Shown: positions 1 through 64,000 of the stretch, piece after piece
Layout: each line of letters begins with the position of its first letter
Position numbering within the stretch: the stretch's first letter is position 1
Assembly: GCF_900609055.1 (NCBI RefSeq)
Contig: NZ_UXAW01000081.1
Coordinates: forward strand, 1-64,000
DNA from: Pseudogemmobacter humi
Lineage (GTDB): Bacteria > Pseudomonadota > Alphaproteobacteria > Rhodobacterales > Rhodobacteraceae
Reading direction: 5' to 3'
DNA: 64,000 bases
The notes under the pieces: generated by a model
Seen by the model: the letters and a program-made list of their open reading frames with translations, nothing else
Database searches by the model: none
What the model was told of the DNA's origin: nothing
Program-made: the position numbers and the translations under genes

Positions 1-106
1 CAGGAAGATCGCCGAGAACGACTTCGGCGCTCTGGGCGACATCTCGACGCTGGCCGATCCTTCGGTGGTGGACGACCTCATCGAAAACAGGATGAACAAA
101 GGATGA
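1..106 (+). CDS. acs: acetyl-CoA synthetase, C-terminal end (partial)
   Basis: Only the last 34 codons are in the window. The residues RKIAENDF followed by [17 protein letters not shown] match the conserved extreme C-terminus of AMP-forming acetyl-CoA synthetases, where the RKIA(A/E) stretch follows the catalytic lysine loop (which lies outside the window). The enzyme makes acetyl-CoA from acetate and ATP and releases AMP and pyrophosphate. Its TGA stop (104-106) overlaps the ATG of adenylate kinase by 4 bp, so the two are probably co-translated. Identification rests on the tail motif only. Confidence 0.75.
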
Positions 107-780
107 GCCGCACCGAAGACGCCCCGGTCATGATCCTGCTCGGCCCGCCGGGGGCCGGCAAGGGCACCCAGGCGCGGATGCTGGAAGAGGAAGAGGGCCT
201 CGTCCAGCTCTCGACCGGCGACATGCTGCGCGCCGCGGTGGCGCAGGGCACCGCGGCGGGCCTTGCCGCGCAGGCGGTGATGGCGGCGGGCGGGCTGGTC
301 CCGGACGAGATCGTGCTGGCGATCCTGCAAGAGCGCATGGCCGCGCCCGACAGCGCGAAGGGGATCATCCTCGACGGTTTCCCGCGCACCGAAGGGCAGG
401 CGGCGGCGCTGGATGCGCTGCTGGCAAGCGCCGGGCGGCGGGTGACGGCGGCGGTGAGCCTTGAGGTCGACGACGAGGCGATGGTGGGCCGGGTCTCGGG
501 CCGCTTCACCTGCGGGAGTTGCGGCGAGGGGTATCACGACGAGTTCAGAAAGCCCGCGCAGCCGGGCAGCTGCGACAGATGCGGCGGCACCGAGATGAAA
601 CGCCGGGCCGACGACAACGCCGTAACGGTGCGCGAAAGGCTGAAAGCCTACCACGCCCAGACCGCGCCTCTGATCAGATGGTACGAGGAAAAAGGCGTGC
701 TGGAGCGGATCGACGCGATGGCCCCCATCGCCGAGGTCCGCGAGGCGCTCGGCCGGATCACCCGGGGCGTAACCGCCTGA
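103..780 (+). CDS. adk: adenylate kinase with zinc-type LID
   Basis: A 225-residue protein. The P-loop GPPGAGKGT lies at residues 15-22, STGDMLR at 38-43 and the DGFPRT motif at 91-96. The LID domain carries four cysteines (137, 140, 157, 160) in a CxxC...CxxC arrangement, which in this family binds zinc and stabilises the LID. It converts AMP plus ATP to two ADP in the cytosol. The start overlaps the stop of the upstream acetyl-CoA synthetase (ATGA). This suggests a dedicated kinase that recycles the AMP made during acetate activation, perhaps in addition to a housekeeping copy in the ribosomal-protein operon, which is outside this window. Confidence 0.95.
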
Positions 781-878
781 AACGAAACCTTCCGGGGCGG
801 CAGCAAAAGCCCCGGGCGGAAGAGACTGACATGAGGCGCAAAAGGTGCGCGCACAGACCGGAGCCGCCGGCAGCCAGA

Positions 879-902
879 AAGCCGCCCGGGACGGGGCGGC
901 TT
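879..902 (-). terminator. Rho-independent terminator of pseudoazurin gene
   Basis: A 9-bp GC-rich stem (AAGCCGCCC paired with GGGCGGCTT) with a 6-nt loop lies 20 nt past the pseudoazurin stop. On the minus strand it is followed by TTTCT. It may also stop rightward transcription from acs-adk. Confidence 0.6.
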
Positions 903-921
903 CCGGTCCTGAGCCCGCGCC

Positions 922-1362
922 TCAGTTCACCTGATCGAGCGCCGCATCCATCCGCTCACGCGCTTTCTTCGGCATTTTCAGCGCCTTGAGTTCATCGACA
1001 TTGGCCGGAGCCTCGCCGACCTGCACCGCCATCACCATGCCCATGGCGAAATGCGGGGTGCATTTGACGCCGTAGATGCCGGGCTCGGTCACGGTCAGCG
1101 AGAATTCCTCGTTGATCTTGCTTTTGAAGGCTTCGACGCCATCGGGCAGCATCTCCTTGATCGCCTCGACGTTGTGGCTCTTGTCAGTGGGGATGAAGTG
1201 GATCACGTCACCGGGTTCGGCCTTCACGAAATTGGGCTCGAACACCATGGTGCCGGCCTCGCCCTTGTTCATCATATGCACCTCATGCTCGGCGGCAAAG
1301 ACGGGGGCGGTGAAGGCGAGCGCCAGAACGGATGCGGCCGCAAGCAGGGACATGGATTTCAT
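922..1362 (-). CDS. pazS: pseudoazurin (type 1 copper protein)
   Basis: A 146-residue precursor with a classical signal peptide ([20 protein letters not shown], Ala-X-Ala near residue 23), so the mature protein is periplasmic. The cupredoxin fold is evident: the upstream copper ligand His lies in DKSHNVE, and the C-terminal ligand loop is [10 protein letters not shown], supplying Cys, His and Met. It carries electrons to nitrite, nitrous-oxide or cytochrome peroxidase reductases under low oxygen. I chose the ATG at 1362 over upstream in-frame codons because of the AGGAGA ribosome site at 1371-1376 and the clean signal peptide. An FNR-like box lies upstream. Confidence 0.95.
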
Positions 1363-1409
1363 TTCGGTTCTCTCCTGAGTCGCGGGCCTGTCGCGGCCCG
1401 TTGAGAGTG

Positions 1410-1451
1410 GGAATAGCGCCGGAGCGCCGCGCATTCCTTGAGCAAGGTCAA
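1410..1451 (-). promoter_or_regulatory. FNR/NNR-type promoter of pseudoazurin
   Basis: The inverted repeat TTGAG-CAAG-GTCAA (1438-1451) resembles the FNR/Nnr consensus TTGAT-N4-ATCAA. Reading leftward, a TATTCC -10-like hexamer lies at 1410-1415. A start site near 1403 would put the box centre at -41.5, the classical class II activator position, with a leader of about 40 nt. This suits a pseudoazurin gene induced by oxygen limitation. Box and spacing are seen; the activator is inferred. Confidence 0.6.
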
Positions 1452-2002
1452 ACAGCGGCAGGAAATCCTCTCTGTCGGACACAGGTTTGTGAGGACGGGG
1501 CAGAGGCCGGGTCGCGCGCGCCGCCAGAGCCATGCTGCACGGGGGCGGGGCACGATGTTTCGTCCGGGCACCTGGCCTCCCTTCCTGGGTGCATTCGCGG
1601 AACTTACGCGGCTATTCACAGGTTCCGGGCGGATGCCCAATACCGGGGTGCGGGGCTCTGACCGGATGATGCAATCTGTGGCAGCAGCCTGGCTTTCCGG
1701 TTGGCGGCGCTTTTCGGATCGCCATGGGTCGGCTTCGGCCGGATGATCGGCTGACCCTCGCGCCCTGCCACAAGGAACCAGCGTTTGAGTATCCCGGGTG
1801 CGCCGTGATCGCAGGCGCGCAGTTTCTTGCGTCTGACCTTGTGTCGGGCCTTCTTCAGGCGCCTGATCCGGAGCTCAAAGATCTGGCCGGCGAATTCCCG
1901 GAGCGGCCGTCCCGGCAGGGCGCGGACAATGCCCGGATGGCAGGGGCGCCGCGATGGCCGGGCAGGTGCTCAGGCTTCATGACCGCCATCGGCGGAGCGG
2001 CC
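1452..2002. other. intergenic stretch with one possible relic frame
   Basis: No recognisable gene. On the minus strand one frame stays open from 1969 to a stop at 1616-1618 (117 codons). It encodes a basic stretch (RRLKKARHKVRRKKLR) with GC3 lower than the neighbouring genes, but has no good start codon or ribosome site and I cannot assign it. It may be the remnant of a decayed gene. Confidence 0.3.
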
Positions 2003-2770
2003 TCATCCCCGGAAATGCAGCCCGCCGCCGGAGAGGGCCTCACGATGGACGGGAACCTCGTAAAGGGCCGACAGGCGTTCCGCGGTCATCACCCCGCGCA
2101 CCGGGCCGTCGCCAAGAACCTGGCCCCGGCCCACCAGCAGGGCGCGGTCGCCCAGGGTGGCGGCCTGATCCGGATCGTGGGTCGACAGGATCACAGCCGT
2201 GCCCCGGTCCGCCAGGTCGCGGATCGCCCGGCCCACCCGGATACGGTTGGCGAAATCCAGGCTGGCGGTCGGTTCGTCCATCACCACGGTGCGCGCGCCC
2301 TGCGCCAGGGCCCGGGCGATCAGCACCATCTGGCGCTGGCCGCCGGAAAGGCGCGTGATCTCTTCCTCCGCCAGTGCGGCGATGCCGAGCGTCTCCATCG
2401 CTTCGGTCGCGCGCAGGGTCTCGGCCGCTCCGGGGCGGGCAAAGGGGCCGAGGCGGATCGCGGCGCCCATCAGCACGAGGTCCAGCGCCCGGAAAGCGAA
2501 AGGGGTGGAGAGCGATTGCGGCACATGCGCCAGCAGGCAGGCGATCCGGCTGCGGGGCATCATGGCAAGCGGCTGGCCCTCCAGCAGCACATCGCCGGCC
2601 ACGGCGGGCAGCAGGCCCAGAAGGGTGCGGAAAAGCGTGGTCTTGCCCGCGCCGTTGGGGCCCAGAAGGCACAGCACCTGGCCCGGCCCGAGTGACAGGT
2701 CGATGCCGGACAGCACCGGGCGCCCGCGATGGCCGACGCTCAGGCCGCGGGTCTGCAAAAGCGGGATCAT
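2003..2770 (-). CDS. metal-chelate/oxyanion ABC transporter ATPase (FecE/BtuD/MolC type)
   Basis: A 255-residue ABC ATPase. Walker A GPNGAGKTT is at residues 37-45, the signature LSGGQ at 141-145, Walker B VVMDEP at 162-167, and a switch His in LSTHD. It closely fits ATPases that pair with FecCD permeases. The ATG at 2768-2770 overlaps the permease stop by 4 bp (ATGA), which decides the start over a longer in-frame option. It is the last gene of the leftward DUF2478-Mop-TsaA-binding protein-permease-ATPase operon. Because of Mop and the molybdate-type boxes I favour molybdate or tungstate as substrate rather than iron chelate or B12; this is inference. Confidence 0.9.
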   Translation of the reverse strand: MIPLLQTRGLSVGHRGRPVLSGIDLSLGPGQVLCLLGPNGAGKTTLFRTLLGLLPAVAGDVLLEGQPLAMMPRSRIACLLAHVPQSLSTPFAFRALDLVLMGAAIRLGPFARPGAAETLRATEAMETLGIAALAEEEITRLSGGQRQMVLIARALAQGARTVVMDEPTASLDFANRIRVGRAIRDLADRGTAVILSTHDPDQAATLGDRALLVGRGQVLGDGPVRGVMTAERLSALYEVPVHREALSGGGLHFRG

Positions 2771-3756
2771 TCCGCCCATCCGCGGCTGCCCCGCGCCAGC
2801 AGCCACACGAAAACCGGGGCGCCGATTACCGCGGTCAGGATGCCCAGGGGCACTTCCGTCAGGGCGATGGAGCGGGCCGCGGTATCTGCCGCCACCATGA
2901 AGGCGGCGCCTGTCAGAATGGCGGCGGGCAGCAGCCGGTCGAAGCGCGATCCGGTCAGGAGCCGCGCCATATGCGGCACCATCAGCCCGATCCAGCCGAC
3001 CACTCCGGCCATGGAAACCGCAGCCGAGGTCATCAGCGTGGCGCAGACGATGATCATCAGCCGCAGGCGGGTGGCCTCGATCCCCAGCATCTTTGCCTCA
3101 TCATCGCCAAGCGCCAGCAGGCCGATCCGCCAGCGCAGCAGGACCAACGGCAGCAGCCCCGCCAGTATGGCGGGCAGGGCGGCAAGGACATCGGCGCGTT
3201 TGGCTCCGGCCAGGCTGCCCATCAGCCAGAAGGTAATGGCGGGCAGTTGCTGCTCGGGATCGGCCAGCAGCTTGACCAGCGAAATCCCGGCCCCCGCCAG
3301 AGCGCCAACCGCAATGCCGCACAGCACCATGACCAGCACCTGGCCGCCGCCGCGCAGCGAGAAGGACAGGAACAGAACCAGCGCGACCGTGGCCAGCCCG
3401 GTGGCGAAGCCGGTCAGCTGGATCGCCAGCACCGGCAGGCCGAGAAGGATCCCGAGCACCGCGCCGAACCCCGCGCCCGCCGAGACGCCGAGGATATCGG
3501 GCGAAACCAGCGGATTGCGGAAGGCGGTCTGATATGCGGCGCCAGCCGCCGCCAGCGCCGCCCCCACCAGGGCCGCGGCGAGGACCCGGGGCAGACGGAT
3601 GTTCCACAGCACGGTTGCGGACTGGCTGTCGCCTCCGCCGCTCAGCACGGCCGCAATCTGGCGCAGCGACAGCGGGAAGGGGCCGATCGCCACTCCGGTC
3701 AGCAACACCGCCACCAGACCCGCAAGCAGCAGGGGGGTGAGCCTGCGTTCACTCAC
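2767..3756 (-). CDS. FecCD-family ABC transporter permease
   Basis: A 329-residue, strongly hydrophobic inner-membrane protein of the FecCD/BtuC family, with about ten predicted membrane segments. Family signatures include RLPRVLAAALVGAALAAAG, GVSAGAGFG and the coupling region GWIGLMVPHMARLL. It forms the channel for substrate delivered by the periplasmic binding protein encoded just upstream. The start is a GTG (3754-3756) that overlaps the end of the binding-protein gene by 8 bp; its stop overlaps the ATPase start. MolB of Haemophilus, a molybdate permease, belongs to this same family. Confidence 0.92.
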   Translation of the reverse strand: MSERRLTPLLLAGLVAVLLTGVAIGPFPLSLRQIAAVLSGGGDSQSATVLWNIRLPRVLAAALVGAALAAAGAAYQTAFRNPLVSPDILGVSAGAGFGAVLGILLGLPVLAIQLTGFATGLATVALVLFLSFSLRGGGQVLVMVLCGIAVGALAGAGISLVKLLADPEQQLPAITFWLMGSLAGAKRADVLAALPAILAGLLPLVLLRWRIGLLALGDDEAKMLGIEATRLRLMIIVCATLMTSAAVSMAGVVGWIGLMVPHMARLLTGSRFDRLLPAAILTGAAFMVAADTAARSIALTEVPLGILTAVIGAPVFVWLLARGSRGWAE

Positions 3757-4780
3757 CCAGAAGCACCGAAAGGGCGGCCTCGTCGGGTGTCACGCCGTAG
3801 AAGAGGCCGTAGAATTCCGCCACTTCCGCCCGAAGGTCGCCCTGGGCGCGGTCGGGAAAGAATTTGTGCGCCAGCCATTTCAGCCCGATCAGCCGGTTGA
3901 CCGAGGGCGGCGCGTCGATGAAGCCGAAAGGCGCGTCGGGGGCCAGGTAGACACGGCCGTTTGTCACCGCCGGAATGCCTTGCCATTCCGGCATCATGCC
4001 GACATTGGCGGCGAAATCCCGGTCGATGGTGATGATGATGTCCGGCGCCCATGCCTGCACCTGCTCGGCGCTGACGGTGGCAACATTCCCGGCCCCTCCG
4101 GCGGCGACGTTGCGCCCGCCCGCCCGCTCGATGATCTCGGCATTGATCGAGCCGCTGATGGCGGTCTCCAGCCCCTCGGGCCCGCGGGCGAGATAGACCC
4201 GGGGCCGCTGATCCCCGGGGATTCCGGCCAGCAGCGCGTCGGTTTCTGCCAGGGTGGTCTCGGCATAGGCGGCCAGCATCCCGGCGCGGTCGGGCACCGC
4301 CAGCACATCGCCCATCTGGCGGATCGAGCCGGGCAGCGCCGCGAAAGAGCCGTCGATCAGGACATAGGGTATACCGGACTGCTCCTGCACCCGGGCCGCA
4401 AGGTCGGTATAGGTGGCGTTCACCGTGCCGTAATCGACGATCAGCTCCGGTGTTGCGGTCAGCAGCACCTCAAGGTTCAGCGTGTCGCCCTTGCCGGTCA
4501 GCCGGCCGAGTTCGGGCAGCGCCGCCGTCCCGGGCCGCAGAAAGGGCAGGTCATGCGCGTCGGGCGCCTGGACCCAGCCGACCATGGCTTCGGGCTTCAG
4601 CACATAAAGCAGGGTCGAGGCCGGCGGACCGGCGGCAAAGACCCTGGCGGGGTTCGCCGGGACCTGCACCTCGCGCCCGGTCGCATCGGTGACGCTGCGG
4701 CCGTCCAGCGCCAGCGCCGGCAGGGCCGCCAGCGCGGCAAAAACCGCGGCTTTCAGCGCGGTTGCGGAGAAGGATCGCAC
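3749..4780 (-). CDS. periplasmic substrate-binding protein (BtuF/MolA fold)
   Basis: A 343-residue precursor. From a GTG start at 4778-4780 it begins with a signal peptide (RSFSATALKAAVFAALAALPALA), and the mature part starts VTDATGREVQVPANPARV, typical of the PF01497 periplasmic-binding fold used for B12, ferric chelates and, in MolA, molybdate. No ATG lies near the signal peptide; the frame stays open upstream, but the GTG placement is the only one that gives an export signal. It overlaps the end of the TsaA-like gene by 28 nt. Substrate is inferred from context. Confidence 0.85.
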   Translation of the reverse strand: MRSFSATALKAAVFAALAALPALALDGRSVTDATGREVQVPANPARVFAAGPPASTLLYVLKPEAMVGWVQAPDAHDLPFLRPGTAALPELGRLTGKGDTLNLEVLLTATPELIVDYGTVNATYTDLAARVQEQSGIPYVLIDGSFAALPGSIRQMGDVLAVPDRAGMLAAYAETTLAETDALLAGIPGDQRPRVYLARGPEGLETAISGSINAEIIERAGGRNVAAGGAGNVATVSAEQVQAWAPDIIITIDRDFAANVGMMPEWQGIPAVTNGRVYLAPDAPFGFIDAPPSVNRLIGLKWLAHKFFPDRAQGDLRAEVAEFYGLFYGVTPDEAALSVLLGE

Positions 4781-5238
4781 CAGAGGGCTCCGAATTCGGG
4801 TTTGAGATCGATCAGCGGCGTGCCGTCCACGCAGTCCAGCCCGCGGACGATCAGCACGCTGCCCTCGACCGCCAGCAGCCGCACCACCGAGGAGGCGACA
4901 GGATTCGGCCGCAGCGGCGAGCGGATGGCGAAAGTGCCGACGGAACTGTCGGCGAAGGCCGGATTTTGCCGCACCGCATCGCGGCGCGACAGGTGCATCC
5001 AGTAAAGCACCTGAAGGTTCTGATGCCTGCCGATTCCCTCCAGCGCCGCGGCCCAGCGGTCGTCGATCTCGATCCGGCAGGGCGGTCCGTTCCCGATATC
5101 CCCGCGCCTGGGACAGTCGCTGCGCTGCTGCCAGGGCGTGCGGATGCGGCCGATGAACCACAGCCCGGCGTCGAAGGCGCCGGGCAGGGCGACGGCTTCC
5201 TCATGCGGGCGCAAAGGATCGGTCAGGGTCTCAGTCAT
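4753..5238 (-). CDS. TsaA/TrmO-family protein (UPF0066)
   Basis: A 161-residue protein of the TsaA/TrmO family, SAM-dependent enzymes whose E. coli member N6-methylates t6A37 in tRNA-Thr. Family blocks are visible: LYWMHLSRRD, RSPLRPNPVASS and DGTPLIDLKPEF near the C-terminus. It is clearly shorter than E. coli TrmO (about 235 residues) and lacks the C-terminal part, so tRNA methylation is not assured. It lies inside a metal-uptake operon, overlapping mop by 8 bp and the binding-protein gene by 28 nt. Co-translation suggests a role in metal or ligand handling, but that is only inference. Confidence 0.8.
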   Translation of the reverse strand: MTETLTDPLRPHEEAVALPGAFDAGLWFIGRIRTPWQQRSDCPRRGDIGNGPPCRIEIDDRWAAALEGIGRHQNLQVLYWMHLSRRDAVRQNPAFADSSVGTFAIRSPLRPNPVASSVVRLLAVEGSVLIVRGLDCVDGTPLIDLKPEFGALWCDPSPQPR

Positions 5239-5440
5239 CGACCCCGACCATCACATCCGAGGCCTTGATCACGGCGGCCGCGGGCTTGCCGACCGCCAGA
5301 TCCAGTTCCTGCACCGCCGCATTGGTGACCGAGGCGGTGACGATGGCGCCGCCGATGTCGATCCTGACATGGCTGGTCACCGCGCCGGTGACGATCTCGA
5401 CCACCTTGCCGCGCAGGATGTTCCGGGCGCTGAGCTTCAT
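5231..5440 (-). CDS. mop: molbindin (Mop-type TOBE protein)
   Basis: A 69-residue single-TOBE-domain protein. It starts MKLSARNILRGKV and continues with VTSHVRIDIGG and VTNAAVQELDLAVG, the standard signature of molybdenum-pterin binding proteins (Mop), which form hexamers that bind molybdate or tungstate in the cytoplasm. The start at 5440 has a GGGAG ribosome site 7-8 nt upstream. Its stop overlaps the next gene by 8 bp. Its presence is the main protein-level clue that the surrounding transporter handles Mo or W. Confidence 0.93.
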   Translation of the reverse strand: MKLSARNILRGKVVEIVTGAVTSHVRIDIGGAIVTASVTNAAVQELDLAVGKPAAAVIKASDVMVGVDD

Positions 5441-5493
5441 CGGTATTCTCCCTTTCGGACAGGTCGGTTCTGGCAGGTCAGGCTTCGGGCAGG

Positions 5494-6003
5494 TCAGGCG
5501 GCCTGCGCGCGGCAGGCGGCGCGCAGCCAGTCCATCACCAGGCCGGCATCGGCTTCCAGCGGCTGTGCGGCGCCGCCCGCGAAGGCGAGGAAGGCCGCAC
5601 GCCATTCCGGCGCGACGCCGACAAGCACCGGCTGCCCGGCGGCGCAGGCGCGGCCGATGGCCTCGACCAGCCCGCGGCCCGCCGCCTCCTGCTTGCCGAA
5701 CTTGTTCACCACCAGCGCCTGAGCCATCGGCAGACGGTCGTGAACCTCGATCACCGCCTCTTCCAGCGCCCCCGCGTCCAGCCGGCAGCCGGTGGCGCCG
5801 GGGCCTAGGTCCATGCTGATGCTGCGCAGCGGTCCGTCGGGCAGCAGATGCAGCACGATCTCGCATTTCTGCTGCGGTTCGGGGCCGACGGGCTGAACCG
5901 TCCCGGCCAGCCGGATGCCTTCGCGCGCTGCGCGTTCGGCCACTTCGGACAGGATGGCGTTGGTCTGCTGGTCCTGGTCGGAACTGACGTATCGGATGTC
6001 CAT
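5494..6003 (-). CDS. DUF2478 protein, molybdenum-transport associated
   Basis: A 169-residue cytosolic protein of the DUF2478 family, members of which are usually annotated as molybdenum ABC-transporter associated and look like nucleotide-binding proteins. It has the conserved blocks CRLDAGALEEAV and VVNKFGKQEA(A)GRG, and a C-terminal VLVGVAPEW. No function has been established that I know of. It is the first gene of the leftward operon; its ATG (6001-6003) lies about 50 nt from the centre of a molybdate-box-like inverted repeat at 6041-6065, which places it under likely ModE/MopA-type control. Confidence 0.85.
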   Translation of the reverse strand: MDIRYVSSDQDQQTNAILSEVAERAAREGIRLAGTVQPVGPEPQQKCEIVLHLLPDGPLRSISMDLGPGATGCRLDAGALEEAVIEVHDRLPMAQALVVNKFGKQEAAGRGLVEAIGRACAAGQPVLVGVAPEWRAAFLAFAGGAAQPLEADAGLVMDWLRAACRAQAA

Positions 6004-6040
6004 CTTCGGCCCCCTGCGAGTCGGCCCCCTTGTCGGGGTT

Positions 6041-6065
6041 CGTTATATATGATGATACATATCTG
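6041..6065 (-). promoter_or_regulatory. molybdate (ModE/Mop) box, DUF2478 side
   Basis: The sequence contains TATAT (6044-6048), seven bases, then TACAT (6056-6060), an exact fit to the ModE core TATAT-N7-TAYAT, preceded by CGT as in the full consensus. It lies 38 nt before the DUF2478 start. ModE and the Rhodobacter MopA/MopB regulators bind such sites with molybdate and usually repress uptake genes. The match is seen; the regulator is not encoded in this window. Confidence 0.75.
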
Positions 6066-6158
6066 TTCCGGGTTGCAAGCCGGAAGCTGCCCGGACGCCG
6101 CCGATGCAGCAAAACCACAGTTATGCCGCCACCACGAAAGACGGGTCTTGCCGGACTG

Positions 6159-6187
6159 ATCGGATATGTTTCTTTAAACATAACGAT
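6159..6187 (+). promoter_or_regulatory. second molybdate-box-like inverted repeat, receptor side
   Basis: An inverted repeat with arms TATGTTT (6165-6171) and AAACATA (6176-6182), bracketed by ATCG on the left and CGAT on the right. The outer ATCG...CGAT ends and the TA-rich arms resemble the longer Mo-box consensus, but the spacing differs from the TATAT-N7-TAYAT core. It ends 49 nt before the TonB receptor ATG, mirroring the first box on the other side. Confidence 0.55.
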
Positions 6188-6236
6188 TCGCCAGACCTTC
6201 TCCGAAGGCTGTGCCCGAGGAGGAGGAAACCCGCCG

Positions 6237-8381
6237 ATGAGACTGCCCGAAAGCCTGCTGCACCGCCTGATCCTTGCCGGGATGATGATCCCCGACCTGT
6301 CGCTTACCCCGCTGATGGCCGAGACGACGGCAAAGGACACTTTCTTCCTCGGCACCATCTATCTGGGCCAGGAACAGGACGGCCAGGGCGGCACCACCGC
6401 CAAAGTCACCGGCGAAGAGGCCAGGAAGGCGGGCCGCTCCACGCTGAACGATACGCTTGCGACCCTGCCCGGGGTGTCGACGATCAACACCAGCGGCGGC
6501 AGCCGGAACGAGCCGATGGTCTTCGTGCGCGGCTTCGGCCGCTGGCATGTGCCGCTGTCGATCGACGGCATCCGCATCTTCCTGGCCTATGACAACCGTC
6601 TGGACTACGGCCGCTTCCTGACGCCGGACCTGGCGGAGATCCAGGTGCAGAAAAGCTATGTCTCGGTGCTGAACGGCCCCGGCGGCATGGGCGGCGCGAT
6701 CAACCTCGTGACAAAGAAGCCCACCGAGGTTTTCGAGGGCGAGGCACGGATCGGCATCGAGGGCGGCCAGGGCGATGTCAGCGGCAGGAACGGCTATCTC
6801 TCCTTCGGCACGAAGCAAGAGAAATGGTATGCCCAGGCGAGCTGGATGAAGCGCAAGAGCGACGGATTCTGGCTGTCCGGGGATTTCGTTCCGGTGCCGA
6901 ACGAGGATGGCGGGCTGCGCGACAATGCGGATAGCTCGGATGACCGCGTGAACCTGAAATTCGGCCTCACGCCCAATGCGACCGACGAATATGTGCTGAG
7001 CTACACCAGACAGACCGGCTCGAAGAATGCGCCCTACAGCACCCGGCAGCCGATGCGCGGCGTGACCTGCGGCGCCCCGGTTTGCGTGGGCAGCACACAG
7101 CGCGACTGGACCTGGCCGGAATGGGACATCTCCAGCCTTGCGCTTTATACCCATACCGATCTGGGCGGCAGCTATGTGAAGACGAAGGTCTATTACAACA
7201 CCTTCGACAACACGCTTTCGGCCTGGGACAATCCGGCCCACACGACCCAGCTGACCGATGCGCCGCGGATTTTCGATTCCGTCTATGACGACCATTCCGT
7301 CGGGGCGAGCGCCGAATACGGCCTGACGATGGCGGCGCATGAATTGAAATTTGCGGTGCATTTCCGGCGCGATGTCCATCTGGGAACCGATTATCCGGTG
7401 CCGGGTCTGGCCCTGAATCCGAAGCCCACCGAGCGGAACGAGTCGGAAACCCTCTCCTTCGCGGTCGAGGACAGCTGGCAGGTCTCCGACCAGCTTCGCG
7501 TCATCGGCGGTTTCAGCTTCAACAAATCAAAGGTGATCGAGGCTCTGCGGACCCTCACCCCCTCGGGCGTATCGCCCAGCACGCCTCCCGCATATTCGCA
7601 GGTGTCCTATCCCCAGGTATCCAGCGAGGCGCTGGACTGGCAGCTTGCCGCCATCTGGGCGCCCGATGCGGGCGGAGAGGTTCACGCCAGCGTTTCGTCC
7701 CGGACCAGCTTTCCGACCATGTTCCACCGCTACAGCACCCGTTTCGGCCTGATGGAGCCGAACCCGGATCTGAAGGCCGAGCGCGCGGCGAATGTCGAGA
7801 TCGGCTACAGCGGCGATATCGGCCCGGTCAGGGTGGAGGGCGCGCTCTTCTACAGCCGCGTGACCGATCTGATCCAGTCGGTGGTCTATGACGCCTCCAC
7901 CAGCCCCGCGACCTTGCAGCAGCAGAACGTCGGCAAGGGCGTCTACAAGGGCGTGGAGCTTGCGGCGAGCTGGGCGATGAATGATCGCCTCGGCCTGTCG
8001 GCGAACTACACCTATATCGACGCCGGTATCGAGGATCCCGCGATCACCGGATTGCGGATCACCGATATTCCGCGACACAAGGTCTATCTGGCGCTCGACT
8101 GGCAGGCGACCGATAGTCTGACCGTCACACCCTCGGTCGAGATCTACGGTTCCCGCTGGTCGGACCCGGCCGCCGGACAGCCGGGCGGGGCCAGCCCTGC
8201 CTATGCCTATACCAGGATGCCCGGCTTCGCCCTGGCCAACTTCAGCGCAAGCTGGCAGATGAGCGAGAATGCCACCATGGATTTCGGCATCCGCAACATC
8301 TTCGACCGCGATATCCAGGTGGTCGAGGGCTTCCCCGAGCCGGGCCGGACCTTCTTCCTGACCTCAGGCATCCGGTTCTGA
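6237..8381 (+). CDS. TonB-dependent outer-membrane receptor, putative Mo/W uptake
   Basis: A 714-residue TonB-dependent receptor. A signal peptide of about 28 residues is followed by a TonB-box-like FLGTIYLG, a plug domain (LNDTLATLPGVSTIN, MVFVRGFGRWHVPLSIDGI, GGMGGAINLVTKKP) and a 22-strand barrel ending in an aromatic residue (GIRF). The ATG at 6237 is preceded by a strong AGGAGGAGG ribosome site, so upstream in-frame codons are unlikely. It is divergent from a Mop-containing ABC transporter operon and separated from it by two molybdate-box-like repeats. It therefore probably imports an oxyanion or a chelate of molybdenum or tungsten; family members otherwise take iron chelates or B12. Intrinsic terminator at 8479-8528. 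Confidence 0.88.
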   Translation: MRLPESLLHRLILAGMMIPDLSLTPLMAETTAKDTFFLGTIYLGQEQDGQGGTTAKVTGEEARKAGRSTLNDTLATLPGVSTINTSGGSRNEPMVFVRGFGRWHVPLSIDGIRIFLAYDNRLDYGRFLTPDLAEIQVQKSYVSVLNGPGGMGGAINLVTKKPTEVFEGEARIGIEGGQGDVSGRNGYLSFGTKQEKWYAQASWMKRKSDGFWLSGDFVPVPNEDGGLRDNADSSDDRVNLKFGLTPNATDEYVLSYTRQTGSKNAPYSTRQPMRGVTCGAPVCVGSTQRDWTWPEWDISSLALYTHTDLGGSYVKTKVYYNTFDNTLSAWDNPAHTTQLTDAPRIFDSVYDDHSVGASAEYGLTMAAHELKFAVHFRRDVHLGTDYPVPGLALNPKPTERNESETLSFAVEDSWQVSDQLRVIGGFSFNKSKVIEALRTLTPSGVSPSTPPAYSQVSYPQVSSEALDWQLAAIWAPDAGGEVHASVSSRTSFPTMFHRYSTRFGLMEPNPDLKAERAANVEIGYSGDIGPVRVEGALFYSRVTDLIQSVVYDASTSPATLQQQNVGKGVYKGVELAASWAMNDRLGLSANYTYIDAGIEDPAITGLRITDIPRHKVYLALDWQATDSLTVTPSVEIYGSRWSDPAAGQPGGASPAYAYTRMPGFALANFSASWQMSENATMDFGIRNIFDRDIQVVEGFPEPGRTFFLTSGIRF

Positions 8382-8421
8382 GGCGGGCAATCCCCGTCTG
8401 CCACTCCGGCACGTCGGAAAG

Positions 8422-8468
8422 CGGCACGGCGCGCGGTGATCATTGCGGATACATCGCGCGCCGTGCCG
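8422..8468. repeat. long perfect inverted repeat after receptor gene
   Basis: Two 14-nt arms (8422-8435 and 8455-8468, CGGCACGGCGCGCG and its complement) are separated by 19 nt. There is no T-run behind it, so it is not a standard terminator; the real terminator follows at 8479. It could protect the 3' end of the receptor mRNA or belong to a small RNA. Confidence 0.6.
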
Positions 8469-8478
8469 AACCGTCCCT

Positions 8479-8528
8479 GGTCTCCCCCGGTTGTCCCCTG
8501 ATCACGGGAATCCCCGGGGGACCGTTTT
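8479..8528 (+). terminator. intrinsic terminator of TonB receptor gene
   Basis: A stem formed by GGT..CCCCCGG (8479-8490) and CCGGGGGACC (8514-8523), with a two-base bulge, is followed by GTTTTAG. It lies about 100 nt past the receptor stop. Confidence 0.55.
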
Positions 8529-8986
8529 AGGATCTGGAAGGGGTTTGCAGCCCCCTCGCTTCGGCGGGCGGTTCCCGGCTTATGGCGGCGCGCGGGGGAT
8601 CGCATGAAGCCCGCCCCTCTGTTCCGAACGACGCACCTTCCCGGTGACTGCAAGGCCCTGAAGCGCCGCGGCTGGTGGCGCGTGTGGCCTGCGCCCGGGA
8701 GGCCGCGGTTTGCCCCCCCGGGCGGCAAGCCGGGCCGCTTTTGCCGGCGTGAGGCGGGGGCATGGTCAGAAACCTCGACGTGCGGGACAGGGGATCCGGT
8801 GCCGCATCGCAGGGAGGAGGGCTTCCCTCCGGCGCGAAAACCGGCGGCCGGGCCGGGCAAGCCGGGTGTTTTCTCTGCTCCGGCGCGAAAGACCGGCTGC
8901 CGCCCGCCGATCGGTGGGGGCCGCCCTTGACCCCCGCGGTCCGATTTCGCCTTATCGCGGACGAGCCGATTGCAGAAAGATCCTCC
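8529..8986. other. intergenic region without recognised gene
   Basis: A GC-rich stretch between the receptor terminator and the bactofilin start. Reading frames on both strands run open here only because of base composition; none has a family signature. The bactofilin promoter should lie in the last part, but I see no clear -35/-10 pair. Confidence 0.4.
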
Positions 8987-9358
8987 ATGTTCTCGAAAAC
9001 TGATCCGACCTCCGAGCCCGCCGCCGCCCGCCCGGGCGGCAGCAACGCCAGCCGCTCGGTTCTCGGCCCCGATCTGAAAATCACCGGCGAGATCACCTCG
9101 ACCGGCGCGCTGGAAGTGCTGGGCGAAATCGACGGTAATGTGGTGGCGGATGCGCTGATCGTCGGCCAGCAGGGCCGGATCTCGGGGGCGGTCAGCGCCC
9201 AGACCGTCGAAGTGACCGGCCGGCTGGACGGCAAGGTCGAGAGCCGGAGCTTCACCATGCGCGCCTCGGCCCAGGTCGCGGCGGATGTGGTCTATGAAAA
9301 ACTGGTGATCGAAAGCGGCGCGACGATCGAGGGCCGGTTCTCGAAAACCCGCAGCTGA
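8987..9358 (+). CDS. bactofilin (polymer-forming cytoskeletal protein)
   Basis: A 123-residue bactofilin (DUF583). A short disordered N-terminus rich in Ser, Ala and Pro is followed by a right-handed beta-helix made of short repeats: GPDLKITGEITSTGALEVLGEIDGNV, DALIVGQQGRISGAV, TVEVTGRLDGKVESRSF and LVIESGATIEGRF. Bactofilins form membrane-attached filaments that organise cell shape and wall synthesis. The ATG at 8987 is chosen because the upstream in-frame part has no family match. It is a single gene; often such genes sit next to an M23 peptidase, but none is seen here. Confidence 0.9.
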   Translation: MFSKTDPTSEPAAARPGGSNASRSVLGPDLKITGEITSTGALEVLGEIDGNVVADALIVGQQGRISGAVSAQTVEVTGRLDGKVESRSFTMRASAQVAADVVYEKLVIESGATIEGRFSKTRS

Positions 9359-9731
9359 GAGCGGCGGGCCGGATCCGGCGCGGTCCGGAACGGCTGCGCG
9401 ATCATGCGCCATCCGGGCGGCGGATTGCGGGCCGCCCGAAGCGATGGGCGTTTTCCTGGCCGGAAACTCTGCTGGCGCAACCGGCCCCGCGCGCCCGAGA
9501 GGCGACGGGATTTACCGTTTCGCTGCTTGCCGGAGGATGTTCGCCGGGAAGAATGTCTGCCCGGACCAGGATGCTGAGCGGCGCAGAAGGCGCCGTCTGC
9601 ACAAAGCCTCTGCGCGGATCGGGGAAACGGAAGGCATGCCGGTGGTCCCGCCGGGCGGGCGTTCTGGCTTTGCGGCGTGGGGTGCTGCGGTGCGGCCGGA
9701 TCCGGGATCTCATGCCGCCTGATCCGCAACC
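9359..9731. other. convergent intergenic region, nothing recognised
   Basis: This stretch lies between the convergent bactofilin and DUF1489 genes. Short open frames occur on both strands but have no start sites or motifs I recognise, and no clear terminator hairpin with a T-run is visible. Confidence 0.4.
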
Positions 9732-10160
9732 TCAGCGCAGGCCGATCTCGGCCAGCGCGCGGGCGAGGGCGGGCGGCAGGGTTTCCTCGGCGCCGCGGGC
9801 CTGGGGCAGGTCGCGCGGGGCTTCGTCGGGGGAAAGGTAGCGCCAGCCCTGGAAGGGGCGGCGCGGTGCGGCATCGGTGCGGATGATCTCGCGGTCCATC
9901 ACGATGGCGCAGCGCGTGATACCGTCGGCGCCGGTGACTTCCTCCAGCCCCAGCAGGCGCTGGCGGCACAGGATCACGCCCTTGATCACCCAGTAGAGCG
10001 AGCCGCCCGCCAGCAGTTCGGCCTCGCGTTTGGGCCACATCCGCGTGACATGGACGCTTGTTCCCGCCGGCCAGCGCGCGGCGTTCTGCTCTTGCCATTC
10101 GGCAAGATCGGCGACGCTTTCGGCGCCGACGCAGAGCTTGAGCAGATGAACGAATCCCAT
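9732..10160 (-). CDS. DUF1489 family protein
   Basis: A 142-residue conserved alphaproteobacterial protein of the DUF1489 family. It begins MGFVHLLKLCVGAESVADL and carries the family blocks HVTRMWPKREAELL, GSLYWVIKGVILCRQ and RPFQGWRYL. Function unknown. The frame runs far upstream, but the ATG at 10160 gives the usual family N-terminus. It is divergent from nrdJ with 144 nt between starts, so the two promoters must share this space. No metal or catalytic signature is evident. Confidence 0.85.
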   Translation of the reverse strand: MGFVHLLKLCVGAESVADLAEWQEQNAARWPAGTSVHVTRMWPKREAELLAGGSLYWVIKGVILCRQRLLGLEEVTGADGITRCAIVMDREIIRTDAAPRRPFQGWRYLSPDEAPRDLPQARGAEETLPPALARALAEIGLR

Positions 10161-10304
10161 GGCCGGATCATAGGCGCCGGGCAGGCGGGCGCAAGCGCCG
10201 GCGCGATTGACCCATGGCCGCGCGAGGCCTATCCTGTGGGTCTGGCCGGGCGGACCGCTACCTCTGCCCCTTTCCGCCCCGTCCGGCCCCGGGGGTCCAG
10301 GACC

Positions 10305-12548
10305 ATGCCGCGCTTTTCCGCCCCGTTTGCCGCTGCTGTGGCCGAACAGATCTGGGACATGAAATACCGGCTGAAAGAGGCCGACGGCACCCCTGTGGAT
10401 CTGACGGTCGAAGACAGCTGGCGCCGGGTGGCGCGCGCGCTGGCGGCGAACGAGCCCGATCCGGCGGCGCGCGAGGCCGAATTCCTGGCCGCGCTGGAAG
10501 GTTTCCGCTTCCTGCCCGCGGGGCGCATCCTCTCGGGCGCGGGCACCGGGCGGGCGGTCACTTTGTTCAACTGCTTCGTGATGGGCACGATCCCGGATTC
10601 GATGGAGGGGATCTTCCAGGCGCTGAAAGAGGCGGCGCTGACCCTGCAACAGGGCGGCGGCATCGGCTACGATTTCTCGACCATCCGGCCCAAAGGCGCG
10701 CTGGTGCGCAGCGTGGCGGCGGATGCCTCGGGGCCGCTGTCCTTCATGGATGTCTGGGACGCGATGTGCCGCACCATCATGTCGGCCGGCTCGCGGCGCG
10801 GCGCGATGATGGCGGTGATGCGCTGCGATCACCCCGATATCGAGGCCTTCATCGCCGCCAAGGAAGACCCGGCGCGGCTCAGGATGTTCAATCTCTCGGT
10901 GCTGGTGACGGATGCCTTCATGGAGGCGGTGAAGGCCGACGCACCCTGGGAGCTGCGCTTCGGCGGCGAGGTCTGGCGCAGCCTGCCCGCCCGCGCGCTG
11001 TGGGACCGGATCATGCGCTCGACCTATCACTTCGCCGAGCCGGGGGTGATCTTCATCGACCGTATCAATGCGATGAACAACCTGCATTATGCCGAGACCA
11101 TCGCCGCCACCAACCCCTGCGGCGAGCAGCCGCTGCCGCCCTATGGCGCGTGTCTCCTGGGTTCGGTGAACCTTGCGGCGCTGGTGCGCGCGCCTTTCGC
11201 TGCGGGCGCGCATATCGACGGCGGGGAACTCGACGCGCTGGTGCGCACGGCGGTGCGGATGATGGACAATGTGGTCGATGTCTCGCGCTTTCCGCTGCCG
11301 GAGCAGGAGGCCGAGGCGCAGGCCAAGCGCCGCATCGGTCTTGGCGTCACGGGCCTCGCCGATGCGCTCTTGATGACCGGGCTGCGCTACGGCTCGGAAG
11401 AGGCCGCGGCGCAGACCGGGGAATGGCTGCATGCGATCTCGCGTGCGGCGTATCTCGCCTCGGTGGGTCTGGCGCAGGAGCGCGGCGCCTTCCCGCTGTT
11501 CCAGGCCGAGGGTTTCCTGAACTCGGGCAATATGCGCGGGATGGATGAGGATATCCGCGCCCTGGTGCGCGAACATGGCATCCGCAACGCGCTGGTGACT
11601 TCAATCGCGCCCACGGGGACGATCTCGCTTTACGCGGGCAATGTGTCCTCGGGGATCGAGCCGGTCTTTGCCTGGAGCTACACCCGCAAGGTGCTGCAAA
11701 AGGACGGCACGCGCAGCGAGGAGGAGGTGACCGATCACGCTTTGGCGCTGTGGCGCGCGGAAAACGGCGATGCGCCGCTGCCCGGTCATTTCGTCACCGC
11801 CCAGGATCTGACGCCGATGGAGCATCTGCGGATGCAGGCCGCGGCGCAGAGATGGGTCGACAGTTCGATCTCGAAGACGATCAACTGCCCGGCCGATATC
11901 TCCTTCGACGATTTCCGCGATGTCTATCTTGCGGCCTGGGATATGGGCTGCAAGGGCTGCACCACCTACCGGCCGAATGCGGTGACCGGCTCGGTGCTGA
12001 CCGCCACGACGGAAGGCGGCGAGGCTCCGGCGCTGTTCAGCGACCCGCTCGCCCGCCCGGCGACGCTCTCGGGCGAGACCTACAAGATCCGCTGGCCCGG
12101 CTCGGAACATGCGCTCTACATCACCATCAACGACATTCTGATCGAGGATCGCCGCCGCCCGTTCGAGGTGTTCATCAACTCGAAGAACATGGAGCATTTT
12201 GCCTGGACGGTGGCGCTGACCCGGATGATCTCGGCGGTGTTCCGGCGGGGCGGCGACATCTCCTTCGTCGTCGAAGAGTTGAAAGCGGTGTTCGATCCGC
12301 GCGGCGGGGCCTGGATCGAAGGCCGCTACATCCCCTCGATCCTTGCCGCGATCGGGGGCGTGATCGAGCGCCATCTGATCGCCATCGGCTTCATCGCGGG
12401 CGAGGGGCTGGGGCTGAAGAGCGACCCTGGCGCGGGCCTTGCGGCGGGGGTGCCGCAAAGCTCCTGCCCGGCCTGCGGCGCCTTCGATCTGCGGATGATC
12501 GAGGGCTGCCTGACCTGCGCCGCCTGCGGCTTTTCCAAATGCGGCTGA
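10305..12548 (+). CDS. nrdJ: adenosylcobalamin-dependent (class II) ribonucleotide reductase
   Basis: A 747-residue class II reductase, which makes deoxyribonucleotides from ribonucleotides in the cytosol with B12 as radical source, independent of oxygen. The redox Cys lies in TLFNCFVMG (Cys90) and the thiyl-radical cysteine in NPCGEQPL (Cys272), within ATNPCGEQPLPPYGACLLGS. The C-terminus carries a CPAC...CLTCAACGFSKCG cysteine cluster that relays reducing equivalents. The start at 10305 matches the family (MPRFSAPF...); upstream codons overlap the divergent DUF1489 gene. No B12 riboswitch was recognised in the 144-nt upstream gap. Confidence 0.95.
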   Translation: MPRFSAPFAAAVAEQIWDMKYRLKEADGTPVDLTVEDSWRRVARALAANEPDPAAREAEFLAALEGFRFLPAGRILSGAGTGRAVTLFNCFVMGTIPDSMEGIFQALKEAALTLQQGGGIGYDFSTIRPKGALVRSVAADASGPLSFMDVWDAMCRTIMSAGSRRGAMMAVMRCDHPDIEAFIAAKEDPARLRMFNLSVLVTDAFMEAVKADAPWELRFGGEVWRSLPARALWDRIMRSTYHFAEPGVIFIDRINAMNNLHYAETIAATNPCGEQPLPPYGACLLGSVNLAALVRAPFAAGAHIDGGELDALVRTAVRMMDNVVDVSRFPLPEQEAEAQAKRRIGLGVTGLADALLMTGLRYGSEEAAAQTGEWLHAISRAAYLASVGLAQERGAFPLFQAEGFLNSGNMRGMDEDIRALVREHGIRNALVTSIAPTGTISLYAGNVSSGIEPVFAWSYTRKVLQKDGTRSEEEVTDHALALWRAENGDAPLPGHFVTAQDLTPMEHLRMQAAAQRWVDSSISKTINCPADISFDDFRDVYLAAWDMGCKGCTTYRPNAVTGSVLTATTEGGEAPALFSDPLARPATLSGETYKIRWPGSEHALYITINDILIEDRRRPFEVFINSKNMEHFAWTVALTRMISAVFRRGGDISFVVEELKAVFDPRGGAWIEGRYIPSILAAIGGVIERHLIAIGFIAGEGLGLKSDPGAGLAAGVPQSSCPACGAFDLRMIEGCLTCAACGFSKCG

Positions 12549-12549
12549 C

Positions 12550-12783
12550 CTAAACCCCGGCGCGGATCAGATGCCGGGTGACGGGCCCGTCCTCTTCGGC
12601 GCCCAGATAGGCATGGCCGCTTTGCGCGCAGAAATGCGGCAGGTCGATCAGCGCCATCCGGTCGGTCGTGCGCACCGCCAGCACCTCGCCCGGGCGCATC
12701 GCCATCAGCCGCTTGCGCGCGCGCAGGACGGGCAGGGGGCACAGAAGCCCCTCGCAGTCGAGGTCGTGGTGGTCTGTGGTCAT
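12550..12783 (-). CDS. TusA/SirA-family sulfur carrier
   Basis: A 77-residue TusA-like protein. The hallmark CPxP motif is in DCEGLLCPLPVLRARKRL (Cys15 is the persulfide site), followed by the usual beta-strand GEVLAVRTTDRMALIDLPHFC. Such proteins pass sulfur for tRNA thiolation or cofactor synthesis in the cytosol. It is convergent with nrdJ, with one base between stops, and divergent from ccdA. Which pathway it serves cannot be told from sequence; it is compact and complete. Confidence 0.9.
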   Translation of the reverse strand: MTTDHHDLDCEGLLCPLPVLRARKRLMAMRPGEVLAVRTTDRMALIDLPHFCAQSGHAYLGAEEDGPVTRHLIRAGV

Positions 12784-12884
12784 GCCCGCCTCTTAGCCGC
12801 CTGCGGCAGAATGTGACAGGCTTTTCCCGGCAAAGTGAGCGCGCAGAGGATGACGAAACGCCGCGCGGCGGCTATGAGAGGGAC

Positions 12885-13643
12885 ATGTTCGGGATCGATC
12901 TTTTCGACGCAGGCCTCGGGCCGGCCGCGCTGGTGGCGCTGGCGGCGGGGATTTTGTCCTTCCTCTCGCCCTGCGTGCTGCCGGTGGTGCCGCCCTATCT
13001 GGCCTATATGGGCGGGATCTCGGTCGGTGAGATGAAGGGCGGCGCGGCGGCGCGGCGGCGCATCATCCTGCCGGCGCTGTTCTTCGTGCTGGGGCTGTCG
13101 GTCATCTTCCTGCTTCTGGGCTTTACCGCCTCGGCTTTCGGCGCGTTCTTCCTGCAAAACCAGGTCATGTTCGCCCGCGTGGCGGGGATCATCATCATCG
13201 TCTTCGGCCTGCATTTCACCGGGGTGATCCGCATCCCGATTCTCGACCGCGAGATGCGGCTCGATGCGGGCGACCAGGGCGGCTCGGCGCTCGGGGCCTT
13301 CGTCCTTGGCCTTGCCTTCGCCGCCGGGTGGACGCCCTGCATCGGCCCGCAACTTGGCACCATTCTCAGCCTCGCCGCGCAAGAGGCCTCGGTGGCGCGC
13401 GGCACTTTCCTTCTGGGCGTCTACGCCATCGGCCTCGGCCTGCCGTTCCTGTTGTCGGCCCTGTTCATCACCCGCGCCATGGGGCTGATGAACCGCCTCA
13501 AGCGCCATATGAAATGGATCGAGCGCGCGATGGGGGCGCTTTTGCTGATCGTCGGCGTGATGATGCTGACCGGGGCGTTCACCGATTTCAGCTTCTGGCT
13601 TCTGAACATCTTCGAGACGCTCGGTATCCCCGTGCCCGGCTGA
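12885..13643 (+). CDS. ccdA: cytochrome c biogenesis protein CcdA
   Basis: A 252-residue membrane protein with about six transmembrane helices. The two redox cysteines are in LSPCVLPVVPP (first helix) and AGWTPCIGPQLG (fourth), the exact CcdA/DsbD-beta pattern. It carries reducing equivalents from cytosolic thioredoxin across the inner membrane to periplasmic apocytochrome-c reductants. Start at 12885 follows GAGAGGG; an upstream in-frame ATG adds a non-conserved stretch. It stands alone, apart from the main ccm genes. Confidence 0.93.
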   Translation: MFGIDLFDAGLGPAALVALAAGILSFLSPCVLPVVPPYLAYMGGISVGEMKGGAAARRRIILPALFFVLGLSVIFLLLGFTASAFGAFFLQNQVMFARVAGIIIIVFGLHFTGVIRIPILDREMRLDAGDQGGSALGAFVLGLAFAAGWTPCIGPQLGTILSLAAQEASVARGTFLLGVYAIGLGLPFLLSALFITRAMGLMNRLKRHMKWIERAMGALLLIVGVMMLTGAFTDFSFWLLNIFETLGIPVPG

Positions 13644-13700
13644 TCCCTTATTTTCGCCGGATTTCCGCGCCAGACTGGGCGCGAGGCAGGGGAGTGCAGG

Positions 13701-14915
13701 GTGACAGAGGAACCGCAGATATTCCGGCGCCGGGTGTTCTACATCCCGGGCTATGACCCGTTCCACCCGCGCCGCTACCGCGAGCTTTACCGCAAGGAGG
13801 GCGCGGAACAGGCGCGGCTTTCCGGCTATGATCTGCATCTGAAACCGAAATCCGGCAAGGGCAGCTACGGCTGGCGGGTCGATGCGCAGATCGAGGGCCG
13901 GCAGGTCGCAAGCGAGATCGACGTGCTGGTCTGGTCCGACCTCGTGCGATCGAGCATGTCGAACTCGATCCCGGCGACCTATTGGCAACTGCTGCGCACC
14001 GCCTGGGCCTATATCGGCTCGGGCGCCTTGTTCCGGCTGATGCGGCTGAGGAAAGGGCCGACCATCGCCGCGCTCTATCCGGTGGTGTTCCTGCTGGCGC
14101 AGCTCGCGCTCGCGCTGCTGGCGGGCGGGCTGGCGGCCTGGGCTGTGGGGCGGCTGACGCATTGGGCGGCGGGGATTCCGGTCCTTCTGGCGGTCGCGGT
14201 GCTGGTGCTGCGCTGGTTTCGGGCGAAGGACAACAAGATCTTTGCCTGGTATCTGATGCATGATTATGGATACTCGGCCCAGGGTAACGGCGCTTATCCG
14301 CCCGAGATGGAAGCCAGAATGTTCGATTTTGGCAAGCAGATTCGCCAAGCGCTGGACGGAGGCCATGACGAGGTTCTGGTGGTCGGCCATTCCTCGGGCG
14401 CGCATCTGGGGATCTCGATCCTCGCCGATCTGACGCGCGAGGGGCTGCCGGCAGACCATCCGCCGCTCTCGTTCCTGAGCCTTGGCCATGTGGTGCCGAT
14501 GATCTCCTTCCTGCCCGGTGCGGCGCGGCTGCGCGGCGATCTGGCGCATCTGTGCCAGAGCGATCAGATCGCCTGGATCGACGTGACCGCCCCCGGCGAC
14601 GGCTGCGCTTTTGCTTTGTGTGATCCGGTTTCCGTCTCGGTCGAGCCGCCGCCGGGCAAGCGCTGGCCGCTGGTGCTCTCGGCCGCCTTCACGCAGACGC
14701 TGAGCGCGGAGAAATGGCGCGCGCTGCGGCGGCGGTATTTCCGGCTGCATTTCCAGTATCTCTGCGCCTTCGACAATCTGACCGGCCAGCCCGGCGAATA
14801 CGATTATTTCCGCGTGACCGCGGGCCCCCTGACGCTGGCGCAGCGTTTCGCCGCGCGTGCCCCGTCAAAAAGCCGCATTGAGCAGACGCTGAACCGCTTT
14901 AGAAACGTGGCATGA
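13701..14915 (+). CDS. membrane-anchored alpha/beta-hydrolase-like protein
   Basis: A 404-residue protein. The N-terminus (RRRVFYIPGYDPFHPRRYRELYR) looks like the first strand and oxyanion loop of an alpha/beta hydrolase. Two hydrophobic helices lie at about residues 130-180, and the nucleophile elbow is VVGHSSGAHLG near residue 230. A likely integral or peripheral inner-membrane enzyme. It starts at GTG 13701, and its stop overlaps the P450 start by 4 bp (ATGA), so the two are almost certainly co-translated. Substrate unknown; a lipid or ester that the P450 also acts on would be one reading. The serine elbow is seen; catalytic Asp and His are not assigned. Confidence 0.75.
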   Translation: MTEEPQIFRRRVFYIPGYDPFHPRRYRELYRKEGAEQARLSGYDLHLKPKSGKGSYGWRVDAQIEGRQVASEIDVLVWSDLVRSSMSNSIPATYWQLLRTAWAYIGSGALFRLMRLRKGPTIAALYPVVFLLAQLALALLAGGLAAWAVGRLTHWAAGIPVLLAVAVLVLRWFRAKDNKIFAWYLMHDYGYSAQGNGAYPPEMEARMFDFGKQIRQALDGGHDEVLVVGHSSGAHLGISILADLTREGLPADHPPLSFLSLGHVVPMISFLPGAARLRGDLAHLCQSDQIAWIDVTAPGDGCAFALCDPVSVSVEPPPGKRWPLVLSAAFTQTLSAEKWRALRRRYFRLHFQYLCAFDNLTGQPGEYDYFRVTAGPLTLAQRFAARAPSKSRIEQTLNRFRNVA

Positions 14916-16285
14916 GAGATAATTTGCCCGAGGCCCCCGTTCCGCCGAAACCCGCCCCAAGGGCGGATCGCGTCTCGCTGCTGACCTATCTGCGGCTGTT
15001 CCGCCGCGACATCCTCTCGGCGCAGCCCGCGCGGCTCTACCGCGCCTGGATGGCCGAGTTCCGCACGCCGTTCTTCCGCTCATACCTTTGCAACGACCCG
15101 GCGCTGATCGACCGGGTGCTGAAGGAACGGCCCGACGATTTCCCGAAATCGAACCGGATCCGCGCCGGGCTGGAGCCGCTCCTCGGCAATTCCGTCTTCG
15201 TCACCAATGGCGAGACCTGGAAAAGCCAGCGCCGCATCATCGACCCGGCCTTCGAGGGTGGGCGGCTGAAGGACACGTTTCCCGCCATGGTCGCGGCCGG
15301 GCAATCTGCCCTCGCCCGGATCGGCGCGGCCGGGGACGAGATCGAGGCCGAGGAAGAGATGAGCCATGCCGCGGCCGATGTGATCTTCCGCACGCTCTTC
15401 TCGATCCCCATCGGGCATGAGGTGGCGGCGAATGTGTTCCGCGAGTTCCGTGCCTATCAGCGGACACAGCCGATCCTGAACCTCGCGGCCTTCCTGCCGC
15501 TGCCGCGCTGGTTCCCGCGGCTTCACCGCCGGGGCACCCGCGCCTCGGCGAGGGTGATCCGCGGGCTGATCGCGCAACTGACGCGCGAGCGCGCGGTGGC
15601 AATCGCAGAGGGCACCGCCCCCGACGATCTGGCGACCAAGATCATGACCACCGAAGACCCACAGACCGGCCAGAGATTCACCCCCGCCGAGATGGTCGAT
15701 CAGGTGGCGATCTTCTTCCTCGCCGGTCATGAGACCAGCGCCTCGGCACTGGCCTGGTCGCTTTATCTGCTGGCGCTCTGCCCCGATGTGCAGGAGCGGG
15801 TGGCGGCCGAGGCCAGCGCCTTGGGCGAGACGCCGGATTTCGCGGCGGTGGCGAAGCTGCGCTACACCCGCGACGTGTTCCGCGAGGCCCTGCGGCTCTA
15901 CCCTCCGGTGCCGATGATGGTGCGCCAGAACCTGTGCCCCGAGGAGTTCCGCGGCCGCAAGGTGAAGCCCGGCGCGCAGATCGTGCTCTCGCCCTGGCAT
16001 CTGCACCGGCACGAACGGTTCTGGACCAGCCCCGACAGCTTCTGCCCGGCGCGCTGGCAGACCGAAGAAGGCCGCCTTGCCGCGCGCGACGCCTTCATGC
16101 CGTTCTCGGCCGGCCCGAGGGTCTGCACCGGCGCGGGTTTCGCGATGATCGAGGGGGTGCTGATCCTTGCGATGCTGGCGCGCGCTTTCCGCTTCGCCCG
16201 TATCCCCGGGGCAGATCCGGTGCCGGTCGCGCATCTGACGGTCAGGGCGAAAGACGGCATCCGCCTGCGCGTGACGCGCCGGTGA
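14912..16285 (+). CDS. cytochrome P450
   Basis: A 457-residue P450 monooxygenase. The I-helix oxygen-binding motif AGHETS is at about residues 271-276, the K-helix ExxR in EALRLYPPVP, and the haem loop FSAGPRVCTG with Cys405 as the axial ligand. No membrane anchor is evident. The N-terminal RVSLLTYLRLFRRDILSAQPARLYR and overall length resemble CYP4-like fatty-acid or alkane hydroxylases in alphaproteobacteria, but the substrate is not shown by the sequence. It overlaps the hydrolase-like gene upstream by 4 bp. A repeat element (16323-16392) lies directly behind the stop and may end transcription. Confidence 0.93.
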   Translation: MRDNLPEAPVPPKPAPRADRVSLLTYLRLFRRDILSAQPARLYRAWMAEFRTPFFRSYLCNDPALIDRVLKERPDDFPKSNRIRAGLEPLLGNSVFVTNGETWKSQRRIIDPAFEGGRLKDTFPAMVAAGQSALARIGAAGDEIEAEEEMSHAAADVIFRTLFSIPIGHEVAANVFREFRAYQRTQPILNLAAFLPLPRWFPRLHRRGTRASARVIRGLIAQLTRERAVAIAEGTAPDDLATKIMTTEDPQTGQRFTPAEMVDQVAIFFLAGHETSASALAWSLYLLALCPDVQERVAAEASALGETPDFAAVAKLRYTRDVFREALRLYPPVPMMVRQNLCPEEFRGRKVKPGAQIVLSPWHLHRHERFWTSPDSFCPARWQTEEGRLAARDAFMPFSAGPRVCTGAGFAMIEGVLILAMLARAFRFARIPGADPVPVAHLTVRAKDGIRLRVTRR

Positions 16286-16322
16286 AGGGGGCCTTGCCCC
16301 CTCGGGCCTCCGGCCCTCACCC

Positions 16323-16392
16323 CCAGGATATTTGGATCAGGGTGAAAGCCAGGCGTTTTTTGCTGCTTTCACCCTGACTTAAATACCCCCGG
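16323..16392. repeat. intergenic GGGTATTT/GGTGAAA repeat, inverted pair
   Basis: The left copy (GGATATTTGGATCAGGGTGAAAGC, split here as GGATATTTGGATCAG then GGTGAAAGC, 16327-16349) is followed by its near complement at 16365-16390. The pair forms a 24-bp imperfect stem with a 15-nt T-rich loop. Further right, 16400-16432 (CCATTGGTTTCGCCATTGG...) resembles 44532-44566, so both sites share a longer composite. It sits just after the P450 stop. Confidence 0.75.
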
Positions 16393-16482
16393 GGCAAGCC
16401 ATTGGTTTCGCCATTGGTTCGGGAAACCGTATGGACTGCGACAGCAGACGGCCCCCGGCGTTCTTCACCGGGGAGAAGGGTG

Positions 16483-16722
16483 TCAGAGGATCTCGACCCG
16501 GTAGCTTTCGATCACCGTATTGGCGAGCAGCTTCTCGCACATCGCCTTCACCCCGGTTTCGGCCGCAACCTTGTCGGTCGCGGAAAGGTCGAGTTCGATC
16601 ACCTTGCCCTGGCGCACGCCTTCCACCCCGGCGAATCCAAGCGCGCCGAGCGCGTGGCGGATCGCCTCGCCCTGGGGATCGAGGACGCCGTTCTTCAGCA
16701 TGACGGTGACGCGGGCTTTCAT
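16483..16722 (-). CDS. purS: phosphoribosylformylglycinamidine synthase subunit PurS
   Basis: A 79-residue PurS. It begins MKARVTVMLKNGVLDPQGEAIRHAL and has the conserved VRQGKVIELDL, followed by CEKLLANTVIESYRVEIL. PurS bridges PurL and PurQ in the three-part FGAM synthase of purine biosynthesis. It lies 77 nt after purC in the same direction, the usual purC-purS order. purQ, expected next in many relatives, is not in the following 200 nt, where a repeat and the convergent P450 gene lie. Confidence 0.95.
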   Translation of the reverse strand: MKARVTVMLKNGVLDPQGEAIRHALGALGFAGVEGVRQGKVIELDLSATDKVAAETGVKAMCEKLLANTVIESYRVEIL

Positions 16723-16799
16723 AGGCGGCCTCCGGGCAGGGGGTAAGATCTTCGGCCTTCCCATAGCGCCCGGGCCGGGCCGGGGCAATATGGGGCGGC

Positions 16800-17573
16800 T
16801 CAGTTGATCAGCGAGGGTTTCGCCGGATGGGTCACGTTCGAGGGCAGCACCCCGATCCGGCGCGCGAGCTCGGCATAGACATCCCCGAGCGGGCCGGGAT
16901 CGGGAACCGAGCCGTCGGCGCGCTCGGGCTGGCGCAGATCCCACAGCCGCATGGAATCGGGGGTGATCTCGTCGGCGAGGATCAGGCGCATGAAATCGCC
17001 CTCCCAGATCCGGCCCATCTCCAGCCGGAAATCCATCAGCCGCACCCCCACGCCCAGCATCACGCCCGAGAGGAAATCGTTCACCCGGAGCGCCAGCGCG
17101 ACCATATCGTCAAGATCCTGCTGGTTGGCCCAGCCGAAGGCGATGATATGTTCCTCGGACACCATCGGGGTGCCGAGCTTCTCGTCCTTGAAGTAGTATT
17201 CGACGATGGGACGCGGCAGCGCCATGCCCTCGGGGATGCCGAGCCGATGCGAGATGCCGCCTGCGGCGAAGTTGCGTACCACCACTTCCAGCGGGATGAT
17301 CTCGGCCATGCGCACCAGTTGCTCGCGCATGTTCAGCCGGCGGATGAAATGGGTGGGCACGCCGATGCCGTTCAGCCCGGTCATGAAGAATTCCGACAGC
17401 CGGTTGTTCAGCACGCCCTTGCCTTCGGACGCGGCCGAGATCGGCGCGACATTGACGCTCGCGGCGGCGGCCGTGGGTTCGTCGTCCTTGAAATACTGGA
17501 TCAGCGTTCCGGGCTCGGGGCCTTCATAGAGGATCTTGGCCTTGCCTTCGTAGACCTTCTTGCGCCGTGCCAT
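16800..17573 (-). CDS. purC: SAICAR synthetase
   Basis: A 257-residue phosphoribosylaminoimidazole-succinocarboxamide synthase. It starts MARRKKVYEGKAKILYEGPEPGT; family signatures are SASEGKGVLNN-type ATP loop (SAASEGKGVLNNRLSEFF), EVVVRNFAAGGISHRLG and the SAICAR signature GVRLMDFRLEMGRIWEGDFMRLILADEITPDSMRLWD region. It joins CAIR with aspartate using ATP. purS follows. The upstream 186 nt are shared with the divergent zeta-subunit gene and should hold both promoters. Confidence 0.97.
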   Translation of the reverse strand: MARRKKVYEGKAKILYEGPEPGTLIQYFKDDEPTAAAASVNVAPISAASEGKGVLNNRLSEFFMTGLNGIGVPTHFIRRLNMREQLVRMAEIIPLEVVVRNFAAGGISHRLGIPEGMALPRPIVEYYFKDEKLGTPMVSEEHIIAFGWANQQDLDDMVALALRVNDFLSGVMLGVGVRLMDFRLEMGRIWEGDFMRLILADEITPDSMRLWDLRQPERADGSVPDPGPLGDVYAELARRIGVLPSNVTHPAKPSLIN

Positions 17574-17759
17574 CGTTGCCCCTGAGCGGAAATGACGAAA
17601 GGGGCGGCGGCGCCACCCCGGGATACATCCGGCCTATAGCCTGGCCCCCGGGGGCCTGCAAGCGATGAGCCGGGCCTTTGCGGGGCTTTCTTCTTGCAGG
17701 CGCGCGCGCGCATGGGCATATGACGGGGGAAACCGATCCTTTGGCCCGGAGATCCGCCC

Positions 17760-18074
17760 ATGACCACCTTCGATGATCGCGAAAACGCCTTTGAAGCCAA
17801 ATTCGCCCATGACAGCGAAATGCAGTTCAAGGCCGAGGCGCGGTGCAACAAGCTGGTCGGGCTCTGGGCGGCGGGCCTTCTGGGCAAGACCGGCGACGAG
17901 GCCAATGCCTATGCGATGGAGGTCGTCGCCGCCGATTTCGAAGAGGCCGGCAACGAGGATGTGGTGCGCAAACTCGCCGCTGATCTGGCCGGCAAGGCCA
18001 CTGCAGACGAGATTCGCGCCAAACTGGCCGGGATGCTGCCGGTCGCCAAGGCACAGCTGATGTCGGAAATCTGA
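17760..18074 (+). CDS. F1F0-ATPase zeta inhibitor subunit (DUF1476)
   Basis: A 104-residue protein of the DUF1476 family, starting MTTFDDRENAFEAKFAHDSEMQFKAEAR. In Paracoccus denitrificans this protein is the zeta subunit, whose N-terminal helix enters the F1 catalytic head and blocks ATP hydrolysis. The helical N-terminus (residues 1-20) and C-terminal four-helix region (DEANAYAMEVVAADFEEAG...) are intact. Such a gene is typical for alphaproteobacteria and lies away from the atp operon. A terminator follows at 18104-18134. Confidence 0.93.
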   Translation: MTTFDDRENAFEAKFAHDSEMQFKAEARCNKLVGLWAAGLLGKTGDEANAYAMEVVAADFEEAGNEDVVRKLAADLAGKATADEIRAKLAGMLPVAKAQLMSEI

Positions 18075-18103
18075 GCGGCGGGGAAACCGCCCGATGCTTT
18101 CAG

Positions 18104-18134
18104 CGCCGCGCGGGGCCGCCCTGCGCGGCGTTTT
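18104..18134 (+). terminator. terminator after zeta-subunit gene
   Basis: An 8-bp stem (CGCCGCGC at 18104-18111 with GCGCGGCG at 18123-18130), an 11-nt loop and TTTT directly after, 30 nt past the zeta-subunit stop. Confidence 0.65.
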
Positions 18135-18221
18135 GCTTTCGCGCCGCGCGCGAGTTCGCGATTGTGCGCGGCCCGGCGCCGTGGCAGGACAGTTGCACAA
18201 CCGATCTGAAAGGGTTTCCCG

Positions 18222-19238
18222 ATGAGCGACGACGCGCTGAGCCGGCTTCTCTCTGCCCGCGGCTGGCTGATGGCCGACGGGGCGACGGGGACCAATCTGT
18301 TCAACATGGGTCTCTCCTCGGGCGAGCCGCCCGAGTTGTGGAACATCGATCGGCCCGACAACATCCGCACACTCTACCGCAGTGCGGTAGAGGCCGGGTC
18401 GGACATTTTCCTGACCAACACTTTCGGCGGCAATGCCTCGCGACTGAAGCTGCACAACGCGCAGGGCAGGGTGCATGAGCTGAACCGGGTCGGCGCGGCT
18501 CTGGGGCGCGAGATCGCCGATGCTTCGGGGCGCGAGGTGGTTGTCGCGGGCTCGGTCGGGCCGACGGGCGATATTTTCGAGCCGATGGGCACGCTGACCC
18601 ATGCGCTGGCGGTCGAGATGTTCCACGAACAGGCCGAGGGGCTGAAAGCGGGCGGCGCCGATGTGCTCTGGGTCGAGACCATCTCAGCACCCGAGGAATT
18701 CCGCGCCGCGGCCGAGGCGGCCGACCGCGCCGGAATGCCCTGGGTCGGCACCATGAGCTTCGACACCGCCGGGCGCACGATGATGGGGGTGACCTCGGCG
18801 ACGCTGGCGGATCTGGTCGAAAAGCTGCCCAATCCGCCGCTCGCTTTCGGGGCGAATTGCGGCGTGGGCGCCTCGGATCTGATGCGCACGGTGATGGGGT
18901 TCCTCGCCACCGGCACCACGCGGCCGGTGGTGGCGAAGGGGAATGCGGGGATCCCGAAATACCACGACGGCCATATCCATTACGACGGCACGCCCGAGCT
19001 GATGGCGGTCTATGCGGTGATGGCGCGCGACGCCGGGGTGCGGATCATCGGCGGCTGCTGCGGCACCATGCCGGAACATCTGATGGCGATGCGCCGCGCG
19101 CTGGAAGAGACGCCGCCGGGGCCGCCGCCCTCGCTCGACGAGGTGGCGGCAAAGCTGGGGGCGTTCTCCTCGGCCTCGGACGGCACCGGCGAGGGCGAGG
19201 CGCCCCCGCGCCGCGAGCGTCGGGGAAGGCGCGGCTGA
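18222..19238 (+). CDS. bmt: betaine-homocysteine S-methyltransferase
   Basis: A 338-residue zinc-dependent methyltransferase that transfers a methyl group from glycine betaine to homocysteine to give methionine. The barrel starts MADGATGTNLFNMGL. The zinc cysteines are in GANCGVG (Cys213) and IGGCCGTMPEH (Cys279, Cys280). The C-terminal 40 residues are low-complexity, rich in Pro, Glu and Arg. It stands alone; the 147-nt leader was searched by eye for SAM or SAH riboswitch motifs and none was found. Two 22-nt palindromes and an IS element lie directly behind the stop. Confidence 0.92.
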   Translation: MSDDALSRLLSARGWLMADGATGTNLFNMGLSSGEPPELWNIDRPDNIRTLYRSAVEAGSDIFLTNTFGGNASRLKLHNAQGRVHELNRVGAALGREIADASGREVVVAGSVGPTGDIFEPMGTLTHALAVEMFHEQAEGLKAGGADVLWVETISAPEEFRAAAEAADRAGMPWVGTMSFDTAGRTMMGVTSATLADLVEKLPNPPLAFGANCGVGASDLMRTVMGFLATGTTRPVVAKGNAGIPKYHDGHIHYDGTPELMAVYAVMARDAGVRIIGGCCGTMPEHLMAMRRALEETPPGPPPSLDEVAAKLGAFSSASDGTGEGEAPPRRERRGRRG

Positions 19239-19248
19239 CACCGCGCCG

Positions 19249-19293
19249 CAATTTTCTTCAAAGAAAATTGGCAAATTCCTTTGAAGGAATTTG
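19249..19293. repeat. two tandem 22-nt palindromes
   Basis: Two adjacent 22-nt self-complementary units, 19249-19270 (arm CAATTTTCTT, centre CA) and 19272-19293 (arm CAAATTCCTT, centre TG). Both arms are perfect. They belong to the same family as the three units at 37687-37754. They are the last sequence before the IS element and begin 11 nt after the bmt stop. Confidence 0.8.
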
Positions 19294-19302
19294 GCTGCCC
19301 TA

Positions 19303-20155
19303 GGTCATGTTGACAAATGGCGCAGCCATAGGCTGATGCAAGCGAGGTCGATGAAGCCGAGGAAACTGTCTGCGGTTTTGTCGTGGCGGGTCGCGAGGCG
19401 ACGGCTGTTCTTGAGCTTGTTGAAGCACCGCTCCACCATGTTGCGCAAAGTGTGGATGGTCATGTCTGCAGCTTTGCGCACCTTACGGTTCTTGCGCATG
19501 GGTATCATCGGCAGAGCATTGTGGCTTTCGATATCTTCTCGAATTTTATCAGACTCATAGCCCCTGTCGGCAACCAGAACGGCGGGCTGTGGCAAGTTGT
19601 CTGCCATTACCAAATCATAGCCGGTATAGTCGGAATCCTGTCCCGGCGTGATCCCGGTTCTCATCGGGAGGCCAACGCCGTTGATGCGGAGGTGGATCCT
19701 GGTCGGGAAGCCACCTCTTGAACGGCCAGGAGCCTCTTGTCAGCAGTCCCCCTTTTGCGCCCGCCGCATGATGATGGACGCGGATCACTGTGCTGTCGGC
19801 CATCTGCAGTTTGTATCGCGCAATCCTGGCGTGGTTCAGCGCGTCCAGGATGTCCTCCCACAACTCTGCGAGCGTCCAGCGGCGGAACTGGCGATAGACC
19901 GAGGACCACTTGCCGAACTCCGCGGGCAAGTCACGCCAAGGCGCGCCGGTGCGCGCTATCCAGAAAACTCCATCCGGAACAAGGCGATGATCGGAGGGAT
20001 TACGCCCGTTCGGATGCCGAACCGCTTGGATAAACTGCTCGAAGAAGGCCCTTTCATCGTCGGATATCAGGTTGCGCGCCAAGATCTTCTCACACGTCGG
20101 GATGACCTTGAAGCACAGACCGTCAATAATCGGAAGCCATTTTGTCAACACGGCC
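19303..20155 (-). mobile_element. IS5-family (IS427-like) insertion sequence
   Basis: An 853-bp element. Terminal inverted repeats are GGTCATGTTGACAAA (left, from 19303) and, read inward from 20155, GGCCGTGTTGACAAA. It is flanked by TA on both sides (19301-19302 and 20156-20157), the short target duplication expected of this group. It holds a transposase split over two frames on the minus strand. Size, ends and transposase fit the IS427 group of IS5. Confidence 0.88.
19305..20151 (-). pseudogene. IS5-family transposase, frameshifted and interrupted
   Basis: The N-terminal frame starts at GTG 20149-20151 (LTKWLPIIDGLCF...) and holds the insertion-element domain up to VHHHAAGAKGG. The catalytic half (RSRGGFPTRIHLRINGVGLPMRTGITPG, DDE domain ending LRHLST) is in another frame, ending at 19305. 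An A4G5 run lies at the switch point, as in related elements with programmed shifting, but the second frame also has a TGA at 19740-19742 directly after that run. A simple slip at the run would therefore hit a stop, so the transposase is probably dead. Start and stop codons lie within the terminal repeats. Confidence 0.75.
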
Positions 20156-20243
20156 TAGTCGGTCGGACGATTTTCCGGCGCTGTCGCGGGCTGCGGCCGC
20201 GTCGCTCCCCGCAGTCCATTGGTCCCCGACCGGCGAAACCCTA

Positions 20244-20316
20244 CCCCAGAGGATATTCTGGTCGGGGTGAAGGCAAAACGCGCCTGGTTTTCACCCTGAT
20301 ATAAATACCCTGGGGG
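20244..20316. repeat. intergenic GGTATTT/GGTGAA repeat, inverted pair
   Basis: Left copy AGGATATTCTGG then TCGGGGTGAA (20250-20271) and its near complement at 20290-20311 (TTCACCCTGATAT then AAATACCCT). Same family as 16323-16392. A run of G and C follows (GGGGGTGAGGGCC...), as at the other composite copies. Confidence 0.7.
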
Positions 20317-20395
20317 TGAGGGCCGGAGGCCCGAGGGGGGGGAACCCCCCTTTGCAACGCCAGGCCGCGCGGGCGGATGCGCTTTTGCCCTCGCC

Positions 20396-20605
20396 TCAGC
20401 GGCGGCGGCCCTTGGTTCCGGCCACGGCACGGGCGGCCTCGGCAGCGGCGCGCAACTCCTCGGCGATCTCTTCGGCCTCGTCGGGGTCGAAGTCGAGCGG
20501 CAGTTCGACCCCGCCCTCGGCCTCGATGTAAAGCCGCACCATGCCCGCGTCGGTCGGGCCGATCTGGAGATTGGCCGCAATGTCGCTTTGCTTGTTGATT
20601 CCCAT
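20396..20605 (-). CDS. small conserved Rhodobacteraceae protein (DUF6324-like)
   Basis: A 69-residue protein beginning MGINKQSDIAANLQIGPTDAGMVRLYIEAEGG, then an acidic helix DFDPDEAEEIAEELRAAAEAARA and a basic tail KGRRR. I recognise it as a small protein conserved next to other Rhodobacteraceae genes, most likely DUF6324; function unknown. The start at 20605 follows GGTCATC and is the family N-terminus. It lies between the IS region and tRNA-His, and is codirectional with the tRNA. Confidence 0.7.
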   Translation of the reverse strand: MGINKQSDIAANLQIGPTDAGMVRLYIEAEGGVELPLDFDPDEAEEIAEELRAAAEAARAVAGTKGRRR

Positions 20606-20693
20606 GATGACCTCGGGGCTGGTTCACGCCCCTGCGGGTTAGCGGCCCGCGGCCCTTGCCGCAAGCATTGTCTCGCAAATATCGGGGAAGAAG

Positions 20694-20770
20694 TGGTACC
20701 GACTCCCCGGCTCGAACGGGGGACCCCCAGATCCACAATCTGGTGCTCTAACCAACTGAGCTAAGCCGGC
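20694..20770 (-). tRNA. tRNA-His (GTG)
   Basis: A complete 77-nt cloverleaf including encoded CCA. Acceptor arms GCCGGCT and AGTCGGT, D-stem GCTC/GAGC, anticodon arm CCAGA-TTGTGGA-TCTGG with anticodon GTG, variable loop GGGTC, T-arm CCCCG-TTCGAGC-CGGGG, discriminator A73. The pair 1-72 is G-U and the base before position 1 is T, so there is no encoded G-1. This is the known alphaproteobacterial form of tRNA-His. Confidence 0.95.
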
Positions 20771-20934
20771 ACTTGGGGGCTGATACCGCCATGCGCCGGC
20801 TTTTGCAAGGCCGGGGTTTCAGGAATTTCGCCCGCCCCCGGGGGATGCGCGCGAAGGCGGGGCTTGCCCCGGGCGGCGGCATGGCTATGGTCGCGAGCCC
20901 CGGGTCCCGCGACCCGCGCCGAAGGAGGAATCGC

Positions 20935-23253
20935 ATGTCCGTCGCCCGCATCCCCGAGATCATCGCCGCCGAGATCGGCGCCGCGCCGCGTCAGGTCGTG
21001 GCAGCGGTGGAACTGCTGGACGGCGGCGCCACCGTCCCCTTCGTCGCGCGCTACCGCAAGGAGGTGACCGGGGGCCTCGACGACACGCAATTGCGCAAGC
21101 TGGAGGAGCGGCTCGGATACCTGCGCGAGCTGGAAGCGCGCCGGGCGGCGATTCTCACCGAGATCACCGGCCAGGGCAAACTGACCGACGATCTGGCGCG
21201 CGCCATCGCCGGGGCGGGGACCAAGGCGGAACTGGAAGACATCTACCTGCCCTACAAGCCGAAGCGCCGCACCAAAGCGATGATCGCACGCGAGGCCGGG
21301 TTGCAGGCTCTGGTCGATGCGATCCTGGCGGACCGCTCGGCCGATCCGGCGGCGCTTGCCCAGGGGTTCCTCAGCGAGGGATTCGCCGATGCGAAAGCGG
21401 CGCTTGAGGGCGCGCGCGACATCCTCGCCGAGGGGCTGGCCGAGGATGCGGCTCTGCTGGGCCGGCTGCGCGATCACATGCGCAAGGTCGGGCGGCTGAG
21501 CGCGAAAGTGGTCGCGGGCAAGGAGCAGGCCGGGGCGAAATTCTCCGACTATTTCGACCATAACGAGCCCTGGTCGGACGCGCCCTCGCACCGGGTGCTG
21601 GCGATGCTGCGCGGCCGCAACGAGGATGTGCTGACGCTGGATCTGGAGATCGACCCCGAGGCGCCCCGCGGCGAGAGCCCGGCTGAGCGCGCCTGCGGAG
21701 CGCAGCTCGCGGCCTCGGGCAGCGGGCCGGGCGACAGGTTCCTGCACGAGGCGGCGGCCTGGGCCTGGCGGGTGAAGCTGAAGACCTCACTGACGCTCGA
21801 TCTGATGGCCGAGCTGCGCGAGCGTGCCGAAGCCGAGGCGATCCGGGTTTTCGCCCGCAATCTCAAGGATCTGTTGCTGGCGGCTCCGGCCGGCGGCAAG
21901 GCGACGATGGGGCTCGATCCCGGGATCCGCACCGGGGTCAAGGTCGCGGTGGTGGATGCGACCGGCAAGCTGCTCGCGACCGATACCGTTTACCCGTTCC
22001 AGCCGAAGAACGATCTGCGCGGCGCGCAGGTGGCGATTGCGAAGCTGATCGGCAGCCATGGCGTGAAGCTGATCGCCATCGGCAACGGCACCGCGAGCCG
22101 CGAGACCGAGAAGATGGTTGCCGACCTGCTGGCGCTGCTGCCCGCGGGTGAGAACAGGCCGGTCAGGGTGGTGGTCTCCGAGGCCGGGGCCTCGGTCTAT
22201 TCGGCGAGCGAGCTGGCGGCGCGCGAATTTCCCGGGCTGGACGTGTCTTTGCGCGGCGCGGTGTCGATCGCGCGGCGCTTGCAGGATCCGCTCGCGGAAC
22301 TGGTGAAGATCGAGCCGAAGTCGATCGGCGTCGGCCAGTATCAGCATGATGTCGATCAGCACCGGCTGGCGAAAAGCCTCGACGCGGTGGTCGAGGATGC
22401 GGTGAACGCGGTGGGGGTGGATCTGAACACCGCCTCGGGGCCGTTGCTCGCGCGGGTCTCGGGGGTGGGGCCGTCGCTCGCCGAGGCCATCGTCGCGCAT
22501 CGCGATGCGAACGGGCCCTTCGCCTCGCGCCGCGATCTGTTGAAAGTGCCGCGGCTCGGGCCGAAGGCCTTCGAGCAGGCGGCGGGATTCCTGCGCATCA
22601 CCGGGGGCAAGGAGCCGCTGGATGCCTCGTCCGTCCACCCCGAAGCCTATGATCTGGCGCGGCGGATCGTCTCGGCCTGCGGGCGCGACATCCGCAGCCT
22701 GATGGGGGATTCGGTGGCGCTGAAGAAGCTGAACCCGGCGACCTTCGTCGATGAGGCCTTCGGCCTGCCGACGGTGAAGGACATCCTCGCCGAGCTGGAA
22801 AAGCCCGGCCGCGACCCGCGCCCGGGGTTCCGCACCGCCACTTTCGCCGATGGGGTCGAGGAGATTTCCGATCTGAAACCGGGCATGGTGCTGGAGGGAA
22901 CGGTGACCAATGTGGCCGCCTTCGGCGCCTTCGTGGATATCGGCGTGCATCAGGACGGGCTGGTCCATGTCAGCCAGCTGGCCGACCGTTTCGTGAGTGA
23001 TCCGCATGAGGTGGTGAAGGCGGGCGATGTGGTGCGCGTGACCGTGGTCGAGGTCGATGCGGCGCGCAAGCGTATCGGCCTGACCATGAAGAAGGACGGC
23101 GGCGCCTCTGCCAAATCCGCGCGCGAGGAGCGCGGGGCGGGGGGACGTGCGCCCGCGCCGAAAGGGCGGGCGCCGATGAGCGCGGAGCCGAAGGGCGGCA
23201 GTTCCGGCGGCAATGCTTTCGCCGATGCGCTGAAGGGCAGGTTCGGGCGCTGA
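20935..23253 (+). CDS. tex: Tex-family S1 RNA-binding protein
   Basis: A 772-residue Tex protein. An N-terminal helical region ([11 protein letters not shown]..., [35 protein letters not shown]) is followed by a YqgF-like nuclease-fold core ([18 protein letters not shown]), helix-hairpin-helix segments ([24 protein letters not shown]) and an S1 domain ([35 protein letters not shown]). The C-terminal 60 residues are disordered and rich in Gly, Lys and Arg. It binds RNA and affects transcription. Start at 20935 has a strong GAAGGAGGAA site; the frame upstream overlaps the tRNA region and is not used. Confidence 0.95.
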
Positions 23254-23275
23254 AGCCGGCGCGTGCCGCGCCGGT

Positions 23276-23310
23276 GCCTCCGGCGGGGGTATTTGGGTCA
23301 GGATGAAAGC
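23276..23310. repeat. GCCTCCGGCGGGGGTATTT repeat, single copy
   Basis: GCCTCCGGCGGGGGTATTT followed by GGGTCAGGATGAAAGC, starting 23 nt after the tex stop. It is the clearest single-unit form of the repeat family found at several other gene ends in this window. Confidence 0.75.
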
Positions 23311-23500
23311 CGCGCGCGGGGCAGGGGAGGAATGCTGCGCGGGCGCGGTCGGGGTCTTCGTAAGGAGGCAGCGGGCAGGGGCGGTGGGTTCCGGCTGAGC
23401 GCGGCGCGTTGCGGGCGGGCGGCAGCGAACGCTCCCTCTGCCCATATTTGTTAAAAGACTGGCGGCGGATGATGGGGCCCTCACGGAAGCGGAGGGTTCT

Positions 23501-24070
23501 TTGCGACGGATCATCATCCACTGGACCGGCGGGCCGCATCGGCCGACGGGTCTGGATCTTCACCATTATCACTATGTGATCGACGGCGCGGGGGCGGTGC
23601 ATCCCGGCCGTTTTGCGGTCTCGGCCAATGCGGGGCCGCTGGTGCCGGGCGCCTATGCCGCCCATACGCTGAACGCGAACACAGGCAGCATCGGCGTGGC
23701 GCTGGCCGCGATGGCCGGCGCACAGGAGAGCCCGTTCCGCGTGGGAACCGCGCCGGTCACGCCCGCGCAGGTCCTGGCGCTGGCGGATCTGTGCCGCGAT
23801 CTGGCGGCGCGCTACGGGATCGCGGTCGAGCCGCGCTCGGTGCTGACCCATGCCGAGGTGCAGCCCACGCTGGGCATCGCGCAGCGCGGCAAATGGGACG
23901 TGACCTGGCTGCCGGGGATGGAGCGCCCCGGCGCGGCCCGCGCGGTGGGCGACCGGCTGCGCGCGCTGATCGCCGTGCCGGAACCCGAGCCCGAACCCGA
24001 ACCCGCGCAGCCCCGCTGGATTGTCAGCCTGCTGGCGGCGCTGGCGAAATTTTTCCGGAACAGGAGATGA
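23501..24070 (+). CDS. N-acetylmuramoyl-L-alanine amidase (phage-type endolysin)
   Basis: A 189-residue amidase_2 protein starting at TTG 23501 behind GCGGAGGG. The zinc-site pattern is visible: His7 in RRIIIHWTGG, His119 in VLTHAEVQ, and KWD (Lys133, Asp135) in RGKWDVTWLPG. A PEPEPEPEP linker precedes a hydrophobic C-terminal helix (WIVSLLAALAKFF), which could anchor it in the membrane. It cuts the bond between muramic acid and the stem peptide. Three very small genes overlap one another downstream, the layout of a phage lysis cassette. Confidence 0.85.
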   Translation: MRRIIIHWTGGPHRPTGLDLHHYHYVIDGAGAVHPGRFAVSANAGPLVPGAYAAHTLNANTGSIGVALAAMAGAQESPFRVGTAPVTPAQVLALADLCRDLAARYGIAVEPRSVLTHAEVQPTLGIAQRGKWDVTWLPGMERPGAARAVGDRLRALIAVPEPEPEPEPAQPRWIVSLLAALAKFFRNRR

Positions 24071-24072
24071 TC

Positions 24073-24264
24073 ATGACCGCAGTTATCGCACGGATCCTTG
24101 CCCGCTATGTCGCGGGCGCGCTGGTGGCTTACGGGCTTGTCGATGCCGCGACGGGCAGCGCGCTGGCGCTCGATCCGGATATCGCGCTGGCGCTTGGCGC
24201 GGCGCTCGGGGTGCTGGCCGAGGGCGCCTATGCTTTCGCGCGGAGGTTCGGATGGGCCACCTGA
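24073..24264 (+). CDS. small membrane protein, possible holin
   Basis: A 63-residue protein with two hydrophobic stretches (VIARILARYVAGALVAYGLV and DIALALGAALGVLAEGAYAFA), so probably two membrane helices, and a basic C-terminus. Two starts are possible: ATG 24067, which overlaps the amidase stop as ATGA but has no spacing from AGGAG, and ATG 24073, which sits 6-7 nt from AGGAG; I prefer the latter. Its position after an amidase and its size suggest a holin. I do not recognise the family. Confidence 0.6.
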   Translation: MTAVIARILARYVAGALVAYGLVDAATGSALALDPDIALALGAALGVLAEGAYAFARRFGWAT

Positions 24265-24464
24265 TCCTGCGGCTGCTGTGGCGCCCCGTGGCGCTGATGC
24301 TGGCCGGGCTGTTCTTGGTCCTGCGCGGACGGGCCGGCGCGGGGCGGCAGGAAACCACCGATTATCGCGACACCCGCAGGAGGATGGATGATGCGGATCT
24401 TCTCGGCGACGATCCTGATGCTGCTCGGCGCTGGCTGCGTGAGCGGGCGCGCGACCAGCCCTGA
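24252..24464 (+). CDS. small membrane protein, inner-membrane spanin-like
   Basis: A 70-residue protein with one N-terminal membrane helix (ILRLLWRPVALMLAGLFLVL) and a charged periplasmic-type helix (TTDYRDTRRRMDDADLLGDDPDAARRWLRERARD). It starts inside the preceding gene (13-bp overlap) and contains the start of the next gene. The tail resembles small Rz-like proteins of Rhodobacterales phages. A coiled periplasmic part plus an overlapping lipoprotein gene is the classical Rz/Rz1 arrangement. Confidence 0.6.
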   Translation: MGHLILRLLWRPVALMLAGLFLVLRGRAGAGRQETTDYRDTRRRMDDADLLGDDPDAARRWLRERARDQP

Positions 24465-24591
24465 GGCGCTTTGCGACGGCAGCCGCGCGGCGCGCGCCGA
24501 TCACGCGGCGGCGCTGGCGGTCTCGGCGGACGACCGCGCCGCCGTCACCGGCGCGCGGCTGATCGCGCTGATCGACGCGGGTTGCGTTTAG
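24391..24591 (+). CDS. small lipoprotein, outer-membrane spanin-like
   Basis: A 66-residue protein starting MRIFSATILMLLGAGCVSG, a signal peptide with lipobox LGAGC, so a lipoprotein with Cys15-16 as the acylated residue. It overlaps the previous gene by 74 nt in a different frame, as Rz1 does with Rz. Two ATGs are adjacent; the second (24391) is better spaced from AGGAGG at 24379-24384. The stop lies 7 nt from the end of the convergent SorC-type gene. Spanin role is inferred. Confidence 0.6.
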   Translation: MRIFSATILMLLGAGCVSGRATSPEALCDGSRAARADHAAALAVSADDRAAVTGARLIALIDAGCV

Positions 24592-24597
24592 GGGCCG

Positions 24598-25569
24598 TCA
24601 GCCCGCCGCCAGTTTTCCGGCGATGTCGTGGTCTATGATGATGGTCCGGGCGATTCCCGCCCGGATCGCCGCTTTCAGCGGCCCCACCTTTCGCGCGCCC
24701 GAGGCGACGATCACCGTCTCGGTCTCGCGCAGCGAATCGAGCGAGACGCCGATCCGGCGCTCGTTCAGCTCGGTTTTCGCCAGCTCGCCCTCTTCGGTCA
24801 GCCAGATCCCCACCACCTCGCAGCAGGCCCCGGCGCGCTCGGCCGCGCTGATCTCGGCCGCCGACAGGCGCGAGGCGCGGCAGAAGCTGTTCCTCGTCTC
24901 GATGGCGCCGCAACTGACCAGGTTGAGCGTGGTCTGCGCCGCCAGATCCAGCACCTCGCGGATCACCGGATCCGCTTCCAGCGCCAGCCGCGTCGCGACC
25001 CGGCCGACGAACAGCGGCGCGGGCAGGGTGCTGGCGCTGCCGCCCAGGGCCTCGGCCATGTCGCGCGCGATCTGGCAGGCGCTGGTGCCGTCGTCCTGGC
25101 TTGACGTGCCGGTCAGCGAGACCGCGCGCAGCCCGGCCTGCGACAGCGAGCGGATCGAGCCCACCACCTGCGCCAGCGTCCGTCCGCCGCCCACCCCGAT
25201 CGCCATGCCGCCGCTGCTCTGCACCCGCCGCGTCAGATAATTGGCGGCGACGATCCCGACCGCCTGGCGGCCGATCTGCTCGGCGGTTTCGCCGCGGGCA
25301 TCGGCCAGCACCGAGGGCGGCGTCAGCAGGCAGTTCTTCACCCCGTAGCGTTTGCAGATCCAGTCCGACAGCGCCAGCGTCTCGGAAAGCTCATGGTCGA
25401 GGGTGATCTTCACCCTTCCGGTGTCGCGCGCGCGGGCCAGCAGCCGCGTCACCTTGGTGCGCGAGATGTCCAGTTTGCGCGCCACCTGCTCCTGGCCCAT
25501 GCCATGGACGTAATAGAACCAGGCGGCCATGACTTCCAGGTCGCGATCGTCGTTTCTGGGCCGTGACAC
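24598..25569 (-). CDS. SorC/DeoR-family sugar-binding transcriptional regulator
   Basis: A 323-residue regulator. The N-terminal helix-turn-helix is MGQEQVARKLDISRTKVTRLLARAR (about residues 25-50). The sugar-phosphate-binding domain includes GVGGGRTLAQVV, SLTGTSSQDDGTSACQIA and TVIVASGARKVGPLKAAIRAGIARTIIIDHDIA. The start is a GTG (25567-25569), giving SRPRNDDRDLEVMAAWFYYVHGMGQEQ, the usual family N-terminus, with GGGAGAGAA upstream. It is divergent from a PTS operon, with a -35 hexamer and two inverted repeats between, so it very likely controls that operon in response to the phosphorylated substrate. Confidence 0.9.
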   Translation of the reverse strand: MSRPRNDDRDLEVMAAWFYYVHGMGQEQVARKLDISRTKVTRLLARARDTGRVKITLDHELSETLALSDWICKRYGVKNCLLTPPSVLADARGETAEQIGRQAVGIVAANYLTRRVQSSGGMAIGVGGGRTLAQVVGSIRSLSQAGLRAVSLTGTSSQDDGTSACQIARDMAEALGGSASTLPAPLFVGRVATRLALEADPVIREVLDLAAQTTLNLVSCGAIETRNSFCRASRLSAAEISAAERAGACCEVVGIWLTEEGELAKTELNERRIGVSLDSLRETETVIVASGARKVGPLKAAIRAGIARTIIIDHDIAGKLAAG

Positions 25570-25654
25570 GCGCCGTTCTCTCCCAGGATGCTGTGCCCAT
25601 TCAGCCGGGCAGTGCCGAATATGACAAAACCGCCCCGCCAGCGCCAGAGTTTTC

Positions 25655-25731
25655 GCACATATGTGCATATATCGCGCGATTGACAGATGGCCCGGGTTTC
25701 CGCATCATTGTGCAGCATGCGCGCAAATGAT
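25655..25731 (+). promoter_or_regulatory. PTS promoter with two candidate operators
   Basis: A palindrome GCACATATGTGC lies at 25655-25666. A perfect -35 TTGACA is at 25680-25685, with a weak ATCATT -10 region 18 nt downstream. The latter is part of an imperfect inverted repeat (25704-25731) with outer arms ATCATT and AATGAT. The repeats are where a divergent SorC repressor would bind. Confidence 0.5.
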
Positions 25732-25841
25732 CGCGGCGGACAACCGCGACCAGGCCGGAATACCGGCGCCCGGGAGAGAGGGGCAGCGAAGCGCATGCCG
25801 GAGAGGGAGAGATCCGGCATCCGCCGGAACGGGAGGAAATC

Positions 25842-27227
25842 ATGGACAGCCTGCTTACAGGGCTGAAGACGGTGGTCGACGGGCTCGGCGCGACCGTTCT
25901 TCTGCCGGTCTTCATATTCATCATCGGTGTGATTCTGGGCGCAAAGCCGGGCCGGGCGTTCCGCGCCGGTCTGACCATCGGCATCGCCTTTATCGGTATC
26001 AATCTTGTGATCGGTCTGATGTGGACCAGCCTCAGCGACGTGGCCCAGGCCATCGCCGCCAATACCGGCGTCACCCGCGATGTGGTCGATGTCGGCTGGC
26101 CGTCGTCGGCGGCCATCGCCTTCGGCTCGTCGGTCGGGCTGTGGATCATTCCGGTCGGCATCGCCGTCAACGTGGCGCTGCTGCTGACCGGGCTGACCCG
26201 GACGCTGAACGTCGACATCTGGAACTTCTGGCATATGGCGTTCTTCGGCTCGCTGGTGGTCGCGGCGACCGGCTCTCTGGGCATGGGGATCGCCACCGCC
26301 GCGGTGATGGCGGGGCTGGCGCTGTTCGTGGCCGACTGGTCGGCAAAGCCCGTGCAGAAATTCTACGGCCTGCCGGGGGTTTCGGTGCCGCATCTGCTGT
26401 CGGGCGCGATCCTGCCCATCGCCATCGTGGTGAACTGGGTGATCGACCGCATCCCCGGCCTGCGCGACATCGACCTGTCGACCGATACGATCCAGAAGCG
26501 CTTCGGCGTCTTCGGCGAGCCGATCATGATGGGGCTGATCATCGGTATCGTGCTGGGGCTGATCGGCTTCTGGGACGGATCGAACATTCCCGGCACCATC
26601 ACCCGGGTGTTGCAGACCGGCATGGCGCTGGCCGCGGTGATGTTGCTGCTGCCGCGCATGGTGAAGATCCTGATGGAGGGGCTGATCCCGATCTCGGAGG
26701 CCGCGCGCAGCTTCGTGCAAAAGCGCGCCGGCAACCGCGAGATCAACATCGGCCTCGATTCCGCCATCCTGATCGGCCATCCGGCGGCGATCTCGTCGGC
26801 GCTGATCCTGGTGCCGATCGCGATCCTTCTGTCGATCGTGCTGCCCGGGAACCGGGTGATCCTGTTCGCCGACCTCGCCGTGATCCCCTTCGTGGTGGCG
26901 CTGGCGGCGCCCATCGTGGGCGGCAACGTGCTGCGGATGGTGATCATCGGCGCGATCACGCTGGCGGCGGGCTTCTACATCGCCACCGCGCAGGCGCCTT
27001 TGTTCACCCAGGCGGCGGTGGCCTCGGGCTTCACCCTGCCGGAAAACGCCAGTCAGATCACCGCCATCGGCGACGGCTTCCTGTGGATCTCGCTCGTCGT
27101 CGTGGCGCTGGCAAGCTGGCTTGGCTATTTCGGCGTGGTGATCATGGCGGCGCTGGTCGGCGCGGGGCTTGCCGCGCTGAAGGGCGGCAGACTCGGCGAT
27201 CATGCAGCAGGAGAAGAGCAGAGCTGA
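25842..27227 (+). CDS. PTS galactitol-type permease IIC
   Basis: A 461-residue membrane protein of the PTS galactitol (GatC) family, with about ten membrane segments. Family blocks are VILGAKPGRAFRAGLTIGIAFIGINLV, VGWPSSAAIAFGSSVGLWIIPVGI, HMAFFGSLVVAATGS and NIGLDSAILIGHPAAISSALILVPIAI. It translocates and helps phosphorylate a hexitol or related sugar. The gene starts after GGGAGGAAATC. Its TGA overlaps the ATG of the IIA gene by one base. Substrate is not proven; no galactitol catabolic gene is adjacent. Confidence 0.9.
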   Translation: MDSLLTGLKTVVDGLGATVLLPVFIFIIGVILGAKPGRAFRAGLTIGIAFIGINLVIGLMWTSLSDVAQAIAANTGVTRDVVDVGWPSSAAIAFGSSVGLWIIPVGIAVNVALLLTGLTRTLNVDIWNFWHMAFFGSLVVAATGSLGMGIATAAVMAGLALFVADWSAKPVQKFYGLPGVSVPHLLSGAILPIAIVVNWVIDRIPGLRDIDLSTDTIQKRFGVFGEPIMMGLIIGIVLGLIGFWDGSNIPGTITRVLQTGMALAAVMLLLPRMVKILMEGLIPISEAARSFVQKRAGNREINIGLDSAILIGHPAAISSALILVPIAILLSIVLPGNRVILFADLAVIPFVVALAAPIVGGNVLRMVIIGAITLAAGFYIATAQAPLFTQAAVASGFTLPENASQITAIGDGFLWISLVVVALASWLGYFGVVIMAALVGAGLAALKGGRLGDHAAGEEQS

Positions 27228-27694
27228 TGAGCGAACTGTCGCAATATCTGGTGCCGGAGGGGGTCTTTACCGGGCTTTCTCCGGCCGGTGCAGAGGAGGT
27301 GATCGGCACGCTTGCCGCTCACCTTCAGCGAAACGGCAATGTGGGGCCGGGCTGGGCCGATGCGGCCCGCGCGCGCGAGGCCGAACTGCCGACCGGCCTG
27401 CCTCTGGGCGGCGGGATCGCGGTGGCGGTGCCCCATACCGACCCCGAGCATGTGCTGGCCTCGGGCATCGCCGTTGCGGTGCTGGCCACGCCGGTCGATT
27501 TCGGCAGCATGGACGATCCCGATGTGAGGCTGCCGGTGCGCGCGGTCTTTGCGCTGGCGCTGAAAAGCAAGGACGAACAGATCGGGATGCTCCAGGCCAT
27601 CGTCACCCTGTTGCAGGACGAGGCGCGGCTGCGCAATCTGATCGCCGCCGCCACCCCGTCCGAGGCGCGCGCCGCTCTTGGCGCCGGGAAATAA
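27227..27694 (+). CDS. PTS IIA component (GatA/fructose type)
   Basis: A 155-residue IIA protein. The phosphorylated histidine lies in GGGIAVAVPHTDPEHV (His70), with flanking blocks typical of the mannitol/fructose/galactitol IIA fold (ALKSKDEQIGMLQAIVTLLQDEARLRNLIAAATP). It receives phosphate from HPr and passes it to IIB. TGATG overlap with the IIC gene shows tight coupling. In Gat systems A, B and C are separate, as here, though the order C-A-B is less usual. Confidence 0.9.
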   Translation: MSELSQYLVPEGVFTGLSPAGAEEVIGTLAAHLQRNGNVGPGWADAARAREAELPTGLPLGGGIAVAVPHTDPEHVLASGIAVAVLATPVDFGSMDDPDVRLPVRAVFALALKSKDEQIGMLQAIVTLLQDEARLRNLIAAATPSEARAALGAGK

Positions 27695-27704
27695 GGAGAA
27701 GCCC

Positions 27705-27992
27705 ATGCCCCGCAAGAAGATCGTCCTCGTCGCCTGCGGCACCGCCGTCGCCACCTCGACCGTGGTCGCCAACAGCATCGAAGAGGAGATGGCCGCCCGC
27801 GGCATTCCGGTGGAAACCCGGCAATGCAAGGCGACCGAGGTTCCCGGCCTGATCGAGGACGTGGACCTGGTGGTATCGACCACGCCCTTGCCGCCGAATC
27901 TACCGAAACCCGCCATCGTGACGCTGGCCTTTCTGACCGGCATCGGCCGCGACGCCGAGATCGAGAAGATCGCCGGTATCCTGAAGGGCTGA
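27705..27992 (+). CDS. PTS IIB component (GatB type)
   Basis: A 95-residue IIB protein. The N-terminal P-loop-like KKIVLVACGTAVATSTVVAN has the phosphocysteine at Cys11; the rest (VDLVVSTTPLPPNLPKPAIVTLAFLTGIGRDAEIEKI) fits the galactitol/lactose-type IIB fold. Start at 27705 follows TAAGGAGAAGCCC. It takes phosphate from IIA His70 and gives it to the incoming sugar on IIC. The gene ends 38 nt before the HPr-EI fusion. Confidence 0.92.
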   Translation: MPRKKIVLVACGTAVATSTVVANSIEEEMAARGIPVETRQCKATEVPGLIEDVDLVVSTTPLPPNLPKPAIVTLAFLTGIGRDAEIEKIAGILKG

Positions 27993-28030
27993 GACGGCCC
28001 GCGCGCGGCCTGACAAATATTGAGGGTAGG

Positions 28031-29959
28031 ATGGAACTGGTCCGTCAGATCAGGCTCCGGGTCGAGGGTGGTCTGCATGCCCGGCCCGCGTCGGAACTCG
28101 TGCGTCTCGCGAAACGCTTTGCGGCGCGGGTCACGCTGAAGGCGGGCGGGCGCGAGGCGCTGGCGACGTCTTCGCTGAAACTGCTGACGCTGGGGGCGAA
28201 AGAGGGCGACGAGATCACCCTGCACGCTTCGGGCGAAGAGGCGGAGGCCGCCCTGGCGGCGGTTGGGAATTACCTTTCCGCGCCCGCACAGGGCGGAGAA
28301 ACCGCCTCGCCCGGTCCCGCACCGGAAATCTTCCCGTCCGCGCCGGGGGCGGCGGGGCAGGGGCTGGGCGTCAGCCCGGGCCGCGCCATCGGCCCGGTCT
28401 TCGTGCTGCGTCAGCCGGAACTGACCCCGGAACCCGACACCATCGACCCCGCGGCTGTGGAAACCGAGACCGCCCGCGCGCTGGCCGCGCAGGCGGCGGT
28501 CGCCCGGCGCTGCCGCGACGGCGCCGCCGATCCCGCCGCCCGTGCGGTGCTGATCGCGCTGGCCGATCTGGCCGGGGATGAGGACTGGGCCGCCCGGATC
28601 GCCGCGCGGATCGCGGGCGGGGCCTCTGCACTGGCCGCGATCCTTGCCAGCGGCGACGAAATCTCCCGCGAAATCGCTGCGCTCGACGATGCCTATGCCG
28701 CCGCCCGGGCCGAGGATATGCGCGCCGCGACGCAACTCGTGGCGCTGGAATTGCAGGGCAAACAGCCGGTCTCGCTGGCCGATGCGCCCGATGGCGCGGT
28801 GGTGGTGGCCGATGAACTCGCGGCCATTCACCTCGGCCATGGCCTGTCGCGGCTCGGGGGCATCGTCACCGCGCGGGGTGCTGCCACCGGCCATGCCGCG
28901 ATCCTTTTGCGCGCCGCGGGCGTGCCGGCGGTCTTCGGCGCGGGCGCGGCGCTGGCCCGCTGCGAGGCCGCAGAGATCCTCGCGCTCGACGGTGCCACCG
29001 GCGAGGTGATCGCCGATCCCGGCCCCGATGTGGTGCAGGCCTGGCACGCCGCCATCGCCGCGGCCCGGGACGAGGCCCGCGCGCTTGACGCTTTGCGCGA
29101 CCGCCCGCCCGTCACCCGGGACGGCGTGGCGGTGGTGCTTGCGGCCAATATCGGCTCGGTCGCGGATGCCGAAAAGGCGCGTGAGGCGGGGGCGATGGGC
29201 GTGGGCCTCTTCCGCACCGAATTTCTGTTCCTCGACCGCGCCGATCTGCCCGGCGAAGAGGAGCAGCTCGCCGCCTATTCCCGGGTGCTGGAGCTGTTCC
29301 CGGGCCACGACGTGATCATCCGCACGCTCGACATCGGCGGCGACAAACCCGCGCGCGGCATTCAGGTCCCGCGCGAGGACAACCCGTTCCTCGGCCTGCG
29401 CGGCATCAGGCTGTGTCTCGCCCGGCCCGAGGTGTTCCGCATCCAGCTTCGCGCGCTGCTGCGCGCGGCACCGAGGGGGCGGCTGATGGTCATGCTGCCG
29501 ATGGTGGCGGATGTGCACGAGATCCGCGAGACCCGGGCGATGATCGCGCAGGCGCGGGCGGAACTGGTCGCCGAGGGGCTGGCGCATGGCGATTTCGCGC
29601 TCGGGATCATGGTCGAGACCCCGGCGGCGGTGTTCTGCGCCGAAGACCTCGCTGCCGAGGCCGATTTCTTCTCGATCGGCACCAATGACCTGACGCAATA
29701 TGTCATGGCCGCCGACCGCACCAATCCGGGCGTCGCCGGGCTGTGCCGCGCCGACAACCCCGCGGTGCTGGCCGCCATCGCCCGGGCCACGGCGGCGGCC
29801 ACCGCGGCGGGCAAGCTGACCGGGGTCTGCGGCGAGGCGGCGGGCGATCCGGCGCTGATCCCGTTCCTCTTGCGCGCAGGTGTGCGGGAACTCTCGATGA
29901 GCCCCGCCGCTTTGCCGCGCGCGCGCCGGGCGGTGCTGGACCTGTCCGTGAGCGGCTGA
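28031..29959 (+). CDS. HPr-enzyme I fusion phosphotransferase
   Basis: A 642-residue fusion. Residues 1-90 are HPr, with GLHARPAS giving phospho-His16, but the regulatory Ser46 region is LATSSLKLLTLGA. After a linker, enzyme I follows: phospho-His288 in GAATGHAAILLRAAGVPAVFG, RTEFLFLDR, the PEP-binding LDIGGDKPARG, and active-site Cys600 in TGVCGEAAGDP. It takes phosphate from PEP and supplies the adjacent IIA-IIB-IIC. No GAF or IIA-Ntr domain is present, so this is a sugar-PTS type rather than nitrogen PTS. A complete PTS is thus encoded in one operon. Confidence 0.93.
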   Translation: MELVRQIRLRVEGGLHARPASELVRLAKRFAARVTLKAGGREALATSSLKLLTLGAKEGDEITLHASGEEAEAALAAVGNYLSAPAQGGETASPGPAPEIFPSAPGAAGQGLGVSPGRAIGPVFVLRQPELTPEPDTIDPAAVETETARALAAQAAVARRCRDGAADPAARAVLIALADLAGDEDWAARIAARIAGGASALAAILASGDEISREIAALDDAYAAARAEDMRAATQLVALELQGKQPVSLADAPDGAVVVADELAAIHLGHGLSRLGGIVTARGAATGHAAILLRAAGVPAVFGAGAALARCEAAEILALDGATGEVIADPGPDVVQAWHAAIAAARDEARALDALRDRPPVTRDGVAVVLAANIGSVADAEKAREAGAMGVGLFRTEFLFLDRADLPGEEEQLAAYSRVLELFPGHDVIIRTLDIGGDKPARGIQVPREDNPFLGLRGIRLCLARPEVFRIQLRALLRAAPRGRLMVMLPMVADVHEIRETRAMIAQARAELVAEGLAHGDFALGIMVETPAAVFCAEDLAAEADFFSIGTNDLTQYVMAADRTNPGVAGLCRADNPAVLAAIARATAAATAAGKLTGVCGEAAGDPALIPFLLRAGVRELSMSPAALPRARRAVLDLSVSG

Positions 29960-29998
29960 GGCTTCCGGCCCGCGCGCGATGCGCTATACTGGGCCGAG

Positions 29999-30700
29999 AT
30001 GTTGGGAGAACTGCCCGTGCCCGGCCATCAGGCCCCATTCCTGCCAGACCCGGTTCCGCTGCGCGAGGCGCTGCGGGGCCTGCGTCATTTGCTTCGTCGC
30101 GGCGGCGAGACGCTGCGCGACACGATCACCGGCACCGGCATGACCGAGGCCCTGCCGCGCCCCGCCGCCAGCCTTGCGCAATCCGTCCTGCGCGAGGCCG
30201 AGGGGATCGCGCGGCAGATGGACGAGGCCGCCTCGGATCTTGCCAAGACCGTGCTCGGCGGCGCCGATCTGTCCGCCGACGCGCGGCTTTCCGATCTCGA
30301 CACCGGCCCGGCCTTTGCGGCGGTGATCTATCTGGCGCTGGCCCGCGTGCTCGACCGGCTGGGGATCCGCCCGGCCTTCATCAGCGAATCGGCGGCCCTG
30401 CGGGCGCTGAGTGCCACCTCGCCCGGGGCGGATGATGCCGGGACGGCGGCGCGGCTGACGCGGGCGCTGCTCGATTCCCGGGTGATCCGCGACATCGGCC
30501 CCGAGGCCGGGGCCGAGACGGGGGCGATTGCGGTCTTCGCCGTCATGCTTTGGCTGCAATCGGGGCGCGGCGACGGGGACGATACCGACGCGCTGGCCGC
30601 GGCCGCCGATCTGGCCCGCGCGCTCGCCCCCGAGATTGCCGCCGCCGGGGACGAGGCGGCGCTGGCGCAGCTTTACCGCAGCTGGGCGCCGCATGTCTGA
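29999..30700 (+). CDS. hypothetical protein, unrecognised
   Basis: A 233-residue, Ala- and Arg-rich, mostly helical protein that I do not recognise. No signal peptide or clear membrane segment at the N-terminus; a weakly hydrophobic stretch lies near the C-terminus (GAIAVFAVMLWLQSG). Codon usage is typical of the window. It starts at ATG 29999 (an internal GTG at 30017 is possible) and overlaps the next gene by 8 bp, so the two form a unit. It begins 40 nt after the HPr-EI gene but has no evident PTS link. Confidence 0.65.
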   Translation: MLGELPVPGHQAPFLPDPVPLREALRGLRHLLRRGGETLRDTITGTGMTEALPRPAASLAQSVLREAEGIARQMDEAASDLAKTVLGGADLSADARLSDLDTGPAFAAVIYLALARVLDRLGIRPAFISESAALRALSATSPGADDAGTAARLTRALLDSRVIRDIGPEAGAETGAIAVFAVMLWLQSGRGDGDDTDALAAAADLARALAPEIAAAGDEAALAQLYRSWAPHV

Positions 30701-31292
30701 CCTGCCACACCGCGAGGCGCTGCCGCCCACCAACGAGCCGTTGCGCATCGCCGTGCGGCGGCTGCGCTGGTTCCGCAGCGCCTTTGCCCGCTATGCCGCG
30801 GCCTGCGGCGCGGGGCTCGGCTGCGGTTTCATGATCGACGAGCCCCGGCTGGCCCGCGCCTTCGCGAACTGGCTGAAGGCCATCGAGGTGCAGCGGCCGA
30901 AAGACAAATCCGAACGCCGCGACTTTTTTGAATTTGCCGCCGGGCTGATGCTGCGCGAGCTGATCGCCGAGATGCCGCTGGCCGCCACCTGCGCGCCGGG
31001 CCGGGCCGATCCCGCCTCGGCCGCGGCATTCTGGCCCGAGGGCTATGTCTGCACCCTGTTCTGCCTGACCGTCCACGCCGCGGCGCTGGAGGAGGAATTC
31101 CACGCCTCGCCCGACCTTGGCCCCCATATCTCATCGGACATCGCCGATCTGCGGCAGTGGTGGAGCCTGCGCGAAAACGCGCATCACGACCGCAGTTTCC
31201 CCGCCGGTTTCCTGCAAATGCTGCTCGGCCACCAGCCGAACTGGTCGATGCCCGACGTGTTCCGCGCCCGGTTGGAGCGCGAGATCGGCTGA
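30693..31292 (+). CDS. hypothetical protein, unrecognised
   Basis: A 199-residue protein I do not recognise. Features: RIAVRRLRWFRSAFARYAAACGAGLGCGFMIDEPRLARAF, three cysteines in the middle, and a motif-like stretch DLRQWWSLRENAHHDRSFPAGFLQMLLGHQPNW with paired His and Trp. Probably cytosolic and helical. The start at 30693 overlaps the upstream gene by 8 bp. It may bind a cofactor through His or Trp, but I cannot name a function. Confidence 0.65.
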   Translation: MSDLPHREALPPTNEPLRIAVRRLRWFRSAFARYAAACGAGLGCGFMIDEPRLARAFANWLKAIEVQRPKDKSERRDFFEFAAGLMLRELIAEMPLAATCAPGRADPASAAAFWPEGYVCTLFCLTVHAAALEEEFHASPDLGPHISSDIADLRQWWSLRENAHHDRSFPAGFLQMLLGHQPNWSMPDVFRARLEREIG

Positions 31293-31436
31293 GACCGATT
31301 CCCGGCGGAAGCGGCAGGCAACGTCGCGGCGGCGGCTCTCTGTCGCGATTGCGCTGCGTTCCCCGTCCGGTGTTGCACGAAAGCATCGCAATCCTGTGTC
31401 TTTCACTCAACTAAAAGGAGTGACTGTCGCAAAATG

Positions 31437-31464
31437 TTGACGGGGGGGCCGCGCGGGCTAAGAA
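31437..31464 (+). promoter_or_regulatory. candidate promoter of siderophore receptor
   Basis: TTGACG (31437-31442), a 16-bp GC-rich spacer and TAAGAA (31459-31464). It would give a leader of about 125 nt that includes the hairpin at 31552-31584. No Fur, Irr or RirA box was recognised with confidence. Confidence 0.35.
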
Positions 31465-31551
31465 CCGGACTCAAGCCAATACAGGTCGCCGTCCGGCACC
31501 TGCCCGATAGTCTTACAGCAAGCCATTCGCCAGCTGCCACCGACGCCTCCG

Positions 31552-31584
31552 CCCTGCCCTGGGGCAGGGATATTTTTGCTTTTT
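31552..31584 (+). terminator. hairpin plus T-tract in leader (candidate attenuator)
   Basis: A 7-8 bp stem (CCCTGCCC with GGGCAGGG, 31552-31569) is followed by ATATTTTTGCTTTTT. This is an intrinsic-terminator shape directly before the ribosome site and ATG (31596) of a TonB receptor gene. It either ends a short upstream transcript or works as an attenuator of the receptor. Confidence 0.6.
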
Positions 31585-31595
31585 GGGAGCACGAC

Positions 31596-33839
31596 ATGAC
31601 CCCTTACGAGAAAAGGCCGGCAGCCGTCGATCAGACCGCGCGGCCCCTTCCCACCCTGGGCCTGCTGCCCGTTCTGGCCGTCTCGGCCGTGATGGCCGGC
31701 GAGGCCGGCGCCCAGACCGTGCGCACCGCCGACGAGCAGGATCTCGGCACGATCCTTCTTCAGGCCGGTGGCGAAGGCGGTGAGGCCGCCAACAGCTACA
31801 AAGTGACCGAGAGCGACAACGACAAGGCGACCGCCCCGCTGCTCGACACGGCCAAAACCGTCACTGTCATCACCTCGAAACAGATCAAAGAGCGTGGCGC
31901 GACCTCGCTGACCGAGATCCTGCGCACCACTCCCGGGGTCACGCTGGGAACCGGCGAGGGCGGCTCGCCCGCAGGCGACAAGCCGCTGATCCGCGGCTTC
32001 GATGCCCAGTTCGACATCATGGTGGACGGCATGCGCACCGGCGCGCGCACCAGCTATGAAGCCTTCAATCTCGAAACCGTCGAGGTCGCCAAGGGCCCCG
32101 ACAGCACCTATGCCGGACGCGGCTCGGCGGGCGGTTCGATCAATCTGAACACCAAGGCCCCGGTCGAGGGCGAGTTCGACGAGGCTTCGCTTTCCTTCGG
32201 CACCGGCTCGTTCAAGCGCGCCACGCTGGATTCCAACCGGAGCTTCGGCGATCTCGGTCTGCGGCTGAATCTGATGGTCCAGGACGCCGACGACCTCGGC
32301 GGCCGCAAGGGCGTGACCTCGGAACGCTACGGCATCGCGCCGAGCCTGAGCTACCAGATCGGCGAGAATTCGAAGGTGACCGCCGGTCTCTACTATCTCA
32401 AAGACAACGACATGGTCGATTACGGCGTTCCCTTCACAGGGGCGAACACCGACCCGGCCTGGCGCCGCGGCTCGGGCACGATCGATGACCCTTACCTGCC
32501 GATGGATGTGCCGACCGACTGGTTCTACGGCATCCACAGCCGCGACTTCCGCGAGGTGGAATCCGCCTCGGGCTATCTGCGCTTCGAGCATGATTTTTCG
32601 GACAACCTGCGCTGGACCAGCGTTCTGCGCAAGAATCGCGACACCAATGTATATGTCGTGACCAAGCCGAACGCGAACCTTGCGGGCGTCGCCGGCACCC
32701 GGCTGGAATCGCGCAACGCCAACAAGCTGACCGAGACGCTTTCCTTCAACAGCCAGCTGTCGGGCAGCGCGAACTGGCTGGGCGTCGATCACAGCTTCGT
32801 CGTCGGCGTGGACATCTCGCGCGAAAAGACCTCATCGGGGGCGGTGACCATCACCAATCCCGACGGCTCGGCGATCGTGACCGGCGGCATTCCGGTGGTG
32901 GGCTGGGGCGATGCGCCCAACCCCTGGGTGAACTATCCGGTGCTTGTCACCGTCGGTCCCTATAACCAGTTCAGCACCACGAAGACCCGCGCGGTCTATG
33001 CGGTCGATACGATCAGCTTCTCGTCGCAGTGGGAGGCCACCATCGGCCTGCGCTACGACGATTTCCGGGTCAGCTTCGACGAAACCACCCCGGCGCGCCT
33101 CGACAACAACAGCTACATGCTGAACGGCTCGGCCGCGCTGAACTACAAGCCCGCCGAGAACGGCAGCGTCTATCTGGCTTTCAGCACCTCCTCGAACCCC
33201 TCCAGCGAGGGCGCGGGTCTGGGTGGCAACCCCTCTGCCGCGACCGTCAACCTCGACCCCGAGCGCAGCAAGAGCTACGAACTCGGCACGAAATGGTCGC
33301 TGTTCCAGGACAGACTGCTCCTGACCGGTGCTCTGTTCATGACCGAAAAGGACAACATGCGCGTCACCACCTCGCCTGGCGTCACCGAACTGGTCGGCAA
33401 CACCACGGTCAAGGGTGTGGAACTCAGCGCCGCCGGCCAGATCAACGATCAGTGGGGCATCGTCGCCGGATACGTCTATACCGACGCCGAGCTGAAGGAC
33501 GACGGCCCCACCGCCACCAACGACGGCAACATGATCGCGGGCGTGCCGAAACACAGCTTCTCGCTCTGGTCCACCTGGGATCTCGCCAATGGCGTGACCC
33601 TGGGCGGCGGCGCGACCTATATGAGCAAGCGCTACGTCAATGCTGCGAACACCGCGGCGGTTCCTGCGGCCTGGCGCGTCGATCTGATGGCCTCTTATGC
33701 CCTCAACGACGCGACCTCGCTGCGGCTCAACGTCAACAACGTGTTCGACGAACAGCTCTACGGCGGGTCGTGGAACGGCCAGTTCGTCAATGTCGAACCG
33801 GGCCGCAACTTCACGCTGTCGCTGAACCACTCGTTCTGA
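31596..33839 (+). CDS. TonB-dependent siderophore receptor (PiuA/Fiu-like)
   Basis: A 747-residue receptor. The signal peptide ends at GEAGAQ (about residue 40), then TonB-box-like DLGTILLQAG, plug domain (KTVTVITSKQIKERGATSLTEILRTTPGVTLGTGEGG, PLIRGFDAQFDIMVDGMR, YAGRGSAGGSINLNTK) and a barrel ending LSLNHSF. Plug motifs match catecholate-siderophore receptors. A piuC-type hydroxylase gene lies downstream, as in piuA-piuC loci. I chose ATG 31596 because it has GGGAG 6 nt upstream and gives a signal peptide; the frame is open to 31434. Terminators bracket the gene. Confidence 0.92.
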   Translation: MTPYEKRPAAVDQTARPLPTLGLLPVLAVSAVMAGEAGAQTVRTADEQDLGTILLQAGGEGGEAANSYKVTESDNDKATAPLLDTAKTVTVITSKQIKERGATSLTEILRTTPGVTLGTGEGGSPAGDKPLIRGFDAQFDIMVDGMRTGARTSYEAFNLETVEVAKGPDSTYAGRGSAGGSINLNTKAPVEGEFDEASLSFGTGSFKRATLDSNRSFGDLGLRLNLMVQDADDLGGRKGVTSERYGIAPSLSYQIGENSKVTAGLYYLKDNDMVDYGVPFTGANTDPAWRRGSGTIDDPYLPMDVPTDWFYGIHSRDFREVESASGYLRFEHDFSDNLRWTSVLRKNRDTNVYVVTKPNANLAGVAGTRLESRNANKLTETLSFNSQLSGSANWLGVDHSFVVGVDISREKTSSGAVTITNPDGSAIVTGGIPVVGWGDAPNPWVNYPVLVTVGPYNQFSTTKTRAVYAVDTISFSSQWEATIGLRYDDFRVSFDETTPARLDNNSYMLNGSAALNYKPAENGSVYLAFSTSSNPSSEGAGLGGNPSAATVNLDPERSKSYELGTKWSLFQDRLLLTGALFMTEKDNMRVTTSPGVTELVGNTTVKGVELSAAGQINDQWGIVAGYVYTDAELKDDGPTATNDGNMIAGVPKHSFSLWSTWDLANGVTLGGGATYMSKRYVNAANTAAVPAAWRVDLMASYALNDATSLRLNVNNVFDEQLYGGSWNGQFVNVEPGRNFTLSLNHSF

Positions 33840-33864
33840 GCGGAGCTCGGTCCACGACGGAAAA

Positions 33865-33888
33865 GGGCGGCCCCGTGCCGCCCTTTTT
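33865..33888 (+). terminator. intrinsic terminator after siderophore receptor
   Basis: Perfect 7-bp stem GGGCGGC/GCCGCCC with a 5-nt loop and TTTTT, 25 nt after the stop. An A-run lies before it, so it could work in both directions. Confidence 0.9.
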
Positions 33889-34012
33889 CATGCGCCCTCC
33901 GCTTCGGCTGCGGCAATCCGCCGGGGGATGTGCGCGCAAATCCTGACGGAATTTCTTAACTTCCCCGGCCGGGGGCGCTATTCTCCGCCGCGGATCCACC
34001 CCGGAGAGCGCC

Positions 34013-34696
34013 ATGCTTGTCACCATTCCCGATCTTCTGACCCCGGAAGAGGTCGCCTATATCCGCCAGGTGCTGGAAGGCACCGAATGGGTCGACGGGC
34101 GCATCACCGCGGGTGATCAGGCCGCTAAGGTGAAGCTGAACCTCCAGGTGCCGGTCGACAGCCCGGTCGCGCGCGAGCTTTCCGCCATCATCATGCGCGC
34201 GCTCGGCCGCAACCCGGTCTATTCCTCGGCCGCGCTGCCGCTGTATGTGCTGCCGCCGATGTTCAACCGCTATGACGAGGGCATGACCTTCGGCGCCCAT
34301 GTCGACGGCTCGATCCGGGTGATCCCCGGCACCGGCCAGCGCATCCGCACCGATGTTTCCACCACCGTCTTCCTGACGCCACCCGAAGATTACGACGGCG
34401 GCGAGCTGGTGGTCCACGACACTTACGGCGAGCATAAGGTGAAACTGCCCGCGGGCCATGCGGTGGTCTATCCCGCGACGTCTCTGCATTCGGTGACGCC
34501 TGTCACCCGCGGCTCGCGCTGGGCCTCGTTCTTCTGGGCGCAGTCGATGGTGCGGGACGACTGGCAGCGCCATATGCTTTACGATCTGGATCAGTCGATC
34601 ATGCGTATCCGCGCCATGCTGCCTGACGACGATCCGGCGGTGACGGGGCTGACCTCGCATTATCACAACATGATCCGCCACTGGGCCGAGACCTGA
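34013..34696 (+). CDS. piuC: PKHD-type Fe(II)/2-oxoglutarate hydroxylase PiuC
   Basis: A 227-residue PiuC/YbiX dioxygenase. Metal ligands are His96 and Asp98 in FGAHVDGSIR and His159 in SLHSVTPVTRG; Arg166 should hold 2-oxoglutarate. Proteins of this family are iron-regulated and encoded next to TonB siderophore receptors, as here, but their substrate is not firmly known. The ATG at 34013 follows GGAGAGCGCC. The following hydroxy-acid oxidase gene starts 5 nt after its stop, so they are one operon, separated from the receptor by a terminator. Confidence 0.93.
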   Translation: MLVTIPDLLTPEEVAYIRQVLEGTEWVDGRITAGDQAAKVKLNLQVPVDSPVARELSAIIMRALGRNPVYSSAALPLYVLPPMFNRYDEGMTFGAHVDGSIRVIPGTGQRIRTDVSTTVFLTPPEDYDGGELVVHDTYGEHKVKLPAGHAVVYPATSLHSVTPVTRGSRWASFFWAQSMVRDDWQRHMLYDLDQSIMRIRAMLPDDDPAVTGLTSHYHNMIRHWAET

Positions 34697-34700
34697 TCCG

Positions 34701-35789
34701 GTGGAGCCGTTCCATATCCCGCCCGAGGCGGTCGCGCTCTGCGATTACGCGCGGATCAGTGCCGAGCGCCTGCCGCCGATGGTCTCGGCCTGGCTCGACG
34801 GCGCGGCGGCGGATGGCGTCACCCATGCGGCGAACCTGGAAGCCTGGAGCCGGATCCGGCTGAAGGGCAGGGTGCTCGCCGATATGCGCGGCGCCTCGAC
34901 CGGGCTGACGCTGTTCGGCCAGGATCTGGAGCACCCGCTCTTGCTGGCCCCGGTCGCCTACCATCGCCTCGCGCATCCCGAGGGCGAACACGCGACCGCG
35001 CTTGGCGCCGCCGCCACCGGCACGGTGATGACGGTCTCGACCCTGGCGAGCGAGCGGATCGAAGACATCGCCGCGCGTGCCCAGGGCGACCTCTGGTTCC
35101 AGCTCTATGTCCAGGCCCGCCGCGCGGATACCGAGGCGCTGGTCGTCCGCGCGGAAGCGGCCGGATACCGCGCGCTGGTGGTCACGGTGGACGCGCCGGT
35201 GAAGCTCAGAAACACCGAGGCGCGGATCGGCTTTCGCCTGCCCGAGGGTGTCGCGGCGGTGAACACCGCCGGGATGCCAGGACCGGAACTGCGCGAGATC
35301 CCCGGCCGCAGCCCGGCCTTCCTCGGGCTGATGGACGCCGCCCCCCGCTGGGAGGACATCGCCTGGCTGCGCGCCCGCACGAGACTGCCGCTCATCCTGA
35401 AAGGCATCACCGCGCCCGAGGACGCGATGCGCGCCATCGACCTCGGCGTGGACGGCCTCGTGGTCTCGAACCACGGCGGCCGCGCGCTCGACAGCCTGCC
35501 GGCCAGCGCCGCTATCCTGCCGGCGGTCGCCGCGGCGGTGCAAAACCGCATTCCCCTGATCTGCGACGGCGGCATCCGCCGCGGCACCGATGTGCTCAAG
35601 GCGATCGCGCTTGGCGCCAGCGCGGTGATGCTGGGCCGCCCGCAGTTCCACGCGCTGGCGGTGGGCGGCGCCCGGGGCGTCGCGCATATGATCACCATCC
35701 TGCGCGCCGAGCTTGAGGTCGCCATGGCGCTGACCGGCTGCCGCGATCTGACAGCGATCAGCCCGGAGATCCTCTGGTCTTCATCCTGA
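34701..35789 (+). CDS. FMN-dependent alpha-hydroxy-acid oxidase/dehydrogenase
   Basis: A 362-residue TIM-barrel flavoprotein of the lactate/glycolate oxidase family. FMN and substrate residues are in LLLAPVAYHRLAHPEGE, WFQLYVQARR and VTVDAPV; the catalytic His258 lies in VSNHGGRALD and the FMN phosphate site in DGGIRRGTDVLKAIALGASAVMLGRP. It oxidises a 2-hydroxy acid to the oxo acid. The start is GTG 34701, 5 nt after piuC, with GATCCG upstream. The stop codon lies inside a repeat element. Substrate unknown; a link to siderophore or 2-oxo-acid supply is conceivable. Confidence 0.88.
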   Translation: MEPFHIPPEAVALCDYARISAERLPPMVSAWLDGAAADGVTHAANLEAWSRIRLKGRVLADMRGASTGLTLFGQDLEHPLLLAPVAYHRLAHPEGEHATALGAAATGTVMTVSTLASERIEDIAARAQGDLWFQLYVQARRADTEALVVRAEAAGYRALVVTVDAPVKLRNTEARIGFRLPEGVAAVNTAGMPGPELREIPGRSPAFLGLMDAAPRWEDIAWLRARTRLPLILKGITAPEDAMRAIDLGVDGLVVSNHGGRALDSLPASAAILPAVAAAVQNRIPLICDGGIRRGTDVLKAIALGASAVMLGRPQFHALAVGGARGVAHMITILRAELEVAMALTGCRDLTAISPEILWSSS

Positions 35790-35812
35790 CGAAAATACCC
35801 CCGCCGGAGGCA
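35781..35812. repeat. GGGGGTATTT repeat, minus orientation
   Basis: On the minus strand this reads GCCTCCGGCGGGGGTATTTT followed by CGTCAGGATGA. The stop codon of the oxidase gene (35787-35789) is part of the repeat. It sits between the convergent oxidase and dadA genes. Confidence 0.75.
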
Positions 35813-35837
35813 TCCGCGCCCGAAGGCGCGGAGCTTT

Positions 35838-37088
35838 TCAGGCGTAGCGCGAAATCCCCAGATCGCGCGCGTCGATCTCGGGCGCCCGCCCCGAGACCAG
35901 ATCCGCGAGCAGCCGCCCCGAGCCGCAGCTCATGGTCCAGCCAAGCGTTCCATGCCCGGTGTTCAGATAGAGCCCCGTGACCTGCGTCGGCCCGATCACC
36001 GGGGTGCCGTCCGGCGTCATCGGGCGCAGCCCGCTCCAGAACTCGCCGCGCGCCAGATCGCCGCCGGGGAACAGATCGGTCACCGAATGCTCCAGCGTGC
36101 GGCGGCGCGGCGCCTCCAGCCGGTTGTTGTAGCCCGAGATTTCCGCCATGCCGCCGACCCGGATCCGGTCGCCGAGCCGGGTGATGGCGATCTTGTAGCT
36201 CTCGTCCATGATGGTCGATTCCGGGGCGCGGCCGGCGTCGGTGATCGGCAGGGTCAGCGAATAGCCCTTGACCGGATAGACCGGCAGCCGCAGCCCGAGC
36301 GGGCGCAGAAGCTGCGGCGAATGGCTGCCGAGGCAGACCACCACCGCGTCGGCGCGATGCGTGGCCTTGTCGGTGACCACCCCGGTCGCGCGGCCGCCCT
36401 CGCTCAACAGATGGCGGATCGTCTCGCCCCACAGGAACCGCACGCCCTTTTGCGCCGCCAGCCCGGCCAGAGCATTGGTGAATTTGAAGCAATCGCCGGT
36501 CTCATCCAAGGGCGTATGCAGCCCGCCGACGATCCGGTCGCGGGCATGGGCCAGCGCGGGCTCCACCCGGATGCAGCCCTCGGGGTCCAGCAGTTCGCAG
36601 GGCACGCCATCGGCGTTCAGCGCCTTCACATCCTTCACTGATCCCGCAAGCTGCGCCTCGGTGCGAAAGAGCTGCAAAGTGCCCTGCATCCGCTCGTCGT
36701 AGCCGATCCCGGTCTCGGCGCGCAGTTCTGCAAGGCTCAGCCGGGAATAATCGGCGATCCGCAGCATCCGGCTCTTGTTGACCGCATAGCGCGCCGAGGT
36801 GCAGTTCCTGAGCATCCGCACCAGCCAGGACAGCATCGCCCGGTCGATCTTCGGGCGCAGGATGAGGGGCGCATGCTCCATCATCAGCCATTTCACGGCC
36901 TTCATCGGAATGCCGGGCGCCGCCCAGGGGCTGCAATAGCCGAAGGAAACCTCGCCGGCATTGGCGAAAGAGGTTTCCAGCGCCGGCCCCTCCTGACGGT
37001 CGATCACCGTGACCTCATGCCCGGCTTTCGCCAGATACCAGGCGGAAGTGACCCCGACCACGCCGCTGCCCAGAACGATGACCTTCAT
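35838..37088 (-). CDS. dadA: D-amino acid dehydrogenase small subunit
   Basis: A 416-residue FAD enzyme. The dinucleotide fold [21 protein letters not shown] starts the protein, followed by [39 protein letters not shown] and the C-terminal [26 protein letters not shown]. It deaminates D-amino acids such as D-alanine and feeds electrons to the respiratory chain at the inner membrane. Start at 37088 follows AGGGAAG. A divergent Lrp-family gene and a 15-nt palindrome lie upstream, so it is likely induced by alanine through that regulator. Confidence 0.94.
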
Positions 37089-37144
37089 TTTCTTCCCTGC
37101 GTTTCCATGGCCGGGGAAACCCCGGATCCGATGGCGCATGGTTG

Positions 37145-37159
37145 TCGATCATTGATCGA
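37145..37159. promoter_or_regulatory. palindromic operator between dadA and lrp
   Basis: TCGATCA-T-TGATCGA, a perfect 15-nt palindrome with one central base, 57 nt before dadA and 76 nt before the Lrp gene. Lrp/AsnC proteins bind such sequences; the binding is inferred. Confidence 0.55.
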
Positions 37160-37234
37160 ATGTCCTTCGCATCTGCGCAATGATCTGCGATACTGGGTGA
37201 GTCAGAAGAACATTCATGCGCAACACGCAATATC

Positions 37235-37675
37235 ATGTCTGAGATCGACCGCATCGACCGCGCCCTGATTCGGGCTTTGCGCCGCAATGCGCGGATGACC
37301 AATGTGGCGCTCGCGGCCGAGGTGGGGCTGTCGCCCTCGGCCTGCCTGCGCCGGGTGCAGATGCTGGAAGACGCGGGCGTGATCCGCGGCTATACCGCGC
37401 TGGTCTCGGGTCCCGGCGCGGAAAACCGCCATGTGGTGATCGTGCGCATCAGCCTCGCGCGCCAGACCGAGGACATTCTGAACGCTTTCGAGGCCGAGGT
37501 TCTGAAGCACCCCGAGATCCGCCAGTGTTATCTGATGACCGGCGAGGAGGATTATCTGCTGCATCTCGAAGCCGAGAGCCCCGGCGATTACGAGCGCATC
37601 CACAAGGAGATCCTGTCGCGCCTGCCGGGTGTGACCCGGATCAATTCCAGCTTCGCGATCCGCAGCGTGATCTGA
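37235..37675 (+). CDS. Lrp/AsnC-family transcriptional regulator
   Basis: A 146-residue regulator. The helix-turn-helix is RNARMTNVALAAEVGLSPSACLRRVQMLEDAGVI (about residues 17-50), and the ligand-binding RAM domain spans RHVVIVRISLARQ to the end, with GEEDYLLHLEAES. It is divergent from dadA and is probably the activator or repressor of that gene (a DadR-like role). Three 22-nt palindromes follow directly after its stop. Confidence 0.9.
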   Translation: MSEIDRIDRALIRALRRNARMTNVALAAEVGLSPSACLRRVQMLEDAGVIRGYTALVSGPGAENRHVVIVRISLARQTEDILNAFEAEVLKHPEIRQCYLMTGEEDYLLHLEAESPGDYERIHKEILSRLPGVTRINSSFAIRSVI

Positions 37676-37686
37676 GGGCGGGGCTT

Positions 37687-37754
37687 CCGGTTCCTTCAAA
37701 GGAACCGGACCGATTTCTTCGAAGAAATCGGCGCGAAATCTTCAAAGATTTCGC
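37687..37754. repeat. three tandem 22-nt palindromes
   Basis: Units 37687-37708 (arm CCGGTTCCTT, centre CA), 37710-37731 (arm CCGATTTCTT, centre CG) and 37733-37754 (arm GCGAAATCTT, centre CA). Each is a perfect palindrome; only the CTT-YR-AAG core is shared. Spacing between units is 1 nt. They begin 12 nt after the Lrp gene stop. Confidence 0.85.
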
Positions 37755-37910
37755 TGCGCGGTTTCGGCGGCCCGCCAGCAGCACCTGGCCGCCGGAGGGA
37801 TCGGATTCCTTACGGCTTTGTCGCTCATCCCGCGGGGCTTCGGGGGGAGTTGCAAGCAAACCGGAAACCCGCCCGCCGGTTCCGCGTCTCCCGCCGCCGG
37901 GCCCTTCACG

Positions 37911-37938
37911 AAAAAGCCCGGCCGGATGGCCGGGCTTT
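37911..37938 (-). terminator. intrinsic terminator of orphan binding-protein gene
   Basis: An 11-bp stem (AAAGCCCGGCC/GGCCGGGCTTT) with a 4-nt loop. On the minus strand it ends in a T5 run, 8 nt past the binding-protein stop. It is the strongest terminator in the window. Confidence 0.9.
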
Positions 37939-37946
37939 CGCGGGCG

Positions 37947-38999
37947 TCACATGCCCATCTTGATCAGTTCGAACTCTTCCAGCAGCCGCGAGCGCAGATC
38001 CGGGTCCATCGGCGTTTGCAGGAACAGGGTGGTTTCGACCGGATCGAGGAAGGCGCCCTCCAGGTCCGCCGCCGGGATCGCGTCGGTCGCCGCCGTATTG
38101 GTATTGGCATAGCCGATCGCCTCGATGATCGAGGGCAGGCTTTCCGGGGCGAACATCGAATTCACCCAGTCATAGACCTTTTCCTCTTTGCCGGGGCCGT
38201 TCTTCATGTTGACGAAGCCGCAGAAGAAGGTGGTCGAGCCCTCTTTCGGCGAACGGTTGAAGCCCACCGGGAAATTCTCGGCCTGAAGGATGGCGACCGG
38301 ATCATTCCAGGACCAGGACACCAGAACCTCGCCCGATTTCATCATCTGCGCCAGTTCCGACGGGTCCGACCACCAGGTGCGCACATTCGGCGCGGCCTGG
38401 CGCAGCCAGTCGGCGGCGGCGGCGATCTGCTCGTCGGTCACATCGTCCCAGGAGGTGGTGCCGGTCGCGAGGAAGCCGAGCGCCCAGACATCGTCGGAAT
38501 TGTCCGAGATCGCGATCCGTCCGGCATATTTCGGATCGAGGAAGACCGAAAGCGACTGGACCTCTTCCTCTGCCACTTCGGTCTTGTTGTAGGCGATGGC
38601 GGTATAGGCGAAATCATAGGGGATGAACCAGACGCCGCCGTCATCGCTGATATGCGGCGAGGCCAGCAGATCGGGGTCGATATTGCCGAAAGCCTCGATC
38701 TTCGAGGTGTCCCAGGGCTCGATCAGCCCGGCCTCGCGGTAGTTCGGCACCGCGCCGGGGCAGGGATGGACCACATCGGCGCGGAAGCCGGACGAGACCT
38801 TCTGGAACGCCTCGTCGTCGTCGGCATAGAAGGAATAGGTCGGCTTCTGGCCGTGTTTGGCGACATAGGGCGCCAGCGCGCCGTCGATTTCCCAGCCGGC
38901 CCAGTCGAAAACGGTAAGCTCGGGATCGGCCGCGAAGGCGGCGGAAGACAAGGCGAGCGCCGAGGCGGCTCCGGCGAGCGTGGAAAGGCAGCGGTTCAT
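37947..38999 (-). CDS. spermidine/putrescine-type periplasmic binding protein
   Basis: A 350-residue PotD-like protein. Signal peptide MNRCLSTLAGAASALALSSA with cleavage near AFAAD, then ELTVFDWAGWEIDGALAPYV, FIPYDFAYTAIAYNKTEV, YAGRIAISDNSDD and LVSWSWNDPVAILQAENFPVGF, typical of the ABC polyamine/iron type 1 binding proteins. It delivers a cationic or small substrate to an inner-membrane transporter. No permease or ATPase gene is adjacent, and the gene has its own terminator, so it is an orphan component. Start at 38999 follows AGAGGAGTCACG. Confidence 0.85.
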   Translation of the reverse strand: MNRCLSTLAGAASALALSSAAFAADPELTVFDWAGWEIDGALAPYVAKHGQKPTYSFYADDDEAFQKVSSGFRADVVHPCPGAVPNYREAGLIEPWDTSKIEAFGNIDPDLLASPHISDDGGVWFIPYDFAYTAIAYNKTEVAEEEVQSLSVFLDPKYAGRIAISDNSDDVWALGFLATGTTSWDDVTDEQIAAAADWLRQAAPNVRTWWSDPSELAQMMKSGEVLVSWSWNDPVAILQAENFPVGFNRSPKEGSTTFFCGFVNMKNGPGKEEKVYDWVNSMFAPESLPSIIEAIGYANTNTAATDAIPAADLEGAFLDPVETTLFLQTPMDPDLRSRLLEEFELIKMGM

Positions 39000-39139
39000 C
39001 GTGACTCCTCTGTCGTATGTCGGGTGAGATGGCCTCCGGGCGGAAGCCGGACCCTGTTGGCATGGCCCGAGGCTATGACAGGATTTTTGCTGCCACAAGC
39101 CGGATTGCGGGAAGTGCGCCGCGCCCGTGGCGCGCGGCA

Positions 39140-39174
39140 GCCTCCGGCGGGGGTATTTTGGTCAGGATGAAAGC
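39140..39174. repeat. GCCTCCGGCGGGGGTATTTT repeat
   Basis: CCTCCGGCGGGGGTATTTT then GGTCAGGATGAAAG. Upstream of the divergent class V aminotransferase and binding-protein genes; the intergenic stretch 39000-39494 also holds the copy at 39241-39275 and no recognised gene. Confidence 0.75.
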
Positions 39175-39240
39175 GGGAAGGGGGCGTCGGGTGTGGCTGT
39201 GTGAGGGTGGCGAAGTTCTCCGCGCCCTTGTGGGCGTGGA

Positions 39241-39275
39241 TGCCTCCGGCGGGGATATTTAAGGACAGAAAATGA
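39241..39275. repeat. variant repeat (GGGGATATTTAAGGACAGAAAATGA type)
   Basis: TGCCTCCGGCGGGGATATTT followed by AAGGACAGAAAATGAG. The left half equals the common repeat; the right half is the variant GGACAGAAAATGA, seen again at 44443-44523. Confidence 0.7.
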
Positions 39276-39494
39276 GCCCCGGGGCGTTGCGGTTGCGGGA
39301 GGCCTGGCAAGGCGCGGCGGGGGCTTGCCTTGCGACGGGCCTGCGGCCTAATCTGCGCGCGACGCCCGGGCCTGCCGGGGTCTGGGCCGGCGGGAGACAT
39401 CGCCGGTTCTGGCTGGAAGACCTGCCGCGATCCGGGATGGACCCTTTCGCGACAGGTCTGTTCCGCTTCGCGGCACCCTTGAAAAGGATGCCTC

Positions 39495-40724
39495 ATGACC
39501 GCCCTCGATCTGGATTTCGTGCGCGCGCAATTCCCCGCCTTCGCCTCGCCGGTGCTGTCGTCCCATGCGTTTTTCGAGAATGCCGGCGGCAGCTATCCCT
39601 GCCGTCAGGTGGTCGAACGGCTGACGCGGTTCTACACCGACCGCAAGGTGCAGCCTTACGGGCCCTATCCGGGGGCGCAGGCGGGCGGCGCCGAGATGGA
39701 CGAGGCCCGTGCGCGGCTGGCGGCGATGATGGGGGTGCGGGCGGCGCAGGTCTCGTTCGGCCCCTCGACCAGCGCGAACACCTATGTGCTGGCCCAGGGA
39801 GTGCGGGGCTGGCTGCGCGGGCAGAAGGCGGCGGTGGTGGTGACGAACCAGGACCATGAGGCCAATTCCGGCGTCTGGCGGCGCCTGGCCGATGAGGGTG
39901 TCGAGATCCGCGAATGGCGGATCGATCCCTCGACCGGCAGCCTGAACCCTGACGATCTGCGCACTCTGCTGGCGGATGGCAGGGTGCGGCTGGTCTGCTT
40001 CCCGCATTGCTCGAACATCATTGCGGAAATCAATGATGTTGCTGAGATTTCCGGGATCGCGCGTGAGGCCGGTGCGCGCACCGTGGTGGACGGGGTATCC
40101 TATGCGCCGCATGGTTTTCCGGATTTCAACGCGCTCGGCTGCGATGTCTATCTGTTCTCGGCCTACAAGACCTATGGGCCGCATCAGGGGATCATGATCC
40201 TCGATGAGAGCTTCGGGATGGAACTGCCCGGCCAGGGCCATTTCTTCAACCAGGATGCGCTTTATAAACGCCACACCCCGGCCGGGCCGGATCACGCCCA
40301 GGTCGCCGCCTGCGCGGGGATGGCGGATTACATCGACGCGCTGGCGGCGCATCACGGGCTTGGCGGCGATCCGCTCGCGCGCAACCAGGGGGTGCATGAG
40401 CTGATGCGCGCGCAGGAGACTGCGGTGATCCGGCCGCTGCTCGACTACCTTGCGGCGCGCAACGATCTGCGGCTGATCGGACCGCGCACGGCAGAGCGGC
40501 GCGCGCCCACCGTCGCGGTGGAGTTGCCGGGCGCGGCGGAGCCGGTGTCGGAAGAGCTTGGCCGGCGCGGCATCGCCTGCTGGGCGGGCGATTTCTACGC
40601 GGTCCGCCCGCTCGACGCGCTTGGGGTGCCTCGCGACAAGGGCGTGCTGCGGCTCTCGGCGGTGCATTACACCAGCGCGGAAGAGGTGGTCCGGCTGATC
40701 GCGGCGCTGGATGCGGTGCTGTAG
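39495..40724 (+). CDS. class V aminotransferase (cysteine desulfurase-like)
   Basis: A 409-residue PLP enzyme of aminotransferase class V. The PLP lysine is Lys225 in LFSAYKTYGPHQG; other family blocks are FFENAGGSYPCRQVV, VSFGPSTSANTYVLAQ, VTNQDHEANSGVWRRLA, and GRRGIACWAGDFYAVRPLDALG. It lacks an obvious cysteine desulfurase active-site loop, so the exact reaction (desulfurase, lyase or aminotransferase) is open. Start at 39495 has AAGGA 8 nt upstream. It stands alone. Confidence 0.85.
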   Translation: MTALDLDFVRAQFPAFASPVLSSHAFFENAGGSYPCRQVVERLTRFYTDRKVQPYGPYPGAQAGGAEMDEARARLAAMMGVRAAQVSFGPSTSANTYVLAQGVRGWLRGQKAAVVVTNQDHEANSGVWRRLADEGVEIREWRIDPSTGSLNPDDLRTLLADGRVRLVCFPHCSNIIAEINDVAEISGIAREAGARTVVDGVSYAPHGFPDFNALGCDVYLFSAYKTYGPHQGIMILDESFGMELPGQGHFFNQDALYKRHTPAGPDHAQVAACAGMADYIDALAAHHGLGGDPLARNQGVHELMRAQETAVIRPLLDYLAARNDLRLIGPRTAERRAPTVAVELPGAAEPVSEELGRRGIACWAGDFYAVRPLDALGVPRDKGVLRLSAVHYTSAEEVVRLIAALDAVL

Positions 40725-40944
40725 GGGGCTGGGCGTCTCCTCTTCGGGAACGCATCTTCCCCGGGATCGAAATGCGCCGGGGGCAGGCAGGCGGCATGGC
40801 GGGCTGCCCCCCGCCGCGCGGGCGGCTTCCCGTCGGACTTTCGCATCCTGCGAAGGAAAGGCTTGAGCCAAAGGGATTTCTCTGGAAGTCTCGGGGGCGG
40901 AATTTCTATCGGCGACCGGATGCGGCAGGCAAATCGGGGGAGTC

Positions 40945-42159
40945 ATGGAGAGTTTCGCCTCGACCGAAGGGCAGGACGGGCTGCCCCGTTACTTTCCGCA
41001 GGTCTTCGCCAGGGTGCGGCATCTGCGGCAGGGCTGGCTGGATTTCGTAATGCCGGACGGGCGCCGCTTTCGCGCCGGGGGCGCGGCGCCGGGCCCGGTG
41101 GCCGAGGTCCGCGTGGTCAGCCCGGACCTGTTCGCACGGCTCGTGCGCGAGGGCGATCTGGGCTTTTGCGAGGCCTATATCGACGGCGACTGGGAAACCC
41201 CCGACCTTCAGGCCTTTCTCGATCTGATCCTGCTGCCGGGCAACCTGGTGGTGCCCGACGCCTTCCCCGGCGCCGGGCTGGTGCGCGCCTTCGAGCGGCT
41301 GCGGTTCTGGCTGCATTCCAACACCCGCCGCCAGGCGAAGAAGAACATCGCCGCGCATTACGATCTGGGGAACGAATTCTACGCCAGATGGCTCGACGAC
41401 AGCATGACCTATTCCTCGGCCCTGTTTCTGACCGGGCAGGAGAGCCTGGAGCGCGCCCAGGAACAGAAATACGCCGCCATGGTCGACCGGATCGGGGCCG
41501 CGCCGGGAGAGCATGTGCTGGAGATCGGCTGCGGCTGGGGCGGTTTCGCCGAATATGCCGCCGCCAAACGCGGGCTGCGCGTCACCGGGCTGACGATCAG
41601 CCAGGCGCAGCACGATTACGCGACAGAGAGGATCCGCCGCGCAGGCCTTTCGGACCGGGTCGAGATCCGGCTTCAGGATTACCGCGACCATCAGGGCCGC
41701 TATGACGGCATCGCCAGCATCGAGATGTTCGAGGCGGTGGGCGAGAAATACTGGCCGGTCTATTTCCGCGCCCTCTCGGACCGGCTGAACCCAGGCCGCA
41801 ACGCCGTGCTCCAGATCATCACCATCGCCGAGGACCGCTGGGCGCGTTACCGCAAATCGGTGGATTTCATCCAGAAATACATCTTCCCCGGCGGGATGTT
41901 GCCCGCGCCTTCGGTGCTGCGCGAGCAGGCGGCGCGGGCGGGTCTTGCCTTCCGGGGCAGTTTTGAATTCGGCCAGAGCTACAGCCAGACGCTGCGGCGC
42001 TGGCACGAGACCTTTCTCGCCCGCTGGGACGAGATCCGCCCGCTCGGCTTCGACGAGCGGTTCCGGCGGCTGTGGGAATTCTACCTGACCTCTTGCGCGG
42101 GCGCCTTCAACGGCGGAAACTGCGATGTGACGCAGATCACCCTGACCCGCCGGGGCTGA
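40945..42159 (+). CDS. cyclopropane-fatty-acid synthase-family methyltransferase
   Basis: A 404-residue SAM-dependent methyltransferase of the CFA synthase family. The N-terminal lipid-binding part (FCEAYIDGDWETPDLQAFLDLIL) is followed by AKKNIAAHYDLGNEFYARWLDDSMTYSSALF, the SAM site VLEIGCGWGGFAEYAA, and IASIEMFEAVGEKYWPVYF with the conserved Glu. The C-terminus has FIQKYIFPGGMLP. It modifies membrane phospholipid acyl chains (cyclopropane or related methylation). The ORF starts after GGGGGAGTC; no partner gene such as a flavin dehydrogenase is adjacent, so other CFA-like activities are possible. Confidence 0.9.
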   Translation: MESFASTEGQDGLPRYFPQVFARVRHLRQGWLDFVMPDGRRFRAGGAAPGPVAEVRVVSPDLFARLVREGDLGFCEAYIDGDWETPDLQAFLDLILLPGNLVVPDAFPGAGLVRAFERLRFWLHSNTRRQAKKNIAAHYDLGNEFYARWLDDSMTYSSALFLTGQESLERAQEQKYAAMVDRIGAAPGEHVLEIGCGWGGFAEYAAAKRGLRVTGLTISQAQHDYATERIRRAGLSDRVEIRLQDYRDHQGRYDGIASIEMFEAVGEKYWPVYFRALSDRLNPGRNAVLQIITIAEDRWARYRKSVDFIQKYIFPGGMLPAPSVLREQAARAGLAFRGSFEFGQSYSQTLRRWHETFLARWDEIRPLGFDERFRRLWEFYLTSCAGAFNGGNCDVTQITLTRRG

Positions 42160-42198
42160 GGTTCAGTGAACGGCCCGGGACCGGGCCAGAGGAGTTCC

Positions 42199-42639
42199 AT
42201 GCCCACATCCGCGAAGCTCGTCGCCGCCGTCTGGTTCGCCCTGATGGGCTGGCTCGCGGCCAATGCGCATATCCCCGCTTTGGGCGAGAGCGCCTCTTTC
42301 GGCCGTTTCCGCGAGATCACCGCGCTGATCGGCCTGATCTGCGGCTGGCGGATCCTGGGGGGGCAGGTCGGCAAGGGCTATGCCGATTCCATCGGCACCG
42401 GCCTCAAGACCTCGATCGTGCTGGCGTTTTTCGCGGTGCTGGGCTTCTCGGCGTATCAGATGGTCGGCGAGGCGATGCGGATGCACTACGACGGGCCGAT
42501 GGGCGCGATGCTCGGCTGGGTCGAGCTGATGATGGCAAACGCTAAAAACATGGCGACGGTCGGGGTGCTGGGGGTGCTGATCTTCGCCGGCGTGGTGGGC
42601 GGACCGCTGGCGGAATGGACATGGCGGCGCTGGAAGTGA
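42199..42639 (+). CDS. trgA: TrgA family tellurite-resistance membrane protein
   Basis: A 146-residue membrane protein with about four helices. It starts MPTSAKLVAAVWFALMGWLAANAHIPAL, and has FREITALIGLICGWRILGGQVGKGY and the C-terminal GVLGVLIFAGVVGGPLAEWTWRRW, matching TrgA of Rhodobacter sphaeroides, identified there as contributing to high-level tellurite resistance. Start at 42199 follows AGAGGAG. Its end overlaps the Nudix gene trgB by 25 nt, the same trgAB arrangement. Confidence 0.9.
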   Translation: MPTSAKLVAAVWFALMGWLAANAHIPALGESASFGRFREITALIGLICGWRILGGQVGKGYADSIGTGLKTSIVLAFFAVLGFSAYQMVGEAMRMHYDGPMGAMLGWVELMMANAKNMATVGVLGVLIFAGVVGGPLAEWTWRRWK

Positions 42640-43520
42640 GCGGGCGGGACGATCCCCGGCTGGACGATCCCGCCCTTCTGGCGCTGATCCTGGGGCCGGG
42701 CGGCACCGGGGGCGCGGCGCGGCTCGCGTTCTGGCAGGCGGCGACGCTTGGCCAGGCGGCGCCGGATCCGGCGCTGGAGCGCAGGCTGGCCGGGGACATC
42801 CTCGCGCTGATGGGGCGGTATCCGGCGGACAGGCTGGCGCAGTTGCGCGGCCCGATGCTGTCGCGGGCGGCCTCGGCCCTGCGCGCGGACAGGCGGGCGG
42901 CGAATGGCCCCCTGGACGGTGCGGTGGAGGTGTCCGAATGGGCGCATCCGTTTCGCGGCTTTTTCGCGGTGGAGGTGGCCGATCTGCGCCACCGCCGGTT
43001 CGCGGGCGGCATGACCGGGCCGATCCGGCGCGAGATGTTCGTCGCCACCGATGCGGTGACGGTGCTGCCTTACGACCCTTTGCGCGACCGGGTGCTGCTG
43101 GTCGAGCAGTTCCGCGCCGGGCCGCTTGCGCGCGGCGAGGCGCGGCCCTGGCTGATCGAGGCGGTGGCCGGGCGGATCGACGCGGGCGAGACGCCGGAAC
43201 AGGCCGCCCGGCGCGAGGCGGCGGAAGAGGCGGGGATCGCGCTCGGCGCGCTGATCCCGGTCGCGGATTACTACCCTTCGCCGGGGGCGATGACCGAATA
43301 TCTCTATTCCTATGTCGCACTCGCCGATCTGCCCGAAGGGACAGGCGGGCTGCATGGGCTGGAGAGCGAGGGCGAGGACATCCGCACCCATGTGATCCCC
43401 TTCGATCAGGCGATGCGCTGGATGGCGGAGGGGCGGCTCGCGAATGCGCCGCTGATCCTGAGCCTGTTCTGGCTCGCGCGCGAGCGGGAGCGGCTGCGCG
43501 GCACGGCGCGGGGCCTTTGA
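42615..43520 (+). CDS. trgB: TrgB-like Nudix hydrolase (ADP-ribose pyrophosphatase type)
   Basis: A 301-residue protein with a C-terminal Nudix domain. The Nudix box is GRIDAGETPEQAARREAAEEAGI (GX5EX7REUXEEXGU intact), followed by YYPSPGAMTEYLYSYVAL, which matches ADP-ribose/ADP-sugar pyrophosphatases. The N-terminal half (residues 1-100) has no domain I recognise beyond TrgB. It overlaps trgA and is cotranscribed with it. Two close ATGs (42615, 42621) are possible; I used the first. Confidence 0.88.
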   Translation: MDMAALEVSGRDDPRLDDPALLALILGPGGTGGAARLAFWQAATLGQAAPDPALERRLAGDILALMGRYPADRLAQLRGPMLSRAASALRADRRAANGPLDGAVEVSEWAHPFRGFFAVEVADLRHRRFAGGMTGPIRREMFVATDAVTVLPYDPLRDRVLLVEQFRAGPLARGEARPWLIEAVAGRIDAGETPEQAARREAAEEAGIALGALIPVADYYPSPGAMTEYLYSYVALADLPEGTGGLHGLESEGEDIRTHVIPFDQAMRWMAEGRLANAPLILSLFWLARERERLRGTARGL

Positions 43521-43522
43521 GA

Positions 43523-43532
43523 ATATGATCAT
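43523..43532. promoter_or_regulatory. possible GntR operator upstream of its gene
   Basis: ATATGATCAT, 82 nt before the GntR start, shares the TGATCA core with the palindrome at 44635-44648. It would fit autoregulation by the adjacent regulator. Short site, so tentative. Confidence 0.35.
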
Positions 43533-43613
43533 CTTCCGGCGGCCCCTATTGATTGCCGGGGGATCCTGGTCATAACTGGCCCGAACGGCGCGGCGAGGGG
43601 CGGAAGAGCAGGC

Positions 43614-44273
43614 ATGGACGAGGACGGCCGCAAGATACCGACCCATGAGGTCACCTATGCGCGGCTGCGCGACATGATCCTGTTCGGGGTGCTGGCGCCG
43701 GGCCAGCCGGTGACGATCCAGGGGCTGACAGCGGAACTCGACGCCGGCATGACTCCGGTGCGCGAGGCGATCCGCCGGCTGACCGCCGAGGGCGCGCTGA
43801 CGCCGCAAGGGAACCGCCGGGTCTCGGTGCCGCAGATGACGGAGGCGGTGCTCGACCAGCTGGCCTGGGCGCGGCTGGCGATCGAGCCGCAGCTGGCGCG
43901 GCTGGCGATGCGGCGGCTGACGCCCGGGCTGATCGCGCGGCTGACGGCGCTGGACGACGAGGTGAATGCCGCAATCGGGGCGGGCAACCTGGCGGGTTAT
44001 CTGCGCGCGAACCACGCCTTCCACTTTACCCTCTACGAGGCGGCCGAGGCTCCGGTGCTGATGGATATCGCGCAATCCCTCTGGCTGCGCGCCGGCCCGT
44101 CGCTGCGGCTGGTGATGGGACGGTTCGGCAGTTCCGGCCTGCCCGACCTGCATGCCGAGGCGTTGGAGGCGATGCGCGGCGGCGAGGGCGAGGCCCTGTC
44201 GGCCGCCATCGCCCGCGACATCCAGCAGGGCGTGGATCAGGTGCGCCTCGCGCTTTCCGAAGGCGCCTTCTAA
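43614..44273 (+). CDS. GntR-family (FCD domain) transcriptional regulator
   Basis: A 219-residue regulator. The N-terminal winged helix (YARLRDMILFGVLAPGQPVTIQGLTAELDAGMTPVREAIRRLTAEGAL) is clearly GntR, and the C-terminal helical FCD domain has a metal-site-like NHAFHFTLYEAA and DLHAEALEAM. It probably responds to an organic acid or amine. It lies between trgAB and an omega-aminotransferase gene; a palindrome near the latter shares its TGATCA core with a site before this gene, so it may control both. Confidence 0.9.
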   Translation: MDEDGRKIPTHEVTYARLRDMILFGVLAPGQPVTIQGLTAELDAGMTPVREAIRRLTAEGALTPQGNRRVSVPQMTEAVLDQLAWARLAIEPQLARLAMRRLTPGLIARLTALDDEVNAAIGAGNLAGYLRANHAFHFTLYEAAEAPVLMDIAQSLWLRAGPSLRLVMGRFGSSGLPDLHAEALEAMRGGEGEALSAAIARDIQQGVDQVRLALSEGAF

Positions 44274-44360
44274 GCGGAGCGGGCTGGCGCCCGCAGGTCT
44301 TTTCCTCGCCTCTGGCCTGCGGCCAACCGGCTCGGGCGCCCCGCCGTTCCGGCGGGGTAG

Positions 44361-44396
44361 TGCCTCTGGCGGGCGTATCCGGATCAGGAGAAAAGG
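44361..44396. repeat. diverged copy of the TATTT repeat
   Basis: TGCCTCTGGCGGGCGTATCC then GGATCAGGAGAAAAGG, a diverged relative of the copies at 23276 and 39140. Confidence 0.55.
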
Positions 44397-44442
44397 CCGG
44401 GCGCGGTGGCGGGCGCAAGAGGTCCGCGCCTTGCGGCGCGGA

Positions 44443-44523
44443 TGCCTCCGGCGGGGATATTTAAGGACAGAAAATGAAGCAGAGAGAGTCGCAGCTGCTC
44501 ATTTTCTGTCTCTAAATATCCCA
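44443..44523. repeat. inverted pair of the GGGGATATTT/GACAGAAAATGA repeat
   Basis: Left copy GGGGATATTTAAGG then ACAGAAAATGA (44453-44477), loop of 21 nt, and near complement TCATTTTCTGTC then TCTAAATATCCC (44499-44522). Together a 24-bp stem with two or three mismatches. Behind it CCATCGGTTTCGCCATCGG (44532-) repeats the composite at 16400. The whole stretch 44274-44734 has no recognised gene. Confidence 0.8.
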
Positions 44524-44634
44524 GGTCGTCCATCGGTTTCGCCATCGGTTCAAGGAACCGATGGACGGGGGGCCCGTAGGGGCCGAGGGGGCAAGGCCCC
44601 CTTCCTTCGCCGGGGAAGCGCGCCCGTCCTGGAT

Positions 44635-44648
44635 AATTTGATCAAATT
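44635..44648. promoter_or_regulatory. perfect AT-rich palindrome, likely GntR operator
   Basis: AATTTGATCAAATT, a perfect 14-nt palindrome, 86 nt before the omega-aminotransferase start. In this GC-rich sequence it stands out. FCD-type GntR regulators bind TTGATCAA-like sites, and such a regulator is encoded just upstream. Confidence 0.55.
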
Positions 44649-44734
44649 TCTTGCCGCCTTTACGGATTACCTCTATTCTGATCCCGGGGCGCCCCGGCGC
44701 CGATACCGATTCCCGATGCGAGAAGGTGGCCGTC

Positions 44735-46135
44735 ATGAACATGATCAACAACAACACGCCGACCGCCGAGCTGCAAAAGCTCGACGCGGCGCATCATTTC
44801 CATCCGTTCACCGACAAGGCGGGGCTCGCGAAGAAGGGGGCGCGGGTGATCCTGCGCGGCGAGGGCTGCTGGCTGACCGACTCGGAAGGCCACCGCATCC
44901 TTGACGGTATGGCCGGGCTCTGGTGCGTCAACATCGGCTACGGGCGGCGCGAACTGGGCGAGGTGGCGGCGCGGCAGATGATGGAGCTGCCCTATTACAA
45001 CACCTTCTTCCAGACCACCCATGTGCCCGCCATCGCGCTGGCCGCGAAGCTTGCCGAACTGGCGCCGGGCGATCTGAACCACGTGTTCTTCGCGGGCTCG
45101 GGCTCGGAGGCCAATGACACCAACATCCGCCTCGTGCGGCGCTACTGGCAGGTCAAGGGTCAGCCCGAGCGGCGGATCCTCATCGCGCGCTGGAACGGCT
45201 ATCACGGCTCGACCATGGGCGGCGGCAGCCTTGGCGGCATGAAGCCGATCCATGCCCATGGCGGCCGGATCGACGGGGTCGAGCACATCGGCCAGCCCTA
45301 TTGGTGGGGCGAGGGCGGCGACATGTCCGAGGACGAGTTCGGCCTGATGCGCGCGCGCGAGCTGGAGGAGAAGATCCTTGAGCTCGGCGCCGACAAGGTG
45401 GCGGCCTTCATCGGCGAGCCGGTCCAGGGCGCGGGCGGCGTGATCATCCCGCCGAAAACCTACTGGCCCGAGATCCAGCGCATCTGCAGGAAATACGGCA
45501 TCCTGCTGATCGCCGATGAGGTGATCACCGGATTCGGCCGCACCGGCAACTGGTTCGGCAGCCAGACCTTCGGCATCACGCCCGATATCATGACCATCGC
45601 CAAGGGGCTCTCGTCGGGCTATGCGCCGATCGGCGGCTCGATCATCTCGGACGAGGTGGCGGAAGTCGTCGGCTCGGGCGGCGATTTCAACCATGGCTAT
45701 ACCTATTCCGGCCACCCGGTCGCCGCCGCCGTGGCGCTGGAAAACCTGCGCATCCTTCAGGACGAGAACATCGTCGAGCATGCCGCGAATGTCGCGCATC
45801 CCTATCTGGCGGAACGCTGGGCGAAACTGGCCGATCATCCGCTGGTGGGCGAGGCGAAGCTCGTCGGCCTGATGGGGTCGATCGTGCTGACCCCGAACAA
45901 GGCGCGCCGCGCGCGTTTCGCCAGCGAGGAGGGCACCGTGGGCCTGCGCGCCCGCGAGCGTTGCTTCGCCAACGATCTGATCATGCGCCATGTCGGCGAC
46001 CGGATGATCATCTCGCCGCCGCTGGTGATCACCCCCGCCGAGATCGACGTGCTGATCGACCGCGCGACGAAGAGCCTTGACGAATGCTATGCCGGGCTGA
46101 AGCAGGACGGGCTGCTGGTCGAAAAGCAGGGCTGA
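44735..46135 (+). CDS. omega-aminotransferase (class III, putrescine/amine type)
   Basis: A 466-residue class III PLP aminotransferase. Lys290 in MTIAKGLSSGYAPIGG is the PLP lysine; ADEVITGFGRTG and GSGSEANDTNIRLVRRYW are the family blocks. Sequence details (HHFHPFTDKAGLAKKGARVI, VEHIGQPYWWGEGG) resemble putrescine/cadaverine- and beta-alanine-type transaminases, which transfer an amino group to pyruvate. Start at 44735 follows AGAAGGTGG. It is alone, behind a GntR-type palindrome. Confidence 0.9.
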   Translation: MNMINNNTPTAELQKLDAAHHFHPFTDKAGLAKKGARVILRGEGCWLTDSEGHRILDGMAGLWCVNIGYGRRELGEVAARQMMELPYYNTFFQTTHVPAIALAAKLAELAPGDLNHVFFAGSGSEANDTNIRLVRRYWQVKGQPERRILIARWNGYHGSTMGGGSLGGMKPIHAHGGRIDGVEHIGQPYWWGEGGDMSEDEFGLMRARELEEKILELGADKVAAFIGEPVQGAGGVIIPPKTYWPEIQRICRKYGILLIADEVITGFGRTGNWFGSQTFGITPDIMTIAKGLSSGYAPIGGSIISDEVAEVVGSGGDFNHGYTYSGHPVAAAVALENLRILQDENIVEHAANVAHPYLAERWAKLADHPLVGEAKLVGLMGSIVLTPNKARRARFASEEGTVGLRARERCFANDLIMRHVGDRMIISPPLVITPAEIDVLIDRATKSLDECYAGLKQDGLLVEKQG

Positions 46136-46323
46136 GCGGCCCCGGGGAACCGCGCAAGCGTGTTCCCCGAAAACCGGCTTTCGCGAAACGCCGCACGCGC
46201 CCGGTGCCGTGCAGGGAAATTCTTCTCCTTCCTTTTGCCGGGCTGCCGCCGCGATGGCTGCGGGCGCTTGAGTTTGCGCCCCGGCACTTTTACACCTGTG
46301 GAAAAGAGGAAGGCTTTTCTCCC

Positions 46324-47358
46324 ATGCGCATCCACAGCGATCTGGCCGATACGATCGGCAACACGCCGCTTCTGAAACTCCGCCGCGCCAGCGAGCTGAC
46401 CGGATGCACCATCCTCGGCAAATGCGAGTTCATGAATCCGGGCCAGTCGGTCAAGGACCGCGCCGCGCTCTACATCATCCGCGACGCGGTGGCGAAGGGG
46501 CAGCTCAAGCCCGGCGGCACCATCGTCGAGGGAACGGCGGGCAATACCGGGATCGGTCTGGCGCTGGTCGGCAATTCGCTCGGCTTCCGCACGGTGATCG
46601 TGATCCCGGAAACCCAGAGCCAGGAAAAGAAGGACATGATCCGGCTCGCGGGCGCGGAACTGGTCCAGGTTCCGGCCGCGCCCTACAAGAACCCGAACAA
46701 TTACGTGCGTTACTCGGGCCGGCTGGCCGAGGCGCTGGCGCGGACCGAGCCGAACGGCGCCATCTGGGCCAATCAGTTCGACAATACCGCCAACCGCCAG
46801 GCCCATGTCGAGACCACCGGCCCCGAGATCTGGGAACAGACCGGCGGCAAGGTGGATGGATTCGTCGCCGCCGTCGGCTCGGGCGGCACGCTTGCGGGCG
46901 TGGCCGAGGCGTTGCAGCCCAAAGGTGTGAAGATCGGCCTCGCCGATCCTGAGGGCGCGGCGCTTTACAGCTTCTACACCGAAGGCAGGTTCGACAGCCC
47001 CGGCACCTCGATCACCGAAGGCATCGGTCAGGGCCGGATCACCGCCAATCTGGAAGGCTTCCGCCCCGATATGTCTTGGCGCATCCCCGATGCCGAGGCT
47101 TTGCCCATCGTCTTCGATCTGGTGCAGGAAGAGGGGCTCTGCCTCGGCGGCTCGTCCGCGATCAACATCGCCGGCGCGATCCGCATGGCGAAGGAAATGG
47201 GGCCGGGCCATACCATCGTGACCGTGCTCTGCGACTACGGCAACCGCTATCAGTCGAAACTGTTCAACCCGGTTTTCCTGCGCGAAAAAGGCCTGCCGGT
47301 GCCGGAATGGCTGGCGCGCGGCGCGCGGGCGCTGCCCTCGGTCTATGAGGACGTCTGA
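46324..47358 (+). CDS. cysK: cysteine synthase A
   Basis: A 344-residue O-acetylserine sulfhydrylase. The PLP lysine is Lys44 in MNPGQSVKDRAA, and the phosphate loop is GTAGNTGIG. Other blocks are VIPETQSQEKKDMIRLAGAEL, QFDNTANRQAH and the C-terminal CLGGSSAINIAGAIRMAKEMGPGHTIVT. It makes cysteine from O-acetylserine and sulfide. In Rhodobacter sphaeroides a cysK gene lies next to trgAB; here it is about 2.8 kb from trgB. Its end may overlap, or nearly touch, the channel gene behind it. Confidence 0.94.
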   Translation: MRIHSDLADTIGNTPLLKLRRASELTGCTILGKCEFMNPGQSVKDRAALYIIRDAVAKGQLKPGGTIVEGTAGNTGIGLALVGNSLGFRTVIVIPETQSQEKKDMIRLAGAELVQVPAAPYKNPNNYVRYSGRLAEALARTEPNGAIWANQFDNTANRQAHVETTGPEIWEQTGGKVDGFVAAVGSGGTLAGVAEALQPKGVKIGLADPEGAALYSFYTEGRFDSPGTSITEGIGQGRITANLEGFRPDMSWRIPDAEALPIVFDLVQEEGLCLGGSSAINIAGAIRMAKEMGPGHTIVTVLCDYGNRYQSKLFNPVFLREKGLPVPEWLARGARALPSVYEDV

Positions 47359-47362
47359 GGCG

Positions 47363-49768
47363 ATGGGGCGCTTGCGCGCGGCCTTCGCGGCGCTCTGGCT
47401 CGGGCTTTGTCTGGCGCTGACGGTGCCTGCCGCGGGCTTCGCCCAGGGCGAGGGCGACAGCCAGCAGGTCGATTATCGCAACTGGGAACGGGCAGCGAAA
47501 GCCGCCGAGGCGGAACTGAGCGGCGGATCGGTCTCCGACAGCCGGCTTGATGAATTGCGCGCGGGGCTTGCAGAGTGGCGCGGGCGGCTGAACGCCGCGC
47601 AGAACGCCAATGCCGAGCGCATCGCCACCGTGCGCGAACAGATCGCCGCGCTTGGCCCGGTGCCCGAGGGCGATTCAGGCGAAGCGCCTGAAATCGCGCA
47701 GAAACGCAAGGAACTGAACGAGCAGCTTTCTACGCTGCTGGCGCCGCGCATCGCCGCCGAAGAAGCCTACCGCCGCGCCGACGGGCTGATCCGCGAGATC
47801 GACCGCACCATCCGCGACCGCCAGGCCGATCACCTGCTGCAACTCTGGCCCGCGCCGGTCAATCCGGCGAACTGGCCCGAGGCGGCGGTGGGAATGAGCG
47901 ATACCTTCCTGCGCATCTGGAACGAGATGTCCCAGGGCTGGCAGGATGGCCGCGCGCGGGCGCAGTTTTTCGATTCGCTGCCGCTGATCCTGGTGCTGCT
48001 GGCGATCGCGGTCGCGACGACGCTGTTCGCCCGGCCGTGGATCGAGGCCTTCGCCGACCGGCTGCGCCTCGGCCGGACCGAGGCGCGGCGCCGCATCTTC
48101 GGCCTGATCGCCTCGCTCGGCCAGGTGATCGTGCCGACCATCGGCATGGTGGCGCTGTCGGTGGCGCTGATCCGCACCGGCTTTCTGGGCCCGCTCACCA
48201 TCGGCGTGGCGCAGGCGCTGCCCTGGCTGGGGCTGACGCTGTTCTTCGCGGTCTGGCTGGGCGCGCGGGTCTTCCCGCGGGTCGAATCCGGCGAAGAGAT
48301 CCTGGCGCTGCCGGTCGAGAACCGGGCCGAGGGCCGCTTCATGGCCGCCGCCATGGGCGCGGTGGTGGTGATCGAGGCGTTGCGCCGCATCACCATGGGA
48401 AGCCAGAACTATTCCGACGCGGTGACGGCAGTGGCCAGTTTCCCGGTGCTTTGTGCCGGGGGCGTGATGTTGTGGCGGATGGGCCGCATCCTGCGCCGCT
48501 CGCGCGAGGATGGCACCGTGGTCAGCTACGGGCGGCGGCTTCTGGGCTTTCTGGGCCGTGCCATCGGGGTGATCGGCATCGCCGCGCCGCTGCTCGCGGC
48601 CTTCGGCTATGTCGCGGCGGGGGCGGCGCTGGTGTTTCCCTCGATCATGTCGCTGGGGCTTCTGGCGCTGCTGATCATCCTGCAACGCCTGCTCTCGGAC
48701 CTCTGGGCGGTGATCTACCCGGCCGAGGATTCCGTGGCCGAGAACGAGCGGCTCGTCCCGGTCCTGCTCGGCTTCGGCCTTGCGCTGGCCTCGGTGCCGT
48801 TGTTCGCGCTGATCTGGGGCAGCCGGGTTTCCGACCTTTCCGAGATCTGGACCCGCTTCCGCGAGGGGTTCCAGCTGGGCGAGACCCGGGTTTCGCCGAC
48901 CGATTTCCTCTTGTTCGCGGTGATCTTCGTCATCGGCTATCTGGTCACCCGGCTGTTCCAGGGCGCTTTGCGCAACTCGATCCTGCCGCGCACCAAAATG
49001 GACCGCGGCGGGCAGAACGCGCTGGTCTCGGGCACCGGCTATGTCGGGATCTTCCTTGCCGCGCTGGTCGCGATCAACGCCACCGGGATCGACCTTTCCG
49101 GCCTTGCCATCGTCGCCTCGGCGCTGTCGGTCGGTATCGGTTTCGGCCTGCAAAACATCGTGCAGAACTTCGTTTCGGGCATCATCCTGATGATCGAGCG
49201 CCCGGTGTCCGAGGGCGACTGGATCGAGGTCGGCACCACCCAGGGCATCGTCAAGACCATCTCGGTGCGCTCGACCCGGATCCAGACTTTCGACCGCAAC
49301 GTCGTGGTGGTGCCGAACGCCGATCTGGTCAGCCAGAGGGTGACGAACTGGACCCGTTTCGGGCTGGCCGGGCGGCTGATCGTGCCGGTCTCGGTGATCT
49401 GGGGCGAGGACAGCCGCAAGGTCGAGCGCCTCCTGCGCGAGATCGCCGAGGCGCAGCCCCTCGTCGTGCTGAACCCGCCGCCCGCGGTGGTGCTGCAAGG
49501 GTTCGGCGCCGGAGTGCTGAATTACGAGATCCGGGTGATCCTGCGCGACGTGAATTTCAACACATCGGTGCGCAGCGAGATCAACCATATGATCGCGGCG
49601 CGTTTCCTCGAAGAGGGCATCGCCATGCCCGGCGCCCCGGCGGCGATCGGCGTGGCCCCGTCGGCCCGCGCCGCGGAAGAGGAGGAGGCCGAAGCGCCGC
49701 CCGCCCCGGCCTCCGCGCCGCGCCGCAAGGCCGAAAAGCCCGGCCCCGCCGCCGAGGAAACCACATGA
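47363..49768 (+). CDS. mechanosensitive ion channel (MscS family, DUF3772)
   Basis: About 801 residues. Signal peptide GRLRAAFAALWLGLCLALTV with AGFAQ cleavage, a helical periplasmic domain (DUF3772-like, about residues 30-180), several membrane helices and a C-terminal MscS core: SVGIGFGLQNIVQNFVSGIILMIERPVSEGDWIEVGTTQGIVKTISVRSTRIQTFDRNVVVVPNADL. A disordered EEEAEAPPAPASAPRRK tail ends the protein. It releases solutes on osmotic downshock. ATG 47345 (in cysK's end) is an alternative; I use 47363 because TGAGG is nearby. Its stop overlaps the next gene by 4 bp. Confidence 0.9.
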   Translation: MGRLRAAFAALWLGLCLALTVPAAGFAQGEGDSQQVDYRNWERAAKAAEAELSGGSVSDSRLDELRAGLAEWRGRLNAAQNANAERIATVREQIAALGPVPEGDSGEAPEIAQKRKELNEQLSTLLAPRIAAEEAYRRADGLIREIDRTIRDRQADHLLQLWPAPVNPANWPEAAVGMSDTFLRIWNEMSQGWQDGRARAQFFDSLPLILVLLAIAVATTLFARPWIEAFADRLRLGRTEARRRIFGLIASLGQVIVPTIGMVALSVALIRTGFLGPLTIGVAQALPWLGLTLFFAVWLGARVFPRVESGEEILALPVENRAEGRFMAAAMGAVVVIEALRRITMGSQNYSDAVTAVASFPVLCAGGVMLWRMGRILRRSREDGTVVSYGRRLLGFLGRAIGVIGIAAPLLAAFGYVAAGAALVFPSIMSLGLLALLIILQRLLSDLWAVIYPAEDSVAENERLVPVLLGFGLALASVPLFALIWGSRVSDLSEIWTRFREGFQLGETRVSPTDFLLFAVIFVIGYLVTRLFQGALRNSILPRTKMDRGGQNALVSGTGYVGIFLAALVAINATGIDLSGLAIVASALSVGIGFGLQNIVQNFVSGIILMIERPVSEGDWIEVGTTQGIVKTISVRSTRIQTFDRNVVVVPNADLVSQRVTNWTRFGLAGRLIVPVSVIWGEDSRKVERLLREIAEAQPLVVLNPPPAVVLQGFGAGVLNYEIRVILRDVNFNTSVRSEINHMIAARFLEEGIAMPGAPAAIGVAPSARAAEEEEAEAPPAPASAPRRKAEKPGPAAEETT

Positions 49769-50484
49769 CGGAGCTGCTGTTCCGCGACGATCCCTGGTTG
49801 CAGGAGGCTGTCGCCACCGTCACCGGCCATACGCCCGAGGGCGGCATCCTGCTCGACCGCGTGCTGTTCTATCCGACCGGCGGCGGCCAGCCCGGCGATT
49901 CCGGCATGCTGATCTGGCCGGGCGGGCGGATGGCCATCGCCACCGCCACCCGCAACCCCGACGGCGCCGTGGTGCTGGTGCCCGCCGATCTGGCTGCGCT
50001 GCCGCCGGTGGGGGCCGGGGTTCGCCAGGTGCTGGACTGGGACCGGCGCTACCGCCACATGCGCCTGCATACCGCGCTGCATCTTCTGTCGGTGGTGATT
50101 CCGCTGCCGGTCACCGGCGGCCAGATCGGCGCGGAACGGGCGCGGCTCGATTTCGATATGCCGGATCCGCCCGAGCCCGCGGCGGTGCTGGAAGAGCGGC
50201 TGAACGCGCTGATCGGCCGCGATCTGAAGGTGAGCGAGAGCTGGATCACGGATGAGGAACTGCGCGCGAGCCCGGCGCTGGTGAAGACGCTTTCGGTGCG
50301 CCCCCCGGCGGGGCAGGGCCGGGTGCGGCTGGTTCGCATCGGCGAGGGGGCGGGGCAGGTCGATCTGCAACCCTGCGGCGGCACCCATGTCGCGCGCACC
50401 GGAGAAATCGGCGCGGTGACGGTCGAGAAGATCGAGAAAAAGGGCCGCATCAACCGCCGCGTCTCGATCCGGCTGGAAAGCTGA
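49765..50484 (+). CDS. alanyl-tRNA editing protein (AlaX)
   Basis: A 239-residue free-standing editing protein. The zinc ligands are in RLHTALHLL (HxxxH) and LQPCGGTHVA (CxxxH); the start GGILLDRVLFYPTGGGQPGDSG is the second AlaRS-like motif. It hydrolyses Ser-tRNA-Ala or Gly-tRNA-Ala. It starts in the ATGA overlap with the mechanosensitive channel gene. cysK, channel and alaX form a unit; the link of alaX with cysteine/serine metabolism is suggestive, not proven. Confidence 0.93.
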   Translation: MTELLFRDDPWLQEAVATVTGHTPEGGILLDRVLFYPTGGGQPGDSGMLIWPGGRMAIATATRNPDGAVVLVPADLAALPPVGAGVRQVLDWDRRYRHMRLHTALHLLSVVIPLPVTGGQIGAERARLDFDMPDPPEPAAVLEERLNALIGRDLKVSESWITDEELRASPALVKTLSVRPPAGQGRVRLVRIGEGAGQVDLQPCGGTHVARTGEIGAVTVEKIEKKGRINRRVSIRLES

Positions 50485-50647
50485 ACGCCGGCGGGACCGG
50501 GGGGCCGTCCGGTGAGACCCTTCCGGGCCGCAGGGCTGCATGTTCTGTGAGCGGGGCTGGGCCGACCGGAAATCCGCCGCTGTCAGTTGCACGGGCGGTT
50601 CCGGCTGAAGGATGAAGAAACCCGTCTTCCTCGCAGCCTGCCCCCGA

Positions 50648-51628
50648 TCATTCGGAACCGGCGGCGCCCGGACGGTGCTGGCAATAGTTCAGCAGTTCTC
50701 CGGCGATCCGGTTCAGCGGCAGGCTGCGCTCCGCCGCGCCGAGTTCGGCCGCGGCGCGGGGCATGCCGTAGACGACCGAACTGGCCTCGTCCTGGGCCAG
50801 TGTCATCGCCCCCGCCGCGCGCAGTTCCAGCAGACCCTGCGCCCCGTCGCGGCCCATCCCGGTCAGCAGCGCCGCCGCAACCGAGCCGGCCAACGGCACC
50901 GCCGAGCGAAACAGCATGTCGACCGATGGCAGATGCCCCGTGACCGGCGCGCCGGGTGCCAGTTCGCTGCGCAACGGGCGCCGGGCGGCAAGGCGCAGAT
51001 GGCCGGCACAGCCTGCGCCCACCATGATCACCCCGGGCTCCAGCAGGGTGCCATGCGCGGCGGGGATCACCCGCGCCGCCGTGCAGCGGGCGAACAGCCG
51101 GATCAGACTGTCGGAAAAGGCGGGCCCGGTATGCTGGACGATGGCCGTGGGCGGGCAATCGGCGGGAAAGGCGGGCAGGATGGTCATCAGCGCGTCGATC
51201 CCGCCGGTCGAGGCGCCGATCAGGATCAGCCGGTCGGGCAGAAAGCCGCCGCCCGCCAGCGGCCGCGTCTCGCCGCCCGCCACCCGTCCCGGCACCGGCG
51301 GCAGGCTCTGCGCCGTGTCGAGCCAGGCCGCGAGCCCGTCCTCTGCAAGCTGACCGGGCCCGGACGCCGGCAAGGCTTCGGGAATCTCCAGCCAGGAGGT
51401 GCCGGTCACCCGGAACATCGACAGCAGCCCCTCGAATTCCGGCTGGCGGGCGAGTTCGGGACCGATCAGCGCCAGCCCGGGCTCGCACCCTTCGGTCAGC
51501 ATATAGGCCGAGGACAGGTCCGGCGCGAGACCGGCGATCTCGTAGCCCGGCAGCGCCGCGATCCGGCGGCTGAGCCGCGCGGCGGAAATCGCCCGGGTGG
51601 TGATGAGGATGATCTTGCGCGGTTTCAT
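50648..51628 (-). CDS. cheB: CheB methylesterase with degenerate receiver
   Basis: A 326-residue CheB. The C-terminal esterase has Ser140 in IGASTGGIDAL, His166 in VQHTGPAFSDSL and Asp261 in GMGRDGAQGLLEL. The N-terminal receiver-like part (ILITTRAISAARLSRRIAALPG... GLALIGPELARQPEFEG) lacks the acidic pair and the phosphoacceptor Asp (IGPEL where DxxMP is expected). It removes methyl groups from receptors, apparently without phosphoryl control. ATG 51628 is favoured over 51652 by the MKPRKIILIT strand start. Last gene of the che operon. Confidence 0.9.
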   Translation of the reverse strand: MKPRKIILITTRAISAARLSRRIAALPGYEIAGLAPDLSSAYMLTEGCEPGLALIGPELARQPEFEGLLSMFRVTGTSWLEIPEALPASGPGQLAEDGLAAWLDTAQSLPPVPGRVAGGETRPLAGGGFLPDRLILIGASTGGIDALMTILPAFPADCPPTAIVQHTGPAFSDSLIRLFARCTAARVIPAAHGTLLEPGVIMVGAGCAGHLRLAARRPLRSELAPGAPVTGHLPSVDMLFRSAVPLAGSVAAALLTGMGRDGAQGLLELRAAGAMTLAQDEASSVVYGMPRAAAELGAAERSLPLNRIAGELLNYCQHRPGAAGSE

Positions 51629-51676
51629 CGGCGGCGCCCTCGCGGCGGGCATCCGGCGGCGGTTCGCGGGGCGGGA

Positions 51677-52027
51677 TCAGAGCAGCCAGGTCGCATCCGC
51701 ATCCCCGGTTTCGCAATCTGTGACGGCGTCAGGCAGGACGAGCGCACGGATCTCGGCGAGGTTAAGTCCTGCCGCAAGCCGCGCGGGGTCGGGCGGCAGA
51801 GCACCACCCTGTTCGGCAAGCGCCGCCAGCAGCGTGGCCAGATCCGCCAGCCGCTGGCCCAGCCGGTCGATCCCCTGCAAACCGGCGAAAGCGCCCGGCG
51901 CCGCCCCGGATGTGCAGCAGCCCGCGATGGCCGCCTCGATCCCATGCAGCATCCGGCGGCTGGTGTCGATCTCGCGCGCGATGGCGGCCAGCAGCGGGCT
52001 GAGAGCCGGAGAGTGAGGCGCGCTCAC
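51677..52027 (-). CDS. unknown small protein in che operon
   Basis: A 116-residue protein between cheY and cheB. It starts at GTG 52025-52027, overlapping the CheY stop (GTGA). Mostly helical (SPLLAAIAREIDTSRRMLHGIEAAIAGCC and RLGQRLADLATLLAALAEQGG), with a conserved-looking acidic end (LPDAVTDCETGDADATWLL). No recognised domain. Its place and helicity would fit an adaptor or phosphatase-like helper, but no CheZ active-site motif is visible. Confidence 0.65.
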   Translation of the reverse strand: MSAPHSPALSPLLAAIAREIDTSRRMLHGIEAAIAGCCTSGAAPGAFAGLQGIDRLGQRLADLATLLAALAEQGGALPPDPARLAAGLNLAEIRALVLPDAVTDCETGDADATWLL

Positions 52028-52410
52028 AGCGGCCCCACCACGCGCTCAATCGCCGCCTTCACCGTGGCGGGGGTGAAGGGTTTGCGGATCAGATTGTTCA
52101 GCCCCAGTTCCTGGCCGCGCTTCATCACCTCGGGCGTGGGGGTGCCGGTGATCAGGATGAAGCCGATGCGCTGCGTCGCGGTATTTTTTCGCAACGCCGC
52201 CAGCAGATCCAGCCCCGACAGCCCCGGCATGTTCATGTCGGAAATCACCAGATGGACCGGATGCGATGCCAGCTTGTCCAGCACGGCCATACTGTCGGAT
52301 TCGGTGGCGAAATGGCGGATGCCGATCTCTTCCAGCGATTGCGAGATCAGCGCCCGGCTGACCGACATATCATCGACCACCATCACGCGCAGATTGTCTT
52401 TCAGGCTCAT
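52024..52410 (-). CDS. cheY: CheY response regulator
   Basis: A 128-residue single-domain receiver. Acidic residues Asp13-Asp14 in VMVVDDMSVSR, phosphoacceptor Asp58 in HLVISDMNMPGLSG, Thr in FILITGTPTP and Lys in NNLIRKPF are all present. It should be phosphorylated by CheA and act on the flagellar motor or as a phosphate sink. It overlaps cheR by 4 bp and the small gene behind it by 4 bp. Confidence 0.93.
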   Translation of the reverse strand: MSLKDNLRVMVVDDMSVSRALISQSLEEIGIRHFATESDSMAVLDKLASHPVHLVISDMNMPGLSGLDLLAALRKNTATQRIGFILITGTPTPEVMKRGQELGLNNLIRKPFTPATVKAAIERVVGPL

Positions 52411-53279
52411 GAGCCGGTCCTTTCCGCGGCGCTGGTCAGTTGGTAGGCGGTGATTCCGGCGCTGCTCAGCAGGCCGGCGGCCGGGCCGCTCACCCGTTCG
52501 GAATGGCCGATGAACAGCATGCCGCCAGGGGCCAGCAGCTCTGCGAAGCGGCTCCACAGCCGGGCCTGTGTCGGCTTGTCGAAATAGATCGCCACGTTGC
52601 GGCAGAAGATCGCGTCGAACGGGCCGCGCAGGGGCCAGGATTCGACGAGATTGAGCGCGGCGAAGCGGATCATTCCGGTGACCCTCTCGTCCAGCGCGAA
52701 ATGATCCGCTCCGGCAGGGCGGCTGAAGGCGGCGCGCAGCGTGGCGGGGATGCTCTGCGCCTCCGCGACGGGATAGCGGCCGATGCGCGCGCGGGCGAGG
52801 ATTTTCGCGTCGATGTCGGTAGCGAGGATGCGGATGTTGAGGCGCGGCGCCTCGGGCAGCAGGTCGAGCACGGTCATGGCGATCGAGCAGGGTTCCTGGC
52901 CTTCCGAGCAGCCCGCCGACCAGATCCTGAGCCGTCCGCCCCGGCGCAGATCGCCCAGCCGGGGGTGCAGCACGCCGTCGCTGAACTGACGGAAATGATG
53001 CGCCTCGCGGAAGAAGCTGGTGACATTGGTGGTCAGCGCCGGGATCAGCGCCTCGCGCTCGGGCCCGCCCACGCCGGATTCGAGCCGGTCGAGGAAGGTC
53101 GCGATATCGGGGCAGTCCAGATCCGCCAGCAGCCGCAGCAGCCGCGAATGCAGCAGCTGGCGCTTGTTCTCCTGCTGGAACAGACCGAATTCGCGGCGGG
53201 AATATTCCGCGATCCGCGCGAAATCCGCATCGGAAAGCAGCGCCTCCGCCGGGCTGTCGCGGGGGGCGAGCAACGTCAT
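52407..53279 (-). CDS. cheR: CheR protein-glutamate methyltransferase
   Basis: A 290-residue CheR. N-terminal helical part (LSDADFARIAEYSRREFGLF), then NVTSFFREAHHF, the SAM site IWSAGCSEGQEPCSIAM, ILATDIDAKILARARIGRYP, and FDAIFCRNVAIYFDKPTQARL. It methylates glutamates on chemoreceptors with SAM. It starts in the overlap with cheW (4 bp) and overlaps cheY by 4 bp. No receptor gene is in the window. Confidence 0.94.
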   Translation of the reverse strand: MTLLAPRDSPAEALLSDADFARIAEYSRREFGLFQQENKRQLLHSRLLRLLADLDCPDIATFLDRLESGVGGPEREALIPALTTNVTSFFREAHHFRQFSDGVLHPRLGDLRRGGRLRIWSAGCSEGQEPCSIAMTVLDLLPEAPRLNIRILATDIDAKILARARIGRYPVAEAQSIPATLRAAFSRPAGADHFALDERVTGMIRFAALNLVESWPLRGPFDAIFCRNVAIYFDKPTQARLWSRFAELLAPGGMLFIGHSERVSGPAAGLLSSAGITAYQLTSAAERTGS

Positions 53280-53749
53280 GCGGCGGGCCTCGTCCCGCAG
53301 CGGATCACCGCGGCAAGGTCGATCACCCGGGTCATGCCCTCCTCTGCTCCGATGATGCCGATGATGCCGGTGATGCCGGCGCGGGTGGCATCGGAGCGCA
53401 GATCGGGCGTCTCCTGGATGCTGGACCGGCTGACCGAGAGGATTTCCGAGACCGCCTCGACCAGCAGGCCCAGGGTCTGGCTGCCGATCGTCGCCACCAC
53501 CACCACATTGCGCGGGTTTTCCGGCGTGGGGCCAAGGCCGAACCGCGCGGAAAGATCGTAGATCGGGATCACCGATCCGCGCAGGTTCATCACCCCCAGC
53601 ACCTCTTTCGGCACATGGGGCAGCGGGGTCACCGCGCTCCAGCGGCGGATCTCGCGCACATGGGCGATGTCGAGCGAGAAGCTCTGCCCTCCGGCGAAGA
53701 AGGTGACGAATTCGGCGTCGGGGCCGGTGTCCGGGTCAGGCGGGGGCAT
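53276..53749 (-). CDS. cheW: CheW coupling protein
   Basis: A 157-residue CheW. Family blocks are FVTFFAGGQSFSLDIAHVREIRRW, VMNLRGSVIPIYDLSARFGL and TLGLLVEAVSEILSVSRSSIQ. It links CheA to chemoreceptors. The ATG at 53749 lies within the end of cheA (14-bp overlap), and the stop overlaps the cheR start by 4 bp. Confidence 0.93.
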   Translation of the reverse strand: MPPPDPDTGPDAEFVTFFAGGQSFSLDIAHVREIRRWSAVTPLPHVPKEVLGVMNLRGSVIPIYDLSARFGLGPTPENPRNVVVVATIGSQTLGLLVEAVSEILSVSRSSIQETPDLRSDATRAGITGIIGIIGAEEGMTRVIDLAAVIRCGTRPAA

Positions 53750-55841
53750 GGCAGGTTCCGGTTTCGGTCGGGGAGGGAATGCGGGGAGGCGGGGGCGCCA
53801 GGCGGTTCGCGGCCAGCGCTTCGGCGTCGAGGATCAGCGCGATCTGGCCATTGCCCAGCACGGTGGCGGCCGAGACGCCAGGAACCGCGCCGTAATTCGC
53901 GTCCAGCCCCTTGATCACCACCTGGCGCTGATCATGCACGGCGTCGACGATCAGCGCGCACTGGCTCTGGCTTTCGGTTTCGACCAGCAGGGCCAGCGGC
54001 GGCAGCCGGGCGTCGCGGGGGGGGAAGCCCAGCGATTGCGCCACATCGATCACCGGCAGGAAGCGGCCGCGCACCGAAAGCAGCCGTTCCGCGGTGCCGG
54101 CCGCATGCAGATCGGACGGAGCGGGGCGGACCGTCTCGATCACCGGGGCAGTGGGGATCACCATGGTCTGGCCCGAGACCGAGATCACCATCCCGTCCAT
54201 CACCGCGAGCGTCAGCGGCAGCGAGATGGTGAATTCGCTGCCCTGGCCCGGATCCGAGGCGATGGTGATGCGCCCGCCAAGCGCCGCCACCGCATTGCGG
54301 ACCACATCGAGGCCGACGCCGCGCCCCGAAAGGTTCGACACCTTTCCCGCCGTGGAAAATCCGGGCAAAAACAGCAGGTTGTCGATCTCGCTCTCGCTGA
54401 GATCGGCATCGGCCGCGATCAGGCCGCCGGCCACCGCCTTGTCGCGGATGCGGATGCGGTCGAAGCCGGCGCCGTCGTCGCGCAGCGTGATGACGACGCT
54501 GCCCGAGCGATGCGCGGCCGAGAGGCGGATCGTGCCCTCGGGGTCCTTGCCCGAGGCCGCGCGGGCGGCGGGGCTTTCGATCCCGTGATCGACCGCGTTG
54601 CGGATCATATGGGTCAGCGGATCGGCCAGCCGCTCGATCACCGTCTTGTCGACCTCGGTCGCCTCGCCGGTGCAGATAAGCCGTGCGGATTTCCCGGTCG
54701 CCGCCACCGCCTCGCGCAGGATGCGCGACATGCGCTGGAACAACGGCCGGACCGGCTGGGCACGGATCGCCATCACCGCTTCCTGAAGGTCGCGCGCGAG
54801 CAGGCGGTAATCCTCGGTATGGGCGATGATCCCCGAATCGCCCGGCAGAGACAGATCGAGCACATGCTGCTCGATCATCGCCTGGTTGATGATCAGCTCG
54901 CCCACGGCATTGATCAGCCGGTCCACCCGCTCCAGATCGACGCGCAGAGTGGGGCGGGGCGTGCGGTCCTCTTCTTCGGCCGCGGGCTGCGGGGCGCGCG
55001 AGGGAGCCTCAGGAGCACTGGCATCCTGCGGAGCGGGATCTGGCGGAAGAGCGGCGGCGGGCGGAGCGGGCGGCTCTGCCGGGGTTTGCATGTCGAGCGG
55101 AGAGATCGTCAGATCACAAAGCCCCTGGGCGAAATCGAAATAGCTTTCGATCGCCTCCCGGGGCTGCGCGCAGGGCAGGCGGATGGTCCAGCCGAGCCAG
55201 GGCAATGAGGGATCGCAGGTGTCGAAGGCGGGCTGCGCCGAGAGATCGGGCGTGACCGCGGGCGCGCCGAAATCCGCGAGACCGGCGATCAGATGCAGCG
55301 GCTCATGCCCGTGGGCCAGCAGTTCAGGATGCGGGCGGAACCGGATCAGCCAGCCCGCCGGATCGCCGGGGGCATCCGGGGGGGGCGGGTCGGGGAACAG
55401 ATCGAGCGGCACGGCGGCGAAGCTGAAACAGAAATCCTCGTCTTCTTCGGCAGGGGGGCCGCCCAGGCAGGCATCGAGGCTGTGCAGAAATCCCGCCGTC
55501 AGTGCCGCATCCATGCCGCGGCCATCGCGCGCCGCCTCGACCTGATCGGCGAGATGGTCGGCCGAGCGCAGCAGGACGTGCATCACCTCGTCGCCGGGCG
55601 TCAGCCCGCCGCCGCGGATCGCGTCCAGCACGGTCTCGAACCGATGGGCGAAAGTCACCAGCGCGTCGAGCCCGAAGGCCCCGGCGCCACCCTTGATCGA
55701 ATGCACCGCGCGGAACACCGCATTCACGACCTCGTGATCCGCCTCGGCGCATTCCATCAGCGCGAGCCCCGAGGCCAGGGCCTCCAGCAGATCCTCGCAT
55801 TCCTGAAAGAAGGTGTCGCGGATGCTCTGGTTCGTGCTCAT
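53736..55841 (-). CDS. cheA: CheA histidine kinase
   Basis: A 701-residue CheA. Phospho-His47 lies in AVHSIKGGAGAFG (P1). A long middle region and a Pro/Ala/Glu-rich linker (around residues 265-300) replace a clear P2. Dimerisation helices start at RVDLERVDRLINAVGEL. The ATP site is N box HMIRNAVDHGIESP, G1 DDGAGFD and G2 GRGVGLDVVRNAVAALGG. The C-terminal P5 is CheW-like. It starts in a 4-bp overlap with the upstream cheY gene. It drives phosphorylation of the two CheY proteins. Confidence 0.95.
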   Translation of the reverse strand: MSTNQSIRDTFFQECEDLLEALASGLALMECAEADHEVVNAVFRAVHSIKGGAGAFGLDALVTFAHRFETVLDAIRGGGLTPGDEVMHVLLRSADHLADQVEAARDGRGMDAALTAGFLHSLDACLGGPPAEEDEDFCFSFAAVPLDLFPDPPPPDAPGDPAGWLIRFRPHPELLAHGHEPLHLIAGLADFGAPAVTPDLSAQPAFDTCDPSLPWLGWTIRLPCAQPREAIESYFDFAQGLCDLTISPLDMQTPAEPPAPPAAALPPDPAPQDASAPEAPSRAPQPAAEEEDRTPRPTLRVDLERVDRLINAVGELIINQAMIEQHVLDLSLPGDSGIIAHTEDYRLLARDLQEAVMAIRAQPVRPLFQRMSRILREAVAATGKSARLICTGEATEVDKTVIERLADPLTHMIRNAVDHGIESPAARAASGKDPEGTIRLSAAHRSGSVVITLRDDGAGFDRIRIRDKAVAGGLIAADADLSESEIDNLLFLPGFSTAGKVSNLSGRGVGLDVVRNAVAALGGRITIASDPGQGSEFTISLPLTLAVMDGMVISVSGQTMVIPTAPVIETVRPAPSDLHAAGTAERLLSVRGRFLPVIDVAQSLGFPPRDARLPPLALLVETESQSQCALIVDAVHDQRQVVIKGLDANYGAVPGVSAATVLGNGQIALILDAEALAANRLAPPPPRIPSPTETGTCHAPA

Positions 55842-56215
55842 CGCGCGGCCCCCCCGCCCAGAAACCGGCGCAGGATCGGGATCAGCACCGCATTCTCGAA
55901 GGGTTTGGTCAGCCAGCCGGTCGCCCCGGCGGCGCGGGCGCGGGCGCGCAGGGTCGCGGCGCTTTCGGTGCTGAGGACGAGAATCGGCACCCGGGAATGG
56001 CTGGCGCCGGCGCGGATCGCGCCGATCACCCCGAAACCGTCCATCCGGGGCATGTTCAGATCGGTGATCACCAGGTCGGGCGCATGTTCGGCAAAACGCT
56101 CCAGCCCTTCGACCCCGTCGTCCGCGGTCACGCAGGCGAATCCCGCCGCCTCGATCGCCTGGCGCAGCAGGAGGCGGATGGTCAGGGAATCGTCGATGGC
56201 GAGAACCAGCGTCAT
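55838..56215 (-). CDS. CheY-like response regulator
   Basis: A 125-residue receiver with Asp8-Asp9, phospho-Asp52 (LVITDLNMPRMDG), Ser in LVLSTES and Lys in GWLTKPF intact. It is the second single-domain CheY of the operon and sits between the STAS protein and CheA, with 4-bp overlaps on both sides. Sequence more like the CheY placed before CheA in STAS-CheY-CheA operons than the motor-binding type. Confidence 0.92.
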   Translation of the reverse strand: MTLVLAIDDSLTIRLLLRQAIEAAGFACVTADDGVEGLERFAEHAPDLVITDLNMPRMDGFGVIGAIRAGASHSRVPILVLSTESAATLRARARAAGATGWLTKPFENAVLIPILRRFLGGGAAR

Positions 56216-56502
56216 GCCGCGCCCCCGCCGCTGTGATCGAGGATCCCCGGCCCGATTCCCAGCAGGGCCAGCAGATCCGCCTGGGACGGCGACAGGCCGC
56301 TCAGCCGGAAGGACAGCCCCCGCGCGCGCCAGTCGGCCGCCGCCACGATCAGGAACTGCAGGAGCAGGCTGTCGATCCGCCGCAGCGCCCGGGCCGAGAC
56401 CTCGACCGGCCGCTCGCGATGCGTCCGCAGAAACTCGGCAATCGCCGGATCGCCGGCCAGATCCACCCGTTCGGGCAAGGCGAGAGTGATGCTGCCGGTC
56501 AT
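56212..56502 (-). CDS. STAS-domain protein of chemotaxis operon
   Basis: A 96-residue STAS (anti-anti-sigma-like) protein, first gene of the leftward che operon. ITLALPERVDLAGDPAIAEFLRTHRERPVEVSARALRRIDSLLLQFLIVAA shows the fold; Ser44 in RRIDSLLLQ is at the place of the phosphorylated serine in SpoIIAA-type proteins. Its end overlaps the CheY gene by 4 bp. Such STAS proteins open several alphaproteobacterial che clusters; their partner is not known. Confidence 0.85.
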   Translation of the reverse strand: MTGSITLALPERVDLAGDPAIAEFLRTHRERPVEVSARALRRIDSLLLQFLIVAAADWRARGLSFRLSGLSPSQADLLALLGIGPGILDHSGGGAA

Positions 56503-56615
56503 ATGCGGGCCTTTGGCTGTAAGATGCCGTTCGCCCCATCCATAGCCGTTGGGGATTTAAGAATTCCTTGCCGCGCCCGGCCCCCGAGGGCAGGATTTCC
56601 TTCAACCTTTCCGCG

Positions 56616-56644
56616 TTTTCGCTGCTTCGGCCTCTGGCTATAAT
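56616..56644 (+). promoter_or_regulatory. candidate promoter of taurine aminotransferase gene
   Basis: A perfect -10 TATAAT (56639-56644) with TTTTCG (56616-56621) 17 bp upstream. It lies about 80 nt before the ATG at 56729. The -35 match is weak. Confidence 0.5.
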
Positions 56645-56728
56645 ACGGCCAGCGTTCTGGCCCTAATCCCGGCCGGGGTTTTCCGCGATAATCGCGGCAA
56701 CGAATTCTGGTCGGGAAAGGCACGGGCC

Positions 56729-58108
56729 ATGGAAGGCATTCAGGGCATGAACGACATGGGGCGGGTGATCGAAGCCGACCGCGCCCATGTCTGGCACCAT
56801 CTGGTGCAGCACAAGGCGTTCGAGACCGCGGATCCGCGGGTGATCGTCGAGGGCAAGGGCCTCAGGGTCTGGGACGCGAAGGGCAAGGAATATCTCGACG
56901 CGGTGTCGGGCGGGGTCTGGACCGTGAACGTCGGCTACGGCCGCGAATCGATTGCCCGCGCGGTTTACGAGCAGCTGCTGAAGATGAACTATTTCGCCGG
57001 GGCGGCGGGCTCGGTGCCGGGCGCCCTGTTCGCCGAGAAGCTGATCGCGAAGATGCCGGGCATGAGCCGGGTCTATTATTCCAACTCGGGCTCGGAGGCG
57101 AACGAGAAGGTCTACAAGATGGTGCGCCAGATCGCGCATCGGGTGCATGGCGGCAGGAAGTGGAAGATCCTCTACCGCGACCGCGACTATCACGGCACCA
57201 CCATCGGCACGCTCGCCACCTCGGGCCAGGATCAGCGCGCCGAGCAATACGGCCCCTATCCCGAGGGTTTCGTGCGGGTGCCGCATTGCCTTGAATACCG
57301 CAAGCAATGGGATGTCGAGAACTACGGCGAGCGCGCGGCGGATGCCATCGAAGAGGTGATCCTGCGCGAGGGCCCCGACACCGTGGGCGCGCTGGTGCTG
57401 GAGCCGGTCACCGCCGGGGGCGGCGTGATCGTGCCGCCGAAAGGCTATTGGGAGCGCGTGCAGGAGATCTGCCGCAAATACGATATCCTGCTGCATATCG
57501 ACGAGGTGGTCTGCGGCATGGGCCGGGCGGGCGCCTGGTTCGGCTATCAGCTTTACGGCGTGAAGCCCGATTTCGTGACCATGGCCAAGGGCGTGGCCTC
57601 GGGCTATGCGGCGATCTCCTGCACCGTCACCACCGAACGGGTGTTCGATCTGTTCAAACAGGACGCCGCCGATCCGATGAGCTATTTCCGCGACATCTCG
57701 ACCTTCGGGGGCTGCACCTCGGGGCCGGCGGCGGCGCTGGAAAACATGCGCATCATCGAGGACGAGAACCTGATCGAAAACACGCAGAAGATGGGCGAGC
57801 GCTGCCTCGGCAACCTGACTGCGCTGATGGAGAAGCACAGGATCATCGGCGATGTGCGCGGCAAGGGCCTGTTCCTCGGCGCCGAACTGGTGGCCGACCG
57901 CGCGACCAAAGAGCCCGCCGATGAAAAGCTGGTGCAGCAGGTGGTCGCGGAATGCGGCGCCCAGGGCGTGATCATCGGCGCGACCAACCGCTCGGTGCCG
58001 GGGTTCAACAACACGCTCTGCCTGTCGCCGCCGCTGATCGCCACCGCCGACGACATCGACGAGATCACCGGCGCCATCGACGTGGCGCTGACCCGCGTCT
58101 TCGGCTGA
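56729..58108 (+). CDS. tpa: taurine-pyruvate aminotransferase
   Basis: A 459-residue class III PLP transaminase. Lys287 in FVTMAKGVASGYAAI is the PLP lysine; LLHIDEVVCGMGRAGAWFGYQ and SNSGSEANEKVYKMVRQIAHRV are family blocks. The start (HVWHHLVQHKAF...) and VCGMGRAGAWFGY fit Tpa, which converts taurine plus pyruvate to sulfoacetaldehyde and alanine. Xsc and other taurine genes are not adjacent, so substrate is inferred by sequence feel. Terminator at 58141-58167. Confidence 0.82.
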   Translation: MEGIQGMNDMGRVIEADRAHVWHHLVQHKAFETADPRVIVEGKGLRVWDAKGKEYLDAVSGGVWTVNVGYGRESIARAVYEQLLKMNYFAGAAGSVPGALFAEKLIAKMPGMSRVYYSNSGSEANEKVYKMVRQIAHRVHGGRKWKILYRDRDYHGTTIGTLATSGQDQRAEQYGPYPEGFVRVPHCLEYRKQWDVENYGERAADAIEEVILREGPDTVGALVLEPVTAGGGVIVPPKGYWERVQEICRKYDILLHIDEVVCGMGRAGAWFGYQLYGVKPDFVTMAKGVASGYAAISCTVTTERVFDLFKQDAADPMSYFRDISTFGGCTSGPAAALENMRIIEDENLIENTQKMGERCLGNLTALMEKHRIIGDVRGKGLFLGAELVADRATKEPADEKLVQQVVAECGAQGVIIGATNRSVPGFNNTLCLSPPLIATADDIDEITGAIDVALTRVFG

Positions 58109-58140
58109 ACGGCCAGATCCGAACGGCTACGCCCAACGAC

Positions 58141-58167
58141 AGCCGCGGGGGAAACCCCGCGGCTTTT
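58141..58167 (+). terminator. intrinsic terminator after tpa
   Basis: 10-bp stem AGCCGCGGGG/CCCCGCGGCT with a GAAA tetraloop and TTTT. Confidence 0.92.
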
Positions 58168-58231
58168 CCCTGCGCGGCTGGACGGGCTGCGGGGCCTCGC
58201 ATAACCTGCGGGCCGGGTCTGGAGGCGCGAT

Positions 58232-58684
58232 ATGCTCAAGGGAATCGATCACCGGCTGAACGCGGATGTGCTGCACGCCCTGCGCGCCATGGGCCATGGC
58301 GACATGCTGATCCTGACGGATGTGAATTTCCCCTCGGATTCGGTCGCGCGCCACACCACTTTGGGCCGCGCGCTGACGATGGAGAACCTGAGCGCCACGG
58401 ATGCCGCGCGGGCGATCCTGTCGCTGCTGCCGCTGGATGATTTCGTCCCCGATTTCGCCGGGCGGATGGAGGTGGTGGGCGATCCCGCCGCCCTGCCCGA
58501 GGTGCAGCGCGAGGTCCAGGCCGAGGTCGACCGCGCCGAGGGCCGCGCCCGCCCGCTGCCGGGGATCGAACGCTTCGCCTTCTATGATCTCGCGAAACAG
58601 GCCTATGCGGTGATCGCCACCGGCGAGCGCCGGTTCTACGGCTGTTTCATGTTCCGCAAGGGCGTGATCGCGCCCGACGCCTGA
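58232..58684 (+). CDS. RbsD/FucU-family sugar mutarotase
   Basis: A 150-residue RbsD/FucU protein. It starts MLKGIDHRLNADVLHALRAMGHGDMLILTDVNFP, with the conserved His (GIDHRLN) and Asp, and ends FYDLAKQAYAVIATGERRFYGCFMFRKGVI. It interconverts sugar anomers (ribose pyranase or fucose mutarotase). FucU-like by the YGCFMFRKGVI end. It is followed, 15 nt on, by a ribokinase-family gene; no transporter is adjacent. Confidence 0.9.
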   Translation: MLKGIDHRLNADVLHALRAMGHGDMLILTDVNFPSDSVARHTTLGRALTMENLSATDAARAILSLLPLDDFVPDFAGRMEVVGDPAALPEVQREVQAEVDRAEGRARPLPGIERFAFYDLAKQAYAVIATGERRFYGCFMFRKGVIAPDA

Positions 58685-58698
58685 CCCCCGGAGGCCCC

Positions 58699-59634
58699 AT
58701 GCCCGCAAAGCCCGTCGTCATCCTCGGCCTGTTCAACGCCGATGCGGTCTACCGCGCCGCCCGCCAGCCGAAGCTGGGCGAGACGGTGATGGGCCAGGAT
58801 TTCCGGCTGGAGCCGGGCGGCAAGGGCTCGAATCAGGCGGTGGCGGCGGCGCGGGCCTCGGGCGGCCCGGCGGTGCATTTCATCACCCGGCTGGGGCGCG
58901 ACGATTTCGCCCGGCTGGCGCGGGGGGTCTGGCAAAACGCAGGCGTCATCCCCGAGGTGACCGAGGATGCGCAAAGCCATACCGGATCGGCCTTCATCTT
59001 CATCGAGGCTGCCACCGGCAACAATGCGATCATCGTCGCGCCGGGGGCGGGGGGGCGGATCGGGCCGGAAGACCTCGACGCCCGCGCGGATCTGATCCGT
59101 GGGGCGGCGGTCTTCGTGACCCAGCTGGAGCAACCCCTTGCCGCCGCGCGCCGCGGGCTGGAGATCGCCCGCGCCGGGGGCGTGACCACCATCCTGAATC
59201 CCGCCCCGGCGGCCGCGCTGGACGACGATCTGCTGGCGCTTTGCGACTATATCACCCCGAACGAATCCGAGGCGGAACTGCTGACCGGCCTGCCGGTGAG
59301 CAGCCTGCCCGAGGCCGAAGCCGCCGCCGACGCGCTGCTTGCGCGCGGCGTGGGGGCTGTGGTGGTGACGCTCGGCGCGAACGGCGTGCTTTTCCGTGAC
59401 CGCCACCGCAGCCTGCATGTCCCGGTGGTGCGGGTGGGCGAGGTGGTCGAGACCACCGGCGCGGGGGATGCCTTCAACGGCGGCTTCGCGCTGGCCCTGG
59501 CCGAGGGCCGCAGCGTGGACGAGGCCCTGCGCTTCGGCAACGCCACCGCCGGGCTGAGCGTGACCGGCCCCGGCGCCGCAAGCGCCATGCCCGCGCGCGC
59601 GGAAATCGACAGGCTGCTGGCCTCGTCCGGCTGA
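58699..59634 (+). CDS. rbsK: PfkB-family carbohydrate kinase (ribokinase)
   Basis: A 311-residue kinase. GGKGSNQAVAAARASGG near the N-terminus and the anion-hole motif TTGAGDAFNGGFALAL with catalytic Asp257 fit ribokinase. The substrate Asp is in the unusual LFNADAVYRA (FNADAV in place of GxxxxD). Probably phosphorylates ribose or a related sugar. Follows rbsD/fucU by 15 nt, presumably one operon. Sugar specificity is not shown by sequence. Confidence 0.88.
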   Translation: MPAKPVVILGLFNADAVYRAARQPKLGETVMGQDFRLEPGGKGSNQAVAAARASGGPAVHFITRLGRDDFARLARGVWQNAGVIPEVTEDAQSHTGSAFIFIEAATGNNAIIVAPGAGGRIGPEDLDARADLIRGAAVFVTQLEQPLAAARRGLEIARAGGVTTILNPAPAAALDDDLLALCDYITPNESEAELLTGLPVSSLPEAEAAADALLARGVGAVVVTLGANGVLFRDRHRSLHVPVVRVGEVVETTGAGDAFNGGFALALAEGRSVDEALRFGNATAGLSVTGPGAASAMPARAEIDRLLASSG

Positions 59635-60177
59635 GGGCGAAGGCGGGCGGGTATATGACATCCGCTGCTTTCCGGCGCCGCCTGTCCCCCGCGAGGGACC
59701 GCCCTCGCGCGGCCCGGATGGGTCCGGCAAAGGCGGACAGCGGCCCCGGCGCCGGGCGGCGCGCTATCTGCACCAGGAAATGCGGCGGTATTTGCCGCCA
59801 CCGGCTGGAGGGTCCGGCAGCGGCAAGCACCTCGCGCCGCGCGGCGTGAAAGCCAGCCGGAATGCGGGGCGGGAACTGCCACGGCTCTGGCGCCTCCGCG
59901 CCCGGGGCGTCGCGGCAAGCCCTGGCGTCCGCCCTCGCGGGAAATCTGTTTCGGAGATAAGGGCAGGGACGGGGACCGGCGAGAGCATCCCCCAGACAGC
60001 CGGGGATCCGGCCCGCGCGGGTTTTCCTTGCGCGTGAGATGGGGCCGGGCGCGCAGAGCGCGGGGCAGGCGCCCGGGTCGCGCGGCGGGCGCTGTCGTCA
60101 CGGGGCACCGCCCGCCGCGCGCGGCCCCGGCCTTGCGCGGCCAGGAACATCCCCCCGCCGCGCATGTTTTCGGAAAA
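59635..60177. other. long intergenic region before pst operon
   Basis: About 540 nt of GC-rich sequence with no recognised gene. Short frames on both strands lack starts and motifs. The Pho-box-like site lies at its right end. No pstS is found here. Confidence 0.4.
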
Positions 60178-60195
60178 GTGTCACACGCGGGTTAC
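60178..60195 (+). promoter_or_regulatory. Pho-box-like site before pstC
   Basis: GTGTCAC-ACGC-GGGTTAC, two 7-nt half-sites separated by 4 nt. The first fits the Pho-box consensus CTGTCAY closely, the second at four of seven. It lies 73 nt before the pstC start and fits PhoB control under phosphate limitation. Confidence 0.55.
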
Positions 60196-60268
60196 AAAAC
60201 CGCAGCATGACGACCGCAGAAGGGAGTGGCCCGGCAGACGGGCTCCCGCAACCCGAACGGACGTGGTC

Positions 60269-61729
60269 ATGACGGTCCTGCTTCTTCTGACGATCCTCGC
60301 GGTGCTGGCCGCCGCCGGATATGTCCTCGGCCGCCGGCGTGCGCTGGCTGTCGCCGGGGGCGATCCGAAACAACTGCATTCGCTGCCCGGCTTCTACGGC
60401 TGGCATACCGCGATCCTGGCCTTCGTGCCGGGCTTTCTGGTGCTGCTTCTGTGGCTGGTGATCCAGCCCCTCGTGATCGAGCGGGGCGTGGCGGCGCACC
60501 TGCCCGAGTCGGTGCAGGCTGACCCGGCGGCGCGGCAGCTTGCGCTGGCGGATGTGCGCCGGGTGGCCTCGGGCCTTGATGTGGCGCTGTCGCAGGGCGC
60601 GCTGACCGAGGGCGCGATCGCCGCCCTCGACGCTTCGGCCACCGATCTGCGCGCGAAACTGGGCGAGGTGGGCGTGGCGCTCGGCGCCGCGGTCTCGCCC
60701 GAGGTGCTGGCGGCCGCAAAGGACTACCGCGAGGCCACCGCGCGCGCCGCCACCCTTCGCGCCGTCGTGATCATCGCGCTGGCGCTTGGCGGGCTGGCCT
60801 GGGCGCTGAAACGGATCGCGCCGGATTTCTGGGCCCGCAACCGGGTGGAGAAGGTGGTGCTCTGGCTGCTGATGCTGGCCTCGCTGATCGCCATCCTGAC
60901 CACCATCGGCATCATCTGGTCGATGCTGTCCGAGAGCATCAACTTCTTCCGCCAGTATCCGATCGGGGATTTCTTCTTCGGCCTGACCTGGAGCCCCAAA
61001 TTCGGCGGCGGATCCGAGCTTGGCTTCATCCCGCTGTTCTGGGGCACGATCTATATCACGGTGATCGCGCTCCTGGTCGCGGTGCCGCTTGGCCTGTTCG
61101 CGGCGATCTACCTGGCGGAATACGCCTCGAAACGCACCCGGTCCTGGATCAAGCCGATGATCGAGGTGATCGCCGGCATTCCCACCGTGGTTTACGGGTT
61201 GTTCGCGCTGATCACCGTGGGGCCGTTCCTGCGCGATGTCTTCGCCCAGCCCTTCGGCCTCGGCTCGTCGGGGTCTTCGGTGATGACGGCGGGGGTGGTG
61301 ATCGGCATCCTGAACATCCCCTTCATCTCGTCCTTGTCGGACGACATCATCAACGCGGTGCCGCAGTCCTTGCGCGACGGATCGTTCGGGATCGGCGCGA
61401 CCAGATCGGAAACCATCCGCCAGGTGGTGCTGCCCGCGGCGCTGCCGGGGATCGCAGGCGCGATCCTGATGGGCGCCAGCCGCGCCATCGGCGAGACGAT
61501 GATCGTGGTGATGGGCGCGGGCGCGGCGGCGAAGCTGAGCCTGAACCCGTTCGAGGCGATGACCACGATGACGGTGAAGATCGTCGGCCAGCTGACCGGC
61601 GACACCGATTTCCACAGCCCCGAGACGCTGGTGGCCTTCGCGCTTGGCATGACCTTGTTCGTCATCACGCTGTGCCTGAACGTGCTGGCGGTCTGGATCG
61701 TGCGCAAATACCGGGAGCAATACGAATGA
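60269..61729 (+). CDS. pstC: phosphate ABC transporter permease PstC
   Basis: A 486-residue permease. It is longer than E. coli PstC by a roughly 170-residue N-terminal part with two membrane helices and a periplasmic segment, as is usual in alphaproteobacteria. The C-terminal MetI-like core has EVIAGIPTVVYGLFAL and the coupling loop GASRAIGETMIVVMGAG. Start at ATG 60269; a GTG at 60263 is possible. It overlaps pstA by 4 bp. Confidence 0.93.
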   Translation: MTVLLLLTILAVLAAAGYVLGRRRALAVAGGDPKQLHSLPGFYGWHTAILAFVPGFLVLLLWLVIQPLVIERGVAAHLPESVQADPAARQLALADVRRVASGLDVALSQGALTEGAIAALDASATDLRAKLGEVGVALGAAVSPEVLAAAKDYREATARAATLRAVVIIALALGGLAWALKRIAPDFWARNRVEKVVLWLLMLASLIAILTTIGIIWSMLSESINFFRQYPIGDFFFGLTWSPKFGGGSELGFIPLFWGTIYITVIALLVAVPLGLFAAIYLAEYASKRTRSWIKPMIEVIAGIPTVVYGLFALITVGPFLRDVFAQPFGLGSSGSSVMTAGVVIGILNIPFISSLSDDIINAVPQSLRDGSFGIGATRSETIRQVVLPAALPGIAGAILMGASRAIGETMIVVMGAGAAAKLSLNPFEAMTTMTVKIVGQLTGDTDFHSPETLVAFALGMTLFVITLCLNVLAVWIVRKYREQYE

Positions 61730-63078
61730 GCGATACCACCGCAACCCTCCCGGGCGAGCCGAAGCGCGGCTCGATCCTGGTCGCCAGCGACCGGATGAGG
61801 CGCCGCAACCGCATCGAGGGCATCTTCCGCTGGCTCGGCCTTACCGCGATCGTCGCAAGCCTCTCGGTGCTGGCGCTGATGCTGTTCACCATCTTCCGCG
61901 ACGGCAGCTCCGCCTTCTTCCAGGCCAAGCTGAGCTTTCCGGTCACGCTGGAGGCGCAGGTGCTGGACCCGGCCGGGAACCGCAGCCGCGACGAGATGGT
62001 GAAACAGACCACCGTCACTTACGGCAAGGTTCTGGAAGGCGCCTTCCTCGCCGCGCTGGCAGAGAAGGGCATCCAGACCGCGGATATCCCCGAAAAGGAT
62101 ATCAGGACGATGCTGTCCAAGGCGGGGCCGGGCGAATTGCGCGCGCGCGTGCTGGCAGAGCCGGGCCTTCTGGGCCAGACCATCGAAGTGACGGTGCTGG
62201 CGGGCGGGCGGATCGACGGCTATCTGAAGGGCCGCGTCACCATGCAATCGGCCGAGCGCGACGGCAATGTCACCACCGAACAGCTTGTCCTTGCCGACCG
62301 GCTGAAGGATGCGGGCATGCTGGGGCTGTCCTGGAACTGGAACTTCCTGACCAATCCCGACGCCTCGGACCAGCGGCCCGAAGCCGCGGGGCTTGGCGTC
62401 GCGATCATCGGCTCGGCCTTCATGATGGTGCTGGTGCTGATCATGTGCGTGCCGGTCGGCGTGGCCTCTTCGATCTATCTTGAGGAATTCGCGCCGAAGA
62501 ACAGATTCACCGATCTGATCGAGGTGAACATCGCCAACCTGGCCGCGGTGCCCTCGATCGTCTACGGCATCCTCGGCCTTGCGATCTTCATCAATTTCGC
62601 CGGCTTTCCGCAATCGTCCTCGCTGGTGGGCGCGCTGGTCCTCAGCCTGCAAACCCTGCCCACGGTGATCATCGCCACCCGCGCCTCGATCCGCGCGGTG
62701 CCGCCCTCGATCCGCGACGCGGCGCTCGGGGTGGGGGCGTCGAGAATGCAGACCGTGTTCCACCACGTTCTGCCGCTGGCGATGCCCGGCATCCTGACCG
62801 GCACCATCCTCGGCCTCGCCTCGGCGCTTGGCGAGACGGCGCCCCTGCTGCTGATCGGCATGGTGGCCTTCGTGTCCAACCATCCGTCGGGCCCGCTCGA
62901 CGGCGGCATCCTCGATCCCGCGACCGCGCTGCCGGTGCAGGTCTATTCCTGGGCCACGCGCTCGGACCCGGCCTTCATCGAACGCTCGAACGGGGCGATC
63001 ATCGTGCTGCTGGTCTTTCTTCTTGCCATGAACGTCACCGCGATCCTGCTGCGCCGCAAATTTGAACGCCGCTGGTAA
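61726..63078 (+). CDS. pstA: phosphate ABC transporter permease PstA
   Basis: A 450-residue permease with the long N-terminal region (DUF3333-like, about residues 20-200) seen in alphaproteobacterial PstA, then MetI-like membrane segments with [18 protein letters not shown] and the coupling loop [15 protein letters not shown]. It starts in the ATGA overlap with pstC. pstB follows 28 nt behind its stop. It imports phosphate with PstC. Confidence 0.93.
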
Positions 63079-63106
63079 CGCGCCCGGGAAAAATGAGTAT
63101 ATCATC

Positions 63107-63904
63107 ATGAACGACATGCGAACTGTGGAGCGCGCCGTGGACAATACCGAGGCGAGGATCACCGCGCGGGACGTGCAGGTGTGGTATGGCGAGGCCCAGG
63201 CCATCCGCGATGTGAACATCGACATTCCCGACAAGGCGGTGACGGCGTTCATCGGCCCCTCGGGCTGCGGGAAATCGACTTTCCTGCGCACGCTGAACCG
63301 GATGAACGACACCATCCCGATTTGCCGCGTCCTCGGCACCATCGAGCTTGAGGGTGAGAACATCTACGACAAGCGCGTCGATCCGGTGCAGTTGCGCGCC
63401 AAGGTCGGCATGGTGTTCCAGAAACCCAATCCCTTCCCGAAGTCGATCTACGACAACGTGGCTTACGGGCCGCGCATTCACGGGCTGACCCGCAACCGGG
63501 CCGAACTCGACGAGGTGGTGGAGCAGAGCCTGCGCAAGGCGGCGCTGTGGAACGAGGTGAAGGACCGCCTGCATGCGCCCGGCACCGGGTTGTCGGGCGG
63601 CCAGCAGCAGCGCCTGTGCATCGCGCGCGCGGTGGCGACCAGCCCCGAGGTTCTGTTGATGGACGAGCCCTGTTCGGCGCTCGACCCGATCGCCACCGCC
63701 CAGGTCGAGGAACTGATCGACGAATTGCGCTCGAATTTCAGCGTGGTGATCGTGACCCATTCGATGCAGCAGGCCGCCCGCGTCAGCCAGAAGACCGCCT
63801 TCTTCCATCTGGGCAACCTGGTGGAGCAGGGCGACACCTCGCAGATCTTCACCAATCCGAAGGATCCGCGCACCGAAGCCTATATCACCGGCCGCATCGG
63901 CTGA
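63107..63904 (+). CDS. pstB: phosphate ABC transporter ATPase PstB
   Basis: A 265-residue ATPase. Walker [10 protein letters not shown] (about residues 49-57), [16 protein letters not shown] signature, Walker [14 protein letters not shown] and switch His in [11 protein letters not shown]. The motif [23 protein letters not shown] is PstB-specific. The start at 63107 is the first in-frame ATG behind the pstA stop. It powers phosphate import; PhoU follows 18 nt later. Confidence 0.96.
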
Positions 63905-63922
63905 GCGCGCAGGAGAGCACAG

Positions 63923-64000
63923 ATGAACGACCGTCATATCGTAAGCGCCTTCGACAAGGATCTCGAAAGCGTCCAGGCCCAGGTCATGAAGATGGGCGGG
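63923..64000 (+). CDS. phoU: phosphate regulator PhoU (partial)
   Basis: Only the first 26 codons are in the window: MNDRHIVSAFDKDLESVQAQVMKMGG, the standard PhoU N-terminus with the first helix. AGGAGA lies 8 nt before the ATG. PhoU turns down Pst transport and PhoR kinase when phosphate is ample. The gene is cut by the window end. Confidence 0.92.
   Translation, partial: MNDRHIVSAFDKDLESVQAQVMKMGG

Follow-up and report, generated by a model that had tools for sequence, protein, structure and literature searches.

A locus of Pseudogemmobacter humi, in which a TonB-dependent receptor (TBDR) gene lies divergent from the genes of an ABC importer and a molbindin, raises the question of whether molybdenum (Mo) or tungsten (W) may be actively imported across the outer membrane, since molybdate is usually taken to enter the periplasm passively. 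The locus was analysed within a window of 64,000 nucleotides (positions 1 to 64,000 of contig NZ_UXAW01000081.1). A search of open-licence PMC full text retrieved no paper on a TBDR for Mo or W; in the portion available, a review on Mo uptake names ModABC, sulfate transporters and MolBCA, and both "porin" and "TonB" are absent from its main text (PMC7759655). Judging from the sequence, the locus very probably represents a ModE-controlled, TonB-energised uptake system for Mo or W, either free or chelated.

The receptor gene (positions 6,237 to 8,381, forward strand) encodes a protein of 714 aa with plug and barrel domains (PF07715 and PF00593; AF2 model). It is divergent from an operon on the reverse strand (6,003 to 2,003), which encodes, in order, a DUF2478 protein (5,494 to 6,003; PF10649, 1.7e-45), a Mop molbindin (5,231 to 5,440; TIGR00638, 77.4 bits against a cut-off of 55), a TrmO_N (TsaA)-domain protein (4,753 to 5,238; PF01980), a periplasmic binding protein (PBP) with a MolA-like fold and a GTG start (3,749 to 4,780; PF01497), a FecCD-type permease (2,767 to 3,756; PF01032, 2.1e-87) and an ABC transporter ATPase (2,003 to 2,770; PF00005, 3.4e-27). 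The first-pass annotation had described a FecCD-type ABC transporter encoded with Mop and a DUF2478 protein, divergent from a TBDR, and Pfam and NCBIfam matches recovered all of these parts in place; the genes that it named in the operon thus stand, while the TrmO_N-domain gene between the mop and PBP genes had been overlooked. This gene is the sole PF01980 match in the whole genome (2.9e-26) and falls slightly below the cut-off of TIGR00104 (91.1 against 93.25 bits). The permease, ATPase and PBP genes occur together in a single operon, as expected of a MolBCA-type importer.

The two molybdate-box-like repeats previously noticed between the divergent genes proved to be real. Mo-box 1 (CGTTATATATGATGATACATATCT, 6,041 to 6,064) is located 38 nt before the DUF2478 start and differs from the E. 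coli ModE consensus at two positions, while Mo-box 2 (GGATATGTTTCTTTAAACATAACG, 6,162 to 6,185) is located 52 nt before the receptor start and differs at five, being weak against that consensus and exact against the local motif. Both are palindromic at 16 of 24 positions, and they account for two of the three sites in the 64-kb window with at most five mismatches to the consensus. A pattern built from both boxes had no other match genome-wide at up to three mismatches. A looser motif (CGTTATRT-N8-AYATATC), drawn up after a box at modA was already suspected, matched exactly only at this locus. A single site with one mismatch precedes modA, and another four with two mismatches are at approximately the control level (three control hits). 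The ModABC system, which unlike the receptor locus is an inner-membrane system, shares its type of regulator. A third, weaker box copy precedes modA, and a modE-HTH gene (120 aa; E-value 9.7e-23, 82 bits against a model cut-off of 98.5) precedes modABC in the same genome. A promoter scan of the intergenic gap identified no sigma-70 promoter.

To assess the boxes across the receptor family, sites were scored against the published E. coli ModE consensus (PMC545781), allowing at most 4 of 16 mismatches and a spacer of 6 or 7 within 600 nt upstream. A box was present upstream of family receptors in 80 of 100 loci (a count that leaves out the four genus loci L046, L047, L050 and L051), the corresponding figures being 0 of 17 for other TBDRs and 125 of 2000 for random windows; a stricter count (N6 spacing only, 450 nt) returned 55/79, 0/18 and 25/1000, respectively. 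Of 43 sites with at most three mismatches in 1.42 Mb, 33 were upstream of the receptor, and four of the other ten lay directly before DUF2478, mop or PBP genes. An earlier count from longest-ORF starts (44/80 versus 0/17) was superseded because longest ORFs extend over the box. The Bartonella and Rhodovulum receptors and one Caulobacter receptor were wrongly regarded as box-less, as their 25-bp boxes with a 7-nt spacer (11 loci, 0 to 4 mismatches) become visible only with a variable spacer. ModE is encoded in 47 of the 50 receptor-bearing genomes examined (ModE and modA being examined for 50 of 80 contig loci) as opposed to 98 of the 385 class genomes sampled, among which all four that bear the receptor possess ModE; a box with at most four mismatches was found in 41 of the 47 genomes with ModE and in none of the three without. 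The earlier proposal that receptor, binding protein and ABC importer form one energised pathway, probably under ModE/MopA-type repression, thus gains support from outside the window.

It was also considered whether the locus serves the uptake of iron (as siderophore or haem) or of cobalamin and adjoins a Mop gene by chance, as the highest-scoring families for the FecCD permease, the PBP and the receptor are those of iron and B12 systems, the PBP is structurally close to YiuA, and the related E. coli cluster is called iron uptake in databases and papers. However, all 25 receptor models listed of the 26 matched remained under their own cut-offs, including the BtuB model TIGR01779 (102.2 against 599.7 bits) and the siderophore/haem models TIGR01783 (127.4 against 223.5) and TIGR01785 (125.2 against 316.85). 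No riboswitch, cobalamin or otherwise, was detected in the 64-kb window, and the gap between the divergent genes contained no Fur site (the best Fur-box having 8 of 19 mismatches) and no Irr or iron-rhodo motif. Family scores, riboswitch scan and operator scan therefore lend this reading no support, and, given the distribution of ModE boxes between family receptors and other TBDRs, it is considered highly improbable.

The receptor reading frame is open from position 6,030, although its likely start is the ATG at 6,237, which by eye follows a GAGGAGG ribosome site and opens a signal-like N-terminus. Plug (7.6e-14) and barrel (8.2e-43) domains both score over their Pfam cut-offs, and the AF2 model (pLDDT 85.4, pTM 0.86) displays a TBDR fold, with which Foldseek agrees. 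An FxLGxI segment is conserved (L38 and G39 being invariant in alignment A6), and enterobacterial members carry LTVWSSP; these segments are candidates for a TonB box near the mature N-terminus. Foldseek ranked the copper receptor OprC first (7.5e-32, 16% identity), with Fiu and PirA almost level. Like the receptor described here, OprC is by its entry title a TonB-type receptor for a metal, but the metal differs, and the identity is too low for the ligand to be read from it.

The catechol siderophores azotochelin and protochelin bind molybdate, and the receptor could accordingly be a dual-use receptor for a catechol (or similar) chelate, in which a metallophore carries both Fe and Mo and ModE adds Mo control. 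The receptor model is about as similar to Fiu and PfeA as to OprC, and the likeness of the PBP to YiuA points in the same direction. Against this, a reading of 25 of the 71 Pfam families in 93 neighbouring ORFs turned up no gene for metallophore synthesis, and the locus carries no iron regulatory site of the kinds sought above; we regard such dual use as unlikely, if the least implausible of the alternatives.

The PBP has a MolA-type fold and is homologous to MolA, although its nearest solved relative is not MolA. MolBCA of Haemophilus influenzae is rated as a lower-affinity system (PMC7759655), and, unlike for the window locus, the text available describes neither a receptor nor a ModE box for it. 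The R. capsulatus MorABC system was rejected as a known parallel, being similar to ModABC and mentioned without any receptor in the text available. An outer-membrane partner for molybdate has been claimed in print for T6SS-ModA-IcmP of P. aeruginosa; that system, as far as the accessible text describes it, comprises a secreted ModA and the insulin-cleaving metalloproteinase IcmP and, in contrast to the window locus, no TBDR (PMC8602904).

The first-pass annotation had also called for a search for receptor, FecCD and Mop genes in other genomes. Within 9 kb of the receptor, 104 loci contained a FecCD importer in 44 cases, a TrmO-like gene in 30, Mop in 26, DUF2478 in 21 and ModD in four. The neighbours vary: some receptors adjoin a FecCD importer accompanied by Mop, DUF2478 or ModD, others a new secreted protein with a di-haem peroxidase, and in one genome (L145) the receptor is divergent from modABC with a box in between. 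Among 32 genomes examined that lack a FecCD importer at the receptor, 29 possess modA and three show none. The sphingomonad subclass, which is without the FecCD cassette, was at one point taken to be unrelated to Mo; its boxes and ModE argue otherwise. The three genomes without a detected modA are a caveat on the Mo link of this subclass.

These three genomes are also compatible with a receptor that imports not the metal but an organic compound needed at Mo shortage, such as a pterin or other precursor or the substrate of a Mo-free bypass. ModE also controls non-transporter genes, and accessory enzymes (TrmO-like, methyltransferase, ModD, di-haem peroxidase) are encoded near the receptors. This explanation is nevertheless improbable, as Mop and a MolA-like PBP share one operon here, one receptor is divergent from modABC, and modA accompanies most of the importer-less receptors.

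For the favoured Mo/W uptake system, whose gene content, conservation, conserved boxes, co-occurrence with ModE and MolA-type fold were observed directly, we infer binding, transport and repression in the following course. Judging from the position of the boxes, ModE would leave both of them when the metal is scarce, and both promoters would fire. The receptor would bind Mo or W outside the cell, as oxyanion or chelate, and TonB would drive it into the periplasm, where the MolA-like protein would pass it to the FecCD importer; ModABC would take over in those genomes whose receptor has no importer of its own beside it. Cytoplasmic Mop may buffer the oxyanion, while DUF2478 and the TrmO-like protein (in enterobacteria, ModD and the methyltransferase) may perform a further step, perhaps organic-ligand handling. 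If so, some bacteria spend energy on a dedicated outer-membrane step for Mo or W, as for iron, and chelated or very scarce Mo would represent a selective pressure; the operator, receptor and binding protein of the locus lend themselves to direct testing.

The receptors probably constitute one monophyletic, ModE-controlled Mo/W TonB receptor family of alpha- and gammaproteobacteria with swapped inner-membrane partners (FecCD with Mop/DUF2478/TrmO, FecCD with ModD and methyltransferase, or ModABC), which includes the PrrA-type receptor carried by approximately 39% of complete E. coli genomes. In sphingomonads, the family would cooperate with the new secreted protein and a di-haem peroxidase, perhaps so that a Mo chelate is released or converted. 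The tree leaves out ten of the 104 loci (the four genus loci named above, L078, L080, L083, L093 and, for their short frames, L084 and L095), and at least two rows of alignment A2 (L104 and L123) resemble wrong-frame ORFs.

The E. coli relative of the locus is the prrA-modD-yc73-fepC cluster (CFT073 island; O157 OI#55), to which locus L043 was assigned by gene content and position. Its receptor is homologous to that of the window (approximately 30% identity over 91%) and falls on the receptor family's side of the tree, while the FecCD permease, PBP and ATPase display 54, 33 and 41% identity, respectively. The cluster is one operon rather than a divergent pair and contains ModD and a methyltransferase where the window has Mop, DUF2478 and the TrmO-like protein. 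The ModE box is shared, with zero mismatches before the first gene and zero or one in five of five further strains (six copies in total). The same type of switch at many proteobacterial receptors, including that of E. coli, suggests a little-noticed active outer-membrane route for Mo or W, and the cluster, described in print as presumed iron uptake and present in 2102 of 5426 complete E. coli genomes, would then move to Mo/W uptake.

The TonB-dependent receptor (TBDR; 6237-8381, plus strand), which comprises a plug and a barrel, is divergent from minus-strand genes encoding a DUF2478 protein (6003-5494), Mop (5440-5231), a TrmO_N-domain protein (5238-4753; the sole PF01980 match in the genome), a periplasmic binding protein (PBP; 4780-3749), a FecCD permease (3756-2767) and an ATPase (2770-2003). 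Every part named in the first-pass annotation was found in the window, although that gene list had overlooked the TrmO_N-domain gene. Since adjacent genes from mop onward share between a few and 28 bases at their ends, they likely form a single operon. The window is part of contig 75 of a 4.47 Mb genome, and the closest named receptor relatives, among the best 80 of 386 in a genome-contig scan, belong to Paracoccus and Pseudogemmobacter. The AF2 model of the receptor was good (pLDDT 85.4, pTM 0.86) and resembled TBDRs generally, the leading hits of the structure comparison, to OprC, Fiu and PirA, being almost equal. A nearby minus-strand gene (922-1362) encodes what we take to be a pseudoazurin-like copper protein; such proteins have a role in denitrification.

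The two molybdate-box-like repeats initially reported between the divergent genes are indeed present as imperfect palindromes, one at 6041-6064, 38 nt ahead of the DUF2478 gene, the other at 6162-6185, 52 nt ahead of the receptor gene. A pattern built from both had no other match genome-wide at up to three mismatches. A looser pattern, CGTTATRT-N8-AYATATC, devised after a box at modA was already suspected, matched exactly at these two boxes and with one mismatch at a third site upstream of modA (position 15296 of contig C97 of the same genome), while four extra sites with two mismatches are close to the reversed-control level (three). The third site is flanked on one side by a gene encoding a ModE DNA-binding domain of 120 aa and on the other by modA, which belongs to an ordinary modABC operon, and by this pattern the window locus and modABC therefore share one operator type. 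The ModE ahead of modABC (L017:6909-7271) consists of the DNA-binding domain alone and has no molbindin domains.

For cross-genome tests the E. coli ModE consensus core, CGNTATATA-N6-TATATANCG, was taken from print (PMC545781) in order to avoid circularity. Receptor relatives were drawn from plasmid records (23), genus genomes (8 of 13, own genome included), the genome-contig scan, of whose 386 hits the best 80 were confirmed, and a sample of the phylum (9 of 398, again with the own genome). Within 450 nt upstream, an N6 box departing from the consensus at no more than 4 of 16 positions preceded 55 of 79 family receptors; such a box preceded 0 of the 18 other TBDRs and occurred in 25 of 1000 windows drawn at random from the same loci. 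When the spacer could be N6 or N7 and the upstream limit was raised to 600 nt, the figures at up to four mismatches were 80 of 100 family loci, among which near-copies are still present, 0 of 17 other TBDRs and 125 of 2000 random windows, which possibly contain receptor promoters themselves; at five mismatches they were 94, 1 and 244, respectively. The second, distant TBDR of the window (31434-33839), which served as a control, has no ModE box (8 mismatches). Four loci of the same genus, three of them broken or frame-shifted, were excluded from the 100; boxes are present in L046, L047 and L051, and L050 shows box-like sites by the local pattern. For two of the 20 loci with no box at up to four mismatches upstream of the receptor (E. 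coli L043 and L144), a perfect one precedes the leading gene of an operon whose last gene is the receptor. Across 1.42 Mb (80 loci), 33 of 43 sites with at most three mismatches lie upstream of a receptor, and four of the other ten directly precede DUF2478, mop or PBP genes (L097, L108, L054 and L074).

ModE, looked for in 50 genomes out of 80 contig loci, is encoded in 47 (each at E 1.5e-16 or better), compared with 98 in a sample of 385 genomes of the class (threshold E 1e-13); the box and ModE counts are uncorrected for kinship, the N6 box label requiring 17 changes on the receptor tree. A box at up to four mismatches occurs in 41 of these 47, while the three genomes lacking ModE (two Neomegalonema and one acidobacterial MAG) have none. 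In the class sample, four genomes carry the receptor, all with ModE. Bartonella, Rhodovulum and one Caulobacter had been considered exceptions to the N6 box, until 25-bp versions with a 7-nt spacer were found, e.g. CGTTATATAGATAAACTATATAGCG; loci with such boxes are L066, L067, L070, L088, L089, L091, L094, L122, L039, L110 and L126. The 25-bp box is the best site in 9 of 10 genomes whose ModE passes the TIGR00637 cut-off and in 1 of 40 others, and regulator and operator may possibly co-vary. In a FastTree phylogeny, the 94 kept family receptors, including enterobacterial and pseudomonad members, fall on one side of a branch (SH-like support 99) from 17 other TBDRs, whose long branches are of a kind that this program readily joins.

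Within 9 kb of the receptor, a FecCD importer is encoded at 44 of 104 loci, a TrmO-like protein at 30, Mop at 26, DUF2478 at 21 and ModD at 4. A ModA or ModB homologue lies within this distance at six loci, not always adjacent. At L145 (5889-10658) the receptor is divergent from a modABC-type operon (ModA, ModB and ModC homologues of 48, 60 and 52% identity), with a 4-mismatch ModE-like box in between, and on a P. aeruginosa plasmid record it adjoins moaA and narGHJI, its box there having two mismatches. A second arrangement, chiefly in sphingomonads, has no importer at the receptor locus. As modA is present in 47 of the 50 genomes examined, and in 29 of the 32 whose receptor locus has no FecCD importer (absent from L087, L114 and L123), ModABC could provide the inner-membrane step in most importer-less genomes. 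In place of the importer, this second arrangement features a protein of about 165 aa that looks secreted, encoded within 9 kb at 37 of 104 loci (e.g. L111:8325-8846, with a conserved HGHGPxCSxIRK segment); it has no Pfam match and, from its alignment (17 rows, at least two doubtful), would represent a new family. It is often accompanied by a MauG-type di-haem peroxidase, found at 26 loci. Within the genus, the receptor is broken in one genome (L050:6825-7946) and most of the locus in another (L051:6770-10691), although the L050 operon genes are still 78-94% identical to those of the window; the locus looks accessory.

In the proposed mechanism, ModE would repress both promoters, the receptor and TonB would effect the outer-membrane step, the PBP and FecCD importer, or ModABC, the inner-membrane step, and Mop would act as a cytoplasmic buffer. 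Given a ModE without molbindin domains, one might speculate that the operon's Mop is a candidate molybdenum sensor. By analogy with metal-ion TBDRs such as OprC, free oxyanion is a plausible receptor ligand; the recurrence of enzymes near receptors (TrmO-like, methyltransferase, ModD, di-haem peroxidase) suggests that an organic ligand is handled. No published description of such a TonB-type receptor was found in the portions of the open-licence PMC literature consulted.

In plasmid records of E. coli, homologues of the receptor are part of an operon ordered PBP-permease-ATPase-methyltransferase-ModD-receptor, which by gene content and position (L043) appears to be the prrA-modD-yc73-fepC cluster (OI#55). 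In print, this cluster was proposed to function in iron uptake (2007; PMC1890555) and described as 'possibly mediating iron uptake' (2026; PMC12928451). Its first gene in L043 is preceded by a ModE box with no mismatch, and in further strains the box has zero or one mismatch (5 of 5), with changes that largely keep the consensus, the box sequence having been read in six copies only. Cluster DNA is present in 2102 of 5426 complete genomes, and the promoter region in 2098. In one E. coli strain (L159:1-285), an IS1 element lies immediately upstream of the cluster's ModE box.
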